A stretch of DNA of 64,000 nt from Marinomonas vulgaris (GTDB lineage Bacteria > Pseudomonadota > Gammaproteobacteria > Pseudomonadales > Marinomonadaceae), in assembly GCF_018145875.1 (NCBI RefSeq), contig NZ_JAGSSV010000015.1, positions 1 through 64,000 on the forward strand. Reading direction: 5' to 3'. Positions 1-64,000 of this stretch are shown piece after piece. Both the position numbers and the translations under genes were made by a program. The notes below the pieces were generated by a model. It saw only the letters and a list, made by a program, of their open reading frames with translations. It was not told where the DNA came from and ran no database searches. Each line of letters begins with the position of its first letter. Within the stretch, counting starts at the first letter, position 1.

Positions 1-3000
1 CGGTAACGGCGGGTGACTTAACGGTTAATGCGGGTACGAATGCAGGTAACGGCATCGCGGCGTCTGGCAATGTCTTGCTGAAAGCTAATGGTACAAGTTC
101 TGATTTGAATTTGAACGCCAACGTGACCAGCAGCGCAGGCCACATCAGCCTGAACGCCGCACAAGACGTGTTGCTCAGCGCAACACTGAACACCACTGGC
201 ACAGACAAAACTGTCGATGTGTTGGCGGCAAACAATGTGACCATGTCCAACGGTGCGACCATCACCACGAACAACAGTGATGCACGTCTTGAAGCAACCT
301 CTGGCAACATCACGACTGAGATCGTTAACCTGGGCACAGGCAGTTTGAATCTCATTGCCGGCACAGACATCTTGGATATTGATGACAGCAGCTTAATCAC
401 CGCCAACGGCTTGACTATGACGGCGGTAGGGGCGATTGGTTCAGCGACCAATACTCTGAACACCACGGTGGGTACGTTAGTAGCCAGCGCCACCAATGGC
501 AGTGTGTATGTTACAGACACTGATGATCTTATCGTTGGCAATGTGACCAGCTCGAACGATGTTGCGTTTGTGACGTCAGGCGCTTTGACCATGGCCGATA
601 ACGCCATGATCACGGCGAACAACTTGAGCTTGTCAGCAGGGGCAGCAATCGGTTCTGCGACCAATGCTATGACCACTACGGTTGAGACGTTAACAGCCAG
701 TGCCGGTGCAGGCAGTGTGTTTGTGACGGAAACAGATGGTCTGACACTAGGTGAAGTAACCAGCACCAACGGTGATGTGACCTTGACGACAACCGCAGGG
801 AATCTCGTGTTGGATCAAGCGGTAACGGCAAACGCGGTGAACTTAGTATCTGGTGCAAGCATTGTTGATGCAGGTACAAATGGCTTAATCACAGCGGATA
901 CCTTGACCATGACGGCGGTAGGGGCGATTGGTTCAGCGACCAATACTCTGAACACCACGGTGGATACGTTAATCGCTAGTGCCACCAATGGCAGTGTGTA
1001 TGTCACTGACACTGATGATCTTATCGTTGGTAATGTGACCAGCTCGAATGAAGATGTTGTATTGGCTGCGTCAGGTGCTTTGACCATGGCCGATAATGCC
1101 ATGATCACGGCGAACAACTTGAGCTTGTCAGCAGGGGCAGCAATCGGTTCTGCGACAAATGCTATGACCACTACGGTTGAGACGTTAACAGCGAGTGCCG
1201 GTGCAGGCAGTGTGTTTGTGACGGAAACAGATGGTCTGACACTAGGTGAAGTAACCAGCACCAACGGTGATGTGACCTTGACGACAACCGCAGGGAATCT
1301 CGTGTTGGATCAAGCGGTAACGGCAAACGCGGTGAACTTAGTATCTGGTGCAAGCATTGTTGATGCGGGTACAAATGGCTTGATCACAGCGGATACCTTG
1401 ACCATGACGGCGGTAGGGGCGATTGGTTCAGCGACCAATACTCTGAACACTACGGTGGGTACGTTAATCGCCAGCGCCACCAATGGCAGTGTGTATGTTA
1501 CAGACACTGATGATCTTATCGTTGGCAATGTGACCAGCTCGAACGATGTTGCGCTTGTGACGTCAGGTGCGTTGACCATGGCCGATAACGCCATGATCAC
1601 GGCGAACAACTTGAGCTTGTCAGCAGGGGCAGCAATCGGATCTGCGACCAGTGCTATGACCACCACGGTTGAGACGTTAACAGCCAGTGCCGGTTCAGGC
1701 AGTTTGTTTGTGACGGAAACGGATGGTCTGACACTAGGTGAAGTAACCAGCACCAGCGGTGATGTGACCCTGACGACAACCGCAGGGAATCTCGTGTTGG
1801 ATCAAGCGGTAACGGCAAACGCGGTGAACTTAGTATCTGGTGCAAGCATTGTTGATGCGGGTACAAACGGCTTGATCACAGCGGATACCTTGACCATGAC
1901 GACGCAAGAGGCGATTGGTTCAGCGACCAATACTCTGAACACTACGGTGGGTACGTTAGTAGCCAGCGCCACCAATGGCAGTGTGTATGTTACAGATACT
2001 GATGATCTTATCGTCGGCAATGTGACCAGCTCGAACGATGTTGCGCTTGTGACGTCAGGTGCTTTGACCATGGCCAACAACGCGATGATCACGGCAGATA
2101 ATTTGACCATGACAGCGGGTACGTCAATCGGTTCTGCGACCAATGCTATGACCACCACGGTTGAGACGTTAACGGCCAGTGCTGGTGCAGGCAGTGTGTT
2201 TGTGACAGAAACAGACAGCGTCCGCCTTGCGTCTATCACAGCAACTGATAATGCGGTAAATGTGACTGCTGCGTCGGATATTACGATCGACCGCGTTATC
2301 GCTAAGAGTGTCAGTCTTGTGTCCAGTGCGGGTAGCATTTTGAGTGGTTCAACCAGTACGGCTAACGTGACGGCAACGGATCTAAACTTGCAATCAGGCG
2401 CTAACCTAGGCACGGCGACGGCAAACCTCACCACGGATGTGGATGTGATCGAGGTGTTAAGCGGTGGCGGTGTGTATATCACGGAAGCGAATGATGTCCG
2501 TATCAATCGTGTGGCAGACAATGCGGGTGTGACAGGCAACAACGGTAATTTTGCCTTTACTACCACAGCAGGTGATATCGCGTTCAGTGATGGGGTTGTT
2601 ATAAATGGCTCTGGCGATATCCGTTTGGAAGCTGGCAATGGTACTTTGCTCGGTGAAGATCTAGCGATTAGCACGTCTGGCAATGTTGAGATGATTGCTG
2701 ATGCGTTAACGCTGGGCAATGTCGAAGCCACGAATGTGTCATTAACGGCTAAGAAAACAGACATTGCTTTCAGTCAGATTAAAGCTGATGAAACAGCCAC
2801 TTTGTTAGCGGCCGGTAAGCTATTGTCGGTGGCGGATGACTCGGTTGAGACAAATGTTACTGCGTCTACCTTTAACGTTAGCTCGAAAGGTCATGCGTTA
2901 GATCTTGTGAATAACGGCTTTATTACCGCTGTGGCGAATGTGTCTGATGATTTGATTACGGTGAAGGCCGATGTTTTGGTGAATAAAGGCACATTCGGTG

Positions 3001-3617
3001 ATGCTCAACGCATAACTAGTGGTCAAGATTCTTACATCACAAGTAACAACGATGCGGAAAAAGCGATTTATGCTCAGTTCGTTTCTCAAAATCCATCGGC
3101 TCAATATGGCAGCATGGTTGAGGATACCTTGTCGGAAGGGCAAATGGAGCAAAGTCTCATTGGCTTCGAGTCCCTCAATAACGCTAATAATTCACAACAA
3201 AACGACGTTGAAAATAGCTTGTTGTCTCGATTACAAGATGAAAACCGTGCTGCGTTAGCAGATCAGCAAAATGGCGTTGACGATTTTGTGTATATATCCC
3301 GTACAGAGGCTAATGCAGGGAATCGTTCTGAATCGAACGGTGCATCGGAAGCGAAAACTCAAATTGAGCAACAATTAGAAGCGTCCATTTTGCGTGGTAG
3401 TTCGCAAACAGCTGGTGCAAATAATGGTCTTACTTTTGGAGGGGATGTTGACCAAGGTCGCCCAAGCATGTCGCCAATACAAACCTTAATGTCTGACTTG
3501 GTGAATACAAACGGTAACCGCCAAATTGATATTTTAGGCAACACGACGGCCGATTATTTGTTCTTCTATTCTACAGATGACAATGACGAAGAATCGATTC
3601 TTGAATCTATTCTATAA
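1..3617 (+). CDS. Giant repetitive filamentous adhesin-like surface protein, C-terminal part (5' end outside window)
   Basis: The reading frame is open from base 3 with no credible start, so the gene begins to the left of the window; about 1,200 C-terminal residues are visible. The sequence is rich in Thr, Ala, Asn, Ser and Gly and I see no cysteine. Short beta-strand repeats resemble filamentous haemagglutinin/LktA-type adhesins. Four near-identical 164-165-residue units fill about bases 390-2215, then degenerate repeats run to about base 2980. The last ~200 residues are non-repetitive, polar and acidic, ending in a D/E-rich tail. There is no autotransporter or two-partner beta-barrel and no RTX nonapeptide. 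The genes just downstream encode a TolC channel, adaptors and a SecA-like ATPase, so this is probably their substrate (inference). Adhesion or biofilm function is inferred from the repeat style only. Confidence 0.8.
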   Translation, partial: VTAGDLTVNAGTNAGNGIAASGNVLLKANGTSSDLNLNANVTSSAGHISLNAAQDVLLSATLNTTGTDKTVDVLAANNVTMSNGATITTNNSDARLEATSGNITTEIVNLGTGSLNLIAGTDILDIDDSSLITANGLTMTAVGAIGSATNTLNTTVGTLVASATNGSVYVTDTDDLIVGNVTSSNDVAFVTSGALTMADNAMITANNLSLSAGAAIGSATNAMTTTVETLTASAGAGSVFVTETDGLTLGEVTSTNGDVTLTTTAGNLVLDQAVTANAVNLVSGASIVDAGTNGLITADTLTMTAVGAIGSATNTLNTTVDTLIASATNGSVYVTDTDDLIVGNVTSSNEDVVLAASGALTMADNAMITANNLSLSAGAAIGSATNAMTTTVETLTASAGAGSVFVTETDGLTLGEVTSTNGDVTLTTTAGNLVLDQAVTANAVNLVSGASIVDAGTNGLITADTLTMTAVGAIGSATNTLNTTVGTLIASATNGSVYVTDTDDLIVGNVTSSNDVALVTSGALTMADNAMITANNLSLSAGAAIGSATSAMTTTVETLTASAGSGSLFVTETDGLTLGEVTSTSGDVTLTTTAGNLVLDQAVTANAVNLVSGASIVDAGTNGLITADTLTMTTQEAIGSATNTLNTTVGTLVASATNGSVYVTDTDDLIVGNVTSSNDVALVTSGALTMANNAMITADNLTMTAGTSIGSATNAMTTTVETLTASAGAGSVFVTETDSVRLASITATDNAVNVTAASDITIDRVIAKSVSLVSSAGSILSGSTSTANVTATDLNLQSGANLGTATANLTTDVDVIEVLSGGGVYITEANDVRINRVADNAGVTGNNGNFAFTTTAGDIAFSDGVVINGSGDIRLEAGNGTLLGEDLAISTSGNVEMIADALTLGNVEATNVSLTAKKTDIAFSQIKADETATLLAAGKLLSVADDSVETNVTASTFNVSSKGHALDLVNNGFITAVANVSDDLITVKADVLVNKGTFGDAQRITSGQDSYITSNNDAEKAIYAQFVSQNPSAQYGSMVEDTLSEGQMEQSLIGFESLNNANNSQQNDVENSLLSRLQDENRAALADQQNGVDDFVYISRTEANAGNRSESNGASEAKTQIEQQLEASILRGSSQTAGANNGLTFGGDVDQGRPSMSPIQTLMSDLVNTNGNRQIDILGNTTADYLFFYSTDDNDEESILESIL
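390..2215 (+). repeat. Tandem 492/495-bp coding repeats, about 3.7 copies
   Basis: The same ten-base landmark occurs at 419, 911 and 1406, and in diverged form at 1898, giving periods of 492, 495 and 492 bp (164-165 residues). The extra codon lies in the second unit. Copies are nearly identical in DNA as well as protein, which points to recent duplication or gene conversion. Each unit contains two related halves sharing an AIGSAT...TTV...TL core and a VTDTDDL or VTETDGL strand, plus a short linker ending in GLITAD. Confidence 0.9.
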
Positions 3618-3639
3618 GCTGAAACATACTCTAAATAAT

Positions 3640-3674
3640 AGTGACTAGAGGGGAGTGATCTTCTCTTAGTCACT
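3640..3674 (+). other. RNA hairpin between adhesin and TolC genes
   Basis: The outer arms AGTGACTA and TAGTCACT pair perfectly. The stem continues with one bulge and two G-T wobbles to about 14 bp, closing a small loop. No run of T follows, so it is not a standard intrinsic terminator. It lies 23 bases after the adhesin stop and just before the ribosome binding site of the channel gene. It could stabilise the adhesin message or lower read-through (inference). Confidence 0.6.
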
Positions 3675-3693
3675 GAGTTTAAGGAAAATGATA

Positions 3694-5352
3694 ATGAAAA
3701 AAAGTTCAGTGATATACATACCTGCACTCCTTGCATCTTGTTCTTTCGTCAGTTTATCTGTTGCTGCAGAAAGAGTTGTTGCGCCACAAGAGGGTGTGAA
3801 AGACAGTGTATTTACCTTGTCTGATGGCTCAGATCAGGCCGACCCCTCGCTGTCGAAAGCACTAGATGATGTGCTGGCTAATTCTAACGCTGATGCAGCG
3901 CAACCCGCTGATCCACGGGAAAGAGTATTAAGCGTTAACAGTATTGTTCAGCAAGTATTAAAGCAAAACTCACAAGTTATCTATGCGGACATTCAACGTC
4001 AGGTTAGTGCGGAAAAGGTAAATTACGAGAATGGCGCATATCAGTCTGAGTTCTTTTCCAGTTTAAATTACAGTGATGCGCATACTCAGCGGACTGCGCA
4101 AGAGAAACTGTCATCTACTACAGCTGCTAATTTAAATATTTTGGATGAAACCAATACCTCATTCAGTGCAGGCGTGCGTAAATTGCTCACCACGGGTGGT
4201 GAAGCCACAATCAGCTTTGATACAGTGGAAAAAGACAACAACATTATCCCTTATTCATATACCTATTCTGATACACCAGAGCGTGATTCTGAATTTACCA
4301 GTGCGGTCAGGCTTCAACTCACTCAGCCATTATTAAAAGGCCTTAATAATGTTGAGGTAGAATCCCGTATTCGTCGTGCTGAACTTGAGGTAGATATTGT
4401 TGAAGCACAATATCAACAACAGTTACTAAAAATAGTGTCCCAATCCCTGTCTTTATATTGGCAGCTATACAAAGCGACGCGCTTTTTAGAGATACGTAAT
4501 TTGGCGGTTGAGAATGCTGAAAAAATGGTAATTGATATTGAAACACGTATCAAAAATGGTAAAGAGCCTGAAAGTGCTTTGGTGGATGCTAAGTCTGAAT
4601 TGCTAAAGCGTATGGTTGCATTAGCCAGTGCTCGACAAGTACAGAATGAAGTCAGTTATCAAATTTCCACCCTGGTTAACGATGATTCTGATAACCTCGG
4701 TATGGTTCGATATGTGCTCCAGTCTGGCCCTAATCATGCGCCATTTGAGTTATCTGGTTCGTTTGAAGAGTACTATCAAAGGGTTTACGCTATCTGGCCG
4801 AATGCAAAAATTCTACAACAAAATATTGCTATTCAGGATGAAGAAATTCGGGTGGCAGAGGACAGCGATTTACCAACCTTGGATTTAGAGCTGGGTTACA
4901 GCACAAGCAACCTAGCGAGAAGCAGTAATGCGGGGGACGCATTTGATCAAGAATATCCAACTTGGAATATAGGGCTAAACTTCTCAATGCCAATTGGTCA
5001 AAATCAGCGTGCAACCGCACAAAAATCCATGGCCATGTTGAAACAAGAACAACATAAGCAAGACCTGAGAGCGGTTGAAGTCAGTTTAAAAAATGACTTA
5101 CGTGCACGTTTATACCAAGTACGAACCACCCATCAAGAGATGAGCAATTTAAAAGAAAATATTGATATTCTTGAAGAGTTGTATTTATCCGAAGTGCGTA
5201 AATTCAACTTGGGTTACGGTAATATTAAAGACATTTACCTACGAGAAGATACGCTTAATCTAGAGCGTCAACGCCATATTGATGGTGTGATTAAGTATGA
5301 ATTATCAAAAGTTTCTTTAGCGCTAGCTGATGGTTCATTACTCGATATGTGA
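3694..5352 (+). CDS. TolC-family outer membrane efflux/secretion channel
   Basis: Outer membrane factor that would form the trans-periplasmic tunnel for the export system encoded around it. A signal peptide is clear (MKKSS start, hydrophobic core, cleavage near VAA-ER). It is followed by a variable ~60-residue segment and two outer-membrane-efflux repeats with long heptad-rich helices. The family usually has 420-500 residues; this one has about 552. An ATG also occurs at 3688, but the AGGA at 3682-3685 sits 8 bases from 3694 and only 2 from 3688, so 3694 is preferred. It lies between the giant adhesin and a periplasmic adaptor, all on one strand. The family assignment is firm; the substrate is inferred. 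Confidence 0.85.
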   Translation: MKKSSVIYIPALLASCSFVSLSVAAERVVAPQEGVKDSVFTLSDGSDQADPSLSKALDDVLANSNADAAQPADPRERVLSVNSIVQQVLKQNSQVIYADIQRQVSAEKVNYENGAYQSEFFSSLNYSDAHTQRTAQEKLSSTTAANLNILDETNTSFSAGVRKLLTTGGEATISFDTVEKDNNIIPYSYTYSDTPERDSEFTSAVRLQLTQPLLKGLNNVEVESRIRRAELEVDIVEAQYQQQLLKIVSQSLSLYWQLYKATRFLEIRNLAVENAEKMVIDIETRIKNGKEPESALVDAKSELLKRMVALASARQVQNEVSYQISTLVNDDSDNLGMVRYVLQSGPNHAPFELSGSFEEYYQRVYAIWPNAKILQQNIAIQDEEIRVAEDSDLPTLDLELGYSTSNLARSSNAGDAFDQEYPTWNIGLNFSMPIGQNQRATAQKSMAMLKQEQHKQDLRAVEVSLKNDLRARLYQVRTTHQEMSNLKENIDILEELYLSEVRKFNLGYGNIKDIYLREDTLNLERQRHIDGVIKYELSKVSLALADGSLLDM

Positions 5353-5367
5353 CGCTATGGTGTTGTT

Positions 5368-5404
5368 CTCTTAGGTTTTTCTAGTTGAGAGAAAAACCTA
5401 AGAG
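5368..5404 (+). other. Perfect 15-bp stem, 7-nt loop hairpin between channel and adaptor genes
   Basis: The arms are CTCTTAGGTTTTTCT (5368-5382) and its exact complement (5390-5404), with a 7-base loop. It starts 16 bases after the TolC-like stop codon. No T-run follows the right arm, so termination would be weak on this strand. An RNase-processing or message-stabilising role is possible (inference). About 85 bases of plain AT-rich leader separate it from the next start. Confidence 0.7.
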
Positions 5405-5491
5405 TAAGCTTCTTATCGCAAATAGCCGAAAAAAGAAGTTAGGTTCGAGACTAATATCAAAAATAGTCGTAGTATTGAAAACGTCCTATTG

Positions 5492-6316
5492 ATGATGAAA
5501 AGTAGTCACAGCATGATAGCAATAAAAAAAAGTGTTGCCGGTTTGTTAATGGGGTTGAGCGTGTCTTTTGTGGGTGCTCAACCTGTGGTTGGTGTTTTGT
5601 ATCCTGATATGAACTTGAAATTAGCCATGGCAGACAGTGGTGTGATACGCCATGTTCATGTGAAATCAGGCTCTGTCGTGAAGGCGTCTGACCCTCTCAT
5701 TACCCTAGACAGCACAATGCAGTCGCTCGAAGAAAAACGCAATAAACTAATTTGGCATGACACTAAAGAGCAGCAGAGTTTAGTGGCGCGACGTGATATT
5801 TTGCAGCAAAAGTATACGGTTGCTCGATTACTTTATGAGGAATCCCGTTCGATCAGTCTAGATGAACTAGATGGATTGAAATTGCAACTCATTGACCTAG
5901 AAGGTCAAATTGCTCAGCTTAATGAACGTGAAGAGCGTGAGCGCATTGAGTATGAAATCAGTGCACAACGTGTGAAAGATCGCATTCTACGTGCTCCCAT
6001 TGCTGGCATAGTTACCCAGGTGGTTCAACATCAGGGTGAATGGGCGCCTGTCGGTGAGCCTATTATTGGTTTAGTCGATGTGACTAAATTGTACGTAAAG
6101 CTCAATGTTCGTGACGCCGTTGCTCGGAATCTAGCCTTAGATTCCACCATCCCCGTGCAAGTCGAAAACCTTTCAATTCAACAAGGCTATATTGACTACA
6201 TTGCCCCCATAGCTGACGCCGCAAGTGGTTTGGTTGAGGTGAAAATTAAGCTAAATAATCCTGATGGTGCGATGCGACCTGGTGTGAGAGTGTCTGTCGA
6301 TTTAGACAGTCACTAG
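5492..6316 (+). CDS. Periplasmic adaptor (HlyD/RND membrane-fusion family)
   Basis: A periplasmic adaptor of about 274 residues. It has an N-terminal hydrophobic signal (cleavage near VGA-Q), a first lipoyl half (SGVIRHVHVKSGSVVKASD), a coiled-coil hairpin of about 80 residues rich in Glu, Lys and Gln, a second lipoyl half (ILRAPIAGIVTQVV) and a beta-barrel ending MRPGVRVSVDL. This is the standard order for adaptors that bridge an inner membrane pump to TolC. It is shorter than most because it lacks a long membrane-proximal domain. The start is uncertain: ATGs at 5492, 5495 and 5513 are all possible and none has a strong ribosome binding site. It is the second gene after the adhesin, so it probably docks on the adjacent channel. 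Confidence 0.8.
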   Translation: MMKSSHSMIAIKKSVAGLLMGLSVSFVGAQPVVGVLYPDMNLKLAMADSGVIRHVHVKSGSVVKASDPLITLDSTMQSLEEKRNKLIWHDTKEQQSLVARRDILQQKYTVARLLYEESRSISLDELDGLKLQLIDLEGQIAQLNEREERERIEYEISAQRVKDRILRAPIAGIVTQVVQHQGEWAPVGEPIIGLVDVTKLYVKLNVRDAVARNLALDSTIPVQVENLSIQQGYIDYIAPIADAASGLVEVKIKLNNPDGAMRPGVRVSVDLDSH

Positions 6317-6476
6317 CATTTATCTATAAAATCTTCCGATAAGTTGTTTGTATGGGAACATTGGTTTTCAACGCTAAATCGAAAATGTTTGCTCACTGTT
6401 CTTTTTTAATTATTGCGATAATCAATTTAATAACACAAAAGCGCTTTTGCGTTTCTGGTAAAGGTCAATAAATACG

Positions 6477-8324
6477 ATGGCATCCGTTAATATTATCGAG
6501 TTTATCGATCGCCTTAGAGCGCTGCGTAAGCGCAATTTCCAATCGTCTCCAGACGTTTTCTGGGCTGATTTTGTCAATATTTCTTCTGTGCTCTGCCTTT
6601 CTGAAGGGGCACATATCCTGACAGTGACGGGGGCAGCATCACTGGTACTTCAACAAGAACAGATTGCCTCTGTAGACTCTTTCAATCAAAAGGTTAGTTT
6701 ACTTTCGCTCCCTGAATCAGAGTGGTTAACGGACTTAGTTGAGCGAGGGTTAAAAAATGGCTTTTCTGCTCATCATGATAAAGTCGCCCTACAAGACAAA
6801 CCCCATTGGTTGTGTTTCAGGTTAACCACATTACAACCCAGAGTGCTGATATTAAAAATAGCTGAAGAAAACAATGCTCGACTGAGCGATGTGGTGCTTC
6901 GAGCTCAACTAATGGCAGATATAGCCAGTGATGTGCCTGCTAAAGATGATAAAAGCGAAGCGGATTCTTTGTCACTGTTGTCGGTGATGCCTGAAATATA
7001 CGCGGCTGAATCATTAGGCTTATCCGCTTATGCTTTAGTCAATGAGTTGGTTGCGAAATGCAATGATATTGATTTGTCCGCAATAGGCTGGCAAAGAAAT
7101 GAATATGTGCGGATAGAGTGTATTAGTCATTTTGATCGTTTTGAAGAAAAGGCTGACCTAATAAAACTGTATGAAGCAGCATTGGAAGAAGCGGTTGATC
7201 AGCATTCTGTGTTACACCTTTCTTATGCGAACACAACCGATGGCATGATCGTCTTAGCTCATGAACAATTACGCCGGGCACTGGGTTGCGACGATTTAGC
7301 AACACTGGTTATTTTTGACACCAAAGGTAAGCCTATCGGCAGTGTGCTAATTGTAAAGATGAAAGGGCAGATACCGTCGAGTGTGGTGCACTCATTAACC
7401 TTTGTTTTGAGTCTTCTGTCGAGTCGATTTGATGACCTTAAACGCCAACAGGATGGTTTTTGGAAACGACTAAAACACAAAGCATCTAACGCTTTGGAAG
7501 TATTAATCGGTCCTGAATGGTTATGGACAAAAGTCGCTTCTGTGTTATTAGGAGCAATCGCTATTTGGTTGGTATTTGGCTCTTTAAGTTTTCGAATTGA
7601 GTCAAATGGGGAGTTTTTAACCGACCGGACCCAGAGAATCAATGCATCACAAGATGGTGTTGTGAACGAAGTACTTGCTACGGTCGGAGACAATGTTGAG
7701 CAAGATCAAACTTTGTTAGTACTTGAAAAACAGGATATTTTGTTGCAATTAACCGAGTTGTCCGCAGAGCGACAACGCTATCTATCAGAAGAAGATAAAG
7801 CCAGGGCGACTAATGACATTATTGAAACTGAAATTGCCAAAGCCCGTGGTGCACAAATTGATGCTCGTATTGCTCGAGTGCAGGGGATGCTGGATGAGAC
7901 CAGTATTCGTTCACCTTTTTCGGGTGTCATCATTGAGGGTGAGCGCAAAGACTTATTAGGAGCACCGATTCGAAAAGGCGATGCATTGATGACGGTGGCC
8001 CGAATCGAAGATATTTATTTGACCTTATCGGTCGATGAACGGGATATCCATTTTGTTGAAGTGGGTGATCGTGGTGAGTTTGCTTTAGTGAGCCAGCCTT
8101 TGTCACCATTGGCTTTTGAAGTGGATAAAATTATTCCGATTGCTGTGGATAGTGGTCAAAAAGGGGCGGCTTTTCAAGTGAAGGCCAAGCTGCTTGAAGC
8201 GCCACAAACTTGGTGGCGTCCAGGTATGACGGGCGTGGCTAAGATTGATAAGGGGGAAGCCGCACCTTATTGGATTTTAGGTCATAGGTCTTACAATCAG
8301 TTAAGGCTGTTATTGTGGTGGTGA
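6477..8324 (+). CDS. GAF-like/HlyD fusion: inner-membrane adaptor with large cytoplasmic domain
   Basis: The 615-residue protein has two parts. Residues 1-345 carry no signal peptide and look cytoplasmic; about 185-325 resemble a GAF fold (inference from pattern, not a profile match). One membrane span at about 350-370 is followed by an HlyD-type periplasmic region: lipoyl half-motifs QDGVVNEVLATVGDNVEQDQ and IRSPFSGVIIEG around a short coiled coil, then a barrel ending WWRPGMTGVAKI. A normal HlyD has only a short cytoplasmic tail, so the cytoplasmic part is unusual. It may be where the SecA-like ATPase or substrate docks (speculative). A 160-base AT-rich gap precedes it and could hold a promoter, though I could not assign one. 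The M50 fusion gene follows about 80 bases later. Confidence 0.75.
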   Translation: MASVNIIEFIDRLRALRKRNFQSSPDVFWADFVNISSVLCLSEGAHILTVTGAASLVLQQEQIASVDSFNQKVSLLSLPESEWLTDLVERGLKNGFSAHHDKVALQDKPHWLCFRLTTLQPRVLILKIAEENNARLSDVVLRAQLMADIASDVPAKDDKSEADSLSLLSVMPEIYAAESLGLSAYALVNELVAKCNDIDLSAIGWQRNEYVRIECISHFDRFEEKADLIKLYEAALEEAVDQHSVLHLSYANTTDGMIVLAHEQLRRALGCDDLATLVIFDTKGKPIGSVLIVKMKGQIPSSVVHSLTFVLSLLSSRFDDLKRQQDGFWKRLKHKASNALEVLIGPEWLWTKVASVLLGAIAIWLVFGSLSFRIESNGEFLTDRTQRINASQDGVVNEVLATVGDNVEQDQTLLVLEKQDILLQLTELSAERQRYLSEEDKARATNDIIETEIAKARGAQIDARIARVQGMLDETSIRSPFSGVIIEGERKDLLGAPIRKGDALMTVARIEDIYLTLSVDERDIHFVEVGDRGEFALVSQPLSPLAFEVDKIIPIAVDSGQKGAAFQVKAKLLEAPQTWWRPGMTGVAKIDKGEAAPYWILGHRSYNQLRLLLWW

Positions 8325-8404
8325 GGGTGTGAAAAGAATTATTTTGTTCATGGTAGGCCGAAATCAACCTCTCGTAACAATTGGAAAAGGTAACGAAAAG
8401 CATC

Positions 8405-10561
8405 ATGTCTAGCACCTTTAGTGAAGGATGGTATCAGGTCGCTCAGTTAAAAGTCGCCTTGATCCCGACGACCAAGGTACACAAACAGCTGTATCGTGGC
8501 TTAGTGTGGTATGTGTTACAGGATGCGTGTTCTGGGAAGTTTTTTCGTGTTCCTGAAACCGTATACCGTTTTTTGAGCCGTCTTACGGTGAGTAAATCCA
8601 TTGAACAAGTGTGGCAAGAGTTTATTGAGGCTTACCCTGAAGAGGCTCCAGGCCAAGAAGAAGTGATTCAGGTTTTATCTCAACTCCATCACAGTAACTT
8701 ATTATTTTATCGCTCCGAGTCCGATCATGAAGCGATATTAGACCGTAAAAATAAGCAAACACGCCAAGAACATCTTACCAAGTTGATGGCATTCATGTAT
8801 CTACGGGTGCCAATTTGGAACCCCGACACCATGCTATCTACTTTCGCAAGGCTGTTGTACCCGCTATTCAGTAAGACGGCTTTTATCGTGTGGTTAATTG
8901 TTATCGGACTGGGTGTCGAGACGGTTTTGTCGAACTGGGGAGCTGTCCGCACACAGGGGCAGGGTTTCTTGTCACCGGATAATCTTTTTTTACTTTATGT
9001 GGGCTTGTTTGGTCTTAAGTTTATCCATGAAATAGGTCACGCGATTGCCATTAGGCATTTTGGCGGTCAAGTTAATACCATTGGTCTGATGTTTATCATT
9101 TTGACGCCTCTCCCTTATGTCGACGCAACTCAAACATGGTCTCTGCGCAATCGTTGGCAACGTGCCATTGTTGGTGGCGCAGGCATGTACTTTGAGCTGT
9201 TTATAGCGGCTTTGGCAGCCATGGTTTGGTCACAAACAGCACCAGGTGTGCTCAATAGCCTGGCGTACAACTTGATGATTATTGGTTCGGTGTCGAGTTT
9301 GCTCTTTAATGGCAACCCATTGCTGAAATTTGATGCCTATTACATTTTGTCTGATGCGACAGATTTGCCAAACTTGTACAAGAAAGGCAGCGAACAATGG
9401 TTGTACTATTTAAATCGCTGGCTTTTAGGAACACAAAAAGCTGAGTCTCCGTCTGATAATGCCTATGAAAGATCTTGGTATACGTTTTATGGTGTAGCAA
9501 GCTTATTTTATCGTTTAGCGATTGTGCTGATTATTACCTTGTATGCAGCGGACTTATGGATTGGCCTTGGTGTCGCCATGTTGGTGGTGTCATTTGGTAT
9601 GTGGGTAGTGATTCCGCTGTGGAAGTTATTACGCTTTTTATCCAGTAATGGTCAGTTGCGGAAAAATCGACGTCGAGCCTGGTTTGTTAGTGCAAGTGTG
9701 TTCTTTACCTTGGTGGTGGCTATTTCTTTGATTCCTATCCCTTACAACATCAAGGCGCCTGGCGTGGTACAAGCGACGAATAGTAGCCAGATGTTTACTC
9801 AATCGGGAGGTTACCTGCTGGATGCTAACTTAGTCAGTGGGGGGGCTGTCGCTAAGGGAGATGTGCTGGCACGTTTTAATAATCCAGATTTGAATCATCA
9901 ATACGAGCTGGTGACTCAACAGATGGCAGAAGTTAACTGGCGCTTACGTCAGTCTCTCGATAATGATCAAGCCAGTCAAGTGGCCTTAAGGCGCCAGCAA
10001 TTGGCATTGCAGGAGCAGCGAGATGAGCTTAATAGTCGTCTGGAAAAGTTGGCCGTTGTGGCGCCTTTTGACGGTGTATGGATGCCCGCTCAGCTCAAAA
10101 GTAAATTAGGAACTTTTTTTAACCAGTTAGATGAAGTCGGCACCTTGTATGATTTATCAAGTTTGCGATTTTCTGCCGTAGTGACCCAAGAACAAGCGTC
10201 GAACCTATTTGATTCTCAACTTAGCTCAAACAGTGAATTACGCCTTGCTGGCCAAACTGATACTACACTGAGTATCCAGCAGTTGCAGCTCAATCCATTT
10301 CGTCAAACAGTATTGCCATCGCCAGCATTGGGTTGGGCTGGCGGAGGGCCTATCATGGCGCAACGAGATGAAAATGGTAGCATGGTGGCGCAAGAACCCT
10401 TTTTTGAAATTACCGTACCTTTGTCCCTTGATGAGAGCCCAGAACTTCGTACTTTGGAAGGCATGACAGGTTGGTTATTGATTGACTTACAATGGAAATC
10501 TATTTTTTGGCAAGCTCGACAAACTGTCTTGCAGGTTCTACAACGCCGGTACCAAATTTAA
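8405..10561 (+). CDS. PqqD-like / M50 site-2 protease-like / HlyD fusion membrane protein
   Basis: Three parts are visible in 718 residues. Residues ~20-110 resemble a PqqD/winged-helix peptide-binding domain (YVLQDACSGKFFRVPETVYR). Residues ~145-420 form a multi-span M50 domain with zinc motif HEIGH at 208-212 and the second motif N304-P305...D310 in NGNPLLKFDAYY. After a span at ~428-446 comes a periplasmic HlyD region with lipoyl halves and a coiled coil. Catalytic residues are intact, so it may cleave in the membrane, but related fusions may act only as transport subunits. The ATG at 8405 is preferred over a TTG at 8381. It ends 3 bases before the SecA-like gene, so translation of the two is probably coupled. 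Confidence 0.8.
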   Translation: MSSTFSEGWYQVAQLKVALIPTTKVHKQLYRGLVWYVLQDACSGKFFRVPETVYRFLSRLTVSKSIEQVWQEFIEAYPEEAPGQEEVIQVLSQLHHSNLLFYRSESDHEAILDRKNKQTRQEHLTKLMAFMYLRVPIWNPDTMLSTFARLLYPLFSKTAFIVWLIVIGLGVETVLSNWGAVRTQGQGFLSPDNLFLLYVGLFGLKFIHEIGHAIAIRHFGGQVNTIGLMFIILTPLPYVDATQTWSLRNRWQRAIVGGAGMYFELFIAALAAMVWSQTAPGVLNSLAYNLMIIGSVSSLLFNGNPLLKFDAYYILSDATDLPNLYKKGSEQWLYYLNRWLLGTQKAESPSDNAYERSWYTFYGVASLFYRLAIVLIITLYAADLWIGLGVAMLVVSFGMWVVIPLWKLLRFLSSNGQLRKNRRRAWFVSASVFFTLVVAISLIPIPYNIKAPGVVQATNSSQMFTQSGGYLLDANLVSGGAVAKGDVLARFNNPDLNHQYELVTQQMAEVNWRLRQSLDNDQASQVALRRQQLALQEQRDELNSRLEKLAVVAPFDGVWMPAQLKSKLGTFFNQLDEVGTLYDLSSLRFSAVVTQEQASNLFDSQLSSNSELRLAGQTDTTLSIQQLQLNPFRQTVLPSPALGWAGGGPIMAQRDENGSMVAQEPFFEITVPLSLDESPELRTLEGMTGWLLIDLQWKSIFWQARQTVLQVLQRRYQI

Positions 10562-10564
10562 TTT

Positions 10565-12532
10565 ATGAGTGCATTTTTTGAACCTCGGCTGTCTTTAGAT
10601 TCGCCCTCTGCTCTAGCCTCAAAATGGCATTTGTGGCGCAACAAACGTAATCATTCGGCACGAGTGCAAGGCTATTTAGAGGAAGGAAAACAGATCACTG
10701 GGTTGGTCGATCAATACAGAGCGTTAAGTGAGTCGGATTTTTCTGCTCAACAGCAACGTTTTGAAAGCCTTGCTCGACGTGGCCGACTTGCAACTCAGCG
10801 GGAAGACTTACACAAGGCTTTAGCGTGCATTGTTGTGCTTAGCGAGCGTCATCTTGGTATGGCGCCTTATCCAATACAATTAAGCTGTGCCCTTGCCATG
10901 ATCGATGGTTATCTTGTTCAGCTTGCTCCCGGCGAAGGCAAGACACTGACCATCGGCGTGGTGTCCGTGATCTTTGGCTGGAGCCAAAAACCCTGTCATG
11001 TCATCACCGCCAATGATTATTTGGCAGAACGTGATCGTGAAAAGTTGCAGCCATTGTATGAAGCGACAAATGTTGTCGCCAGCTTTGTTGAGCAAGAACT
11101 GGATCCAGAAGAGAAAGCAAGGCGTTACCAAGCTCATATTGTTTATGCAACCGCGAAGCAGCTGCTTGCTGATTATTTGAATGATGTGATTAAACTCGGC
11201 GGGTTAGCAAGTCGAACACGCATGGCACTCACAAACTGGCAGGCCGGCGGCCATTCGCTGCAAATGCGCGGTTTATATTATGTGATCATTGATGAAGCGG
11301 ATTCCATTCTCATTGATGACGCCACCACGCCCTTGATTATCTCAGCCCAAGAAGAAAATGGTTTGTTGCACGAGGCAGTACTGATAGCAAAAGAGTTTGT
11401 TGATACGCTAGAGGCTGATCGAGACTACAAATTGCAGCAGGACGATTGGGACATTCAATTCACGCCGTTAGGCCAGCAAAAAATCACCGAGGGAACGCAA
11501 AAGTTTCCAATGCTTTGGCATCATAGAGGACGTTTAGAGGATCTTATTTCTCAAGCTATTTTAGCCAGAGACCGTTTCAAATTGGATGAGCATTTTGTCA
11601 TTGTTGATGAAGAGGTGATCTTAGTAGACGAATCAACAGGGCGCATGATGCATGGTCGTTCTTGGAGCTATGGCTTACATCAGGCCGTGGAAGCTCGAGT
11701 AGATGTACCACTAACCCCTCCTAGTAAGACGCTTGAAAAAATGAGTTTTCAGAACTTTTTTCAGTCCTATCACCATTTAACGGGAGCCAGCGGTACTTTA
11801 CAGAATGTTCAGCAAGAGCTTTTTCATACCTACCGTGTTCATACATTGGAGATGCCCACGCGTTTGCCTCTGAAGCTCAAAGTATCGGACTTCCAGTGTC
11901 ATTTATCAAAGGAAGATAAAAACCAAGCATTAATTGCGCTTATTCATCGTATCCAAGAATCAGGGTTGCCGATCTTATTAGGGACGCGCCGAATACGAGA
12001 TACAGAACAGCTTGAGGTGATTCTAGAGCAAGCTGGTTTTGAATTTAATGTGCTAAATGCGAAACGGTTAGCGCAAGAGGCTGACATTGTCGCAACGGCT
12101 GGTGAAATGAGAAAAATTACCTTGTCTACTAACATGGCGGGGCGCGGTACGGATATTCCGGTTGAAAAAGAGGTGCTGGCATTGGGTGGGCTGCAAGTCA
12201 TTATGTACGAGCCGCACGACTCTTCTCGTATTGATTGGCAGTTGTTTGGTCGAGCTGGGCGTCAAGGGAATCCCGGTCACGCATTTCCACTGCTCAGTTT
12301 AGAAGACCCCTTGTTTCAGAATTTGAAGTGGCGTCAGCGGCCTCTATTTTGGTTGGCGCGGCAGCTTTTGAATCATTCGATCGGTAGATCTCTGGTAAAA
12401 AAATTGGTGACATCCGCACAAAGAAACGCACAAGCAAAAGCGTTCAAGCAGCGTAAGTATATTGCCAAAACGGTACGTTCTTCCCAAGAAAGAATGAGTT
12501 TTATACGTAATAAAACACAGCTTAAAAGTTAA
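10565..12532 (+). CDS. SecA-like accessory ATPase, C-terminally truncated
   Basis: Clear SecA paralogue: Walker A APGEGKT at 121-127, DEAD box 243-246 within IIDEADSILIDDATTPLIIS, the peptide-crosslinking region, a VDESTGRMMHGRSWSYGLHQ block, NMAGRGTDI at 523-531 and the arginine-finger motif GRAGRQG at 562-568. SecA normally has 830-900 residues. This one ends at 655, just into the long scaffold helix (SAQRNAQAKAFKQRKYI), with no helical wing domain and no C-terminal zinc/SecB tail. It is therefore not the housekeeping SecA. Its place, 3 bases after the M50/HlyD fusion in the adhesin export cluster, suggests a dedicated motor for that substrate. The family call is firm; the role is inferred. 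Confidence 0.85.
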   Translation: MSAFFEPRLSLDSPSALASKWHLWRNKRNHSARVQGYLEEGKQITGLVDQYRALSESDFSAQQQRFESLARRGRLATQREDLHKALACIVVLSERHLGMAPYPIQLSCALAMIDGYLVQLAPGEGKTLTIGVVSVIFGWSQKPCHVITANDYLAERDREKLQPLYEATNVVASFVEQELDPEEKARRYQAHIVYATAKQLLADYLNDVIKLGGLASRTRMALTNWQAGGHSLQMRGLYYVIIDEADSILIDDATTPLIISAQEENGLLHEAVLIAKEFVDTLEADRDYKLQQDDWDIQFTPLGQQKITEGTQKFPMLWHHRGRLEDLISQAILARDRFKLDEHFVIVDEEVILVDESTGRMMHGRSWSYGLHQAVEARVDVPLTPPSKTLEKMSFQNFFQSYHHLTGASGTLQNVQQELFHTYRVHTLEMPTRLPLKLKVSDFQCHLSKEDKNQALIALIHRIQESGLPILLGTRRIRDTEQLEVILEQAGFEFNVLNAKRLAQEADIVATAGEMRKITLSTNMAGRGTDIPVEKEVLALGGLQVIMYEPHDSSRIDWQLFGRAGRQGNPGHAFPLLSLEDPLFQNLKWRQRPLFWLARQLLNHSIGRSLVKKLVTSAQRNAQAKAFKQRKYIAKTVRSSQERMSFIRNKTQLKS

Positions 12533-12566
12533 CGGCAAGCTGATCACATACCCTTAATAGAGCAAT

Positions 12567-12615
12567 AAAAAAGCCACTTACCTCGTTTGTATGATCGAGT
12601 GTAAGTGGCTTTTTT
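12567..12615. terminator. Intrinsic terminator, probably bidirectional, ending the export cluster
   Basis: Perfect 15-bp stem AAAAAAGCCACTTAC / GTAAGTGGCTTTTTT with a 19-base loop and T-runs on both strands. It lies between the convergent SecA-like gene and the DUF465 gene and can serve both. Confidence 0.9.
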
Positions 12616-12663
12616 GTGTCACAGGTTCAGTTGTGTCACAGGTGTCATCAACTTGCTGGCGTA

Positions 12664-12924
12664 TTAGGCTTTGCTAGCGGCTACTTGTGTCGCTTTGATG
12701 TAACCTAGAATTGTGTCTTTTAGTTGAAGGCGTTGTTTTTTCAATTGCTCTTCTTCTAGTGTGGTAGATGGAATGATTTCTTGTTCCATTTTTTCCACTT
12801 CTTTGGTTAGGTGGTTGTATTCTTCGTAAAGTTTTTTGAAGTGTGCGTCATCCATTTTAAGAGTATGAATGTCGTCTTTAAATTCTGGAAATTCATGTAC
12901 TAAGCTGTGGTCTTCGATTGGCAT
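12664..12924 (-). CDS. YdcH-family DUF465 small protein
   Basis: An 86-residue helical, charged protein. The start MPIEDHSLVHEFPEFKD and the later LKKQRLQLKD block are typical of DUF465/YdcH proteins. These are small coiled-coil proteins common in proteobacteria, with no established biochemical role. It is slightly longer than the usual 70-80 residues because of an extended middle and an ATQVAASKA tail. A strong AGGAGG ribosome binding site precedes the ATG. It appears to stand alone, with the bidirectional terminator at 12567-12615 just downstream. Confidence 0.85.
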   Translation of the reverse strand: MPIEDHSLVHEFPEFKDDIHTLKMDDAHFKKLYEEYNHLTKEVEKMEQEIIPSTTLEEEQLKKQRLQLKDTILGYIKATQVAASKA

Positions 12925-13026
12925 GATGGCCTCCTGTCGTTATGTTATTTGCCACTAGATTAGCCCAGTTGCGTCTTCCATGACTTGATATTCATCAGGG
13001 TTTTGCGTTCTTTCTGGTTGCCCTGC

Positions 13027-16000
13027 TTAAAAGTTTAATTCAATGCGCGGTTTGCTGTTTTTGCTCAAGTCGATTTCTGGGGAGCAAACAAAGACTCGCG
13101 ACGAAGGTATGTCTGCTTTGACCAAGTAATCTTTGAGTTCGTTGGCGCGCAGTAGCGCTAAGGCTTTGCCACGTGCTTGTGTTTCGCTGTCCAGCTCGCT
13201 TGGCGGTGTTTCAAACCCTAGGTCACGGTAGCTGGTGATGCCGCAAGCTTTGAGCTGACTGTCTTTTTTATCCTTCATTAACGCGGCTAATTGCGTTAAA
13301 AAAGGATCTTGCGCTTCGCTTAGTGTATCGGCTTCAGGCTCGAAAATGAGGGGTTCCACGCGGATCTTCAAGAGCTGATCGCCGGCAAATTGCGCGATAC
13401 TAATGACGTTGGCATAAGGAATAAAAGTTTGCATTAGGTAGCTGCTTGATGCGGTGTACAGAGCTTTGCGCACCGGCAAAAACAGAAAATCGCGCCAGCC
13501 GAATTCTGGGTTGTCTATGTCGCCAGAAAACGGAATGTCTAAGTCTATGTTGTTATCGCTGTCTTTTAAAATACCCACCGCAATGTTCAGCGGCACAGCG
13601 CCTGCTTTAATAACAGAACTACTTTCTTTGCGACCGCCAAGCTCAAATTCCCGCAACACTATGTTGGATTTGCCATCGAGAACACCTTCTTTGGCGTTGA
13701 GCGTTAGGTCAAGATCCAACTGCCCAGAATCGATTTGGTAGCCCAATACGCTTGCGATGTAGGAGGAGAAGGGTGGTAACTCAGCTTCACGAACCACAAA
13801 TTCACTGTTTAGAGTGAGCCTGTCTGCCAAAGGCCATAAGGTGACATCGCCGCTCAGGGTAGCGTATTTGTCGTTACGAGCCTTGAAAGCCAAAACCGTT
13901 GCTTGTTGTTTGTCTCTTGTATTGAGGTTGCGTAAAGATAGGGTGTCAATTTCCACGGAGCGCTGCAGCATAGGGGCGATGCTTTTGTCTTGAACTGATA
14001 TTTTGGACTCACCGGTGGTGTCGTACGCATCTAAGATAATGTAGTAGGGTGCTTTGATGGCCGCTGTTTGTTCAGGCGCGTCGGTTTTTTCCGTGCTGAT
14101 GCCGTCAGTGTTGACGTTCGTACTTGTATTGTCTGAAGACGTCGGTGTTTCCTCACTGACAAACACCAAGTTTTCTAATTGTTTCTGTTCGCCGATGAAG
14201 GCTTTGATATCAAAAGAATCCAGGGTGATTTGTTTGATTTTCGCGCCTTCTTGATCGGCGTTCACGTCTGTGACAGAGATTTTTGTAATCTTGCTCAATG
14301 GCGGAAGTGGCGATGGGGTCGTGTCTGAGAGGAATTCTGACACCGTTAAGTTATCGATGTTCAGCTGTGCAAGAGCAAGCTCAAACAGGTCTCCTTGTTG
14401 CGAGAAAGAAACGCCAGAAACGTCTGCGCTGCTCCAAGAAGCGGCGCGCTGCTCGGGAGACAAAAAAGTATCGAGGGCGGCACTGGAGAACGTCACATTG
14501 TCACCATTTATTGCTGGTGCTTGCTCGCCTTGTATATCCACATTGAATGCGTCTGCAGTGAGCAGCGCAGAGTCCAGCAAGATGCGTTGTTCGTCTTGGG
14601 AGGCCCGCAACCCGTCGATACGGGTCTCCAATTGGCTGTTTTGCAGCAACAGAGCATCGCCTTTTTTTTGTAGATCAAGGGTGTTGGTCAGGGCGAAACG
14701 ATCAAAGGTGGCCTTGTTGTTGGCCTGTTGAACGTCAAACCCTGAGCTTTCCAAAGTGGTCGCAAGAGACAGTGTTATGTCTTGCTTGTCGTCCATTGAA
14801 AATGCTACCTGATTCAAACTAAGCTGCAGTGTCTGGTTTTGCAACGCCAAATCGGTCATAGCAAGGGATAAGGTGTTTAGATTGAGTTGTGTTTCAGCCA
14901 GTGTGGCGGTCAGGCCAGTGTTATTTTGTGATATATCGAACGGTGTGGTTAGCGTGGCGTTCTCGAAACGTACCGTCTGATCAGCTTGTGCTAAATCTGC
15001 GTTTATGGCTTTGATATCTAACGAGCCAGATGCCGAGAGAGCATTTTCACCCTGTGTAAAAGTAAAAGGTGTTACCAGCTGAAGCTGATCAAGCTCTACC
15101 TGTTGATTCCCTTGACTAAATAGCGCTTTTTGTAAGTCGGCTGTCAGATCTACGATAGCGTCTATTCCTGTGTCGTTTTGTTTGACATCAAAAGGTGAGC
15201 GAAGAGTGAAGGACTCAAATTGCGCTTTTTGATCCGCTTGAGTGAAAAGCGTGTTCAGCAGTGTAAGGTCGAGGGCGCCAGTTGCGGCAATGCCCAGGTC
15301 ATCTTGCTTGATATTAAAAGGCGCATCGAGTGAGAGTGATTTCAGTTGCGCATTTTGATCCGCTTGCTGAAAAGCAGGATCTTGTATTTGTAGATTTAAA
15401 TGGCCCGTTGCACTGAGTGCTTGATCATCTTGCTGAATCTTGACGGGTGAATTTAGACTTAATTGACTGTATTCCAGTGTCTGATCGTTTTGTGAAAAAG
15501 CCAATTTGTCAGATTGAACGTTAACCGTGCCGGTCATCGACGCTTGCTTGCCACTCTTTTCGGCATTGAACGGCGCATTAAGCTGCAAAGAGTCAAACCC
15601 CAGGCGTTGCTCGTTTTGAAGCAAGGATGTTAGCTCTGATCGCACCGACAGTTTGCCTTCACCCGAGAGATGTTCTTCGTCGCTGTACTGAAAGCTTGGT
15701 GCGACTAAAGACACCGCGGTGGATTTACTGGTAATGCGATTGTCTGCGTTATCACTGGTAAAAAGCTCAAGATCACTGGCGTTTGCACTGATATTAAGAT
15801 TTTGCGTGTCTACCGAGAGGATGTCGTCTGCCTGCTGTAACGCCAGTGTCAGCCCTATTTCTAAATCGAGCTGACCTTTGCTTTGCTGAAAAGGGGCGGG
15901 AATAAAATGACGAAAGTCCTCGATTAACAGGCGAGTCTTGTCCAAACGAATGTCTGCTTTGGTTTGTTCTGGCGTGTAATTAAATTGGCTGTTTAGTGAC

Positions 16001-16671
16001 AAAATAGAAGCATTCACCCCAGTGGCAAGGGCGATTTTACCTTTCCAGTTAAGCCCTTTCCCCGACACATTATTTAACTTCAAGGAAGATAAGGTGAAGG
16101 TGTCTTCCATCGAGTCTGTGGTCAAATCAGGTTGTCGAGCGAGATTTACCTGGCTGTCGGTAAACGAAAATGAGGGCAAGATAATCGACCAAGGTGTACT
16201 TTGGTTCTGATCACTGGCGTCGACCGTTTCGTCACTTGCATTGCTATCTGGTGTGTCTGAACCACTGTCGGTATCCGAGTTGTCTGTGCGGTACTGGGTT
16301 GTATTAATGCCCGCGACAATCCAGTCATTTTCTTTTTGTTTAAGGTCTAACGTTAAACCGGTAATTTGTGCTTCAGAGATGCGTACCGTTTTGGTGAACA
16401 AAGGCCACATTTCGACCTTAAACAAAGCGCGTTCTAGGGTAAAGGTGTCTTGTGTTTCGTCGCTGATCACGACGTTTTTTAGATCGATTCTAGGCGGGAA
16501 AAAATCCACCGATAATGAGCTAATCGACAACGCCAGGTTTTGTTCTTTGAAATACGAGGTTAATACATGCTCAGCAACATAGGGCGTCACGAACCAGGTG
16601 ACTGTGATTAAACCGGTTAGAGCGGAAAATGGGTAAAACACAAAGTGGCGGATGTGTCGGCGGGTAATCAT
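13027..16671 (-). CDS. Very long AsmA-like DUF748 protein with 42-residue repeats
   Basis: 1,214 residues: one N-terminal membrane anchor (about 10-30), then an AsmA-like DUF748 region (SISSLSVDFFPPRIDLKNV) that should lie in the periplasm. A middle section of about six 42-residue units (about residues 325-577) has PF-x-I-x-Q-x-D-x-x-L starts and A-D-Q-x-x-x-F ends. The C-terminal ~400 residues hold the conserved core, GGRKESSSVIKAGAVPLNIA and a DIDLDIPFSGDIDNPEFGW block. A disordered Asp/Ser/Thr-rich linker lies near residue 125. AsmA-clan proteins form beta-groove bridges linked to lipid transfer and envelope integrity. That role is inferred from the clan; the substrate is unknown. It is longer than typical DUF748 proteins. 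Confidence 0.75.
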   Translation of the reverse strand: MITRRHIRHFVFYPFSALTGLITVTWFVTPYVAEHVLTSYFKEQNLALSISSLSVDFFPPRIDLKNVVISDETQDTFTLERALFKVEMWPLFTKTVRISEAQITGLTLDLKQKENDWIVAGINTTQYRTDNSDTDSGSDTPDSNASDETVDASDQNQSTPWSIILPSFSFTDSQVNLARQPDLTTDSMEDTFTLSSLKLNNVSGKGLNWKGKIALATGVNASILSLNSQFNYTPEQTKADIRLDKTRLLIEDFRHFIPAPFQQSKGQLDLEIGLTLALQQADDILSVDTQNLNISANASDLELFTSDNADNRITSKSTAVSLVAPSFQYSDEEHLSGEGKLSVRSELTSLLQNEQRLGFDSLQLNAPFNAEKSGKQASMTGTVNVQSDKLAFSQNDQTLEYSQLSLNSPVKIQQDDQALSATGHLNLQIQDPAFQQADQNAQLKSLSLDAPFNIKQDDLGIAATGALDLTLLNTLFTQADQKAQFESFTLRSPFDVKQNDTGIDAIVDLTADLQKALFSQGNQQVELDQLQLVTPFTFTQGENALSASGSLDIKAINADLAQADQTVRFENATLTTPFDISQNNTGLTATLAETQLNLNTLSLAMTDLALQNQTLQLSLNQVAFSMDDKQDITLSLATTLESSGFDVQQANNKATFDRFALTNTLDLQKKGDALLLQNSQLETRIDGLRASQDEQRILLDSALLTADAFNVDIQGEQAPAINGDNVTFSSAALDTFLSPEQRAASWSSADVSGVSFSQQGDLFELALAQLNIDNLTVSEFLSDTTPSPLPPLSKITKISVTDVNADQEGAKIKQITLDSFDIKAFIGEQKQLENLVFVSEETPTSSDNTSTNVNTDGISTEKTDAPEQTAAIKAPYYIILDAYDTTGESKISVQDKSIAPMLQRSVEIDTLSLRNLNTRDKQQATVLAFKARNDKYATLSGDVTLWPLADRLTLNSEFVVREAELPPFSSYIASVLGYQIDSGQLDLDLTLNAKEGVLDGKSNIVLREFELGGRKESSSVIKAGAVPLNIAVGILKDSDNNIDLDIPFSGDIDNPEFGWRDFLFLPVRKALYTASSSYLMQTFIPYANVISIAQFAGDQLLKIRVEPLIFEPEADTLSEAQDPFLTQLAALMKDKKDSQLKACGITSYRDLGFETPPSELDSETQARGKALALLRANELKDYLVKADIPSSRVFVCSPEIDLSKNSKPRIELNF

Positions 16672-16707
16672 AAAGAGCCTTTTAAGTAGTGGGCTTATGA
16701 ATAAAGG

Positions 16708-17148
16708 TTAACGTTTTTGCTCTTCTTTTACTGTTTTTTCTAAGGAATTTACCAAATCTTGTGTTTCTGATGACTCTAGGTTTTCAGTGCGTAAAGGCAT
16801 GCGCATTAAATAGGTGCTCACGCACAAGCCAATGGTGATCAATCCAACAGTGGCCCAAAAACGATGAACTAAAAAAATCGAGATGCCCATACCCGCCCAC
16901 ATAAAAATAATGGCGCGGTTACGTGACTTTTTTGGGATGCCGTCGGATGATTGCCAGTCTAAGATTATAGGGCCGAAAAATTTATGGCCAAGTAACCAAG
17001 CGTGGAAGCGTTCTGAGGATTTTGAGAAACACCAAGCAGCCAACAACACCAAGGGCGTGGTTGGCAGTAAAGGAAGAAAGATGCCAATGATACCGGTGAT
17101 AAGAGAAAACCACCCTAAAATCAAATATAAAATCCGCTTCCCTTGCAT
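16708..17148 (-). CDS. YbaN-family DUF454 inner membrane protein
   Basis: A 146-residue protein with an N-terminal hydrophobic hairpin (LILGWFSLITGIIGIFLPLLPTTPL is the family signature stretch) and the conserved motif CFSKSSERFHAWLLGHKFFGP. Two more spans lie near residues 80-115, and the tail is charged. DUF454/YbaN proteins are widespread small inner membrane proteins of unknown function. It lies 36 bases downstream of the DUF748 gene in chromosome order and on the same strand, but is transcribed ahead of it, so the two may share a message (inference). Confidence 0.85.
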   Translation of the reverse strand: MQGKRILYLILGWFSLITGIIGIFLPLLPTTPLVLLAAWCFSKSSERFHAWLLGHKFFGPIILDWQSSDGIPKKSRNRAIIFMWAGMGISIFLVHRFWATVGLITIGLCVSTYLMRMPLRTENLESSETQDLVNSLEKTVKEEQKR

Positions 17149-17177
17149 AAGGTGCCTTCTGTTTAGATAAGGAAGAG

Positions 17178-17202
17178 GCGAGCGTTTAGTTGAGTCGCTC
17201 GC
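17178..17202 (-). terminator. Possible weak terminator after rnt
   Basis: The 7-bp GC-rich arms GCGAGCG/CGCTCGC have an 11-base loop and lie in the gap between rnt and ybaN. No clean T-run follows on the minus strand, so termination would be weak. Confidence 0.35.
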
Positions 17203-17256
17203 TTTGTAAAACCGCTTTTCGAGAATGTTTACCCTATCACGGCAAAGAGTAAAGTA

Positions 17257-17925
17257 TTAGTTTCCAGAATTAAAAATCGCTGCCATGCTGTTTTCTTCCT
17301 CATTGGCGATCAGTGGCCAGCCACCTAAGCGTTTCCAGCGATTAACCATTTCGCAAAATAATTCTGCGGTTTTTTCCGTATCGTATTTTGCCGAATGTGC
17401 TTCCGAGTTACTAAAAGGGATAGACGCCGCTTCACAGGCTTTAGCCAATACCGTCTGACCAAATACCAAACCGGCCAAACTGGCGGTATCAAAGCTTGAA
17501 AAGGGGTGGAAAGGATTTCGCTTAATGTCCGCACGTTCAATCGCGGCGTTAAGAAAACCATGATCAAAAGCGGCGTTGTGGCCAACCAAAATAGCGCGTT
17601 TACAACCGACGGACTTTAGCTCTTTGCGCACTTTAGTAAACATTTGCGTTAAAGCTTCGCTCTCGGGCATGTCTTGTCTGTCTGGGGCAAAAGGGTCTAT
17701 GCCGGTAAAATCCAGAGCGGCTTTTTCGAGGTTGGCACCCTCAAAAGGTTTAATTAAAAACTCCAAGGTTTCATAGATATAAAAGTCGCCATTTTCGTCA
17801 ACACGAAGAATGCTGGCGGCCATTTCTAGCAATGCGTCTGTTTTTTGATTAAAGCCTGCGGTTTCTACGTCGATAACAACGGGTAGGAAGCCGCGGAATC
17901 TATCTTTGATTTCATGGTTTGACAA
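17257..17925 (-). CDS. rnt: Ribonuclease T
   Basis: A 222-residue DEDD-family 3'-5' exoribonuclease that trims the CCA end of tRNA and matures stable RNAs. The metal-binding motifs are present: D19-x-E21 in [10 protein letters not shown], the [10 protein letters not shown] block, and [10 protein letters not shown] near the C-terminus. Length and sequence match RNase T rather than the DNA polymerase III epsilon subunit. The start is TTG: revealed by AAGGA 7 bases upstream and the absence of a nearby in-frame ATG. It is divergent from motY across a 95-base gap. In Pseudomonas, rnt, pyrC, motY and argG are neighbours; here pyrC is missing from the set. Confidence 0.93.
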
Positions 17926-18020
17926 AAGAAGGTCCTTAATTCTGCCGTTAGATCAAGAGTAACGGTGTATAATAAGGCGAAATCATAACACATTTGATAA
18001 TGCTTGAACGAGATGTCTAA

Positions 18021-18908
18021 ATGGGAATTACCCAACAACTTCTAATTCGTACCACCTTTTTATTGACGAGCTGTGTGCCCTTCATTCAGGCGCATGCTAT
18101 CACGCATTACCAATCTGATATTGCCAACTCAGAATGGCTGCTGTCGGGAGACATTTTTTCATGCAGTCTAACGCACCCCGTCCCTCATTACGGCGAAGGC
18201 CACTTTATTAAAGAAGCGGGCGAGCCAATGAAATTTATTTTGCAGCCTCAAAACGAAAAACTCGGTCCGGGTCAGGTTTATATCATTTCTCAAGCGCCGA
18301 CCTGGTCCCCTGGCATACGCCCAGAAACGTTAGAAATTTTGCCGTATCCAGGTTATGGATTGACTGTGGAAGTGGGCGGTAAAGTGGCTGAACGCATGTT
18401 GACCAGTTTGGACAGAGGTCGTCACCCTGTTGTAGCCGGAACCGCTTGGGAAAACAGCCGTGAAACCGTGGAAGTGGGTTTGTCGAACATTAACTTCGCC
18501 CCCGCTTATAACGAGTTTCGTCGTTGTTTATCGACCTTGTTGCCAGTGAATTACGATCAAATTGCGCGAACTGCAGCGCTGTTTACCAGCAATGGGGTGG
18601 ATTTGACAGAGCGTATTCGAGCGCGTTTGGATTTGGTGGCGCTGTATGTGTCGTCTGATCCGACTGTGGAATACATTTATATTGATGGTCATGCTGACTC
18701 TTATGGTTCTCGACGAGATAACCGTGAGTTGTCCAAAGTCCGTGCTGAAAAGGTCACCGCGTACTTGTTAGACAAGGGCGTGCCTGCGGATAAAATCATT
18801 TCTCGCTATCATGGTGAGCGTTACCCATCGACAACCAATGGCACTTCCCAAGGCCGAGAGCGTAACCGCCGAGTGACCATTCGTTTGGAAAAAAACGACG
18901 CCAGTTAA
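18021..18908 (+). CDS. motY: Sodium-type flagellar motor protein MotY (OmpA-like)
   Basis: A 295-residue periplasmic protein. It has an N-terminal signal peptide (cleavage near QAHA), a MotY-specific N-terminal domain (about 25-155: SEWLLSGDIFSCSLTHPVP) and a C-terminal OmpA-like peptidoglycan-binding domain (about 200-290: YIYIDGHADSYGSRRDN...RERNRRVTI). In Vibrio and Pseudomonas, MotY forms the T ring that anchors stator units around the flagellar motor. The ribosome binding site at the chosen ATG is weak. It is monocistronic, with a terminator just downstream, and sits beside argG as in pseudomonads. Confidence 0.9.
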   Translation: MGITQQLLIRTTFLLTSCVPFIQAHAITHYQSDIANSEWLLSGDIFSCSLTHPVPHYGEGHFIKEAGEPMKFILQPQNEKLGPGQVYIISQAPTWSPGIRPETLEILPYPGYGLTVEVGGKVAERMLTSLDRGRHPVVAGTAWENSRETVEVGLSNINFAPAYNEFRRCLSTLLPVNYDQIARTAALFTSNGVDLTERIRARLDLVALYVSSDPTVEYIYIDGHADSYGSRRDNRELSKVRAEKVTAYLLDKGVPADKIISRYHGERYPSTTNGTSQGRERNRRVTIRLEKNDAS

Positions 18909-18940
18909 TTCTTATCTCGGTCGATCTTTATCGATGGATG

Positions 18941-18985
18941 AAAAGAGCCTCTTTCACGCAATTATCGTAGTGAAAGGGGCTTTTT
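18941..18985 (+). terminator. Intrinsic terminator after motY
   Basis: The arms AAAAGAGCCTCTTTCAC and GTGAAAGGGGCTTTTT pair with one wobble around a 12-base loop, and a T-run follows. Confidence 0.85.
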
Positions 18986-19097
18986 GCTTGCTAAGCAAGA
19001 ATCGAGATCTTACACTTAAGTCCCTTTTTTTAAATCATTTGCGCCGCCGTTTTACGGAATATATGGGAGCGCGAGCTCGTTGAGGAGAATAGAAATA

Positions 19098-20330
19098 ATG
19101 TCTGACGTGAAGAAGGTAGTGCTTGCCTATTCTGGCGGCCTGGATACTTCAGTAATCGTGAAGTGGCTTCAAGAAGAGTATAACTGTGAAGTGGTCACCT
19201 TTACCGCTGATTTGGGTCAGGGTGAAGAAGTTGAACCAGCTCGCGCGAAAGCTCAAGCGTTGGGTATTAAGGAAATCTACATCGAAGATTTGCGCGAAGA
19301 ATTCGTCCGTGACTTCGTTTTTCCAATGTTCCGAGCGAATACCATTTACGAAGGTGAATACCTGCTAGGTACGTCTATCGCTCGTCCTTTGATCGCCAAA
19401 CGCTTGATCGAAATCGCCAACGAAACTGGCGCTGATGCCATTTCTCACGGCGCAACAGGTAAAGGCAACGACCAAGTACGTTTTGAGCTTGGCGCTTACG
19501 CTCTTAAACCTGGTGTAAAAGTGATTGCCCCTTGGCGCGAATGGGATCTAACGTCTCGTGAAACCTTGATGGCGTACTGTGAAGAACACAATATTCCAGT
19601 GGATTTCTCTACTAAGAAGAAAAAATCCCCTTACTCCATGGACGCTAACTTGCTGCATATCTCCTTCGAAGGCGATCAGCTAGAAGATCCTTGGACAGAG
19701 CCAGAAGACGACATGTGGCGTTGGTCTGTGTCTCCAGAAGACGCGCCAAACGAACCGACTTACCTAGAGATCGGTTATGAGAAAGGCGACCCAGTGTCTA
19801 TTAATGGCGAAGCCATGTCTCCTGCGACTATTTTGGAAACACTGAACAAAATTGGTGGCGCGAATGGCGTTGGCCGTGTGGACATCGTCGAAAACCGTTT
19901 TGTGGGCATGAAAGCTCGTGGTTGTTACGAAACACCGGGTGGCACCATCATGATGAAAGCACATCGTGCGATTGAGTCCATTACCCTTGACCGTGAAGCT
20001 ATGCATTTGAAAGATGAAATGATGCCACGCTACGCGAAAATCATTTACAACGGTTTCTGGTGGTCAGAAGAGCGTCGTATGATGCAAGCCATGATCGACA
20101 CGTCTCAAAAATACGTAAATGGTACCGTTCGTCTTAAATTGTACAAAGGCAATGTGACTGTTGTGGGTCGTCAATCTGAAAACAGCTTGTTCGATAGCTC
20201 TATTGCGACATTTGAAGACGATGCTGGTGCATACGATCAAAAAGACGCAGCGGGCTTTATCAAGTTGAACGCTCTTCGCATGCGTATTGCTGCACAAAAA
20301 GGCCGTGGTTTTCTAGATAACGACAAGTAA
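19098..20330 (+). CDS. argG: Argininosuccinate synthase
   Basis: A 410-residue enzyme joining citrulline and aspartate with ATP to give argininosuccinate, the penultimate step of arginine synthesis. The N-terminal ATP-binding motif [10 protein letters not shown] is intact. Further signature blocks are [20 protein letters not shown] and [12 protein letters not shown]. The frame extends to a TTG at 19080, but the ATG at 19098 is the start: GAGGAG lies just upstream and [14 protein letters not shown] matches the family. It is a single-gene unit between two strong terminators. It resembles the ~400-residue ArgG type, not the longer E. coli type. Confidence 0.96.
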
Positions 20331-20359
20331 TACCTTGTTCTAAGCGAAAATACGCTTTC

Positions 20360-20396
20360 AAAAAACGCCTCATTCTTGCAGAATTGAGGCGTTTTT
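20360..20396 (+). terminator. Intrinsic terminator after argG
   Basis: The arms AAAAAACGCCTCA and TGAGGCGTTTTT have an 11-base loop and a T-rich tail. Confidence 0.88.
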
Positions 20397-20482
20397 ATTT
20401 TTGTACACTTGGTCAGCATTATTCACGTTATCTAGTCTAGCAATACGCCGATTAAGTGCGCCGATTTTGAAGGAAGGTAAAC

Positions 20483-21376
20483 ATGACAATTTATAACCTA
20501 GGGTCGATCAATTTGGATCACCTTTACCAACTGGATCATTTTGTGCGTCCAGGCGAAACCATGGCATCAAACAGTTATCAATGTTTGCTCGGTGGTAAAG
20601 GGGCAAATCAGTCGGTTGCCTTGGCTAAAGCCGGTGCGACGGTGAAACACATTGGCGCCGTGCATCACAGTGATCAGGCGGTTTTGCGTCAGCTAGAAGA
20701 CCTTGGTGTTGATACTTCCTTGGTGGCTCAGCTCGATGTGCCGACCGGTCATGCGATCATTCAGCTGAACAAACAGGCCGAAAACTGCATTATTTTGTAT
20801 CAAGGTGCGAATCATGCGTTGACGCAAGAACAGGTCGATCAGGCGTTGTCGACCGCAGAGCCGGGCGACTGGATTTTGCTGCAAAACGAAACCAACTTGA
20901 TCGAATACACCATGAAAAAAGCCCAGCAGCAGGGCGTAAAAGTGGCGTTTAATCCGGCTCCTATGGACGCGGCGCTAACCAAACAGGTGCTTGAGTTGGT
21001 GGATTTGTTAATTGTGAATGAGGTCGAAGCGATGGACCTGATCGGCACCACAGACATAGACAGCACCATCGCCGCTTTCCCAAAAGTGTACCCAGAATTG
21101 GCGGTATTGATGACCCTTGGCAAAGCCGGTGTGTATTATTTTAAAGGGTCAGAGACCGTATTTGCTGCCGCATTTTCGGTGCAAGCCGTAGACACCACGG
21201 CCGCTGGCGATACCTTTATTGGTTTTATTTTGTCGTCTTTAATGAAGGGCGAAGAGATGAAAAATGCCATCACCCGTGCCTGCGCGGCATCGGCTATTTG
21301 CGTTACACGTTTAGGCGCGGCTTCGGCGATTCCAACACAAGATGAAGTGACCGAATTTCTGGCGAAAAACACCTAA
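20483..21376 (+). CDS. rbsK: Ribokinase-like PfkB sugar kinase
   Basis: A 297-residue PfkB kinase. The first signature GGKGANQSVALAKAG (about 37-51) and the second signature DTTAAGDTFIG, with its catalytic Asp, are intact. The overall pattern (NLGSINLDHLYQ start, GANHALT, NPAPMD) is that of ribokinase, which phosphorylates D-ribose at O-5. It lies 44 bases upstream of a nucleoside hydrolase gene that would release ribose from nucleosides, so the pair forms a logical salvage operon. No ribose transporter or RbsR is nearby. The symbol is by similarity; another furanose substrate is possible. Confidence 0.8.
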   Translation: MTIYNLGSINLDHLYQLDHFVRPGETMASNSYQCLLGGKGANQSVALAKAGATVKHIGAVHHSDQAVLRQLEDLGVDTSLVAQLDVPTGHAIIQLNKQAENCIILYQGANHALTQEQVDQALSTAEPGDWILLQNETNLIEYTMKKAQQQGVKVAFNPAPMDAALTKQVLELVDLLIVNEVEAMDLIGTTDIDSTIAAFPKVYPELAVLMTLGKAGVYYFKGSETVFAAAFSVQAVDTTAAGDTFIGFILSSLMKGEEMKNAITRACAASAICVTRLGAASAIPTQDEVTEFLAKNT

Positions 21377-21420
21377 TTTAGAACACAGCCAAACACACAG
21401 AATGAAAGAAGGAAAACAGC

Positions 21421-22362
21421 ATGGCTCGTAAAATTATTATTGATACAGACCCAGGCATCGACGATGCGATGGCGATTTTGTTTGCTTTTCAAGCACCGCA
21501 GTTAGAAGTGCTGGGGTTAACCACGACCTTTGGTAACGTCTCTGTGGATTTGGCGACACAAAACGCTATTAAGCTGACAGAAATTGCCCAAGTCACTGTA
21601 CCAGTGGCCAAAGGGGTAGCAGTGCCGAGTCATATTGCGCCTCGTCCACATCCAGACTTTGTTCATGGTAAAGACGGTTTTGGCAATATTAATCTACCTG
21701 CTCCAGCTGGCAGTGCCATCGATAAAAGCGCCGCGCAATTTATTGTCGACACAGTGCGAGCGTTTCCTGGTGAAGTGACCATCATCGCCCTTGGCCCTTT
21801 GGGTAACTTGGCAAAAGCTTTAGAGCTTGACCCTGAGGTGGCGGATCTTGTGGACGAAGTGGTGCTCATGGGTGGTACCGCGATTGAATACGGCAATGTC
21901 TCACCCGTTGCTGAAGCCAACATTATGAACGACCCGCATGCCGCGGATAAGGTGTTTACCGCACCTTGGCAAGTCACCATGATAGGGCTTGATGTGACCC
22001 ATCAGGTATTGCTGGACAACGATATTTTGAGTCGTATCAAACAGGCAAACCCAGAAGAAGGCGGTTTCTTGTTCGATTGCGCTCAGTATTACATCGACTT
22101 CTATAGCAGCCGTTTTGACATGAATGGCTGTTATTTTCACGATGCCTCTACTATTGCGTATGTTATGGATCCGAGCATTTTTGGCGTTGAGTTGGGCGCG
22201 GTTCGAGTCGCCTGTGAAGGCATTGGCATTGGCCAAACCATTTTCGCACCACAAGGCATGAGTTTCCCTGAACCTCACTGGAATGACGTGCCTATGACTC
22301 AGGTTTGCATGGAAGTAGACAGTGAAAAATTACTGACCTTGTTTGAGACAACCCTGTCTTAA
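21421..22362 (+). CDS. Inosine-uridine-preferring nucleoside hydrolase
   Basis: A 313-residue nucleoside hydrolase that cleaves the N-glycosidic bond of ribonucleosides to base plus ribose. The calcium-binding motif IDTDPGIDDAMA lies at residues 6-17. The middle block ALGPLGNLAKAL...LMGGT and the C-terminal HDASTIAY Asp motif complete the active site. The pyrimidine/purine preference cannot be decided from sequence by eye (RihA, RihB or RihC type). It follows the ribokinase gene at 44 bases with its own AAGGAAA ribosome binding site and is closed by a terminator, so the two form one operon. Confidence 0.88.
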   Translation: MARKIIIDTDPGIDDAMAILFAFQAPQLEVLGLTTTFGNVSVDLATQNAIKLTEIAQVTVPVAKGVAVPSHIAPRPHPDFVHGKDGFGNINLPAPAGSAIDKSAAQFIVDTVRAFPGEVTIIALGPLGNLAKALELDPEVADLVDEVVLMGGTAIEYGNVSPVAEANIMNDPHAADKVFTAPWQVTMIGLDVTHQVLLDNDILSRIKQANPEEGGFLFDCAQYYIDFYSSRFDMNGCYFHDASTIAYVMDPSIFGVELGAVRVACEGIGIGQTIFAPQGMSFPEPHWNDVPMTQVCMEVDSEKLLTLFETTLS

Positions 22363-22390
22363 ATCGTTAGAATGACGCATAACACACAAG

Positions 22391-22418
22391 GGCGTGGGCA
22401 TTTCCCACGCCTTTTTTT
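22391..22418 (+). terminator. Intrinsic terminator after nucleoside hydrolase
   Basis: The arms GGCGTGGG and CCCACGCC have a 5-base loop followed by seven T. Confidence 0.9.
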
Positions 22419-22436
22419 ATAGATAAAGAGAATAAT

Positions 22437-22706
22437 ATGAAACTATTAGTTAGAAACTTAGCGCGCAATACCACAGAAGAAGAGTTAAAAAGCTTGTTTG
22501 CTGTACATGGCACCTTGCAATCCTGCAACTTGGTCATGGATAAAGAAACCGGCGAATCTAAAGGCTTTGCGTTTGTTGAAATGCCAAAGGTAGGCGAGGC
22601 CAAGGTAGCCATCAAAACCTTGAATGGAATGGACGTAGATGGCTCGAAAATTCGTGTGAAAAAAGCCGACGATGGTGCTAAGAAAGACGACCGCGACGAA
22701 GAATAA
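22437..22706 (+). CDS. Small RRM RNA-binding protein
   Basis: The 89-residue protein is one RNA recognition motif: RNP2 as LLVRNL near the N-terminus, RNP1 as KGFAFVEM near residue 42, and a charged Lys/Asp/Glu tail. Such single-RRM proteins occur in many marine gammaproteobacteria and cyanobacteria; the latter are linked to cold or RNA turnover. The exact target is unknown. It starts 18 bases after the previous terminator, so it has either its own promoter close by or transcription leaking through. It is convergent with the PilZ-like gene. Confidence 0.88.
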   Translation: MKLLVRNLARNTTEEELKSLFAVHGTLQSCNLVMDKETGESKGFAFVEMPKVGEAKVAIKTLNGMDVDGSKIRVKKADDGAKKDDRDEE

Positions 22707-22760
22707 ATCCTCCCTCGACACGCTTAATTTCATCGATGAAAGTTTTTTAAAGCAGAGGCA

Positions 22761-23147
22761 TTAGGCGTGCGCCTTAGTAAAAGTATCAATAAACGCCACA
22801 TCTTTGTTAGAAATCGTGTGGTAGTTCAATTTAATGTAATGCTTGTTGTGTTCGTTAAACACATCCAAAATAGGGTCACACAAGGCTTTAATGGTGGCGG
22901 TTTTTCCTTCGTGAATAGCATTTAATTCTATTTTAACCATCTTCGACCCTTGCAAACCCGCCGGTGCTTCCACTTCAATCATCTGCGTAGAAATGTGTGT
23001 GCAATGAATGGGCATAACCATCCCATTGGTCAAATACATTGAGCCTGTCCAAAAACAGCGAACATAAGAAGGTTGAGACTTGTGCACCTTGTTATCCTTT
23101 GCTTGATGAAGATCTAAAATGGTCTTTGATTTTGCAAGCATACGCAT
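22761..23147 (-). CDS. Hypothetical protein, distant PilZ-like domain
   Basis: 128 residues without signal peptide or membrane span. The block from HISTQMIEVEAPAGLQGSK to LNYHTISNKDVAFIDTF has the strand pattern and I-x-x-F ending of PilZ c-di-GMP-binding domains. The Arg-rich RxxxR motif that contacts c-di-GMP is not evident, so it would be a divergent or non-binding member, or unrelated. No good ribosome binding site is seen at either in-frame ATG (23147 or 23141). It is followed by a convergent RRM gene. I do not recognise a specific family. Confidence 0.55.
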   Translation of the reverse strand: MRMLAKSKTILDLHQAKDNKVHKSQPSYVRCFWTGSMYLTNGMVMPIHCTHISTQMIEVEAPAGLQGSKMVKIELNAIHEGKTATIKALCDPILDVFNEHNKHYIKLNYHTISNKDVAFIDTFTKAHA

Positions 23148-23210
23148 AACAATGCAAGTTTGTTCGCGATCTAGCAGATCTTGGAAAAAGAGGGAAAGCG
23201 ATAAAAATCA

Positions 23211-23250
23211 AAGCCTTGACGATCAAACGAAAGTAGATGATCAAGGCCTT
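23211..23250 (-). terminator. Intrinsic terminator after the transaminase gene
   Basis: On the minus strand AAGGCCTTGATCA pairs with its imperfect complement across a 12-base loop, and a T-rich stretch follows. It lies 35 bases past the transaminase stop. Confidence 0.65.
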
Positions 23251-23284
23251 AATGAAAGGTGGCTAAGAAGCATTCAATGTACGA

Positions 23285-24622
23285 CTAGCCTAGTTGTTTG
23301 ATGGTGTCGCCCAGCGCATTGATTAAGCTATCAATCTCATCTTGCTCAGTGGTAAACGGCGGCGCTAATTGAATAGTATCGGCTCCGTATCGAACGTAAT
23401 AGCCTTTTTCCCACATGGCCATGGCAATTTGGAAAGGGCGTTTTGCCGGTTCACCGTCGACAGGGGCAATGGTAATGCCCGCCGCAAAGCCAAAGTTGCG
23501 AATATCGGTGACGATGGGGCTGGTGTCTTTTAATTGATGCACGCTGTTTTCCCATGCGGCGCTCATGCCGTTCACTCGTTCGATCAAGCCTTGTTTTTTG
23601 ATCTCACCAAGCGATGCCAAACCCGCGGCACAAGCAATAGGGTGAGCCGAGTAGGTGTAACCATGGGGCACTTCTAGCATGTATTCAGGGCCACCGTGTT
23701 CCATAAAGGTGTCATAAATTTCTTGCTTAAATGCCACCGCACCCATAGGAATGATGCCGTTAGTAACCTGTTTCGCGGTGGTCATAATGTCGGGCGTAAC
23801 GCCAAACGCTTCGGCACCGGTTTTTGCCCCCATGCGACCAAAGGCTGTGATCACTTCGTCGAAAATTAACAAAATATTATGCTGATCACAGATTTCGCGT
23901 AAGCGTTTTAAGTAACCTTGGGGGGGAACGATTACGCCCGCAGAGCCGGACATCGGCTCGACAATGACCGCGGCGATATTAGAGGCATCGTGCATCATAA
24001 TTAGGCTGAGTAGATCGTCAGCACGTTCTTTGCCTTGCTCTGCCATGCCTTTGGTAAATTCAGTACCAGGCATCTGTGTGTGAGGTAAATGGTAAGATTC
24101 CAATCCTTGGCCATACAAGGTTCGGTTGGCCGGAATACCGCCAACACTGAAACCTGACACGCTCGAGCCATGATAGCCTTTGGCACGGCCAATGAATTTG
24201 GTTTTGGTTCCCATGCCTTTTTTACGCCAATAAGCGCGGGAGATTTTCAACGCCGTGTCGACAGATTCAGAGCCTGAGCCAGTGAAAAAGATTCGATTCA
24301 AACCTTCTGGCATGAATTCGGTAATTTGTTCCGCTAGTAGAAAGGATTTTTCATGGCCATACTGAAAAGCCGGAGAGTAATCTAGGGTCTTGACTTGCTC
24401 CGCCACGGCTTCATTAATCGCCGGCACACTGTGTCCTAAGCCACAAGTCCACAAGCCAGATAAGCCATCAAAGATCTTTTTACCATCTAGGTCTGTGTAA
24501 TATTTTCCAGCCGCCGAGGTGATAATGCGTGGGTCTTTTTTAAACTGACGATTGCCTGAATAGGCCATCCAATGGGCATCGAGTTGAGCTTGGGTTAAAC
24601 GCGATTTAGTAATGTGGCTCAT
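23285..24622 (-). CDS. Class III omega-amino acid:pyruvate transaminase
   Basis: A 445-residue PLP enzyme of aminotransferase class III. Signature features: GSGSESVDTALKISRAYWR for cofactor phosphate binding, the IFDEVITAFGRMG block, and PLP lysine in TTAKQVTNGIIPMG. The start MSHITKSRLTQAQLDAHWMAYSGNRQF and the length match beta-alanine/omega-amino acid:pyruvate transaminases. These use pyruvate as amino acceptor and yield malonate semialdehyde from beta-alanine. Exact substrate range cannot be read from sequence; polyamine- or taurine-pyruvate activity is possible. A GAGAGGAT ribosome binding site precedes the ATG. It appears monocistronic. Confidence 0.85.
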   Translation of the reverse strand: MSHITKSRLTQAQLDAHWMAYSGNRQFKKDPRIITSAAGKYYTDLDGKKIFDGLSGLWTCGLGHSVPAINEAVAEQVKTLDYSPAFQYGHEKSFLLAEQITEFMPEGLNRIFFTGSGSESVDTALKISRAYWRKKGMGTKTKFIGRAKGYHGSSVSGFSVGGIPANRTLYGQGLESYHLPHTQMPGTEFTKGMAEQGKERADDLLSLIMMHDASNIAAVIVEPMSGSAGVIVPPQGYLKRLREICDQHNILLIFDEVITAFGRMGAKTGAEAFGVTPDIMTTAKQVTNGIIPMGAVAFKQEIYDTFMEHGGPEYMLEVPHGYTYSAHPIACAAGLASLGEIKKQGLIERVNGMSAAWENSVHQLKDTSPIVTDIRNFGFAAGITIAPVDGEPAKRPFQIAMAMWEKGYYVRYGADTIQLAPPFTTEQDEIDSLINALGDTIKQLG

Positions 24623-24726
24623 GGCATCCTCTCAAGATGAAATACATAGGGTATAAAGAGAGAATGCCGAGATCTAAAGGTTTAATAAATCATAGGTTAT
24701 TTAATTTTAGATTAGTATTTAATTAA

Positions 24727-25362
24727 CTAAGTTGAGGTTTTGGAACGGTATTCACAAAGATCTTCAATTATGCAGGCGTCGCATTTCGGTTTGCGTGCCA
24801 CGCAAATATAGCGGCCATGCAAAATCATCCAATGATGAGCGTCGAGCAAAAATTCTTTGGGAACAAATTTCAGCAGCTTCATTTCCACTTCCAGCACATT
24901 TTTACCCGGTGCTACTTTGGTTCGGTTACTAAAGCGGAAAATATGGGTGTCGACTGCCATAGCGACTTGTCGAAACGCGGTGTTTAGCACCACGTTGGCG
25001 GTTTTTCGCCCCACACCGGGTAAGGCTTCCAGTGCTTCACGGGTGTCTGGCACTATGCTGTTGTGTTGTTCGACCAGTATTCGACAGGTTTTGATGGCGT
25101 TTTCTGCTTTGGCGTTAAATAAGCCAATGGTTTTGATGTAGCTTTTCAAGCCATCGACCCCCAGTGCCAGCATGGTTTCTGGGGTGTTAGCGACGGGAAA
25201 GAGTTTTCGGGTCGCTTTATTGACACTAACGTCAGTGGCTTGAGCGGAAAATAAGACGGCGATCAATAACTCAAAAGGCGAGCTGTATTCCAGCTCGGTC
25301 ACAGGGTTTGGATTTTCTGCTCGTAGGCGAGAAAAAATCTCATAGCGCTTTTGTTTGTTCAC
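24727..25362 (-). CDS. nth: Endonuclease III (DNA glycosylase/AP lyase)
   Basis: A 211-residue base-excision repair enzyme for oxidised pyrimidines. The helix-hairpin-helix LPGVGRKTANVVLN carries the catalytic Lys, VDTHIFR the catalytic Asp, and a C-terminal four-cysteine [4Fe-4S] loop is intact (C-x6-C-x2-C-x5-C). The start is GTG with AAGG 8 bases upstream. It is the last gene of the rnfABCDGE operon, 38 bases after rnfE, the same arrangement as in E. coli and Pseudomonas. Confidence 0.95.
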   Translation of the reverse strand: MNKQKRYEIFSRLRAENPNPVTELEYSSPFELLIAVLFSAQATDVSVNKATRKLFPVANTPETMLALGVDGLKSYIKTIGLFNAKAENAIKTCRILVEQHNSIVPDTREALEALPGVGRKTANVVLNTAFRQVAMAVDTHIFRFSNRTKVAPGKNVLEVEMKLLKFVPKEFLLDAHHWMILHGRYICVARKPKCDACIIEDLCEYRSKTST

Positions 25363-25400
25363 AATCTCGGCCTTGTTAAGTTGCAGTTGAGGTCGTTATG

Positions 25401-26189
25401 TTAACTTACTTGTCCGGTGACGCGAACGCGTTTTGAAGTCGATGGACCTTCTTTGGCTTTTTCGGCCGCAAGGCGTTTTTTCTCGCGCTCGTCGAGGTAG
25501 TTTTTCCCCGCGATGAGTAAGCCCAATCCGATAAAAGCGCCAGGTGGAAGAACCGCAAATAACACATTCGGATAACTCTCAAAGACGGTCCATTTCCAAT
25601 GCACTGCGGCATCGCCAAACAGCAGCTGCATATCTGAAAATAGGGTGCCTTGACCAATGAGTTCGCGCATGGCGCCAAGGGCTACCAGAATGGCCATAAA
25701 GCCTAAGCCCATCATAAAACCATCAAGTGCCGACGGTAACACCGGATTACGGCTGGCAAAGGCATCGGCACGACCTAAAATCGCACAGTTGGTGACGATC
25801 AAGGGAATAAATATCCCTAGAATTTGATACAGCTCGTAGGTGTAAGCCTGCATGATCAGTTCGATACAGGTGGTAAAAGAGGCGATAATCATCACAAAGG
25901 CGGGCAAGCGCACGGCGTCGGCCACGTAGTTACGAATTAACGACACAGCAATGTTTGAACCAACTAACACCACCAGTGTCGCCAAGCCAAGTCCCAATGC
26001 ATTCACTACCGTGCTGGTTACCGCCAGCATAGGACACAAGCCGAGTAATTGTACAAGGGCGGGGTTATTTTTCCAGATACCGTTATAAATGATTTCTGCG
26101 TAGTTGGCGCTGGGTTTATTGCTTTCTACGTTGTCTTGTGTATTTTCAAGGGTAGAATCGTCGGCGGTTATTTCGTCGCTTGTTTTCAT
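25401..26189 (-). CDS. rnfE: Electron transport complex subunit RnfE/RsxE
   Basis: Multi-span inner membrane subunit of the Rnf complex, which couples NADH/ferredoxin electron transfer to ion movement or, as Rsx, keeps SoxR reduced. It has about six spans and the family block [17 protein letters not shown], including the conserved Cys, and [16 protein letters not shown]. The frame reaches a TTG at 26192, but the ATG at 26189 with AGGA seven bases upstream is the likely start. At 262 residues it is longer than the usual ~230, with an N-terminal acidic extension and a basic C-terminal tail. It follows rnfG by 9 bases. Confidence 0.93.
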
Positions 26190-26198
26190 CAAAATGTC

Positions 26199-26816
26199 CT
26201 AATACGCCAGCAGCGTATCTTTGTGTTGTTCAAAATAAATAAGCGTGTTTTTTACCGCACGAACCACGGCTCTTGGTGTAATGGTCGCGCCAGTAAACTG
26301 GTCGAATTCGCCACCGTCTTTTTTCACACCCCAGCCTTTGCGGCTCGGATTATCTAGTGAGGTATTGGCGAAGCTTAGTATCCAATCTGATTTTTTTAGA
26401 TCAACCTTGTCGCCAAGGCCAGGAGTTTCTTTGTGGCTGATGACGCGACTGCCGGTGACGATACCGTCTTTATCGATGGCAACCAGCATATCAAGGTTGC
26501 CGTTGTAACCACGAGGGGCGATGGTCTCAAAGATAATCCCAGTGACTTTGTTGTCTTTACGAGCAATGTGAATCTTAATACCGGTGGCGCTGCCAAGCAA
26601 CGGATCAGCAGGCAAATAAGCGGTGTCTTTGGTAAGGTCGTTATCGTAACGCTCAGCGGGCAAAATATCGTTAAATGCGGCAATTTGGGCATCTAGAATG
26701 TTGTTTTTGATAGTGCCATCGGTCAATTGATGAGTAATAGAGATAAGCCCTGCGGTTAATACCGCAAAAATAGCCAAGCCTAAACTGTTGCGACGAATGG
26801 AGGCAAGTAATTCCAT
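26199..26816 (-). CDS. rnfG: Electron transport complex subunit RnfG/RsxG
   Basis: A 205-residue subunit with one N-terminal membrane anchor (about 13-32) and a periplasmic FMN-binding domain. The flavinylation motif is FTGATITPRAVV near residue 175, in which the second Thr carries covalent FMN in family members. SHKETPGLGDKV is the other family block. Its ATG overlaps the rnfD stop by one base, so translation is coupled. Confidence 0.94.
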   Translation of the reverse strand: MELLASIRRNSLGLAIFAVLTAGLISITHQLTDGTIKNNILDAQIAAFNDILPAERYDNDLTKDTAYLPADPLLGSATGIKIHIARKDNKVTGIIFETIAPRGYNGNLDMLVAIDKDGIVTGSRVISHKETPGLGDKVDLKKSDWILSFANTSLDNPSRKGWGVKKDGGEFDQFTGATITPRAVVRAVKNTLIYFEQHKDTLLAY

Positions 26817-27874
26817 CAGTGATCTCCTCCTACTTTTAAGCCACTTTTGGCTTTTTTATGACCGTAGGCTCTTGGTTGTGTGTAGTAATCAATTAACGGA
26901 GCCGCGAAGTTCATTAACAGCACGCCAAAGGCCACGCCATCTGGGTAACCGCCCCAAGCACGAATAATGTAAATCAACACACCAATGCCTGCGCCATAGA
27001 TCAATTTCCCCTTGTTGCTGGTACAAGAGGAGACCGGGTCAGTGGCAATAAAAAAGGCGCCAAACATGGCGGCGCCTGTGGTCAGGTGAAACCAAGGCGT
27101 AGCAGTTTGATCCATATCGACTAGGTGGAATACGCCAGACATCACAAACAAGGCGCCCAATACCGCCACAGGCGTATGCCAAGTGATGATGCGTAAGGCG
27201 ATGAGCCCCAAACCGCCGATCAAGTAGGCAAGGTTGACCCAAAGCCAGCTATTTACACTAGCGGCTTGTAAGGCCGGCAAGCTGGCGAAAGCCGTTTCGC
27301 TGTCGAGTAGATCCTTGTGTTTAAAGCCATCCAATGGGGTGGCCATGGTGTAGCTGTCGATAACTGGAAGCTGGTGGAATATGGCCTGCAGGCTTTGCAT
27401 AAAAGAAAGCGTGTTGCCGGAAGCGACCAGCTCGTGAACACCTATCCACTGGCTCATGGGCACAGGAAAAGACACCAGCACGATGGCGTAACCCACCATG
27501 GCTGGGTTGAACGGGTTATTTCCTAAGCCGCCATAAAGCTGCTTGGCGAAAATAATCGCAAAGGACACGGCAGTAACCGTCACCCACCAAGGCACAGCGG
27601 GTGGTAAGGCGACACCAAGCAATACGGCGGTTAATAAGGCGCTGTAGTCTTTAAGAAAGAAGCTCACAGCTCGACGACGAACCGCCAAAATAGCCGCTTC
27701 GCTCGCAAGTGCGGCGACACAGGCCACCATTAAATTTATCAATGTGCCCCAGCCGAACAGCCAAGTTTGTACAACAATGCCAGGAATGGTCGCTAAAATA
27801 ACCATTTGCATTACCCAAGACGTTCTGTGACCGGCGCGTTGAGTATGGGGTGAGGTGATTCTCAATAAAGCCAT
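26816..27874 (-). CDS. rnfD: Electron transport complex subunit RnfD/RsxD
   Basis: A 352-residue multi-span membrane subunit related to NqrB. Signature blocks are NPFNPAMVGYA, a TMATPLD motif in which the Thr is the expected covalent FMN site, and IATDPVSSCTSNKGKLIYG. About nine spans are visible. It starts one base after the rnfC stop and overlaps rnfG by one base. Confidence 0.95.
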   Translation of the reverse strand: MALLRITSPHTQRAGHRTSWVMQMVILATIPGIVVQTWLFGWGTLINLMVACVAALASEAAILAVRRRAVSFFLKDYSALLTAVLLGVALPPAVPWWVTVTAVSFAIIFAKQLYGGLGNNPFNPAMVGYAIVLVSFPVPMSQWIGVHELVASGNTLSFMQSLQAIFHQLPVIDSYTMATPLDGFKHKDLLDSETAFASLPALQAASVNSWLWVNLAYLIGGLGLIALRIITWHTPVAVLGALFVMSGVFHLVDMDQTATPWFHLTTGAAMFGAFFIATDPVSSCTSNKGKLIYGAGIGVLIYIIRAWGGYPDGVAFGVLLMNFAAPLIDYYTQPRAYGHKKAKSGLKVGGDH

Positions 27875-27875
27875 G

Positions 27876-30074
27876 TTAGCGATTCTCTTGGGTGGAGTTT
27901 TGCGATTGAACTAGAGTGTTTAACAAAGCTTGCGCCGTCTGCAGTCGCTGTTTAGCCGCGTCTATTTCCGCTTGAATTGCCTCGGCTTCTTCTGGGGCAT
28001 TGGCTAAGCGCTTCGTTAATTTATTGATTTGAGCATTGGCCAGAGCCACGGCAATTTTCTCTTTTTTGACTTGGCCGGCTAAGTCTAGTTCGGCAGCACT
28101 AGCGGGTGTAGCTGGGCTTGTCGCTTTGGGTGTAACGGAACCTGAGCTACTTAAGGCTTGTTCTAATTCGTCGGCTCGTTGCTGTGCATCTTTTAGTTGC
28201 TGTCGAATAGCGTCCACTTCGGGTGCTTGCATTTCTTCGGCTTTTTTAAGCGCCTTTTCGACTTTTTTCACGGCCGCCTTGGCGATGGCGGCATCGATTT
28301 TAGCTTTTTTAGCCGCATCGTCCACGGGCACTTTGGCCACGGAAGGTGCACTTTCGAGCACAGCCGCTAATTGCTTTTCCAACTCGGCGACGAGGTTTTC
28401 TTGATCTGTCACTTGAAGTTGCAACGCTGAAATGTCTTCTAAATGCTCATTCTCTTGAGCGTCTAGAAGTTGCTTTTGCAGCTTTTTCAGTTTTGATTTA
28501 CCGATCGCCACATCTACTTTGAGTTTCTTCGTATCGTCTACGGCGGGCGAAGCAGGCGCGGCTGTTTTGCTTGTCGGTGCTATGGAGTCCGCGACAGGAG
28601 CGGCTTTTTTCGGTTCAGCGGATTTGGCTGTTGTGGCTTTTTGTCGAGCCAGTCGTTTGGCTTCTTTTTCGGCTGCCTCCGCTTCTTGGCGTGCTTTACG
28701 CGCTTCAAAGCGTTGTTTTGCTAGATCTGATTTTACGTTAGCTTCGCGAGCGTCGCGGATGCTGCTTTTTGTGTGTCGATAATATTGCACCAAGGGAATA
28801 CTGCTAGGGCAAACATAAGAACAAGCGCCGCATTCAATGCAGTCAAACAAGTTGTAATGTTCGGCTTTTTCGTGTTCTTGGCTTTTGCTAAACCACAAGA
28901 GTTGTTGTGGTAATAAGCTGGCGGGACACGCCTGTTCACACATTCCGCAGCGAATACAGGCTTGTTCCGGAGCCGGTGCAGGAAATTCTTTTTTGCTGGC
29001 GGCCAATATGCAGTTAGTGGTCTTTACGATCGGAACGGCGGCGGAATCAAGCGTGTAGCCCATCATGGGGCCACCAAGAATCAATCGATTTAAGCGGCTG
29101 TGTTGGACGTCGGCGTATGCCAGTAAATGCTCGATCGGCGTGCCCAGTAAGACTTCAACATTTTGCGGCGAGGTCAGCGCTTCACCGGTTAAGGTGGTGA
29201 TACGGGAAATCAGCGGCTTGCCGAGATAAATAGCATCGTGTACGGCAACACAGGTGCCGACGTTTTGACACAAAATACCCATGTCGGCGGGGTGTTTGCC
29301 GCTAGGCACTTCTTGACCCGTGAGCAGTTGAATTAACTGCTTCTCGCCACCGGAAGGGTATTTTGTCGGTACAACAGCCACTTGAATGTTGCTGTTTCGT
29401 TCGGCAATTACCGCATTAATCGCTGTTATAGCTGTCGGTTTGTTGTCTTCAATGCCGATAATGACCTTGTCGGCTTGGATAAGGTGTTGAAAAACCTCAA
29501 TGCCTGAAATCAGTTCATGGGTCTTTTCACGCATTAGGGTATCGTCAGCCGTGATGTAGGGCTCACATTCAGCGGCGTTGATAATAAAGTGCGAAAGGGT
29601 GCTTTTTTGAGCGCCTTGCAATTTTACTTGCGTTGGAAAACCGGCGCCGCCCATGCCAACGATGCCCATGTTAGACAAGTAAGCCAATATTTCAGCTTTG
29701 TCGATGCTCTGCCAGTTGTTTAAGGGCTTGAGCTCGGTCCAGCGATCTTCTCCATCGGGGTGCAACACAATGCAAAGGTCACTTAAGCCAGAAGGGTGCG
29801 CGATGGGGCGCTCTTCAATAGCGGTGATGGCGCCAGACGTTGGAGCGTGTAAATAACTGCTCAAAAAGCCATTACTGGTGGCTATTACGTCCCCTTTTAG
29901 TACTTTATCGCCCTGATTGACCACGGGGCGAGAGCTTTGGCCGATGTGCTGACCAAGGGGCAGTATTAACTCAGAAGGCAAGCTTGGTCGACCCAAAGGC
30001 AATTGCAAAGATTGGGTTTTGTTTTCTTCTGGGTGAATGCCACCGTGAAACGAAAATACTTGAGCTGTGTTCAT
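27876..30074 (-). CDS. rnfC: Electron transport complex subunit RnfC/RsxC with extended repeat tail
   Basis: A 732-residue peripheral subunit that accepts electrons from NADH. The N-terminal half holds the NADH/FMN region ([17 protein letters not shown]) and two [4Fe-4S] motifs, [12 protein letters not shown] and [12 protein letters not shown]. After about residue 440 the protein becomes a Lys/Ala/Glu/Gln-rich coiled-coil tail with about three 70-residue repeats (K-I-x-x-A-I-A-x-A-x-x-K-K-L pattern). Such tails vary greatly in length among RnfC proteins. The frame runs up to 30152, but the ATG at 30074 overlaps the rnfB stop as ATGA and is the start. Confidence 0.93.
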
Positions 30075-30670
30075 GAGTGAGTACCCTCCGTTTGGCGATC
30101 GGTGGCGATAATATTGAGCGATGTTGCTGAAATACCTTGAGGTTTGTCCCATGACCAGGTTTTGGTGGTGACGCCTACGTCTATCATGTCAATGCAATCC
30201 ACAGGGCAGGGTTCAACACACAAGTCACAGCCGGTGCATTCGTCTGCAATGACGGTGTGCATTTGTTTCGCTGCGCCCAAAATTGCGTCGACAGGACAGG
30301 CTTGAATACACTTGGTGCAACCAATGCATTCATCTTCTCGGATGACCGCTACGCGTTTGGCGGTTTCTGTGCCGTGATCGCCGTCTAACGGGATGGCTTC
30401 CACGTCGAGTAGATCCGCAAGGGCCTGTATAGTCGCCTGTCCGCCGGGCGGGCAATGGTTGATCGCTTCGCCATCAGCAATGGCTTGTGCATAGGGCTTA
30501 CAGCCCGGATGACCACATTGACCGCATTGAGTTTGTGGTAATAGGGCGTCGATCTGATCGACAATAGGGTCGCCTTCCACGTGGAAGCGCACATTGGCGT
30601 AGCCCAAAATGCCGCCAAAAATCAGCGACAAAATCACCAGCACACCAATGGCCAAAAGAACGGTTAACAT
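30071..30670 (-). CDS. rnfB: Electron transport complex subunit RnfB/RsxB
   Basis: A 199-residue ferredoxin-like subunit. It has an N-terminal hydrophobic anchor, a four-cysteine motif [16 protein letters not shown], and two 4Fe-4S ferredoxin motifs, [12 protein letters not shown] and [12 protein letters not shown]. It transfers electrons from RnfC toward the membrane subunits. It ends by overlapping rnfC by four bases and begins 8 bases after rnfA. Confidence 0.95.
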
Positions 30671-30678
30671 CTCAGCTC

Positions 30679-31260
30679 CTAAATCTGCACAAGGGCGGTA
30701 AAGCCCATAAAGGCCAGTGCCATTAGGCCCGCAGTGATCATGCCAATGGCCGATCCTTTAAACACCGTGGGCACGTCAGCAACGTTGATGCGTTCGCGCA
30801 TGGCGGAAAATAGAATCAACACAAAGGAGAAACCGACCGCAGCGCCAAATCCATACAGAATGGATTCGACAAAGCCATTTTGTTTACTGATGTTTTGCAG
30901 CGCCACACCTAATACCGCGCAGTTCGTGGTGATCAATGGTAAGAAAATACCCAAGACGCGATAAAGCAGCGGGCTGGTTTTGTGAACCACCATTTCAGTA
31001 AACTGCACCACCACGGCAATAACCAAAATAAAAGAAATAGTTTGCAGATACTCAAGACCAAAAGGCTGCAGCACATAGGTGTACGTAAGATAGCTGCACA
31101 GGCTCGACAAGGTAAGCACGAAGGTGGTCGCCATCGCCATACCGATTGATGTTTCCAGTTTCCCAGACACGCCCATGAAGGGGCAAAGCCCCAAAAACTG
31201 CACCAACACAAAGTTGTTAACCAAAATCGTGCTGACCAATATCAGGAGATATTCAGTCAT
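30679..31260 (-). CDS. rnfA: Electron transport complex subunit RnfA/RsxA
   Basis: A 193-residue six-span inner membrane protein, paralogous to RnfE with inverted topology. Conserved segments are [18 protein letters not shown] with the Cys thought to bind iron-sulfur, and [10 protein letters not shown]. It is the first gene of rnfABCDGE-nth; the leader upstream is hairpin-rich (see 31299-31384). Confidence 0.95.
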
Positions 31261-31298
31261 CTCAAGTCCAAAATATGCTGTAGATTCGTTGATTTTAA

Positions 31299-31384
31299 AT
31301 GCTTTTGAGTAAAAGCATCTTTGAGCGTCACTATACCCATCTTGTTATAACTAACAAGACTAAACCGGCTCGATGTTTAGTCTT
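31299..31384 (-). promoter_or_regulatory. Hairpin-rich leader upstream of rnfA
   Basis: Three inverted repeats lie in a row: AAGACTAAAC/GTTTAGTCTT (31356-31365 and 31375-31384, 9-base loop); CTTGTTA/TAACAAG (31341-31347 and 31352-31358), which overlaps the first and so competes with it; and ATGCTTTT/AAAAGCAT (31299-31306 and 31311-31318). In the rnfA direction the first two look like alternating structures. No promoter could be placed with confidence. Confidence 0.5.
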
Positions 31385-31446
31385 ATTTGGAATATATATA
31401 ATAAGTTATGCTTATATAAAATGAGTTTATCAGAACTTTTTCATGT

Positions 31447-31473
31447 AGATGCCCACTATTTGAGTGGGCATCT
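31447..31473 (-). terminator. Probable terminator hairpin after metG
   Basis: Perfect 11-bp arms AGATGCCCACT/AGTGGGCATCT surround a 5-base loop, 34 bases past the metG stop. No T-run follows on the minus strand, so termination may need Rho or be partial. Confidence 0.55.
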
Positions 31474-31506
31474 TGTTTACGCAGAATGACCTGAATCAGA
31501 TCAAAG

Positions 31507-33558
31507 TTACATGACGCGCTGGCCTGGTTTGGCGCCCGCATGAGGTTCAAGTAGGTAGATGTCTTCCCCACCTGGACCTGCTGCTAGCACCATGCCCTCT
31601 GACAAACCAAACTTCATTTTACGTGGCGCTAAGTTGGCCACCATGACAGTGTATTTGCCTTCAAGGTCTTCGGGTTTGTACGCAGACTTAATGCCAGAGA
31701 AGACGGTGCGCGTTTCGCCGCCAATGTCTAAAGTAAGTTTAAGCAGCTTATTGGCTTTTTCAACGTGCTCGGCTTTTGTAATAAGTGCAATGCGCAAATC
31801 GACTTTAGCAAAATCGTCAAAAGTGATTTCGGCTTCAAGCGGCTCTTTACTCAATTCCGTTTCGAAGGCTTTGGGCTGTGCTGCTTCTTTCGCCGCGGCT
31901 TCCGCCTCGGCTTCTTTTTTACCTTCTTCGATCATGGCATCGATTTGTGCTTGTTCGATGCGTCCCATCAAGGGTTTGAATTTATTGACAGTGCGACCAA
32001 ACAACAAGTCATTGCGGTTGTCCCACGTTAGCTCTTTGTCTAAAAAGGCTTCCGCGTCTTCGACCATGTGCGGCATTACGGGTTTCAAGTAGGTCGCGAG
32101 AATGCTAAACAGATTCAGTGCGACGGTACAAACCTCTTGTACTTTTGGCAGAGTGGCTTCGTCTTTCGCCAATACCCAAGGGGTTTGTACAGCGATGTAT
32201 TCGTTAGCAACATCGGCAAGGCGCATGATTTCACGGACGGCTTTGCCGTATTCGCGGTTTTCAAAGTGATCGGCAATCATGTCGCCCGCGTCGATGAAGG
32301 ATTGGATCATCTCGGCTTCACTGACGGTGCTGGCCAATTGGCCATCGAACTTCTTACCAATAAAGCTGGCAGTGCGGCTGGCAATGTTGACCACTTTGCC
32401 GACGACGTCGGAGTTGACGCGCTGGATGAAGTCTTGCAGGTTTAAGTCGATGTCGTCCACGCTGGCGTTCAATTTAGCGGCAAAGTAGTAGCGCAAGTAT
32501 TGTGGGTCTAAATGATTCAAGTAGGTACGGGCTTTTATAAAAGTACCGCGCGATTTAGACATCTTGGTGCCGTTAACTGTCACATAACCGTGAGCGTTCA
32601 CCTTGGTTGGTGTGCGGTAGCCTGCACAATCCAGCATCGCAGGCCAGAATAAGGCGTGGAAGTTAATGATGTCTTTACCGATAAAGTGGTACAGCTCGGC
32701 GTCGGAGTCTTTCGCCCAGTAGTCATCGAACTCCAGCCCTTCAGTACGATCACACAAGTTTTTAAAGCTCGCCATGTAACCAATTGGTGCGTCTAGCCAC
32801 ACATAAAAATACTTGCCTGGCGCGTCGGGGATTTCAAAACCAAAATAAGGTGCGTCGCGGCTGATGTCCCACTCTTTTAAACCAGAATCGAGCCATTCTG
32901 CTAACTTGTTGGCGACCTGATCTTGCAAAGTGCCGCTGCGAGTCCATTTCGCCAGAAACTCTTGAAAATCGGGTAATTTGAAAAAGTAATGTTCAGACTC
33001 TTTTTCGATGGGGGTCGCGCCCGAGTAAACAGAGCGAGGGTTGATCATTTCCATTGGCGTGTAGGTGGCCGAGCACACTTCACAGTTGTCGCCATACTGA
33101 TCTTCGGCTTTGCATTTAGGGCAGGTGCCTTTGATGAAGCGATCGGCTAAGAACATGTCTTTTTCTGGATCGTAGGCTTGCACAATAGAGCGCACAGAAA
33201 TTTTGCCATTGTCGCGCAAAGCAGTGTAAATGCTGTTAGAAAAGTCGCGGTTTTCTTCGGAATGGGTCGAATAATAGTTGTCGTAACCGATCAAGAAATC
33301 GTTGAAATCGGTCATGTGTTCTTGGCGTACGCCGTCGATTAATTGCTCAGAGGTAATGCCCTGCTGATCAGCTTTGATCATAATCGCAGTGCCGTGTGCG
33401 TCGTCGGCACAGACAGCGGTACAAAGATGGCCGCGCATTTTTTGAAAACGCACCCAGATGTCGGTTTGGATGTGTTCCAGCATGTGCCCTAAATGGATGG
33501 AACCATTTGCGTAAGGAAGGGCGCTGGTGACTAAAATTTTGCGTTGCGATTGTGCCAT
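31507..33558 (-). CDS. metG: Methionyl-tRNA synthetase
   Basis: A 683-residue class I aminoacyl-tRNA synthetase charging tRNA-Met. The HIGH-type motif is HLGH in [15 protein letters not shown], the zinc knuckle is [17 protein letters not shown], and KMSKS is present as [10 protein letters not shown]. The C-terminal OB-fold tRNA-binding/dimerisation domain (about 580-683: [20 protein letters not shown]) is complete. The frame extends to 33603, but [19 protein letters not shown] at 33558 matches the family start. It is divergent from apbC, with a 233-base gap. Confidence 0.96.
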
Positions 33559-33791
33559 TTTTGATAAGCCTGCTGGATTAAAAAAGGTCGGATATTCTAT
33601 CAATAATTAGAGGGGAATGACGAATCATTCCGCTGGCTAACAAGTGGATAGTGGTTAAAGGCGTAATTATAAGTCTCAACCCATAGTGTGCAAGCGTTAG
33701 ACTTGCTTTTCCGCAATTTGCCCCCACCCTTTGCTGTTACCTACGGTTATTACGACAACCCATTTATTTTGCCGCTGCTTAGGAGCACAAC

Positions 33792-34883
33792 ATGTCTGCC
33801 GATGCCCAACAATCTTCCGCTTTGCTGTCGACATTAGAAAATCTTATCGATGAAAATACCGAACGGCCGTATGGTGCGGTTTGGCATCTCGTTGAGGACG
33901 ACACCCGTGTTCATGTCACCTTGACGCTTGGTTACCCAACACAAACCGAGCAAGCACGGTTAGAACACGTTATTACGCCGCTTATCGGTGATCGTGCGCT
34001 CACATTAGACATTGAGTTAGACATTAAGGCCCAAGCGACTCAAGGCAACATCGATGGATTAAAAGGGGTGAAGAATATCATCGCCATCGCATCCGGTAAG
34101 GGTGGTGTGGGCAAGTCGACAACGACCGTAAATTTGGCGTTGGCCATGGCCAAAGAAGGCGCGCGAGTCGGCATTCTTGATGCAGATATTTACGGCCCAA
34201 GCCAAGGCATGATGCTGGGATTTGCCGAAGGCACTCGCCCTCAAGTGCGCGACGACAAGTTTTTTATTCCACCAAAAGCTTACGGCGTGCAAGTGATGTC
34301 GATGGCTTTTTTGACTACCAAAGACACGCCTGTCGCCTGGCGTGGCCCCATGGTGACCGGCGCCATGATGCAAATTCTGACGCAAACCGATTGGGATGAT
34401 TTGGATTATTTGTTCATCGACATGCCACCGGGTACGGGCGATATCCAACTCACACTGGCGCAAAAAGTGCCCGTGGCAGGATCGGTTATCGTGACCACGC
34501 CACAAGATATTGCATTATTGGATGCCCGCCGAGGCATCGAGATGTTTAATAAAGTGAATATCCCCGTGCTAGGCGTAGTGGAAAATATGTCGACTCATAT
34601 TTGTTCGAATTGTGGTCACCACGAGGCGATTTTTGGCGATGCCGGTGGGGCGAGCTTAGCCGCAGAATACGATGTGACCGTGTTAGGGCAATTGCCATTA
34701 AGTTTATCGATTCGTGAACAAAGTGATGCTGGCAAACCTGTGGTGGAAAATGCCCCAGAAAGTGAGGTGGCTGGCATTTATCAGTCGATTGCCCGCAAGC
34801 TTGGTGCTACCCTTGCGGCTCAACAAGATCCACTTAACAGTAAAGCGTTCGCCATGCCGACCATTGGCATGAGTGACGACTAA
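33792..34883 (+). CDS. apbC: Iron-sulfur cluster carrier protein ApbC/Mrp
   Basis: A 363-residue P-loop ATPase that delivers Fe-S clusters. It has an N-terminal MIP18/DUF59-like domain (about 1-95), a deviant Walker A IASGKGGVGKSTT near residue 100, and the paired cysteines of the cluster-bridging site in HICSNCGHHEAIFG. AGGAG precedes the ATG. dcd starts 9 bases after it, so the two are co-transcribed. The metG / apbC-dcd layout is the same as in pseudomonads. Confidence 0.95.
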   Translation: MSADAQQSSALLSTLENLIDENTERPYGAVWHLVEDDTRVHVTLTLGYPTQTEQARLEHVITPLIGDRALTLDIELDIKAQATQGNIDGLKGVKNIIAIASGKGGVGKSTTTVNLALAMAKEGARVGILDADIYGPSQGMMLGFAEGTRPQVRDDKFFIPPKAYGVQVMSMAFLTTKDTPVAWRGPMVTGAMMQILTQTDWDDLDYLFIDMPPGTGDIQLTLAQKVPVAGSVIVTTPQDIALLDARRGIEMFNKVNIPVLGVVENMSTHICSNCGHHEAIFGDAGGASLAAEYDVTVLGQLPLSLSIREQSDAGKPVVENAPESEVAGIYQSIARKLGATLAAQQDPLNSKAFAMPTIGMSDD

Positions 34884-34892
34884 GGAAATCGA

Positions 34893-35477
34893 ATGCGTTT
34901 GTGTGACCGAGATATTATCAAAGCCCTTGATGAGGGTGAAATTGTGATTGAACCGCGCCCTGATAACAGTGTTATTAGCGGTGTGTCTGTTGATTTGCGA
35001 TTAGGAAACTCATTTCGTGTGTTTCAAGGTCACCCAGCGCCTTATCTTGATTTGAGCAGTTCAAAAGCCGATTTAAGCAAAGTGATTGAATCTGTGATGA
35101 GCGAAGAAATTTTGGTCGATGACGGTAAGCCGTTTTTTATCCATCCGGGGGAGCTTGTGTTGGGTGTCACCAAAGAATCGGTCACTGTGCCAGATTATTT
35201 GGTCGGTTGGCTTGATGGTCGCTCTTCGTTAGCGCGATTAGGTCTGATGGTGCATGTGACGGCACACCGTATTGACCCAGGTTGGAGTGGCGGCATCGTG
35301 TTGGAATTTCTCAACGGCGGTAAATTGCCCATTGCTTTAAGCCCAGGCATGACCATTGGGGCGATTAACTTCGAAACCATGTCTGGTGCGGCAGATCGAC
35401 CTTACAACAAACGTGATAATGCCAAATACAAGGGCCAAACGTCTGCCGTAGGCAGTCGAATTTCAGGCGAAAATTAA
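34893..35477 (+). CDS. dcd: dCTP deaminase
   Basis: A 194-residue enzyme converting dCTP to dUTP, feeding dTMP synthesis. The family core [25 protein letters not shown] and the catalytic Glu in GGIVLEFLN are intact, as is the [13 protein letters not shown]-terminus that closes over the nucleotide. Length equals the E. coli type, so it is monofunctional rather than the bifunctional archaeal form. Confidence 0.96.
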
Positions 35478-35502
35478 TGACAAGCTATTGTATTCTCATC
35501 GT

Positions 35503-35528
35503 AAAAAAGAGGCCCATGCCTCTTTTTT
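35503..35528 (+). terminator. Intrinsic terminator after dcd
   Basis: The arms AAAAAAGAGGC and GCCTCTTTTTT have a 4-base loop and a T-run. Confidence 0.9.
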
Positions 35529-35701
35529 ATTGATTTTTATCTGGCTAAGTGGCATTAATCATACTAATACTAACTTTATAGTCAGATTTTAACCGTAATC
35601 GTGCTTCATATCTTCTAATGAACCGCCGATTTTTCCCTCTTATAGCGGGCTATAAATACTTAAGAGTTTGCGTCTGAGAATTTGTTATTTGGATACGTTT
35701 T

Positions 35702-36577
35702 ATGGATAAAAAACTCACTCTTCACCTTGCTGATGTGATGGAACTAATGGTTGATCCCGTTTGTGTGGTCGATCGTTTTGGGTACTTTGTGTTTGTCAGC
35801 GCCGCCTTTGAAACCATGTTTGGTTACTGCCCACATGAAGTCATCGGCAAGCGTATGATCGATATGGTTCATCCACAAGATAAGCAAGAGACGTTAGGTG
35901 TGGTAGAAACCATTATTGCAGAAAAGGTTCTGCCGGGAATTGAGAATCGATGGATTCATAAAGATGGTCGAGTGGTGAATGTGTTGTGGTCGGCAAGGTG
36001 GTCTGAAGAACATCAGGTGCGCATTGCGGTTGCCCATGACATTACCGAACGTAAAAATATGGAAGCACTTTTAATGCACGCCGCTTGCCACGATGACTTA
36101 ACTGACCTGCCAAATCGCAGCTTGCTTCTTGATCGCCTAAAGTCGTCCATCACGCTGGCGGACATCAAGCAAACCGTATTTTCTGTACTTTTTATCGATA
36201 TTGATGGTTTTAAGGGCATTAACGATAGCCACGGCCACGCTGTTGGGGATGCTTTATTGAAAAAGATCGCCAAGCGGCTATGCGGTTGTGTGCGCAAGTC
36301 CGATACAGTAGGGCGATTGGGTGGCGATGAATTCTTAGTTATTCTAAATGAATCCACCGATGTGGATCATGTCACCATGGTAGCGGAAAAAATTCGTCAT
36401 CATTTGGCGAAAGATTTTAGTATGAATGACATCACGGTGAACGTGGCATCTAGCATTGGGGTCGCTCGTTACCCAGATGACGGCGATCAACCCCTTTCTC
36501 TTATTCACGCGGCAGACCATGCTATGTATTTGGCTAAGCATGGCGGTGGCAATAAAGTCGTCTTAGCCCAGTCATAA
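35702..36577 (+). CDS. PAS-GGDEF diguanylate cyclase
   Basis: 291 residues, no membrane span: a PAS sensor (about 10-120, ending in HDITERKNMEA) joined to a GGDEF domain (about 125-290). The active-site motif is intact in RLGGDEFLVIL. An RxxD inhibitory site (RKSD) stands five residues before GGDEF, so product inhibition by c-di-GMP is expected. It should make c-di-GMP from GTP in the cytoplasm in response to an unknown PAS signal. It is monocistronic; the 173-base upstream gap is AT-rich with no recognisable site. Confidence 0.93.
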   Translation: MDKKLTLHLADVMELMVDPVCVVDRFGYFVFVSAAFETMFGYCPHEVIGKRMIDMVHPQDKQETLGVVETIIAEKVLPGIENRWIHKDGRVVNVLWSARWSEEHQVRIAVAHDITERKNMEALLMHAACHDDLTDLPNRSLLLDRLKSSITLADIKQTVFSVLFIDIDGFKGINDSHGHAVGDALLKKIAKRLCGCVRKSDTVGRLGGDEFLVILNESTDVDHVTMVAEKIRHHLAKDFSMNDITVNVASSIGVARYPDDGDQPLSLIHAADHAMYLAKHGGGNKVVLAQS

Positions 36578-36745
36578 ATATTGAAAATACGCACTCTCTA
36601 TGACGAGTGCATAGGATTTCCTTTCTTCAAGTTGATTTCCGTTTTACTATCGTAAGATTGAGAGAATCATCAAGGATTAAGCTCAGATCAGGTCGGTTTT
36701 ATGACTGACGTTGCTGGTAATCATTTAACACTATAGGAAACGATA

Positions 36746-37744
36746 ATGGCGGCTTTTGGTAGCGTGTTTATGCCTGAAATGGCATTAGCAACATTCGATA
36801 ATAATCAATGGAGTGAGGCAAGTGTTGTCACCTCAGACAGTATTCAGTTGCATCCGGGTGCTCACGTCTTACATTACTCCAGTACTTGCTTTGAGGGCTT
36901 AAAAGCCTTTCGTCATGCAGACGGCAGTGTGCATGTGTTTCGAATGGACCAAAATATTAAGCGTTTGGCACAGAGCAGCCGTTTGTTGTCTTTGCCTGAA
37001 GTAAATGAAGCACAAGTGTCTAAAATGATTTTGGACATTGTGGGGCAATACGCGAGCGATGTGCCAGAGCCACCAGGATCTATGTACATTCGTCCAACGC
37101 ATTTTGGTACAGAAGCGGCGGTCGGCAAAGCCGCAGCGCCTTCCGTTACCTCTATGTTGTATGTGTTGTTGTCTCCGGTAGGTGACTACTTCACTGGTGG
37201 TGCGAAAGCGTTACGTCTTTTGTTAGATGAAACGGGCATGCGTTGTGCGCCGCACATGGGCATGATCAAAAGTGGTGGTAACTATGCCAGCGCATTAGGG
37301 CCCATTGCAAAAGCCAAGCAAGAAGTGCAAGCCGATCAAATCTTGTTCTGCCCAAATGGCGATGTACAAGAAACCGGCGCGGCCAATTTCCTGTTGATTG
37401 ATGGCAACGAGATCATTACTAAAGCCCTAGATTCAAGCTTCTTACATGGTGTGACGCGCTCCTCCATTTTGACTTTAGCGGCCGATCTAGGCATGACAGT
37501 GAGCGAGCGTGATTTGACCGTGAGTGAACTTCTAGAGCGTGCGGCGAAGCCTGGTGTGGAAGCGGTACTTTCTGGTACGGCTGCGGTATTAACGTCTGTT
37601 GGAACTTTCATTCACAATGACAAAGAATATCAAGTAGGATCAGGCGAGCCTGGCCCTATGGCGCAAAAACTGCGTCAAGCACTGAATGATATTCAGTGGG
37701 GCAAGGCAGAAGACAAGCACAACTGGTTAACAAAGGTTTGTTAA
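36746..37744 (+). CDS. ilvE: Branched-chain amino acid aminotransferase
   Basis: A 332-residue PLP enzyme of class IV that makes or degrades leucine, isoleucine and valine with 2-oxoglutarate/glutamate. The PLP lysine lies in HMGMIKSGGNYASAL, and QETGAANFLLIDG and SSILTLAADLG are the family signature. N-terminal HYSSTCFEGLKAFRHADG supports BCAT over D-amino acid transaminase. AGGAAA precedes the ATG. It stands alone, closed by a terminator. Confidence 0.93.
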   Translation: MAAFGSVFMPEMALATFDNNQWSEASVVTSDSIQLHPGAHVLHYSSTCFEGLKAFRHADGSVHVFRMDQNIKRLAQSSRLLSLPEVNEAQVSKMILDIVGQYASDVPEPPGSMYIRPTHFGTEAAVGKAAAPSVTSMLYVLLSPVGDYFTGGAKALRLLLDETGMRCAPHMGMIKSGGNYASALGPIAKAKQEVQADQILFCPNGDVQETGAANFLLIDGNEIITKALDSSFLHGVTRSSILTLAADLGMTVSERDLTVSELLERAAKPGVEAVLSGTAAVLTSVGTFIHNDKEYQVGSGEPGPMAQKLRQALNDIQWGKAEDKHNWLTKVC

Positions 37745-37778
37745 GGTAAGTTGCTGTATTGCGAAAAAGTCATAAAGC

Positions 37779-37807
37779 AAAAAGGTCAACGTTGAGTTGG
37801 CCTTTTT
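37779..37807 (+). terminator. Intrinsic terminator after ilvE
   Basis: The arms AAAAAGGTCAAC and GTTGGCCTTTTTT pair with one G-T wobble around a 5-base loop, with a T-run. Confidence 0.85.
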
Positions 37808-37895
37808 TATTGCCTGTAAACCACAGGATGTGAATGTGGTAAGCTAAAAAATCGCTCTGCATGAACAACAAACAATAAACAACACAGATAAGACA

Positions 37896-38189
37896 ATGGA
37901 AAATCGTTATATGAAAGAAACTCTAAGAAAACTGTGCTCGCCGATATTGAACCTCTTTGAAACGAGCGAGGGAGATTACGATTACAAAGCGTCGCACCGA
38001 ACTATTTTAGTCGTATTGGGCTTGCTGTGTTTTGTTATCGCCTCGATTTCTTTCACGGTGACCATGATGACAGGAGAGTTAGCGGGTGTCATTCCGATCG
38101 CTTTGTTTGGTATCACTGGTATGGTGTGTGAAATCGTCGGGTTATTGGGTAATGATCGAGCGGTCGCCAGAATCTGGAAACGCCATTAG
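37896..38189 (+). CDS. Small two-span inner membrane protein, unknown
   Basis: 97 residues with two hydrophobic segments (about 40-60 and 65-87) joined by a short loop, a charged N-terminus and a basic C-terminus. I do not recognise a family. A second ATG at 37911 is possible; neither has a strong ribosome binding site. It is bounded by terminators on both sides, which supports a real single gene. Confidence 0.65.
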   Translation: MENRYMKETLRKLCSPILNLFETSEGDYDYKASHRTILVVLGLLCFVIASISFTVTMMTGELAGVIPIALFGITGMVCEIVGLLGNDRAVARIWKRH

Positions 38190-38212
38190 CCTAGTGAGTT
38201 TTTTTTAGATGT

Positions 38213-38240
38213 AAAAAAGGCGACTCTGCCGTCGCCTTTT
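38213..38240 (+). terminator. Intrinsic terminator after small membrane protein gene
   Basis: The arms AAAAAAGGCGAC and GTCGCCTTTT have a 6-base loop. It may also serve the convergent cpxP-like gene from the other side. Confidence 0.8.
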
Positions 38241-38301
38241 GAGTGAGTTCATGTTTCGAACCGGATTTACGTCTGATTATAAGCTTTGGGTGTTACGACG
38301 C

Positions 38302-38796
38302 TTATTTACGGTCTTTGCCTTTGTGATGGCCCATGTCATCGCCGCACTCTTCCATGCGTTCTTGTTGCAGTTCAATCAATTGCTCTTTCTGAGCAGGCGT
38401 TAAGATGCTGAACATTTCATGTTGTTTGCTCATCATTTCAACTTGGCGCTCGATTTGCTTTTGCGCATTTTTCTTCGCTATTTCTGTGGCTTTAGCAGGA
38501 TCGAATGAATCGGCTAATAGCAATTCGTTCATATTTTTCATGCGATCTTCGCGCATGCCTTCGTCTTGCTTTGGCTTGTCTTTGTGTTGGCCTTTCATGT
38601 CGTCACGGTTGGCTTTGCGCAAAGTTTTAAGCTGTTCTTTTTGCTCATCGGTTAGATTCAGTTCTTTCATCATGCTACGGTCGAAACCAGGACGGCATTC
38701 GTCATGACGATCTTTGCCACCGGCGTAGGCACTGCCTGCACTGATAACAAGTGGTAGAACAACAGAAGCTAAAATCAGTTTTTTTGCCATTTTCAT
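38302..38796 (-). CDS. cpxP: CpxP/Spy-family periplasmic stress protein
   Basis: A 164-residue protein: signal peptide (MKMAKKLILAS, cleavage near AYA-GG), then a helical, highly charged body with two LTxxQ motifs, LNLTDEQKEQLKTLR and ILTPAQKEQLIELQ, the mark of CpxP/Spy. CpxP binds the sensor CpxA and restrains it; Spy is a chaperone. It sits divergently from the cpxRA pair with a perfect CpxR box between, so CpxP is the better reading. The C-terminus is His/Lys/Asp-rich and could bind metal. AAGGAAG precedes the ATG at 38796. Confidence 0.88.
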   Translation of the reverse strand: MKMAKKLILASVVLPLVISAGSAYAGGKDRHDECRPGFDRSMMKELNLTDEQKEQLKTLRKANRDDMKGQHKDKPKQDEGMREDRMKNMNELLLADSFDPAKATEIAKKNAQKQIERQVEMMSKQHEMFSILTPAQKEQLIELQQERMEECGDDMGHHKGKDRK

Positions 38797-38927
38797 AATG
38801 TCTTCCTTTTATCTTAAATAAAGCGCCTAAAATAGGGCGTCTTGGTTAACACAGGGTGAGATAAATATCGCGTCTCAGTGCATGTGAGTAGAATAACGTC
38901 TGTTAAGTAAAGCGGCGTATTGGCAAG

Positions 38928-38942
38928 GTAAAGTATCGTAAA
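38928..38942 (+). promoter_or_regulatory. CpxR box (GTAAA-N5-GTAAA) in cpxP/cpxR divergent region
   Basis: GTAAA, five bases, GTAAA matches the established CpxR consensus exactly. Further single GTAAA half-sites lie at 38917 and 38969 on the same strand, so half-sites begin at 38917, 38928, 38938 and 38969, spaced 11, 10 and 31 bases. These are near whole helical turns, consistent with several CpxR dimers on one face. The box is 78 bases before cpxR and 132 before cpxP. Confidence 0.8.
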
Positions 38943-39019
38943 GAGCACCGAGACAAAGATATTTGAACGTAAAATACTCCCAAACCTTATTGGCTCCATG
39001 AACAGGCTAGGAAAATAGT

Positions 39020-39706
39020 ATGCCCCATATTTTAATCATTGATGATGACGTTGAATTGAGCGATTTGCTCAAAGAAGTGTTGTCTTTTGAAAGCTGCGAT
39101 GTGTCCACCGCGTACGATGGTGTGGCTGGCTTGGCGGCGATGAACGACAGTATCGACTTGGTATTGTTGGATGTGATGATGCCAAAGTTGAATGGCTTTG
39201 AAACGCTGAAACAGCTGCGAGAAAAATGGGAAGTCCCCGTGCTTATGTTGACGGCCAAAGGGGACGAGATTGACCGAGTAGTAGGATTAGAATTAGGCGC
39301 AGACGATTATTTGCCTAAACCTTTTAGTGAACGAGAGTTATTAGCGCGGATTCGTGCCATTTTACGCCGTACCCAAACGACTAAAAGCACCACACAAAAT
39401 GACTTTGTGGCATATCGAGACATCAAGCTGTATCCAGGTCGATTGGAAGCCTTTTGCAATGGCGACCTACTGGATTTAACCAGTACGGAATTTGCTTTGT
39501 TGCATTATTTTTTGTTGAACCCTGGAAAGGTGTTAACCAAAGAAGTGCTGAGTTTGGATGTATTAGGTAAACGTTTGGCCGCCTTTGATCGTGCCGTGGA
39601 CATGCATGTGTCTAACTTGCGCAAAAAATTACCTGATTGGCCGAATGGTAAACCGCGTATCAAAACCTTACGTGGTCGAGGCTATTTATTGGTGGAGGGC
39701 GAGTGA
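39020..39706 (+). CDS. cpxR: Envelope-stress response regulator CpxR
   Basis: A 228-residue OmpR-type regulator. The receiver domain (1-115) has acidic DDD near residue 10, the phospho-acceptor Asp in VLLDVMMP, and the conserved Lys in LPKPF. The C-terminal winged helix (about 130-228) has the RGRGYLLV ending. The phrase TSTEFALLHYFLLNPGKVLTKE fits the CpxR subgroup. It is followed directly by the sensor kinase gene. It probably autoregulates through the GTAAA box upstream. Confidence 0.9.
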   Translation: MPHILIIDDDVELSDLLKEVLSFESCDVSTAYDGVAGLAAMNDSIDLVLLDVMMPKLNGFETLKQLREKWEVPVLMLTAKGDEIDRVVGLELGADDYLPKPFSERELLARIRAILRRTQTTKSTTQNDFVAYRDIKLYPGRLEAFCNGDLLDLTSTEFALLHYFLLNPGKVLTKEVLSLDVLGKRLAAFDRAVDMHVSNLRKKLPDWPNGKPRIKTLRGRGYLLVEGE

Positions 39707-41094
39707 TGCGTTTGCCTCATATCACCAGTTTGTACGGGCGTATTTTTGCCATATTTTGGTTTACCATGTTTTTGGTGACCTTGGCTGTCTTGGCGTTGCC
39801 TCATTTTGACCCGAGAAAAACGCGGGATATTGAGCCCACTCATTTTGATCGCATGCTGGAAATCAGAGATCGTATGCAACAGGTGTTTGCGGACGAACGC
39901 GATGTAAAAGCCATCTTGAAGAGTTTAGAGGAGCGTTCTTACCGAAATACCGACGATGACAAGCGCCGGGTATTTCTAACGGATCTTGATGGCACCATTA
40001 TGTCGGCTGATAGACGGAATGACCAAAGCTACAGATCTTTACGTAATTTTGTCTCCATGATCGATAACCCGCAACAGCCACAACAAAAGTTGTACGGTAA
40101 AATCTTGATCGCTGGGCCTTTGCCAGTAACAGTCGCGGGTGGTGACTATTTGTTGTATCTCGCAACACGTTGGAGTGCGCCACCTAATTTTTTGCTGCAA
40201 TTATTCGATCATCCGTTTCGCTTGTTGCTGGTGGTCATGCTGATCAGCACGCCCTTTTTGCTGTGGTTGGCTTGGGCGTTGAGTCAGCCAGCACGGCGTT
40301 TGGAAAAAGCCGCTCAACGCGTGGCAAAAGGGGTCTTTGAAATTGATCCAGAATTAGAAAAAGGCACGTCGGAGTTTCGTCAAGCTGGCACCAGCTTTAA
40401 TCACATGGTGGAAGCCGTGAACACCATGATTTGCCGACAGCAGCGTTTATTGTCGGATATATCCCATGAACTGCGTTCCCCTTTGACGCGTTTACGTATG
40501 GCTCAAGCCTTGGCAACGCGAAAATTGGGAGAAAGTTCGGATTTGACTCGCATAGATACCGAAGCGCAGCGTCTTGAATTGATGATTGGTAAATTACTGG
40601 AATTGTCTCGAGTACAAGTGGACAGCCACATCAAGCGAGAAGAACAACCGTTGTCGAGTTTGTTTGATGCCTTGTTAGCTGACAGTCAGTTCGAGGCGGA
40701 GCATATGGGTAAAGAACTACAGACCTCTGCTATACCAAATCGCCGCATCAGTTGTCATCCACAATTGCTCACCAGTGCAGTAGAAAACATGGTGCGCAAT
40801 GCCATCCACTATGGTGAGCGTTGCATAAAAGTGTCACTAGAAGTGCAAGCAGATACCCTTTTACTACGTGTGGAAGACGATGGTGATGGTGTGCCAGATG
40901 AAGAGTTAGACTCTATTTTTCGACCCTTCTATCGAGTGTCGACCGCTCGAGACCGGCATTCGGGAGGCGCAGGCCTGGGCTTGGCCATCGCGGAAAATGC
41001 TATTCGCCAACATCAGGGGACGATTCGAGCGGCGCGTAGCGGATTAGGCGGGTTGTTGGTGGAGGTTTCTTTACCGCTATTGACCAAGTCCTAA
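39706..41094 (+). CDS. cpxA: Envelope-stress sensor histidine kinase CpxA
   Basis: A 462-residue membrane kinase: one N-terminal span (about 10-30), a periplasmic sensor of ~130 residues, a second span (about 170-195), a HAMP linker, the H-box SDISHELRSPLTRLRMA, and an ATPase domain with N-box ENMVRNAIHYG and G-boxes DDGDGVPDEEL and GGAGLGLAI. Its ATG overlaps the cpxR stop as TGATG, so the two are translationally coupled; a GTG at 39703 is also possible. The N-terminal start LPHITSLYGRIFAIFW fits CpxA. Confidence 0.9.
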   Translation: MRLPHITSLYGRIFAIFWFTMFLVTLAVLALPHFDPRKTRDIEPTHFDRMLEIRDRMQQVFADERDVKAILKSLEERSYRNTDDDKRRVFLTDLDGTIMSADRRNDQSYRSLRNFVSMIDNPQQPQQKLYGKILIAGPLPVTVAGGDYLLYLATRWSAPPNFLLQLFDHPFRLLLVVMLISTPFLLWLAWALSQPARRLEKAAQRVAKGVFEIDPELEKGTSEFRQAGTSFNHMVEAVNTMICRQQRLLSDISHELRSPLTRLRMAQALATRKLGESSDLTRIDTEAQRLELMIGKLLELSRVQVDSHIKREEQPLSSLFDALLADSQFEAEHMGKELQTSAIPNRRISCHPQLLTSAVENMVRNAIHYGERCIKVSLEVQADTLLLRVEDDGDGVPDEELDSIFRPFYRVSTARDRHSGGAGLGLAIAENAIRQHQGTIRAARSGLGGLLVEVSLPLLTKS

Positions 41095-41214
41095 TTAAGG
41101 GTGTTAAGCAAAAGCAATAGTAGACAAAGCGAGCGTTTCAGCTCATATTAGATTCTCTTGCTTTGTCATTATGTGCCAAAGAGAAAAACACCATCAATAA
41201 ACCAAAGGACATTC

Positions 41215-41430
41215 ATGATTAACACAGCAAAAGAGTTTTTACTGCAACGCATTAGTATTTTCGCCAGTCAGCCATTTGATCCAAACTCAGATTCACAAGT
41301 GGTTAGCCTGCTTAAAAGTAAGTTTAATATCCGTTTACCACAACGACGTTCTATGAATGAGTCGTTATCTTCTACCGTAAGCGATCACGAAATCATTGCC
41401 CTGATCTTGAAATACCGAGCGATGAATTAA
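41215..41430 (+). CDS. Small hypothetical protein
   Basis: A 71-residue protein (MINTAKEFLLQRISIF start), no signal or membrane segment, moderately basic. I recognise no family. The frame extends upstream to a TTG at 41158, but the ATG at 41215 has AAAGGA seven bases before it. It follows cpxA by 120 bases and is convergent with a methyltransferase gene. Confidence 0.6.
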   Translation: MINTAKEFLLQRISIFASQPFDPNSDSQVVSLLKSKFNIRLPQRRSMNESLSSTVSDHEIIALILKYRAMN

Positions 41431-41455
41431 ACCAGGCTACGAACTCACTTACGAA

Positions 41456-42211
41456 CTAATTTAAGCCAGCCTTTTTCACACAGACAAAAATCGCGTTTCC
41501 AGACTGACCTTGCCATGGCGCAATTTTATCGTGCTCATGCTCAAACATCGTCACGTCAAAATATGGCGCTAGCAAATCTTGTAGTTCATCAAAACGAATG
41601 GCCACCATAGGATGTTCGTCCGTCCAGCGTTGCGTTGACGACTCGTCGGTTTTTTCGATGCTCAACTTCAGTGTTTGCTTTTCTCCCTCGCCTGAATAGT
41701 GCCACGATGAACCAAAGGTAAACACGCTCTGTTGATAGGCCACACTGTGTGTCGCAGTTAAACGATTGTCGATGTGTTGCTTGTCTACCGCGTTAAAGCA
41801 AAATACCCCACCGTCCGATAGTGCCTTGTACACACTAGCGATGCAGTTTTTTAGTTGTATCAGGTCGCCGCTGTAGTGAATCGAATACAAAAAACAGGTG
41901 ATTAAATTAAAGGGTTCGGATACTTCCAGCTCACACATGTTGCCAAGGGTAAACTGGCCATCGGGACAGCGTAGTTTGGCGAGTTCGAGCATGGGTTGAT
42001 TGATATCTACACCACTGCACACATAGCCTTCTTTTTGTAAAAACGCGATGTGTGGTCCAGTTCCACAAGCCAGGTCTAAATGCCGTTTTCCACCATTGCC
42101 AAACAGCTGATGAAAGCGATGGGCGCTGTTGCTTTGCGCTTGATAATTGATATCGGCACACATTAGATCGTAATAGCCAGATAAATCGGTGTAGAGCGCA
42201 TTGTTGGACAT
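41456..42211 (-). CDS. Class I SAM-dependent methyltransferase
   Basis: A 251-residue methyltransferase with motif I HLDLACGTGPHIAFL near residue 42, the acidic motif II in CSGVDINQPMLELAK and motif post-I LGNMCELEVSEPFNLITC. It resembles small-molecule methyltransferases. The substrate cannot be read from sequence. It may be co-directional with the permease upstream, but a terminator separates them. Confidence 0.8.
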   Translation of the reverse strand: MSNNALYTDLSGYYDLMCADINYQAQSNSAHRFHQLFGNGGKRHLDLACGTGPHIAFLQKEGYVCSGVDINQPMLELAKLRCPDGQFTLGNMCELEVSEPFNLITCFLYSIHYSGDLIQLKNCIASVYKALSDGGVFCFNAVDKQHIDNRLTATHSVAYQQSVFTFGSSWHYSGEGEKQTLKLSIEKTDESSTQRWTDEHPMVAIRFDELQDLLAPYFDVTMFEHEHDKIAPWQGQSGNAIFVCVKKAGLN

Positions 42212-42315
42212 GCTTGGGTCGCTTATGAAATTGTTATTTGGGAGGAAAAAAGAGAGCGAATAATATAGCAGTGACGATGTTTTGCGAAGTAAAAAACACA
42301 GGGAAAGGCAGAATT

Positions 42316-42352
42316 AAAAGCAGAAACAAGAGAGGGCTTGTTTCTGCCTTTT
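42316..42352. terminator. Intrinsic terminator after the NCS2 permease gene
   Basis: Perfect arms GCAGAAACAAG/CTTGTTTCTGC, extended by an A-run on the left and a T-run on the right, surround a 6-base loop. On the minus strand it lies just past the permease stop; it could act in both directions. Confidence 0.85.
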
Positions 42353-42374
42353 GGCTAAGAGTTGGTGATATTCG

Positions 42375-43667
42375 TTAGACGAAAATAAAGAATTTGGCGA
42401 TAAATAAGGCCGCCAAAATATACACTGCTAAGCTGACTTTATTGCCTTGTCCTGACAGCAACTTAATAACTGCATAACTGATGAACGACAAAGCGATGCC
42501 ATCGGCGATGGAGTAAGTTAGCGGCATAGTAAAGGCGGCAATCAATACTGGCGCCGCTTCACTGATGTCGTCCCAATCCACGTGCGACAAGCTACTGGTC
42601 ATAAGCACCGCGACATACATTAATGCACCAGCAGTGGCGTAAGCAGGAATAGAACCAGCTAATGGTGCGAAGAAAAGGCTAAGTAAAAACAACAAGGCAA
42701 CCACAACAGCAGTCAGACCAGTTCGACCGCCAGCGGCGACACCAGAAGCACTTTCTATATAGCTGGTGGTGGACGAAGTACCGATTGCTGCACCGACAAC
42801 CGTGGCGCCTGAATCGGCCAACAGGGCTTTTTTCAAACGTGGTAGTTTGCCTTCTTTGTCGAGCAAGCCGCCGCGTTGACCCACGCCGATTAAGGTGCCA
42901 GAGGTGTCGAACAAGTCAACAAAGAAAAAGGCAAAAATCACGCTGAGCATGCTGATTTGGAAGGCTCCTTCAATGTCCATGGCCATAAAGGTAGGTGCTA
43001 TTGACGGTGGCATAGAGACCAAGCCATTGAAGCTATTGTGACCAAACAAGATGGACAAAAGCGTCACAAAAAGAATGCCGATCATCACTGAACCTGTGAT
43101 ATTCAAGTACGCTAGGGCACAAATCACAAAAAAGCCCAATAAACCATAAATAGCGGAAGGAGACGACAAATCACCTAAAGACACCATGGTGGCAGGGTTT
43201 TTTACGATAATGCCAGAATTTTGCAGAGCGATCATCGCCAGAAATAAACCAATACCGGCGGCGATACCGAGTTTCAACGAAGCAGGTATGGCGTTAATGA
43301 CCCATTCGCGAATGCGAAAAATACTGATAAAAATAAATAAGATACCCGATAGGAAGACCGCACCCAGTGCTTGTTCCCAGCTGTAGCCCATACCTAACAC
43401 TACACCGTAAGTGAAAAAAGCGTTCAATCCCATTCCTGGTGCAAGCGCAATAGGATAATTGGCATACAATCCCATGATCAAACAACCAATCGCGGCGGCC
43501 AAACAGGTAGCTACGAAAACCGCACCTTCGTCCATACCGGCTTGGGCAAGAATGGAAGGGTTGACAAAAATAATGTACGCCATGGTTAAGAAGGTAGTGA
43601 TGCCACCAACCACTTCATTGCGCACCGTGGTGTTATGTGCATTGAGCTGGAAATAACGTTCGAGCAT
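42375..43667 (-). CDS. NCS2-family purine (guanine/hypoxanthine/adenine) permease
   Basis: A 430-residue inner membrane transporter with about 13 spans of the AzgA/PbuG/GhxP branch. Signature blocks are VGGITTFLTMAYIIFVNPSI, ALAPGMGLNAFFTYG, the DLFDTSGTLIGVGQRGGL motif and GTSSTTSYIESASGVAAGGRTGL. It likely imports purine bases by proton symport. Upstream, the 276-base region shared with the RNA methyltransferase gene shows no PurR box or purine riboswitch that I can recognise. Confidence 0.9.
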   Translation of the reverse strand: MLERYFQLNAHNTTVRNEVVGGITTFLTMAYIIFVNPSILAQAGMDEGAVFVATCLAAAIGCLIMGLYANYPIALAPGMGLNAFFTYGVVLGMGYSWEQALGAVFLSGILFIFISIFRIREWVINAIPASLKLGIAAGIGLFLAMIALQNSGIIVKNPATMVSLGDLSSPSAIYGLLGFFVICALAYLNITGSVMIGILFVTLLSILFGHNSFNGLVSMPPSIAPTFMAMDIEGAFQISMLSVIFAFFFVDLFDTSGTLIGVGQRGGLLDKEGKLPRLKKALLADSGATVVGAAIGTSSTTSYIESASGVAAGGRTGLTAVVVALLFLLSLFFAPLAGSIPAYATAGALMYVAVLMTSSLSHVDWDDISEAAPVLIAAFTMPLTYSIADGIALSFISYAVIKLLSGQGNKVSLAVYILAALFIAKFFIFV

Positions 43668-43943
43668 AGTGTGCCTATATTGTGAGTAACGATAAGCAAC
43701 TCGATTTCCTAGAGGGGTAAAGGGCGTCGAGTAAGTCTATCGAGATTAAAAAACAGAGCTGATCATTTGGTCAGCTAGCGAAGTTGGCGGCAAGTATAAA
43801 AAAACTCAGGCAATTTTGGGAGGAAAATATTCAAAAAGCCAATCATGCTTGTGAGTTGCGCTTTTATCGCGTTATTGATGCTATGCTTCGCGTCTATTTT
43901 GACACTAAAAGGCGAGTTTTAAGCCAAACATGCGAGAACTATC

Positions 43944-44492
43944 ATGACAGAAGACAAGGTGATCGTGGGGCTGATAAACCCTAAAAGCGCCTCAAATGTA
44001 GGAGCCGTAATGCGAGCTGCTGGCTGCTATCAAGTAGAGCAAGTATGGTATTCGGGTCATCGTTACGACCGTGCGGTTAAATTGTCAACCGACACGAAAA
44101 ACATAAGAACCAGCATTCCACTGACTCATCTTGATGGATTAGGCGCGACGGATTTTATCGAAGCGATTGACACGATCGACGCTGATATCAAGCTGGTGTG
44201 TGTGGATTTAATCCAAGGCGCAACACCCTTGCCCGCGTTCCAACACCCAGAAAAAGCCTTGTATGTGTTCGGACCAGAAGACGGCACCATTCCTCAACGC
44301 ATTGTAGATAGTGCTGACCATGTGGTGTTTGTGCCGACGGTGGGTTGTATGAACTTAGCGGCGTCGGTCAATGTGCTGCTTTACGACAGATTGGCAAAAT
44401 CGGAACGCGCTCACGCAGGGGACGAATTGATTCGACAGAGTAAAGATGTGAACAACAATGTGAAAGTGCGAGGGTTAGGCGCGAACACCTAG
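43944..44492 (+). CDS. SpoU/TrmH-family RNA 2'-O-methyltransferase
   Basis: A 182-residue SPOUT enzyme. The three knotted-fold motifs are present: motif 1 LINPKSASNVGAVMRAAGC with Asn and Arg, motif 2 LYVFGPEDGTIPQRI, motif 3 VPTVGCMNLAASVNVLLYD. It should methylate a tRNA or rRNA ribose using SAM. It is closer to short TrmL-like or YfiF-free forms than to full TrmH, but the target nucleotide is not determined. Divergent from the permease. Confidence 0.87.
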   Translation: MTEDKVIVGLINPKSASNVGAVMRAAGCYQVEQVWYSGHRYDRAVKLSTDTKNIRTSIPLTHLDGLGATDFIEAIDTIDADIKLVCVDLIQGATPLPAFQHPEKALYVFGPEDGTIPQRIVDSADHVVFVPTVGCMNLAASVNVLLYDRLAKSERAHAGDELIRQSKDVNNNVKVRGLGANT

Positions 44493-44750
44493 GGCCTTGT
44501 CGGCGAAGTGTCAGTCTTCTTGATTATTTAATTCATTATTATTCATATAGTTAACGGTAATTTGACTGTGTTTTTTTGACGTCAATGCAAAAATATCTCT
44601 CAACCTAATGGGTGTTAGGAAGAGAGGTAAGTGTTAGGTTGTTTTCGTTGCATGCCTTGTCTCTTGTTATTTCCTTTTTCCATCATGTCCGCGATCGATT
44701 GAACACAAATCGATGAAATGAAAATCGATGACATAAAGGAAAACGTCTTC

Positions 44751-45524
44751 ATGAAACCGTCAAACCCCGTTCACTACACGTTTAAACCCATTCTTGTTAC
44801 GGCGCTGATTTGTGCTGCGCCTATTGCCTTGGCGGAAAAGCCCAAACCGGCTTTAGAGCCTCTAAGTGCTGAGTTGGAGCTGGGTGTCATTGCCATTACG
44901 GGTAACACAGAAAGTTCTGCACTCAAGGGTAAAGCCACTATTAAGCAAGATTTTAAAGAGTGGAAAAGCAAATATCAGCTTGATGCCTTGTATAAACGTG
45001 GCCGTAATGAGGGTGAAACAGAGACGAACACCACGGCACAAAAAATATTTTTGTCTGCTCAGAGTGATTATAAATTGAGTGGCGATAACAGTTCGGTATT
45101 TGTTTATGGCTCCTATACGGGAGATAGATTCAGTGGTTACGAATACCAAAATACCGTGTCTGTGGGTTATTCTGGTCGCCTTTACGAAGACGAGGAATCG
45201 TCATTGGATTACAGCGCCGGCCCTGGTTATTCCTTCACAAAAACGGATGAAGGTGAAGAAGATGAGTCTGCTATCGCGCATATTGAGCTACAATACGAAT
45301 ATATTATTAGTCCGAGTGCGACCTTTCATCAACTCGTGAGTACCGAGGCTGCTCTGCAGGCCGATAAAAATACCCGGTCAAAAGCGGAAACTTCGGTGAG
45401 TGTGAAATTAAGGGATGACTTGAGTATGAAAGCCGCGTATAGCGTGACGCACAATAGTCAAGTGTTGGATACAAAGGAAAAAACAGACGCGACGACAAGC
45501 GTGATTTTTGCTTATACTTTTTAA
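44751..45524 (+). CDS. DUF481 (YdiY-type) outer membrane protein
   Basis: 257 residues: signal peptide (cleavage near ALA-EK), then a DUF481 beta-barrel with alternating strands, opening LSAELELGVIAITGNTESSALKGKA, acidic loops and a C-terminal Phe (FAYTF). The family is salt- or acid-induced in some bacteria but its function is unknown. The frame reaches 44718, but the ATG at 44751 has AAGGA 11 bases upstream and gives a proper signal peptide. Confidence 0.83.
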   Translation: MKPSNPVHYTFKPILVTALICAAPIALAEKPKPALEPLSAELELGVIAITGNTESSALKGKATIKQDFKEWKSKYQLDALYKRGRNEGETETNTTAQKIFLSAQSDYKLSGDNSSVFVYGSYTGDRFSGYEYQNTVSVGYSGRLYEDEESSLDYSAGPGYSFTKTDEGEEDESAIAHIELQYEYIISPSATFHQLVSTEAALQADKNTRSKAETSVSVKLRDDLSMKAAYSVTHNSQVLDTKEKTDATTSVIFAYTF

Positions 45525-45629
45525 TTAGGATGTGTTCAAGAGAGCTTGTATCGGTCAGTGTGATGCATTATCACATGTCTTTCTGGTGATTGTTTTCATT
45601 TCCTACCATGCAGTACATGAAGGTGAGTT

Positions 45630-46715
45630 ATGCGTTTTCAGGGAATCAAGGTGACCTTAGTGACGGGCTTTTTAGGGGCGGGTAAAACCACCTTGATTCG
45701 TCATTTGTTGGAGCAGGCGCCACCTAATGAACGTTGGGCGGTGTTGGTTAATGAGTTTGGCGATATTGGTTTGGATCGTGCTTTTTACGAGGATTTAGGC
45801 GTGGCTATCAGTGATGTGCCTGGTGGTTGCGTGTGTTGTACGACGTCGGCGGCGTTTCAAAAAGGTTTGAATCAGTTGATACGTCAACACAATCCAGACC
45901 GCATTTTTATTGAGCCTTCTGGTCTTGGTCACCCCAAGCAAATCATTCAAAAACTGCGTGGCGACGAATATCGCGATGTGCTTTTGTTATCGGGTGTGTT
46001 TTGTGTGCTAGACGCCAGAACCCTCAGCGATGAGCGATATACCACCCATGATATTTACAAAGACCAAATAGAGTCCGCTGATGCACTGGTGTTGAGTCAT
46101 ATTGATCAATACACCCCAGACGATTTTGTCGCATTGAAAACGCGTTTACGTGAGCCGCCTTATATTACGCCTACGGTGTTTCAGTCGAATCCCATGAGCT
46201 TAAATATCAATTGTTTGGATTTGGGCTTGGCAGACATTGCGCATTCAAAGCGTAAAAACTCTCTGTATGAATACATGGCACACAAGCACATAAAGCATTT
46301 TAATGTAAACCATCGTCACCATTTGCAAAACCATTCTCATGATCAGAGCCACGATCATTCCTCTGTAAAGGCGCAGACAGAGGAAGAGCGCAACGATGGC
46401 TGGCATTATCAAAAACAGCAAGATGGCATGAAGGTGTTAGGTTGGTTGTGGAGTAAGGGCGAGGTGTTTTCACGACAATCTGTCGATGGGTTTATCCAGT
46501 CGATAGCGCATCTAGAGGATGTGTATCGTATAAAAGGCGTATTTGATATTGGCGATGAACAGGCTATTTTTGTCAATGTTGCACGGGGTGAAGTGTCGAC
46601 CAGTCAGCGACATTGGCAAGAAACCAGCCGATTGGAAATTATCGGTTCAGTTGAAGGGGATTGGCCAGAAAAAGCACAAATTGACTGTTTCAATCATCTT
46701 TTAACCTCAAAATAA
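45630..46715 (+). CDS. CobW/YjiA-family metal-chaperone GTPase
   Basis: A 361-residue GTPase: Walker A TGFLGAGKTTLI, the metal-binding CxCC motif in VPGGCVCCTT, G4-like SHID, and a C-terminal CobW domain. Between the domains a His-rich stretch (about 210-250, HKH, HRHH, HSHDQSHDHS) would bind zinc or another metal. COG0523 proteins deliver metals, often Zn(II), to client enzymes. No Zur box or zinc-dependent client is seen nearby. It could be a zinc-limitation (ZigA-like) member; not proven. Confidence 0.88.
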   Translation: MRFQGIKVTLVTGFLGAGKTTLIRHLLEQAPPNERWAVLVNEFGDIGLDRAFYEDLGVAISDVPGGCVCCTTSAAFQKGLNQLIRQHNPDRIFIEPSGLGHPKQIIQKLRGDEYRDVLLLSGVFCVLDARTLSDERYTTHDIYKDQIESADALVLSHIDQYTPDDFVALKTRLREPPYITPTVFQSNPMSLNINCLDLGLADIAHSKRKNSLYEYMAHKHIKHFNVNHRHHLQNHSHDQSHDHSSVKAQTEEERNDGWHYQKQQDGMKVLGWLWSKGEVFSRQSVDGFIQSIAHLEDVYRIKGVFDIGDEQAIFVNVARGEVSTSQRHWQETSRLEIIGSVEGDWPEKAQIDCFNHLLTSK

Positions 46716-46856
46716 GCGATTTTTTCACATTGAGCTTTTTATTGTTTTGTTCTTTTTGTTGGGTTTTCTTTAAGGGTTAATGATCAATACAATCACCTTG
46801 GTGTATTTTGTCATTAACTTTGGCAACTTTTGTTATTGAGCGAAAGTCGCTGATAG

Positions 46857-46892
46857 AGGAACCTTTCAGGCATAAGCGGTTCCTATTGGAAC
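46857..46892 (+). promoter_or_regulatory. Overlapping inverted repeats upstream of beta-oxidation cluster
   Basis: AGGAACC (46857-46863) pairs with GGTTCCT (46878-46884), and GTTCC (46879-46883) also pairs with GGAAC (46888-46892) across TATT. The arms compete, so it could be an operator or a leader switch. It does not match the FadR or PsrA consensus as I know them. It lies 33 bases before the acyl-CoA dehydrogenase start. Confidence 0.4.
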
Positions 46893-46924
46893 GGATGGAA
46901 TAAAAACAATAAGAGGTCTAGGCC

Positions 46925-48730
46925 ATGCCTGAATACAAAGCACCGTTACGCGACATTAAATTTGTTACCGAAGAAGTTCTCGATTTTCCAGGGCATTACG
47001 CTAAGTTGCCCGGTGCCGAAGAAGCCACACCAGATATGGTGTCGGCGATTCTTGAAGAAGGCGCAAAATTTGCCGAGCGTGTTCTCTCTCCCCTAAACCG
47101 TGTCGGTGACCAGCAAGGTTGCCAATTCAAAGACGGTGTGGTCACCACGCCAGACGGTTTCAAAGAAGCGTATCAACAATATGTCGAAGGCGGCTGGCCG
47201 TCTTTGTCACATCCTGAAGACATGGGTGGTCAAGGTTTGCCAGATTCCCTTGGCATGATGGTCACCGAAATGATTGCCACGTCGAACTGGTCTTGGGGCA
47301 TGTACCCAGGCTTGAGTCATGGCGCGATGAACACCATTGAGCTGCACGGCACCGATGAGCAAAAACAAACTTACCTGACCAAGCTGGTATCTGGCGAATG
47401 GACCGGCACCATGTGTTTGACTGAGCCTCATTGCGGCACCGATTTGGGGATGTTGAAAACCAAAGCCGAGCCGCAAGACGACGGCAGCTACGCCATCACT
47501 GGCACGAAAATTTTTATTTCGGCGGGTGAACACGATATGGCGGACAACATTGTTCACATCGTGTTGGCGCGTTTGCCTGATGCGCCAGCGGGTACCAAAG
47601 GTATTTCGTTGTTTATCGTACCTAAGCACAACGTTGACGCGTCTGGCGAAATAGCCGACCGTAATCAAGTGTCTTGTGGCTCCATCGAACACAAAATGGG
47701 CATTCATGGCAATGCTACCTGTGTGATGAATTTTGATGGCGCGAAGGCCTTTTTGATCGGCGAAGCCAATCGTGGCCTAAATTGTATGTTCACTTTTATG
47801 AACACAGCGCGTATCGGCACCGCATTACAGGGTTTGGCGCACGCTGAGTGGGCGTTGCAAAACTCAGTGGCTTACGCCAAAGACCGTTTACAAATGCGCG
47901 CGTTATCTGGCGCGAAATCTCCAGAAAAACCGGCCGATTCGATTATGGTTCACCCCGATGTGCGTCGTATGTTGCTGACGCAAAAAGCCTTCGCAGAAGG
48001 CGGTCGAGCCTTGATTCATTATTGTTCTATGCTGGTGGACACAACCAAAAAAGGCACCGCCGACGAGAAAGCCGAAGCCGACGAGTTAATGTCTTTGCTA
48101 ACGCCAATCGCCAAAGCCTTTTTAACCGAAACGGGCTTTGAATCCGCCAACCAAGGGTTGCAGGTGTTTGGTGGTCATGGCTTTATTGCAGAATGGGGCA
48201 TGGAACAAAACGTACGTGATTGCCGTATTTCCATGTTGTACGAAGGCACTACGGGCATCCAAGCGTTGGATTTATTAGGCCGTAAAGTGCTGATGACTCA
48301 GGGTGCGACCTTACGTCGTTTTACCAAAATCATCCATAAATTCTGCAAAGAGCACAAAGGCAATAAACGCCTAAAACCTTACATGACCGCACTGGATAAA
48401 CTAAACAGCGAATGGGGTGATGTGACCCTGAAAATTGGCATGAAAGCCATGCGCAACAAAGAAGAAGTGGGCGCGGCGTCTGTCGATTATTTGATGTTTT
48501 CCGGCTATGTTGTATTGGCTTATTTCTGGGCTCGTATGGCAGCGGTGGCTCAAACTAAGCTTGACGAAGGCACAGACGAAGTGGCGTTTTATACGGCCAA
48601 GTTGCAAACAGCGACTTTTTACTACGAGCGTATATTGCCACGAACTCGTGCTCATGCCGACGCCATGTTGTCAGGGGCTGATAATTTATTGGCGATGGAC
48701 GAAGACAGCTTTGTTTTTCTCAATGCTTAA
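46925..48730 (+). CDS. Acyl-CoA dehydrogenase, long (DmdC-like) type
   Basis: A 601-residue FAD enzyme catalysing alpha,beta-dehydrogenation of an acyl-CoA, passing electrons to ETF. Signatures are MCLTEPHCGTDLGML for flavin/substrate binding and the catalytic-Glu region MLYEGTTGIQALDLLGRK. It is ~200 residues longer than classical enzymes, with a C-terminal extension, like DmdC and related marine dehydrogenases. It heads the beta-oxidation cluster; the 209-base upstream gap contains overlapping inverted repeats (46857-46892). Chain-length preference is not clear. Confidence 0.9.
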   Translation: MPEYKAPLRDIKFVTEEVLDFPGHYAKLPGAEEATPDMVSAILEEGAKFAERVLSPLNRVGDQQGCQFKDGVVTTPDGFKEAYQQYVEGGWPSLSHPEDMGGQGLPDSLGMMVTEMIATSNWSWGMYPGLSHGAMNTIELHGTDEQKQTYLTKLVSGEWTGTMCLTEPHCGTDLGMLKTKAEPQDDGSYAITGTKIFISAGEHDMADNIVHIVLARLPDAPAGTKGISLFIVPKHNVDASGEIADRNQVSCGSIEHKMGIHGNATCVMNFDGAKAFLIGEANRGLNCMFTFMNTARIGTALQGLAHAEWALQNSVAYAKDRLQMRALSGAKSPEKPADSIMVHPDVRRMLLTQKAFAEGGRALIHYCSMLVDTTKKGTADEKAEADELMSLLTPIAKAFLTETGFESANQGLQVFGGHGFIAEWGMEQNVRDCRISMLYEGTTGIQALDLLGRKVLMTQGATLRRFTKIIHKFCKEHKGNKRLKPYMTALDKLNSEWGDVTLKIGMKAMRNKEEVGAASVDYLMFSGYVVLAYFWARMAAVAQTKLDEGTDEVAFYTAKLQTATFYYERILPRTRAHADAMLSGADNLLAMDEDSFVFLNA

Positions 48731-48844
48731 GGTTAGGCATAAAGTTAAACAGTGGCCTGCCACTGGCTTACGCAACCATACATAAATATACAGTCGCCTA
48801 CACACAAATAGACGACCAATAATTACAATAATGAGGACAAGACG

Positions 48845-49159
48845 ATGAGCGATTCTAAAACTGTATTTGATGCCATGTTAAACCGTTTCGATGCCGACGA
48901 AGCCGACGATATGGAAGCCATTTTTCAATTTGACTTAGATGACGCAGACAGTTATCACTTAAGCATTGCTGATGGCTCTTGCATAATGGGCGAGGGCGAG
49001 CACGACGACCCAACGGTGACTTTAAGTATGGACTTGGCGACGCTAAAAGAAGTGATGAGCGGTGAGCTCGACGGCATGGCGGCCTTCATGCAAGGTAAAA
49101 TTCGTGCCGACGGTGATATCATGTTGGCGACCAAACTGACGCAAATTTTCCCTAACTAG
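48845..49159 (+). CDS. SCP2 sterol-carrier-domain lipid-binding protein
   Basis: A 104-residue acidic protein that is one SCP2 domain: DMEAIFQFDLDDADSYHLSI, DPTVTLSMDLATLKEVMSG and the closing AAFMQGKIRADGDIMLATKL are the family blocks. It likely binds fatty acyl-CoA or another lipid in the cytoplasm and hands it to the enzymes around it (inference from context). GAGGA precedes the ATG. A terminator-like hairpin follows. Confidence 0.9.
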   Translation: MSDSKTVFDAMLNRFDADEADDMEAIFQFDLDDADSYHLSIADGSCIMGEGEHDDPTVTLSMDLATLKEVMSGELDGMAAFMQGKIRADGDIMLATKLTQIFPN

Positions 49160-49184
49160 GGCTGATCGTCACGTTTTTAGCTTT

Positions 49185-49218
49185 AAAGCTCAGCGGCCAC
49201 AGATGTCGCTGAGCTTTT
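49185..49218 (+). terminator. Intrinsic terminator between SCP2 gene and fadD
   Basis: AAAGCTCAGCG and CGCTGAGCTTTT form an 11-bp stem with an 11-base loop and a short T-run. It splits the beta-oxidation cluster into separate or partly separate transcripts. Confidence 0.7.
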
Positions 49219-49260
49219 GTACTTTTATTCTCCACATAACAACAATAATGGGAGCTTTAT

Positions 49261-50958
49261 ATGACAACGGATACGCCACTTCATAACAATGCAGAGACAA
49301 ACCAAGCGCCAGGCAGCTATTTGCCTAGCTCCCTTAATCCTCACGGTTATCAGTCGTTAACCGACGTACTGGCCTTGGCCAAGGCAAAATTCGCCGATCT
49401 GCCTGCATTTACCAGCGTGGGCCATACCATTAGCTACGGTGAGTTAAACGAAAAATCCGATCAGTTCGCGGCTTATTTGCAGCATGAGACAAACTTGGTT
49501 CCCGGCGATCGCATCGCTATACAGTTGCCTAACGTGATTCAATACCCAGTGGTGCTGTTTGGCGCGATTAAAGCGGGCTTGATTGTGGTGAACACCAACC
49601 CACTTTACACACCAAAAGAATTAGAGCACCAATTCAACGACGCTGGCGTTAAAGCCTTAGTGGTGTTTGCTAACATGGCACACAACGTCGAAAAAATTCT
49701 CGCCAAAACCACCATTAAGCAAGTCATTATCACGGAGATTGCCGATTTTCATCCACCGATAAAGCGCTTGTTAGTGAACTCTGTGGTGAAATACGTGAAA
49801 AAAATGGTACCCGCTTACCACATGCCGAGCGCATTATCTCTGAATGATGTTTTAGCGAAGGGCAAAGGAAAAACCGTTACACCAGTGGTTTGCAAACCAG
49901 AAGACATTGCCGTGTTGCAGTACACTGGAGGCACGACAGGGGTGGCGAAAGGCGCCATGTTGACCCACGCCAACCTGATTGCCAACATGACCCAGCTCGG
50001 TTCGCGGTTAAAATCTACCATTGAAGAGCGCACCGAAATCTACATTGCGCCCTTGCCTCTGTATCACATCTACGCCTTTTTGATTCACGGTCTGACCTTG
50101 CTTGAGCGAGGTGCGCACAGCGTGTTAATCCCAAATCCAAGAGATCTGCCGGGCTTTGTCAAAGAGCTAAAAAAATGGCCGTTTACCGGTTTTGTTGGCC
50201 TAAATACCTTGTTTGTTGGTTTGTGCAACAACGCCGAGTTTAAAACCCTCGACTTTTCTAGTCTTAAACTGACCTGTTCGGGCGGTATGCCGTTAACTCA
50301 CGCGGCGGCCGATGAGTGGAAAAAAGTAACCGGTTGCCAAGTGGTGGAAGGTTATGGCCTGACCGAAACCTCTCCAGTGGTGTCGTTTAACCCTATTGGT
50401 AAAGAGCGAATTGGCACCATAGGGCTGCCAGTGTCCGACACCGACATCAAAATTCAAGATCTTAATGGTGATGCTTTGCCACAAGGGGAGTCTGGTATGT
50501 TGTGCGTGCGTGGTCCACAGGTGATGAAAGGCTACTGGAATCGTGACGCTGCGACCAAAGACGTGATGACCGACGATGGCTTTTTGATCACCGGTGACAT
50601 TGCTATGCAGCACCCAGACGGTTACTTACAAATTGTCGATCGTGCCAAAGATATGATCATAGTATCGGGTTTTAACGTGTACCCAACGGAAGTGGAAGAT
50701 TGCCTTTCGTCTCATCCTTCTATTATGGAATCCGCCGCCATTGGTGTGCCAGATGAGAAAGCGGGCGAAGCGGTAAAAGCCTTTGTTGTGCTACGAGCCG
50801 GTGCGCCAAAGCCTGATGCTAAGGCGCTAAAAGCCTATTGCAAGGAAAATCTTGCGGCTTATAAGGTACCAAAATATTTCGAAATCAGAATGGAATTGCC
50901 AAAAACCAATGTGGGTAAGGTACTTCGTCGAGCCTTGCGCGAAGAAGAGGAAGCCTAA
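49261..50958 (+). CDS. fadD: Long-chain fatty acid-CoA ligase
   Basis: A 565-residue AMP-forming ligase that activates fatty acids to acyl-CoA at the inner membrane. The P-loop-like AMP motif is YTGGTTGVAKGAMLTHAN, with VEGYGLTETSPVV and DRAKDMIIVSGFNVYPTEVED as A5/A8 motifs, and the catalytic Lys near KTNVGKVLRRALR. Length equals E. coli FadD (561). GGGAG precedes the ATG. First enzyme of the pathway encoded here. Confidence 0.93.
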   Translation: MTTDTPLHNNAETNQAPGSYLPSSLNPHGYQSLTDVLALAKAKFADLPAFTSVGHTISYGELNEKSDQFAAYLQHETNLVPGDRIAIQLPNVIQYPVVLFGAIKAGLIVVNTNPLYTPKELEHQFNDAGVKALVVFANMAHNVEKILAKTTIKQVIITEIADFHPPIKRLLVNSVVKYVKKMVPAYHMPSALSLNDVLAKGKGKTVTPVVCKPEDIAVLQYTGGTTGVAKGAMLTHANLIANMTQLGSRLKSTIEERTEIYIAPLPLYHIYAFLIHGLTLLERGAHSVLIPNPRDLPGFVKELKKWPFTGFVGLNTLFVGLCNNAEFKTLDFSSLKLTCSGGMPLTHAAADEWKKVTGCQVVEGYGLTETSPVVSFNPIGKERIGTIGLPVSDTDIKIQDLNGDALPQGESGMLCVRGPQVMKGYWNRDAATKDVMTDDGFLITGDIAMQHPDGYLQIVDRAKDMIIVSGFNVYPTEVEDCLSSHPSIMESAAIGVPDEKAGEAVKAFVVLRAGAPKPDAKALKAYCKENLAAYKVPKYFEIRMELPKTNVGKVLRRALREEEEA

Positions 50959-50965
50959 GTTTAGC

Positions 50966-51010
50966 CTCTTGCTTTAATACTGCACCCTTAGGCAAACGTT
51001 AAAGCAAGAG
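50966..51010 (+). other. Long perfect inverted repeat between fadD and enoyl-CoA hydratase gene
   Basis: CTCTTGCTTTAA (50966-50977) and its exact complement (50999-51010) are 21 bases apart. A second, nested pair GCCTAAG/CTTAGGC (50953-50959, 50987-50993) overlaps it, so two structures exclude each other. No T-run follows. It may be a processing or attenuation element (inference). Confidence 0.6.
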
Positions 51011-51033
51011 CACATCCATTAAGGAGTGATTCC

Positions 51034-51786
51034 ATGAGTGATTTTGTTACGGAAACTGTTGAATCCGGTGTGCAAATTTTGTCTCTTAATCGAGCCGATA
51101 AGAAAAACGCCATCACGCTGGACATGTACCAAGCGTTAACCGATGCCCTAATCCGCGCTGACACGGACGAAACAATCAAAGCCACACTGATTTATGGTGT
51201 AGGCGGAGAGTTTTCATCAGGGAATGACATCAATGAGTTTGTACATATTGCCCAAAAACCAGACAAGTTATCGATCATACTGTCGTTTCTAAAGGTGCTG
51301 AGCGCCTATAAAAAACCCTTAATTGCTGGTGTTGAGGGTCGTGCGGTTGGGGTTGGTGCTACTTTATTGCTCCACTGCGACATGGTGTTGGCCTCTCGCG
51401 AGGCGCGTTTGCAATTTCCTTTTGTGCAATTGGGTTTGGTTCCAGAAGCGGCCTCCAGCTATTTACTGCCTAGGCTGGTTGGGCATCCAAAAGCCTTTGA
51501 AGCCTTGGTACTTTGCGAAGTGATTGGCGCCGAGCAAGCCGAGAATATGGGGCTGATTAATCACCTTTGCGAAACGGGAGAAGCTTATCAAGTGGCGCTC
51601 AGTTATGCGCAAAAAATAGCCACTTTGCCAGTAGAGGCGGTGGCTCTGAGCAAAAAGTTACTAAAATCACCTACCCAAGATGACGTACAAAATGCACTGT
51701 TGCGAGAAGGGCGTATTTTCAAAGAGCGTCTTAGCTCAAGCGAGACGATTTACGCCTTCTCGTCGTTTTTGTCGCGTAAAAAATAA
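51034..51786 (+). CDS. Enoyl-CoA hydratase/isomerase family protein
   Basis: A 250-residue crotonase. The oxyanion-hole region YGVGGEFSSGNDINEF and the second block GVEGRAVGVGATLLLHCDMVLA are present. LQFPFVQLGLVPEAASSYLLPRLVG is typical of enoyl-CoA isomerase/hydratase (PaaG/ECI-like) forms; only one of the two hydratase Glu positions is evident. It may therefore serve as a delta3-delta2 isomerase for unsaturated fatty acids rather than a duplicate hydratase (inference). AAGGAG precedes the ATG. Confidence 0.85.
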   Translation: MSDFVTETVESGVQILSLNRADKKNAITLDMYQALTDALIRADTDETIKATLIYGVGGEFSSGNDINEFVHIAQKPDKLSIILSFLKVLSAYKKPLIAGVEGRAVGVGATLLLHCDMVLASREARLQFPFVQLGLVPEAASSYLLPRLVGHPKAFEALVLCEVIGAEQAENMGLINHLCETGEAYQVALSYAQKIATLPVEAVALSKKLLKSPTQDDVQNALLREGRIFKERLSSSETIYAFSSFLSRKK

Positions 51787-51802
51787 CCCCAAGCACGGCA
51801 GT

Positions 51803-51859
51803 AAAAAGCGCTTTTTAACCAACGAATGAATATTTTTGTTAGTTAACTGGCGCTTTTTT
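51803..51859 (+). terminator. Terminator-like structure upstream of etfB
   Basis: AAAAAGCGC (51803-51811) can pair with GCGCTTTTTT (51850-51859), and the left side is itself the palindrome AAAAAGCGCTTTTT. A T-run follows. It separates the hydratase gene from etfBA. Confidence 0.65.
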
Positions 51860-51925
51860 GTTATTGATGAAAAATCCACTCAAACTACTATAGATGACAG
51901 CAAAATAATAAAAAACGAGGGACTT

Positions 51926-52678
51926 ATGAAAATATTAGTATCCGTAAAACGCGTCATTGATTACAACGTCAAGGTACGTGTTAAATCTGACAACACCGCG
52001 GTCGATCTGACCAATGTAAAAATGTCCATGAATCCTTTTTGCGAAATCGCCGTGGAAGAAGCGATTCGTTTAAAAGAGAAAGGTATCGCGACAGAAGTGG
52101 TAGTGGTTTCTGTTGGCACAAAGAGCTGCCAAGAAACCCTGCGTACCGCGCTGGCTTTAGGCGCAGATCGTGCCATTCAAGTTGACACCGAAGACGGCCT
52201 AGATTCTTTGGGTGTGGCAAAATTACTTGCCAAAGTCGCTCAAAACGAAGCCGCCGATCTTATTATTATGGGTAAGCAGTCCATTGATTCAGACAACAAT
52301 CAAACCGGCCAAATGGTCGCTGCATTATTAGACTACCCACAAGCCACCTTTGCTTCGGACGTTGTTATCGAAAATGGAGAAGCCCAAGTGACTCGTGAAA
52401 TAGACGGAGGCTTGCAAACCCTATCCATTACCTTACCTGCCGTCGTCACCACGGACTTGCGTTTAAACGAACCTCGTTTCGCGTCCTTGCCTAATATTAT
52501 GAAAGCCAAGCGAAAACCGCTGGAAGTAATTACACCGGCCGATTTAGGCATAGATGTGGGTTCTAATGTCAGCGTGATTGCGGTTGCACCTCCTGCTGAA
52601 CGTGCGGGTGGAGTAAAAGTAGGCTCAGTAGCTGAGTTGGTCGACAAATTGAAAAACGAAGCGAAGGTGGTGTCATGA
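51926..52678 (+). CDS. etfB: Electron transfer flavoprotein beta subunit
   Basis: A 250-residue AMP-binding subunit that takes electrons from acyl-CoA dehydrogenase. The family start [19 protein letters not shown] and the [11 protein letters not shown] and [17 protein letters not shown] blocks are clear. The frame reaches back to 51836, but the ATG at 51926 with GAGGGA upstream matches the family. It overlaps etfA by four bases (ATGA). Confidence 0.96.
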
Positions 52679-53604
52679 GCATATTAATTTTAGCCGAACA
52701 TGATAACAAATCATTGAAGCCAGCAACCTTGAATACGGTAACCGCAGCGACACAAATTGATGCCGATGTGCATGTTTTAGTGGTGGGTTTTGAATGCCAA
52801 GCTGTGGCTGATGCCGCGTGCAACATAGCCGGAGTCAGTAAAGTGTTGATGGCGGACAATGCGGTTTACGAACATCAATTGGCGGAAAATGTGTCTAAAT
52901 TAATCGTTGATGTGGCCAGTGGCTACAGTCACATTCTAGCGCCAGCGACCACAACGGGAAAAAACACCTTACCTCGTGTTGCCGCCTTGTTAAACGTGGC
53001 GCAGCTTTCTGATGTGATCAAGGTCGAGTCAGCGGATACCTTTGTACGACCTATTTACGCTGGCAATGCCATTGCGACGGTAAAAAGCACCGATTCTGTC
53101 AAAGTCATTACGGTTCGTATTACCGGTTTTGACGCCGCTGCGAGTGAAGGGGGAAGCGCTGAATGCGAAGCCGTGACCCAAGTGATTGAGTCGGATCGCA
53201 GTCGCTTTGTGAAAGAGCAGCTGGCGGTATCGGATCGCCCTGAACTAACCTCAGCCAGTGTGATCGTATCCGGTGGTCGCGGCATGGGCAATGGCGAGAA
53301 CTTTGCTTTGTTAGAAGGCGTAGCGGACAAGTTAGGCGCAGCGATTGGTGCTTCTCGTGCCGCGGTTGATGCGGGCTTTGTTCCTAATGATTTCCAAGTC
53401 GGCCAAACCGGTAAAACCGTCGCACCCGATTTGTACATAGCCGTCGGCATTTCTGGTGCTATTCAACATCTTGCCGGAATGAAAGGCTCTAAAGTCATTG
53501 TCGCGATCAACAAAGACGAAGAAGCACCGATTTTCCAAGTAGCCGACTACGGCTTGGTTGCGGATTTATTTGACGCAGTTCCTGAATTAGAAAGCAGCCT
53601 TTAG
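52675..53604 (+). CDS. etfA: Electron transfer flavoprotein alpha subunit
   Basis: A 309-residue FAD-binding subunit. FAD motif region: [13 protein letters not shown], then [29 protein letters not shown] near the C-terminus. It partners EtfB and passes electrons to ETF-ubiquinone oxidoreductase, which is not in the window. Coupled to etfB by the 4-base overlap. Confidence 0.96.
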
Positions 53605-53630
53605 TCTTTTTAAGCATTCTTTATATGGCT

Positions 53631-53675
53631 ATAAGCTACTTAGATATAAGTTACTTAGGCATAAGTTACTTAGAC
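53631..53675 (+). repeat. Three 15-bp tandem repeats between etfA and fadB
   Basis: Units ATAAGCTACTTAGAT, ATAAGTTACTTAGGC and ATAAGTTACTTAGAC follow head to tail, with a decayed fourth. They are flanked by the inverted pair TATGGCT (53624-53630) and AGCCATA (53679-53685). A binding-site cluster or a slippage-prone length tract are both possible. Confidence 0.8.
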
Positions 53676-53715
53676 ACAAGCCATACAGACAAAATAACAA
53701 TAATAGGAGATCAGC

Positions 53716-55866
53716 ATGATATTCGAAGGACAAGCCATTAAGGTTGCAGTCGACGATGCCGGAGTGGCCACTGTCACTCTGGATCTGATCGGCGAATCGG
53801 TCAATAAATTTAACAGCTTAACGCTGAATGAATTGGCTAAAGCCGTGGAAGCGTTACAACACATTGATGATTTACAAGGGGTGATTTTTGCCAGCGCCAA
53901 AGATGTGTTTGTTGTCGGTGCTGACATTAATGAGTTTACTTCTTGGTTCAAATTAGAGGACGAAGAGTTAACTGACAAACTGCGTCATGCCCATCGTATT
54001 TTTAACGATATCTCCCATTTATCTTGCCCAACGGTCGCTGCGATTAACGGCATTGCTCTTGGTGGCGGCATGGAATTGGTATTGGCCTGTGATTACCGTG
54101 TGATGGCGGATTCCGCCAAGATAGGGTTACCAGAAACGCAATTGGGCATTTACCCAGGTTGGGGTGGCACAGTGCGTTTGCCGCGTTTGATTGGCGCCGA
54201 CAATGCCTGTGAATGGATCTGTGGCGGCGCACAAAAACGCAGTGCCGATGCGTTAAAGGACGGCGCCGTCGATGCGGTGGTTCCGGCCAATAAAGTACAG
54301 GCCTCAGCCCGTCATTTGATCCAACAAGTGATGGACGGCAAGCTGGATTACCATGCTCGCCGTGATGAATTGCGTGCGCCTATGGTATTTTCTCCGATTG
54401 AAAAAATGATGATCTTTGAGTCGGTACGCGGTGTGGTCGGAGCCAAAGCAGGCAAACATTACCCTGCACCGATGGCGGCGATCAAAACCCTCGAAAAGGG
54501 CATCAGCCAAGACATGGACAAAGCCATTGAAACAGAGATCAAAGGCTTTGTGAAATTGGCCAAAGGCCCTGTGGCGAAATCCTTAGTAAATCTTTTCTTG
54601 AGCGATCAGCAAATTAAGAAAACCGCTGGTAAATACGCTAAAAGTGCGACACCAGTTAAACAAGCCGCGGTACTGGGTGCCGGTATTATGGGGGGCGGTG
54701 TAGCGTATCAGTCTGCTTCTAAAGGCACGCCGATCATTATGAAAGACATTCGCCCTGAAGCCCTAGAACTTGGGTTAAAAGAAGCGAATAAGCTCTTTAA
54801 CGGTCAAGTAGAGCGCGGTCGCCTGACCACAGAAAAAGCCTTTAAAGCCATGAATGCCATTGTTCCGGCGTTGACTTACGGTGAATTTGCGCACGTTGAT
54901 CTGGTGGTTGAAGCGGTCGTGGAAAACGTCAACATCAAAAAATCTGTGTTAGCCGAAGTGGAAACCAAGCTGGCTGATGACGCCATTCTTACATCTAATA
55001 CCTCGACCATTTCGATCACGGAATTGGCGAAAGGCCTAGCACGTCCTGAAAACTTCTGTGGTATGCATTTCTTTAACCCTGTGCATCGTATGCCATTAGT
55101 GGAAGTGATTCGCGGTGAAAAAACCAGCGATGCCGCCATTGCCAAAACGGTGGCGTACGCCCAAGCCATGGGAAAAACCCCTGTTGTAGTAAACGATTGC
55201 CCAGGATTCTTGGTAAATCGTGTTTTATTCCCGTATTTCGCAGGCTTTTCTTTAATGATGCAAGAAGGCGCGGATTTCCAAGTGGTTGACAAAACCATGG
55301 AGAAATTTGGCTGGCCAATGGGCCCTGCTTACTTGCTAGATGTGGTGGGTGTGGATACCGCCTTCCATGCGGATCAAGTCATGGCAGAAGGTTTTCCAGA
55401 TCGCATGAAACACGAAGGCACTAACGCGGTGGATCGTTTGTTTGAGCTAGAACGCTTTGGCCAGAAAAATGGCAAAGGCTTTTACACCTACGAACCCGAT
55501 CGTAAGGGTAAGCCGAAGAAAATCTTCAACGAAGACATCAATGCTTTATTAGCGCCTGTGGTGACGTCTTCGTCTGAATTGAGCGAAGAAGACATCATTG
55601 CCCGCATGATGATCCCGCTGTGCATTGAAACCGTGCGCTGTGTGGAGGAAAACATAGTGGCATCACCGGCGGAAGCCGACATGGGCTTGATCTACGGTAT
55701 TGGTTTCCCGCCTTACCTTGGCGGTGCCATGCACTACCTAGACCAAATGGGACTGCAGGCATTTTGTGACCTTGCAGACAAATACAGCCACTTAGGTAAG
55801 TTGTACGAGCCAACCGCAAAAATGCGTGAGATGGCAAACAACAATGACACTTACTACGGCGCATAA
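53716..55866 (+). CDS. fadB: Multifunctional fatty acid oxidation protein (enoyl-CoA hydratase/3-hydroxyacyl-CoA dehydrogenase)
   Basis: A 716-residue alpha subunit. N-terminal crotonase (1-~190) with VVGADINEF and [20 protein letters not shown]; a linker helix; Rossmann NAD domain (about 315-500) starting [17 protein letters not shown]; the 3HCDH signature [11 protein letters not shown]...[19 protein letters not shown]-terminal dehydrogenase domains. Length and neighbour fadA match FadB of the FadBA complex. It performs hydration and NAD-dependent oxidation steps. AGGAG precedes the ATG. Confidence 0.95.
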
Positions 55867-55881
55867 TTTCCCAGAGGCTAG

Positions 55882-57069
<1,188 letters not shown>

Positions 57070-57095
57070 TGCACTAGGTTTTCCTTTCTGTCTTC

Positions 57096-57122
57096 GCCCC
57101 GCCTTGTGTGGGGCTTTTTTTT
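57096..57122 (+). terminator. Intrinsic terminator after fadA
   Basis: GCCCC and GGGGC close a 9-base loop, followed by eight T. Confidence 0.85.
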
Positions 57123-57188
57123 AGGTTCTCGGCTAGAATCATGGTGTATTTTGTGCGGTCATTTTTGTCAAAACAATAAGAGGTATCT

Positions 57189-58130
57189 ATGAAAATAGCG
57201 GTATTGGACGATTATCAAAACAGCGTTAAAGACTTGGCATGTTTCTCTATCTTACAAGATCACGAAGTAACGGTGTTTACCGATACGCTAACCGATATCG
57301 ACTTGTTGGTGGCGCGCCTAATAGAGTTTGATGCCTTGGTGCTGATTCGTGAAAGAACGCCCATAACCGAGCCATTATTGGCGCGTTTACCGCAATTAAA
57401 GCTTATTAGTCAAACGGGAAAGGTCAGTAATCATATTGATGTGAACTTGTGCCAAAAGTACGGTGTGACGGTTTTAGAAGGAAGCGGTTCGCCCGTGGCA
57501 CCAGCGGAGTTGTGCTGGGGCTTGATTATGGCAGCGAGTCGTCACATACCGGCTTATGTTTCACACTTTGCCCAAGGGCATTGGCAGCAGTCGGGGGCGT
57601 TAGGGCTTGGGCGAGTGTTGCACGGATCAACCTTGGGCATTTGGGGTTTTGGCAAAATTGGTCAGCGCATAGCGCAGTACGCCAAGACATTTGGCATGAA
57701 TGTTTTGGTCTGGGGCAGTGATGCTTCCCGTGCTTTAGCGCAAGAGCAAGGGTTTATTGCGGCCTCAAGCAAAGAGGATTTTTTTCAAACGGCCGATGTG
57801 ATCAGTTTACACTTGCGACTCAACGGAGCCACTAAAGCCTGCGTCACAGCGCAAGATTTAGCCATGACCAAGGCGGATGTGTTGATTGTGAATACCAGCC
57901 GTGCAGAACTCATCGAAAGCGGGGCGCTTTATCAAGAAATGCTGGCTAATCCAAGCAAACAAGCGGCGGTCGACGTATTCGAAATAGAGCCAGCCACGCC
58001 AGAAAACGAACCCCTGTTGTCATTGCCCAACGTGCTTTGTACGCCTCATATAGGTTATGTCGAAAAAGGCAGTTATGAGCTTTACTTCCGGCTTGCTTTT
58101 GAAAATGTCGTCGCGTTTTATCCGTCCTAA
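57189..58130 (+). CDS. D-2-hydroxyacid dehydrogenase family protein
   Basis: A 313-residue NAD(P)-dependent dehydrogenase. Rossmann motif LGIWGFGKIGQRIAQYA, catalytic Arg in NTSRAELIESGAL, Glu in DVFEIEPATPEN and His in CTPHIGYVEKGSYELYF are all present. The family includes phosphoglycerate and glyoxylate/hydroxypyruvate dehydrogenases; the substrate is not clear. The MKIAVLDDYQNSVKDLACF start places it in a common proteobacterial subgroup. Monocistronic. Confidence 0.87.
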   Translation: MKIAVLDDYQNSVKDLACFSILQDHEVTVFTDTLTDIDLLVARLIEFDALVLIRERTPITEPLLARLPQLKLISQTGKVSNHIDVNLCQKYGVTVLEGSGSPVAPAELCWGLIMAASRHIPAYVSHFAQGHWQQSGALGLGRVLHGSTLGIWGFGKIGQRIAQYAKTFGMNVLVWGSDASRALAQEQGFIAASSKEDFFQTADVISLHLRLNGATKACVTAQDLAMTKADVLIVNTSRAELIESGALYQEMLANPSKQAAVDVFEIEPATPENEPLLSLPNVLCTPHIGYVEKGSYELYFRLAFENVVAFYPS

Positions 58131-58143
58131 ACGACTATAGTAA

Positions 58144-60486
<2,343 letters not shown>

Positions 60487-60508
60487 TCTCCTAGTGTTAC
60501 CAACGCCC

Positions 60509-60543
60509 AACCCCGTGTTCTGAAAAGAGCACGGGGTTTTTTT
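60509..60543 (+). terminator. Intrinsic terminator after katG
   Basis: AACCCCGTG and CACGGGGTT have a 12-base loop and run into seven T. Confidence 0.9.
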
Positions 60544-60629
60544 GATATTTATTCGCAAAAACAACCAATTGTTAAAAATGGTTATTAAAAGGTAGCGATT
60601 TGTAAGCAACTGTTATAAATTCAGCAAAA

Positions 60630-60657
60630 TTTTGACGCTTTTCTCACTTTGTCAAAA
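60630..60657 (+). promoter_or_regulatory. Inverted repeat upstream of chemoreceptor gene
   Basis: TTTTGAC (60630-60636) and GTCAAAA (60651-60657) are 14 bases apart, a half-site spacing of 21 bases, two helical turns. It is 27 bases before the likely ATG. It may be an operator; the regulator is unknown. Confidence 0.4.
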
Positions 60658-60683
60658 TGGTTATCCAACAAAGGTATTCAAAA

Positions 60684-62567
60684 ATGAAGGTATCCCATAA
60701 AGTCGTGCTGTCTGCTTCCATTGTGGTAGCGTTGGCGTTCGCAGCCTATTCTTGGTTGCAGTACAGCAATTTGAAAAATGCGTTGTATGAGAAAACGACT
60801 ACTAGCACCCAAGAAACCAGTAAATCATTGGCTTTACAGCTGAATAATTGGCTGAACGGTAAGGTTGCGCTGATCAATACAGTGTCTCAAACAATCGATG
60901 CAGATTTTAGTCAAAGCAGTATTCAAAGCGCTTTTGATACCCCTATTTATAAAGAAGAATTTCTTATCCTCTTTGGTGGTTTAGCCACAGATGGTAAACC
61001 TATTACTAACGATCCTAGCTGGAACCCACCAGGTTGGGACGGTCGAAAACGTCCTTGGTATCCATTAGCGAAACAACATCAACGTGCTGTGCTAACGGAA
61101 CCTTATAGCGATGCAGCGACGGGTGAAATTTTGATTTCGGTAGTGGCTAATTTTACCGACAAAGGTGTGTTTAAAGGGGCTTTTGGCGGTGATTTAAGTT
61201 TGAAAACCGTATCTGATGCCGTTAATACGCTGACCTTCGATGATACCGGTTACGCGTTTTTAATGAACAAGACCGGTAAAGTGATCAGTCATCCGGATAC
61301 GACGCTAAACGGCAAGCCAGTGTCTAGCTTTTTACAGCAGAGCGTGTCTTCTTTGAGCAATGATCTGGTGGAGAACCAATTAAAAGATGGTACGTCTGTA
61401 TTGGTTTCTTTTACTCCGTTAACCGATTTGTATGGTGCTGACTGGTACGTGGGTGTGGTGCTGGACGAAGACAAGTTGTTTGCCAACGTTCGTGAATTTG
61501 GGTGGATTGCTTTCTTCGGTACTCTGATAGCGGTCTTGTTGGTATCTGCAGTGTTGTATTTTGTGATTACCCGTTTACTGCAGCCTCTACTAGCGCTTCG
61601 TCAGTCGTTGCAAGATATTAATAACGGTCAGGGTGATTTGACTAAGCGGTTAGAAATCATCAGCAATGATGAGTTCGGCGATGTGTCAGGTGAATTCAAT
61701 CAGTTCATTGGTTTCTTACAGCAGCTGATCAGTGAAGTGAAAGGCCGCTCACTCAATGTGCGAACGAATACAGATAAAACGGCCGCCTCGTCTGATCGTT
61801 CGTCAGCCGAGTTACATACTCAGCTCAGTGAGTTGGATCAGCTCGCTACCGCCATGCACGAAATGTCGGCAACGGCACACGATGTGGCCGATAATGCTCA
61901 GACTGCTGCGCATCGCGCGAGCCAAGCCGATGTGGCGGCGAAAGAGGGTGAGGTTATTGTCGATCGCACCACAACCTCTATTGCGCAATTGACTCACCAA
62001 ATGGGTGATGTAGTGACTACCATCAATCAGTTGGTTGAATACAGCGATAATATTGAATCGATTTTGACTGTGATTACAGATATCGCAGACCAAACTAATC
62101 TATTGGCCTTAAATGCAGCGATTGAAGCAGCGCGAGCCGGTGAGCAAGGTCGTGGCTTTGCTGTGGTCGCTGATGAAGTTCGTACTTTGGCGTCGAAAAC
62201 CCAAGAATCGACAGAGCAGATCAACAAGATGATTCAGCAGCTACAATCGGGTGTACGCAGTGCTGAAAAAGTCATTCTTGAAAGTCGTGAAAATGCTAAT
62301 AGCACTCAGCAAATTGCCGATCAAGCAAAAGTATCCTTAGAGGCGATTCGCTCCAGTATCATTGAAATTAATGAAATGACGGTACAAATTGCCGCAGCAG
62401 CCGAAGAGCAGAGCGCCACATCAAATGAGATTAACCGCAATACCACGAATATTCGTGATATTAGTCAATCGGTGTCCGATGCGGCGAAAGAGCAGTCGGA
62501 TCTCTGCAGTACCATGGTAGAAATCACCACGGAGCAGGCTGCGTCGTTGAATAAATTTAAGGTATAA
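60684..62567 (+). CDS. Cache-domain methyl-accepting chemotaxis protein
   Basis: About 627 residues: span 1 (near 8-25), a periplasmic double-Cache sensor (about 30-280, with [19 protein letters not shown], a dCache_1 hallmark), span 2 (near 283-305), HAMP, then a cytoplasmic coiled coil with the tip [20 protein letters not shown] and [10 protein letters not shown]. It signals to CheA/CheW. The ligand is unknown. A second ATG is preferred at 60684 (AAAGG spacing) over 60657. No C-terminal CheR pentapeptide. Confidence 0.92.
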
Positions 62568-62600
62568 GTTTATAAAGCGATAAAACCAAAACGACGAATA

Positions 62601-62637
62601 AAAAAGCGAGAGTGGCCAAGGTTCCTCTCGCTTTTTT
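62601..62637. terminator. Bidirectional terminator between chemoreceptor and thioesterase genes
   Basis: AAAAAGCGAGAG and CTCTCGCTTTTTT form a 12-bp stem with a 12-base loop and A/T-runs on both sides, between convergent genes. Confidence 0.9.
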
Positions 62638-62656
62638 GTGTCTTGTGTTGATGAAT

Positions 62657-63067
62657 TTATGCCTGTGACTCTATGGCGCTTTGAATCGATTGACGTAAAT
62701 TGTCTGGCAAGGCAATGGCACTTTTTGCTTGTTTGCAAAAACACACATAGGTGACGTCTGCATCAGCCACTAGCTTGCCTGTTTGTTGGTTAATGATGGA
62801 TTGTTTCATGGTAATACTGCGTTGGCTCAGCTGAGCATAGCGGGTTTGTACGTCTAACACATCACCGAAGCGAGCCTCGGCTTTAAAGTTAATGTTGATG
62901 TTGACCACAGGCCAAACGTAGTTTTCCATCCATTCTGTGCTTTCGGACATTTGCTCGAAAAAATCCCAGCGACCCTCTTCTAAAAATTCCAAATAGCGCG
63001 CGTTGTTAACGTGCTGAAACAGATCTAAATGATAACCTCGTACTTTTATTTGCACGGTGCTGAGCAT
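62657..63067 (-). CDS. YbgC/FadM-type acyl-CoA thioesterase
   Basis: A 136-residue hotdog-fold 4HBT protein. VRGYHLDLFQHVNNARYLEFLEEGRWDFF carries the active-site Asp and the HxNN helix of 4-hydroxybenzoyl-CoA thioesterases. It hydrolyses acyl-CoAs in the cytoplasm; FadM-type members release 3,5-tetradecadienoyl-CoA, others short acyl-CoAs. A link to the beta-oxidation cluster 6 kb away is possible but not shown. GGGAG precedes the ATG. Confidence 0.87.
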   Translation of the reverse strand: MLSTVQIKVRGYHLDLFQHVNNARYLEFLEEGRWDFFEQMSESTEWMENYVWPVVNININFKAEARFGDVLDVQTRYAQLSQRSITMKQSIINQQTGKLVADADVTYVCFCKQAKSAIALPDNLRQSIQSAIESQA

Positions 63068-63241
63068 GGTGTTTCTCCCTCGTTATTATTTTTAGGCAAT
63101 ATTGTTTAGGCGATAAAGTAATATCAGCCCAACAGACTAAAAGTCCTATGTCGAGATGGAAATAACAAAAACGCTCGACTTTACTGACAGGGAGTTTTGC
63201 GTGATATTGATGGTTCATTAAACACGACCTTAGAGGTGACT

Positions 63242-63781
63242 ATGTTAAGCAAAGAAACGACCGGACTGGTTATCGTTGATGTACAGGGAAAGTTGGCCAG
63301 TATTGTTCACGATAGCGTACAGGTTGTGGCGAATTTGGTAACCCTGGTGAAAGCCGCAAACCGAATGGAATTGCCTATTATCTGGTTAGAACAAAATCCA
63401 GAAAAATTGGGCGATACGATACCAGAACTGCGCGAGCTGCTGACGTCGTCTCCTCGCATTGCTAAATACACCTTTAGTGCTTGTGGCGAGCCGGCATTTG
63501 TGAAAGCCGTCAAACAGGCTAAGCGTGAGAACTGGCTGATGACGGGCATAGAAGCTCATATTTGCGTGTATCAAACCGCTATGGATATGAAGGCGTTGGG
63601 GTACTCAGTAGAGCTGGTGGCGGATTGTGTATCGTCTCGTCGTGTTGAAAACAAAGACCTAGCGGTGGCCAAGTTGGCTCGCGCTGGTGTGGAAACCACG
63701 TGTTTGGAAATGTGTTTGTTTGAGTTGATCAAGGATTGTCGTGCGGCGGAATTTAAAGATGCACTGCGCCTGATTAAATAG
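63242..63781 (+). CDS. Isochorismatase-family cysteine hydrolase
   Basis: About 179 residues. Catalytic triad positions are visible: Asp in GLVIVDVQGKLA, Lys in RIAKYTFSACG and Cys in MTGIEAHICVYQTAMD, with a cis-peptide-like Gly-Ile before the Cys motif. It resembles YcaC-like hydrolases of unknown substrate more than true isochorismatase. The frame runs back to a TTG at 63197; the ATG at 63242 is preferred for family fit, though GAGGTGA lies very close to it. Confidence 0.85.
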   Translation: MLSKETTGLVIVDVQGKLASIVHDSVQVVANLVTLVKAANRMELPIIWLEQNPEKLGDTIPELRELLTSSPRIAKYTFSACGEPAFVKAVKQAKRENWLMTGIEAHICVYQTAMDMKALGYSVELVADCVSSRRVENKDLAVAKLARAGVETTCLEMCLFELIKDCRAAEFKDALRLIK

Positions 63782-63848
63782 TTACGCTTTGTGGTTTAAT
63801 TCCCTCACTGTTTTATTGATTTCATTATACCGACACAAGGCAAGCACG

Positions 63849-64000
63849 ATGAACTTAGACAAATCGAAAAAGCGTATCGCTAAAAAAGTAAAAATGGGCT
63901 TCAAAGGTTATCCGCAATTGTCCATTGCCTATTATGGTGAAACGGTAGACCTGGCTACCGAGGTGGTCGTGACCTTTACGGCAGAAGAGGGGGCCGCACC
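63849..64000 (+). CDS. Small conserved hypothetical protein, N-terminal part (cut by right edge)
   Basis: Translation from the ATG gives MNLDKSKKRIAKKVKMGFKG and continues open to the window end (about 50 residues). The basic N-terminus is followed by a short beta-rich region. AAGG lies 8 bases upstream of the ATG. I do not recognise a function. The frame and ribosome binding site support a real gene. Confidence 0.6.
   Translation, partial: MNLDKSKKRIAKKVKMGFKGYPQLSIAYYGETVDLATEVVVTFTAEEGAA

Follow-up and report, generated by a model that had tools for sequence, protein, structure and literature searches.

The window, i.e., the whole stretch of 64,000 nucleotides of Marinomonas vulgaris DNA analyzed here, carries a cluster of six open reading frames that all lie on the + strand and follow each other in this order:

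1..3617, + strand: 3' end of the gene for a giant repetitive exoprotein (open reading frame from base 3 of the contig; repeats)
3688..5352, + strand: TolC-family outer membrane protein (Pfam OEP, 1.5e-31)
5489..6316, + strand: HlyD-type periplasmic adaptor (HlyD_D23, 2.3e-15; HlyD_3, 1.2e-12)
6477..8324, + strand: GAF/HlyD-type membrane fusion protein, GAF/HlyD below (HlyD_3, 6.6e-15)
8405..10561, + strand: fusion of a PqqD-like part, an M50 intramembrane protease and HlyD, M50/HlyD below (Peptidase_M50, 2.3e-7)
10565..12532, + strand: short SecA-like ATPase of 655 aa, short SecA below (ATG start; open reading frame, Pfam, family tree and AlphaFold model)

The start of M50/HlyD is the ATG at 8405, the listed open reading frame beginning at TTG 8381; its stop ends at 10561, leaving the 3-base gap to the short SecA ATG at 10565 that an earlier note, made from the letters of this DNA, had described. 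A GAF domain in the GAF/HlyD protein of the window gave no match at E 0.1; in relatives it was found at E 0.1 or better in all eight that were scanned, three of them clearly above the Pfam cut-off and one at the cut-off. With HlyD adaptors and TolC the cluster resembles a Type I secretion system. Unlike in such a system, there is no ABC transporter among the six cluster reading frames, which offer a SecA-like ATPase and M50/HlyD instead, and the signal is suspected to be N-terminal.

Pfam (E 0.001) assigns SecA_DEAD (2.1e-70), P-loop_SecA (6.9e-40) and SecA_PP_bind (8.4e-23) to the 655-aa protein and gives no wing-scaffold match at that threshold; the translation contains GEGKT, DEAD, NMAGRGTDI and GRAGRQG, and its Walker lysine is K126. 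The AlphaFold model of short SecA alone (15 sequences; pLDDT 82, pTM 0.77), a prediction that the earlier note had called for, aligns to substrate-engaged SecA (6itc_A) over 591 residues (Z 40.4, 3.4 Å, chain range 14-617), to B. subtilis SecA (2ibm_B) with Z 41.9 and an rmsd of 11.7 Å over 587 residues, the domains being shifted, and to E. coli 2fsf_A over the chain range 13-665. Its last element is a helix at 605-653. By sequence, the nearest solved structures are those of C. difficile SecA2 and B. subtilis SecA, and the sequence match to 6t4h stops at residue 618 of 781. Short SecA keeps NBD1, PPXD, NBD2 and the beginning of the scaffold; the wing, the two-helix finger, the second (far) part of the scaffold and the zinc tail have no counterpart in it. 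Translation, Pfam and model all agree with the description in the earlier note of a SecA paralogue with intact ATPase motifs and an end just inside the (first) scaffold helix, as do the Pfam result and the model alignments for the missing wing, scaffold end and zinc tail, and the SecA_PP_bind match for the retained polypeptide-crosslinking region. The statement that the clamp is missing is wrong, because the clamp is built from PPXD plus scaffold segments, according to the available part of PMC6599042, and PPXD is kept. From the retained PPXD, short SecA is predicted to bind substrate.

Canonical SecA (SecA1) has a wing, a two-helix finger and a zinc tail, all three missing in short SecA, which reaches 423 of 800 bits against the canonical model TIGR00963, below the cut-off. 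SecA2 is a second SecA having its own cargo. Short SecA also lies under the SecA2 cut-offs (TIGR03714, 386 of 930; TIGR04397, 392 of 1085; NF012136, 324 of 1100; TIGR04221, 327 of 725), and SecA2 chains (C. difficile 6t4h/6sxh and mycobacterial 4uaq) have 778-786 residues versus 655.

A full-length canonical SecA (frame of 944 aa) is present elsewhere in the same genome, on contig C9, as the earlier note had expected of a paralogue; a third SecA_DEAD match, on contig C33, covers just part of the domain at a low score (27.6 bits, and 24.6 bits with the short-SecA profile), and the only short SecA gene of the genome is that of the window. The protein ends at the same position in Marinomonas algarum (94%), Maribrevibacterium (74%), a Pseudomonadaceae MAG (76%) and Thiomicrospira (55%). 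More broadly, all 47 measurable proteins among 48 short rows end 113-134 residues past GRGTD, whereas canonical rows, measured in the 16 of 18 that contain GRGTD, end 343-431 residues past it; the zinc-tail pattern occurs in none of the 48 short rows versus 17/18 canonical ones, and the motor motifs were detected in 45 to 47 of the 48. A phylogeny, a kind of check that the earlier note had proposed, supports a distinct group: in a tree of 72 rows, built by a quick method, a single branch (SH-aLRT 99) separates the 48 short SecA rows (the window's included) from all others. The sampled genomes have 65 short genes, of which 44, again with that of the window, were used together with four further relatives. 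A hint of a shared C-terminal motif comes from [LMIV][SAT]F, present in 36/48 short rows versus 2.3 expected from shuffled tails.

Since the protein stops in mid-scaffold relative to SecA, one may think of a decaying or frameshifted secA copy. This is ruled out, with a negligible residual chance in our estimate, by the fixed end of the family, by a dN/dS of 0.029 versus Marinomonas algarum, i.e., short SecA is under purifying selection, and by the lack of an encoded tail downstream: canonical C-tails searched within 3 kb downstream of the window gene and of 47 relatives gave no match while the positive controls were recovered, which speaks against the frameshift removing the C-terminal part that the earlier note had named as a refutation. 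A virus-borne short SecA was also considered and rejected; a pattern-based scan of viral contigs yielded 18 SecA relatives (five of these loci were left out of the tree), none with an M50/HlyD match in the flank examined. Please note that in one genome (G117, C4:464115 and C2:72895) the short SecA match contains one in-frame TGA and the canonical-type SecA frame is just 676 codons long, which may reflect recoding, decay or an error in sequencing.

In 44 of 46 other loci M50/HlyD is the gene immediately upstream of short SecA and shares its strand, and GAF/HlyD lies upstream of M50/HlyD in 42/46. At one locus (L137) 1.1 kb separate M50/HlyD and short SecA. The other (L106:1768-3780), a short SecA without adjoining M50/HlyD, is a true exception: its contig extends 1.8 kb upstream and gave no M50 match there. 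Among 43 loci of the sampled genomes, TolC was matched in 7 and HlyD in 25. A kinase-like gene (family assigned by sight) sits in or beside the cluster in Maribrevibacterium (L007:4685-5641) and Thiomicrospira (L009:11730-12716); a search of the Marinomonas vulgaris genome, run without a positive control, did not find one.

The translation of M50/HlyD contains HEIGH and NPLLKFD. HExxH is kept in 49/50 M50/HlyD proteins, a contig end having truncated the remaining one. The NPLxxFD-type motif is likewise kept in 49/50, with the exception of the second system of Marinomonas vulgaris on contig C8. The N-terminal 125 residues match PqqD (PF05402) in 25 of 33 members at the lax limit of E 5 (best 1e-9); the protein in the window gives E 8.9e-4 and 20 bits, below the Pfam cut-off of 23.4, and a profile of the N-terminal region finds PqqD 3g2b in the PDB (E 0.0019). 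The PqqD-like region (window 8405-8783), fused as it is to an M50 protease and HlyD, could be a leader-binding module on a protein exporter. Daptide and epipeptide systems also combine M50 proteases with PqqD-type leader recognition (NF041824, NF058609, PF05402), and M50/HlyD matches daptide_HExxH (152.6 bits; curated cut-off 300) and, weakly, PqqD; in contrast to them, the M50 is here fused to HlyD and the cargo would be giant proteins rather than small peptides. M50/HlyD looks like more than a channel because the protease motifs are kept and its N-terminus is PqqD-like. Its structure model (four sequences) has a pLDDT of 41, and no pore is readable in it.

The candidate cargo is marked by the LEPR-XLL motif (NF012209), which we take to be a mark of very large proteins. 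It occurs twice in the Marinomonas vulgaris genome, on contigs C14 and C8, and not on the contig of the window (C6). The C14 frame has 13,532 codons and runs to the contig end, and the repeats that close it are very similar to those of window 1-3617. The first 77 bases of C6 recur 592 bases from the C14 end; there is no exact end overlap of the two giant-gene pieces, just this 77-base shared string. We infer that window 1-3617 and the C14 LEPR-XLL frame belong to one gene. The N-terminus of the giant protein lies off the window's contig, with a candidate start on C14, and the protein is likely a substrate of the system. After the C8 giant (5,082 codons, C8:36056 onward; L014:24-15272, L061) come GAF/HlyD and a distant M50/HlyD, and this second system has no own short SecA. 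A further repetitive gene, with 2,148 codons inside the stretch covered and an open 5' edge, lies beside the LEPR-XLL start on C14 (L012:5484-11930, minus strand).

Across genomes, short SecA shows a statistical association with LEPR-XLL genes and is often physically linked to them. The order sample (n=145) has 10 genomes with short SecA, 16 with LEPR and 9 with both (9/10; Fisher p 1.8e-9); the class sample (n=303) 16, 21 and 12 (12/16; p 4.7e-13); the phylum sample (n=299) 33, 39 and 27 (27/33; p 1.7e-23), the samples sharing some genomes and the p values ignoring shared ancestry. Over the samples, 56 genomes have short SecA, 70 have LEPR and 45 have both. Where both occur, 27/54 short SecA genes are on the same contig as a LEPR open reading frame and 25/54 lie within 20 kb of it. 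The 11 of 56 short-SecA genomes that have no LEPR match are all assemblies of about 80 or more contigs. In the order sample M50/HlyD (E 1e-30) is found in 40/145 genomes, including 10/10 with short SecA and 16/16 with LEPR. The close M50/HlyD type, defined by 575 bits or more with the cut set at a gap in the scores, occurs in 22 of them, 12 without short SecA, and five of these 12 have LEPR-XLL. Since LEPR-XLL systems without short SecA exist, short SecA is an optional part of LEPR systems and not universally needed.

The N-termini of the LEPR proteins differ as well. The leader ahead of the motif has a median length of 40 in SecA-linked LEPR proteins, but of 20.5 where the genome lacks short SecA (p 0.005); LL is followed by a serine in 23/25 of the former versus 11/20 of the latter. 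For 63 of 93 LEPR open reading frames, with start codons picked by rule, the greatest 12-residue hydrophobicity has medians of 0.95-1.39 in three groups versus 1.97 and 1.99 for TolC and HlyD of the window, values that 3/63 LEPR N-termini exceed.

We consider, with a probability of roughly 0.55, that short SecA supplies the ATPase activity of a machine dedicated to exporting giant LEPR-XLL surface proteins. In favor of this are the co-occurrence and linkage with LEPR-XLL, the near-constant M50/HlyD neighbor with its protease motifs and PqqD-like N-terminus, the low hydrophobicity of most LEPR N-termini and the lack of an ABC transporter in the cluster; against it stand the LEPR-XLL genomes with close M50/HlyD and no short SecA, the 11 short-SecA genomes without a LEPR match, the L106 exception, the rarity of TolC matches, the location of the LEPR starts on other contigs in the genome of the window and the sub-threshold PqqD match of the window. 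Its motor probably works without SecYEG: lacking the finger and wing, it should not act on SecYEG like normal SecA. Normal SecA holds the chain with its clamp and, in one model described in the available part of PMC6599042, pushes it with the two-helix finger; short SecA has the clamp and no two-helix finger, and the chain would then be moved either by cycling of the clamp or by a finger that a partner contributes. E. coli SecA fragments of similar length (N649-N668) show high lipid-stimulated ATPase and zero translocation with or without SecYEG, as described in PMC5456053. A clamp without a finger, together with these non-translocating fragments, makes a partner likely for short SecA, and M50/HlyD is its near-constant neighbor.

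The same observations bear on an alternative in which short SecA is an accessory motor on ordinary SecYEG, like Gram-positive SecA2, and HlyD, M50 and TolC perform later steps. The closest solved relatives, C. difficile SecA2 and B. subtilis SecA, would fit this, as would the retained PPXD, a SecY-contacting part (PMC6599042, available part), and the ion-channel activity that the E. coli fragments do give with SecYEG (PMC5456053, same part). Yet the finger and wing are absent, because the family ends 113-134 residues after GRGTD, in 47/47 measurable proteins, rather than 343-431; short SecA is far under the SecA2 cut-offs (386 of 930 bits) and the fragments do not translocate (PMC5456053). We regard this alternative as unlikely.

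A SecYEG-independent route can be drawn for the export machine, in which a SecY-free SecA motor drives the LEPR-XLL giants with PqqD-like selection, an intramembrane-protease channel and an HlyD/TolC conduit; we offer it tentatively, as possible rather than probable. The steps proposed for the export machine as we prefer to read it are as follows: the PqqD-like domain of M50/HlyD would bind the basic N-terminal leader carrying the LEPR-XLL motif, the PPXD clamp of short SecA would grip the unfolded chain and feed it into a path made by M50/HlyD and GAF/HlyD, by clamp cycling or with a partner's finger, the M50 site may cleave the leader or another segment, and HlyD and TolC would take the chain out of the cell.

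Short SecA could instead act in the cytosol as a holdase or unfoldase, keeping the giant chain ready for export, with a different source of energy driving the movement. LEPR/M50 systems without short SecA are compatible with such a role, and LEPR frames are longer with short SecA (median 6562 versus 2514 codons; n=45 and 25, p 0.002), as if it were a helper for the largest chains; the difference is also seen (p 0.011; n=16 and 8) among assemblies with no more than about 60 contigs. However, contig ends truncate the frames and the comparison ignores shared ancestry, and the tight coupling to the gene of a membrane protein is more in keeping with a motor bound to the membrane. We find a holdase improbable, and prefer the dedicated export motor.

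Second SecA_DEAD proteins together with a T1SS-like locus were described by Kamneva, Poudel and Ward in 2015 (PMC4452313), who, in the part of that paper available, proposed SecA_DEAD as the ATPase and M50 as a possible pore and called the broader biological role "completely unknown"; Methylobacterium extorquens AM1 is among the bacteria for which they report the locus. The genome of the window likewise has an extra SecA_DEAD protein beside canonical SecA, with all or most of the wing-scaffold missing as in their proteins, and M50/HlyD, GAF/HlyD and HlyD neighbors, sometimes with OEP, as in their locus, GAF being unmatched in the window's own copy. Thus, the suggestion in the earlier note of a new partner membrane channel is supported for the partnership, M50/HlyD being directly upstream almost throughout, and not for its novelty, as the idea is already in PMC4452313, while the protease and PqqD-like parts suggest more than a channel. 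As far as its available text goes, that paper names no substrate, and "LEPR" is absent from its main text. What is added to the 2015 description is LEPR-XLL giants as likely cargo, a PqqD-like N-terminal domain and the conservation of the protease motifs; none of the three had a published description among the matches listed, preprints and most subscription papers being outside that scope, and no other description of this locus appeared among them, judged from titles, abstract starts and passages. There, LEPR-XLL occurs in two papers, as an annotation.

The LEPR-XLL tie gives the 2015 question about the role of the second SecA a named candidate cargo, and should the motor prove independent of SecYEG, it would reveal which parts of SecA are sufficient to move a chain. 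Some LEPR-XLL proteins have open frames of more than 10,000 codons, up to 19,427 (G492, contig C115:112865), and a single genome (G382) contains five LEPR-XLL open reading frames and two short SecA genes.
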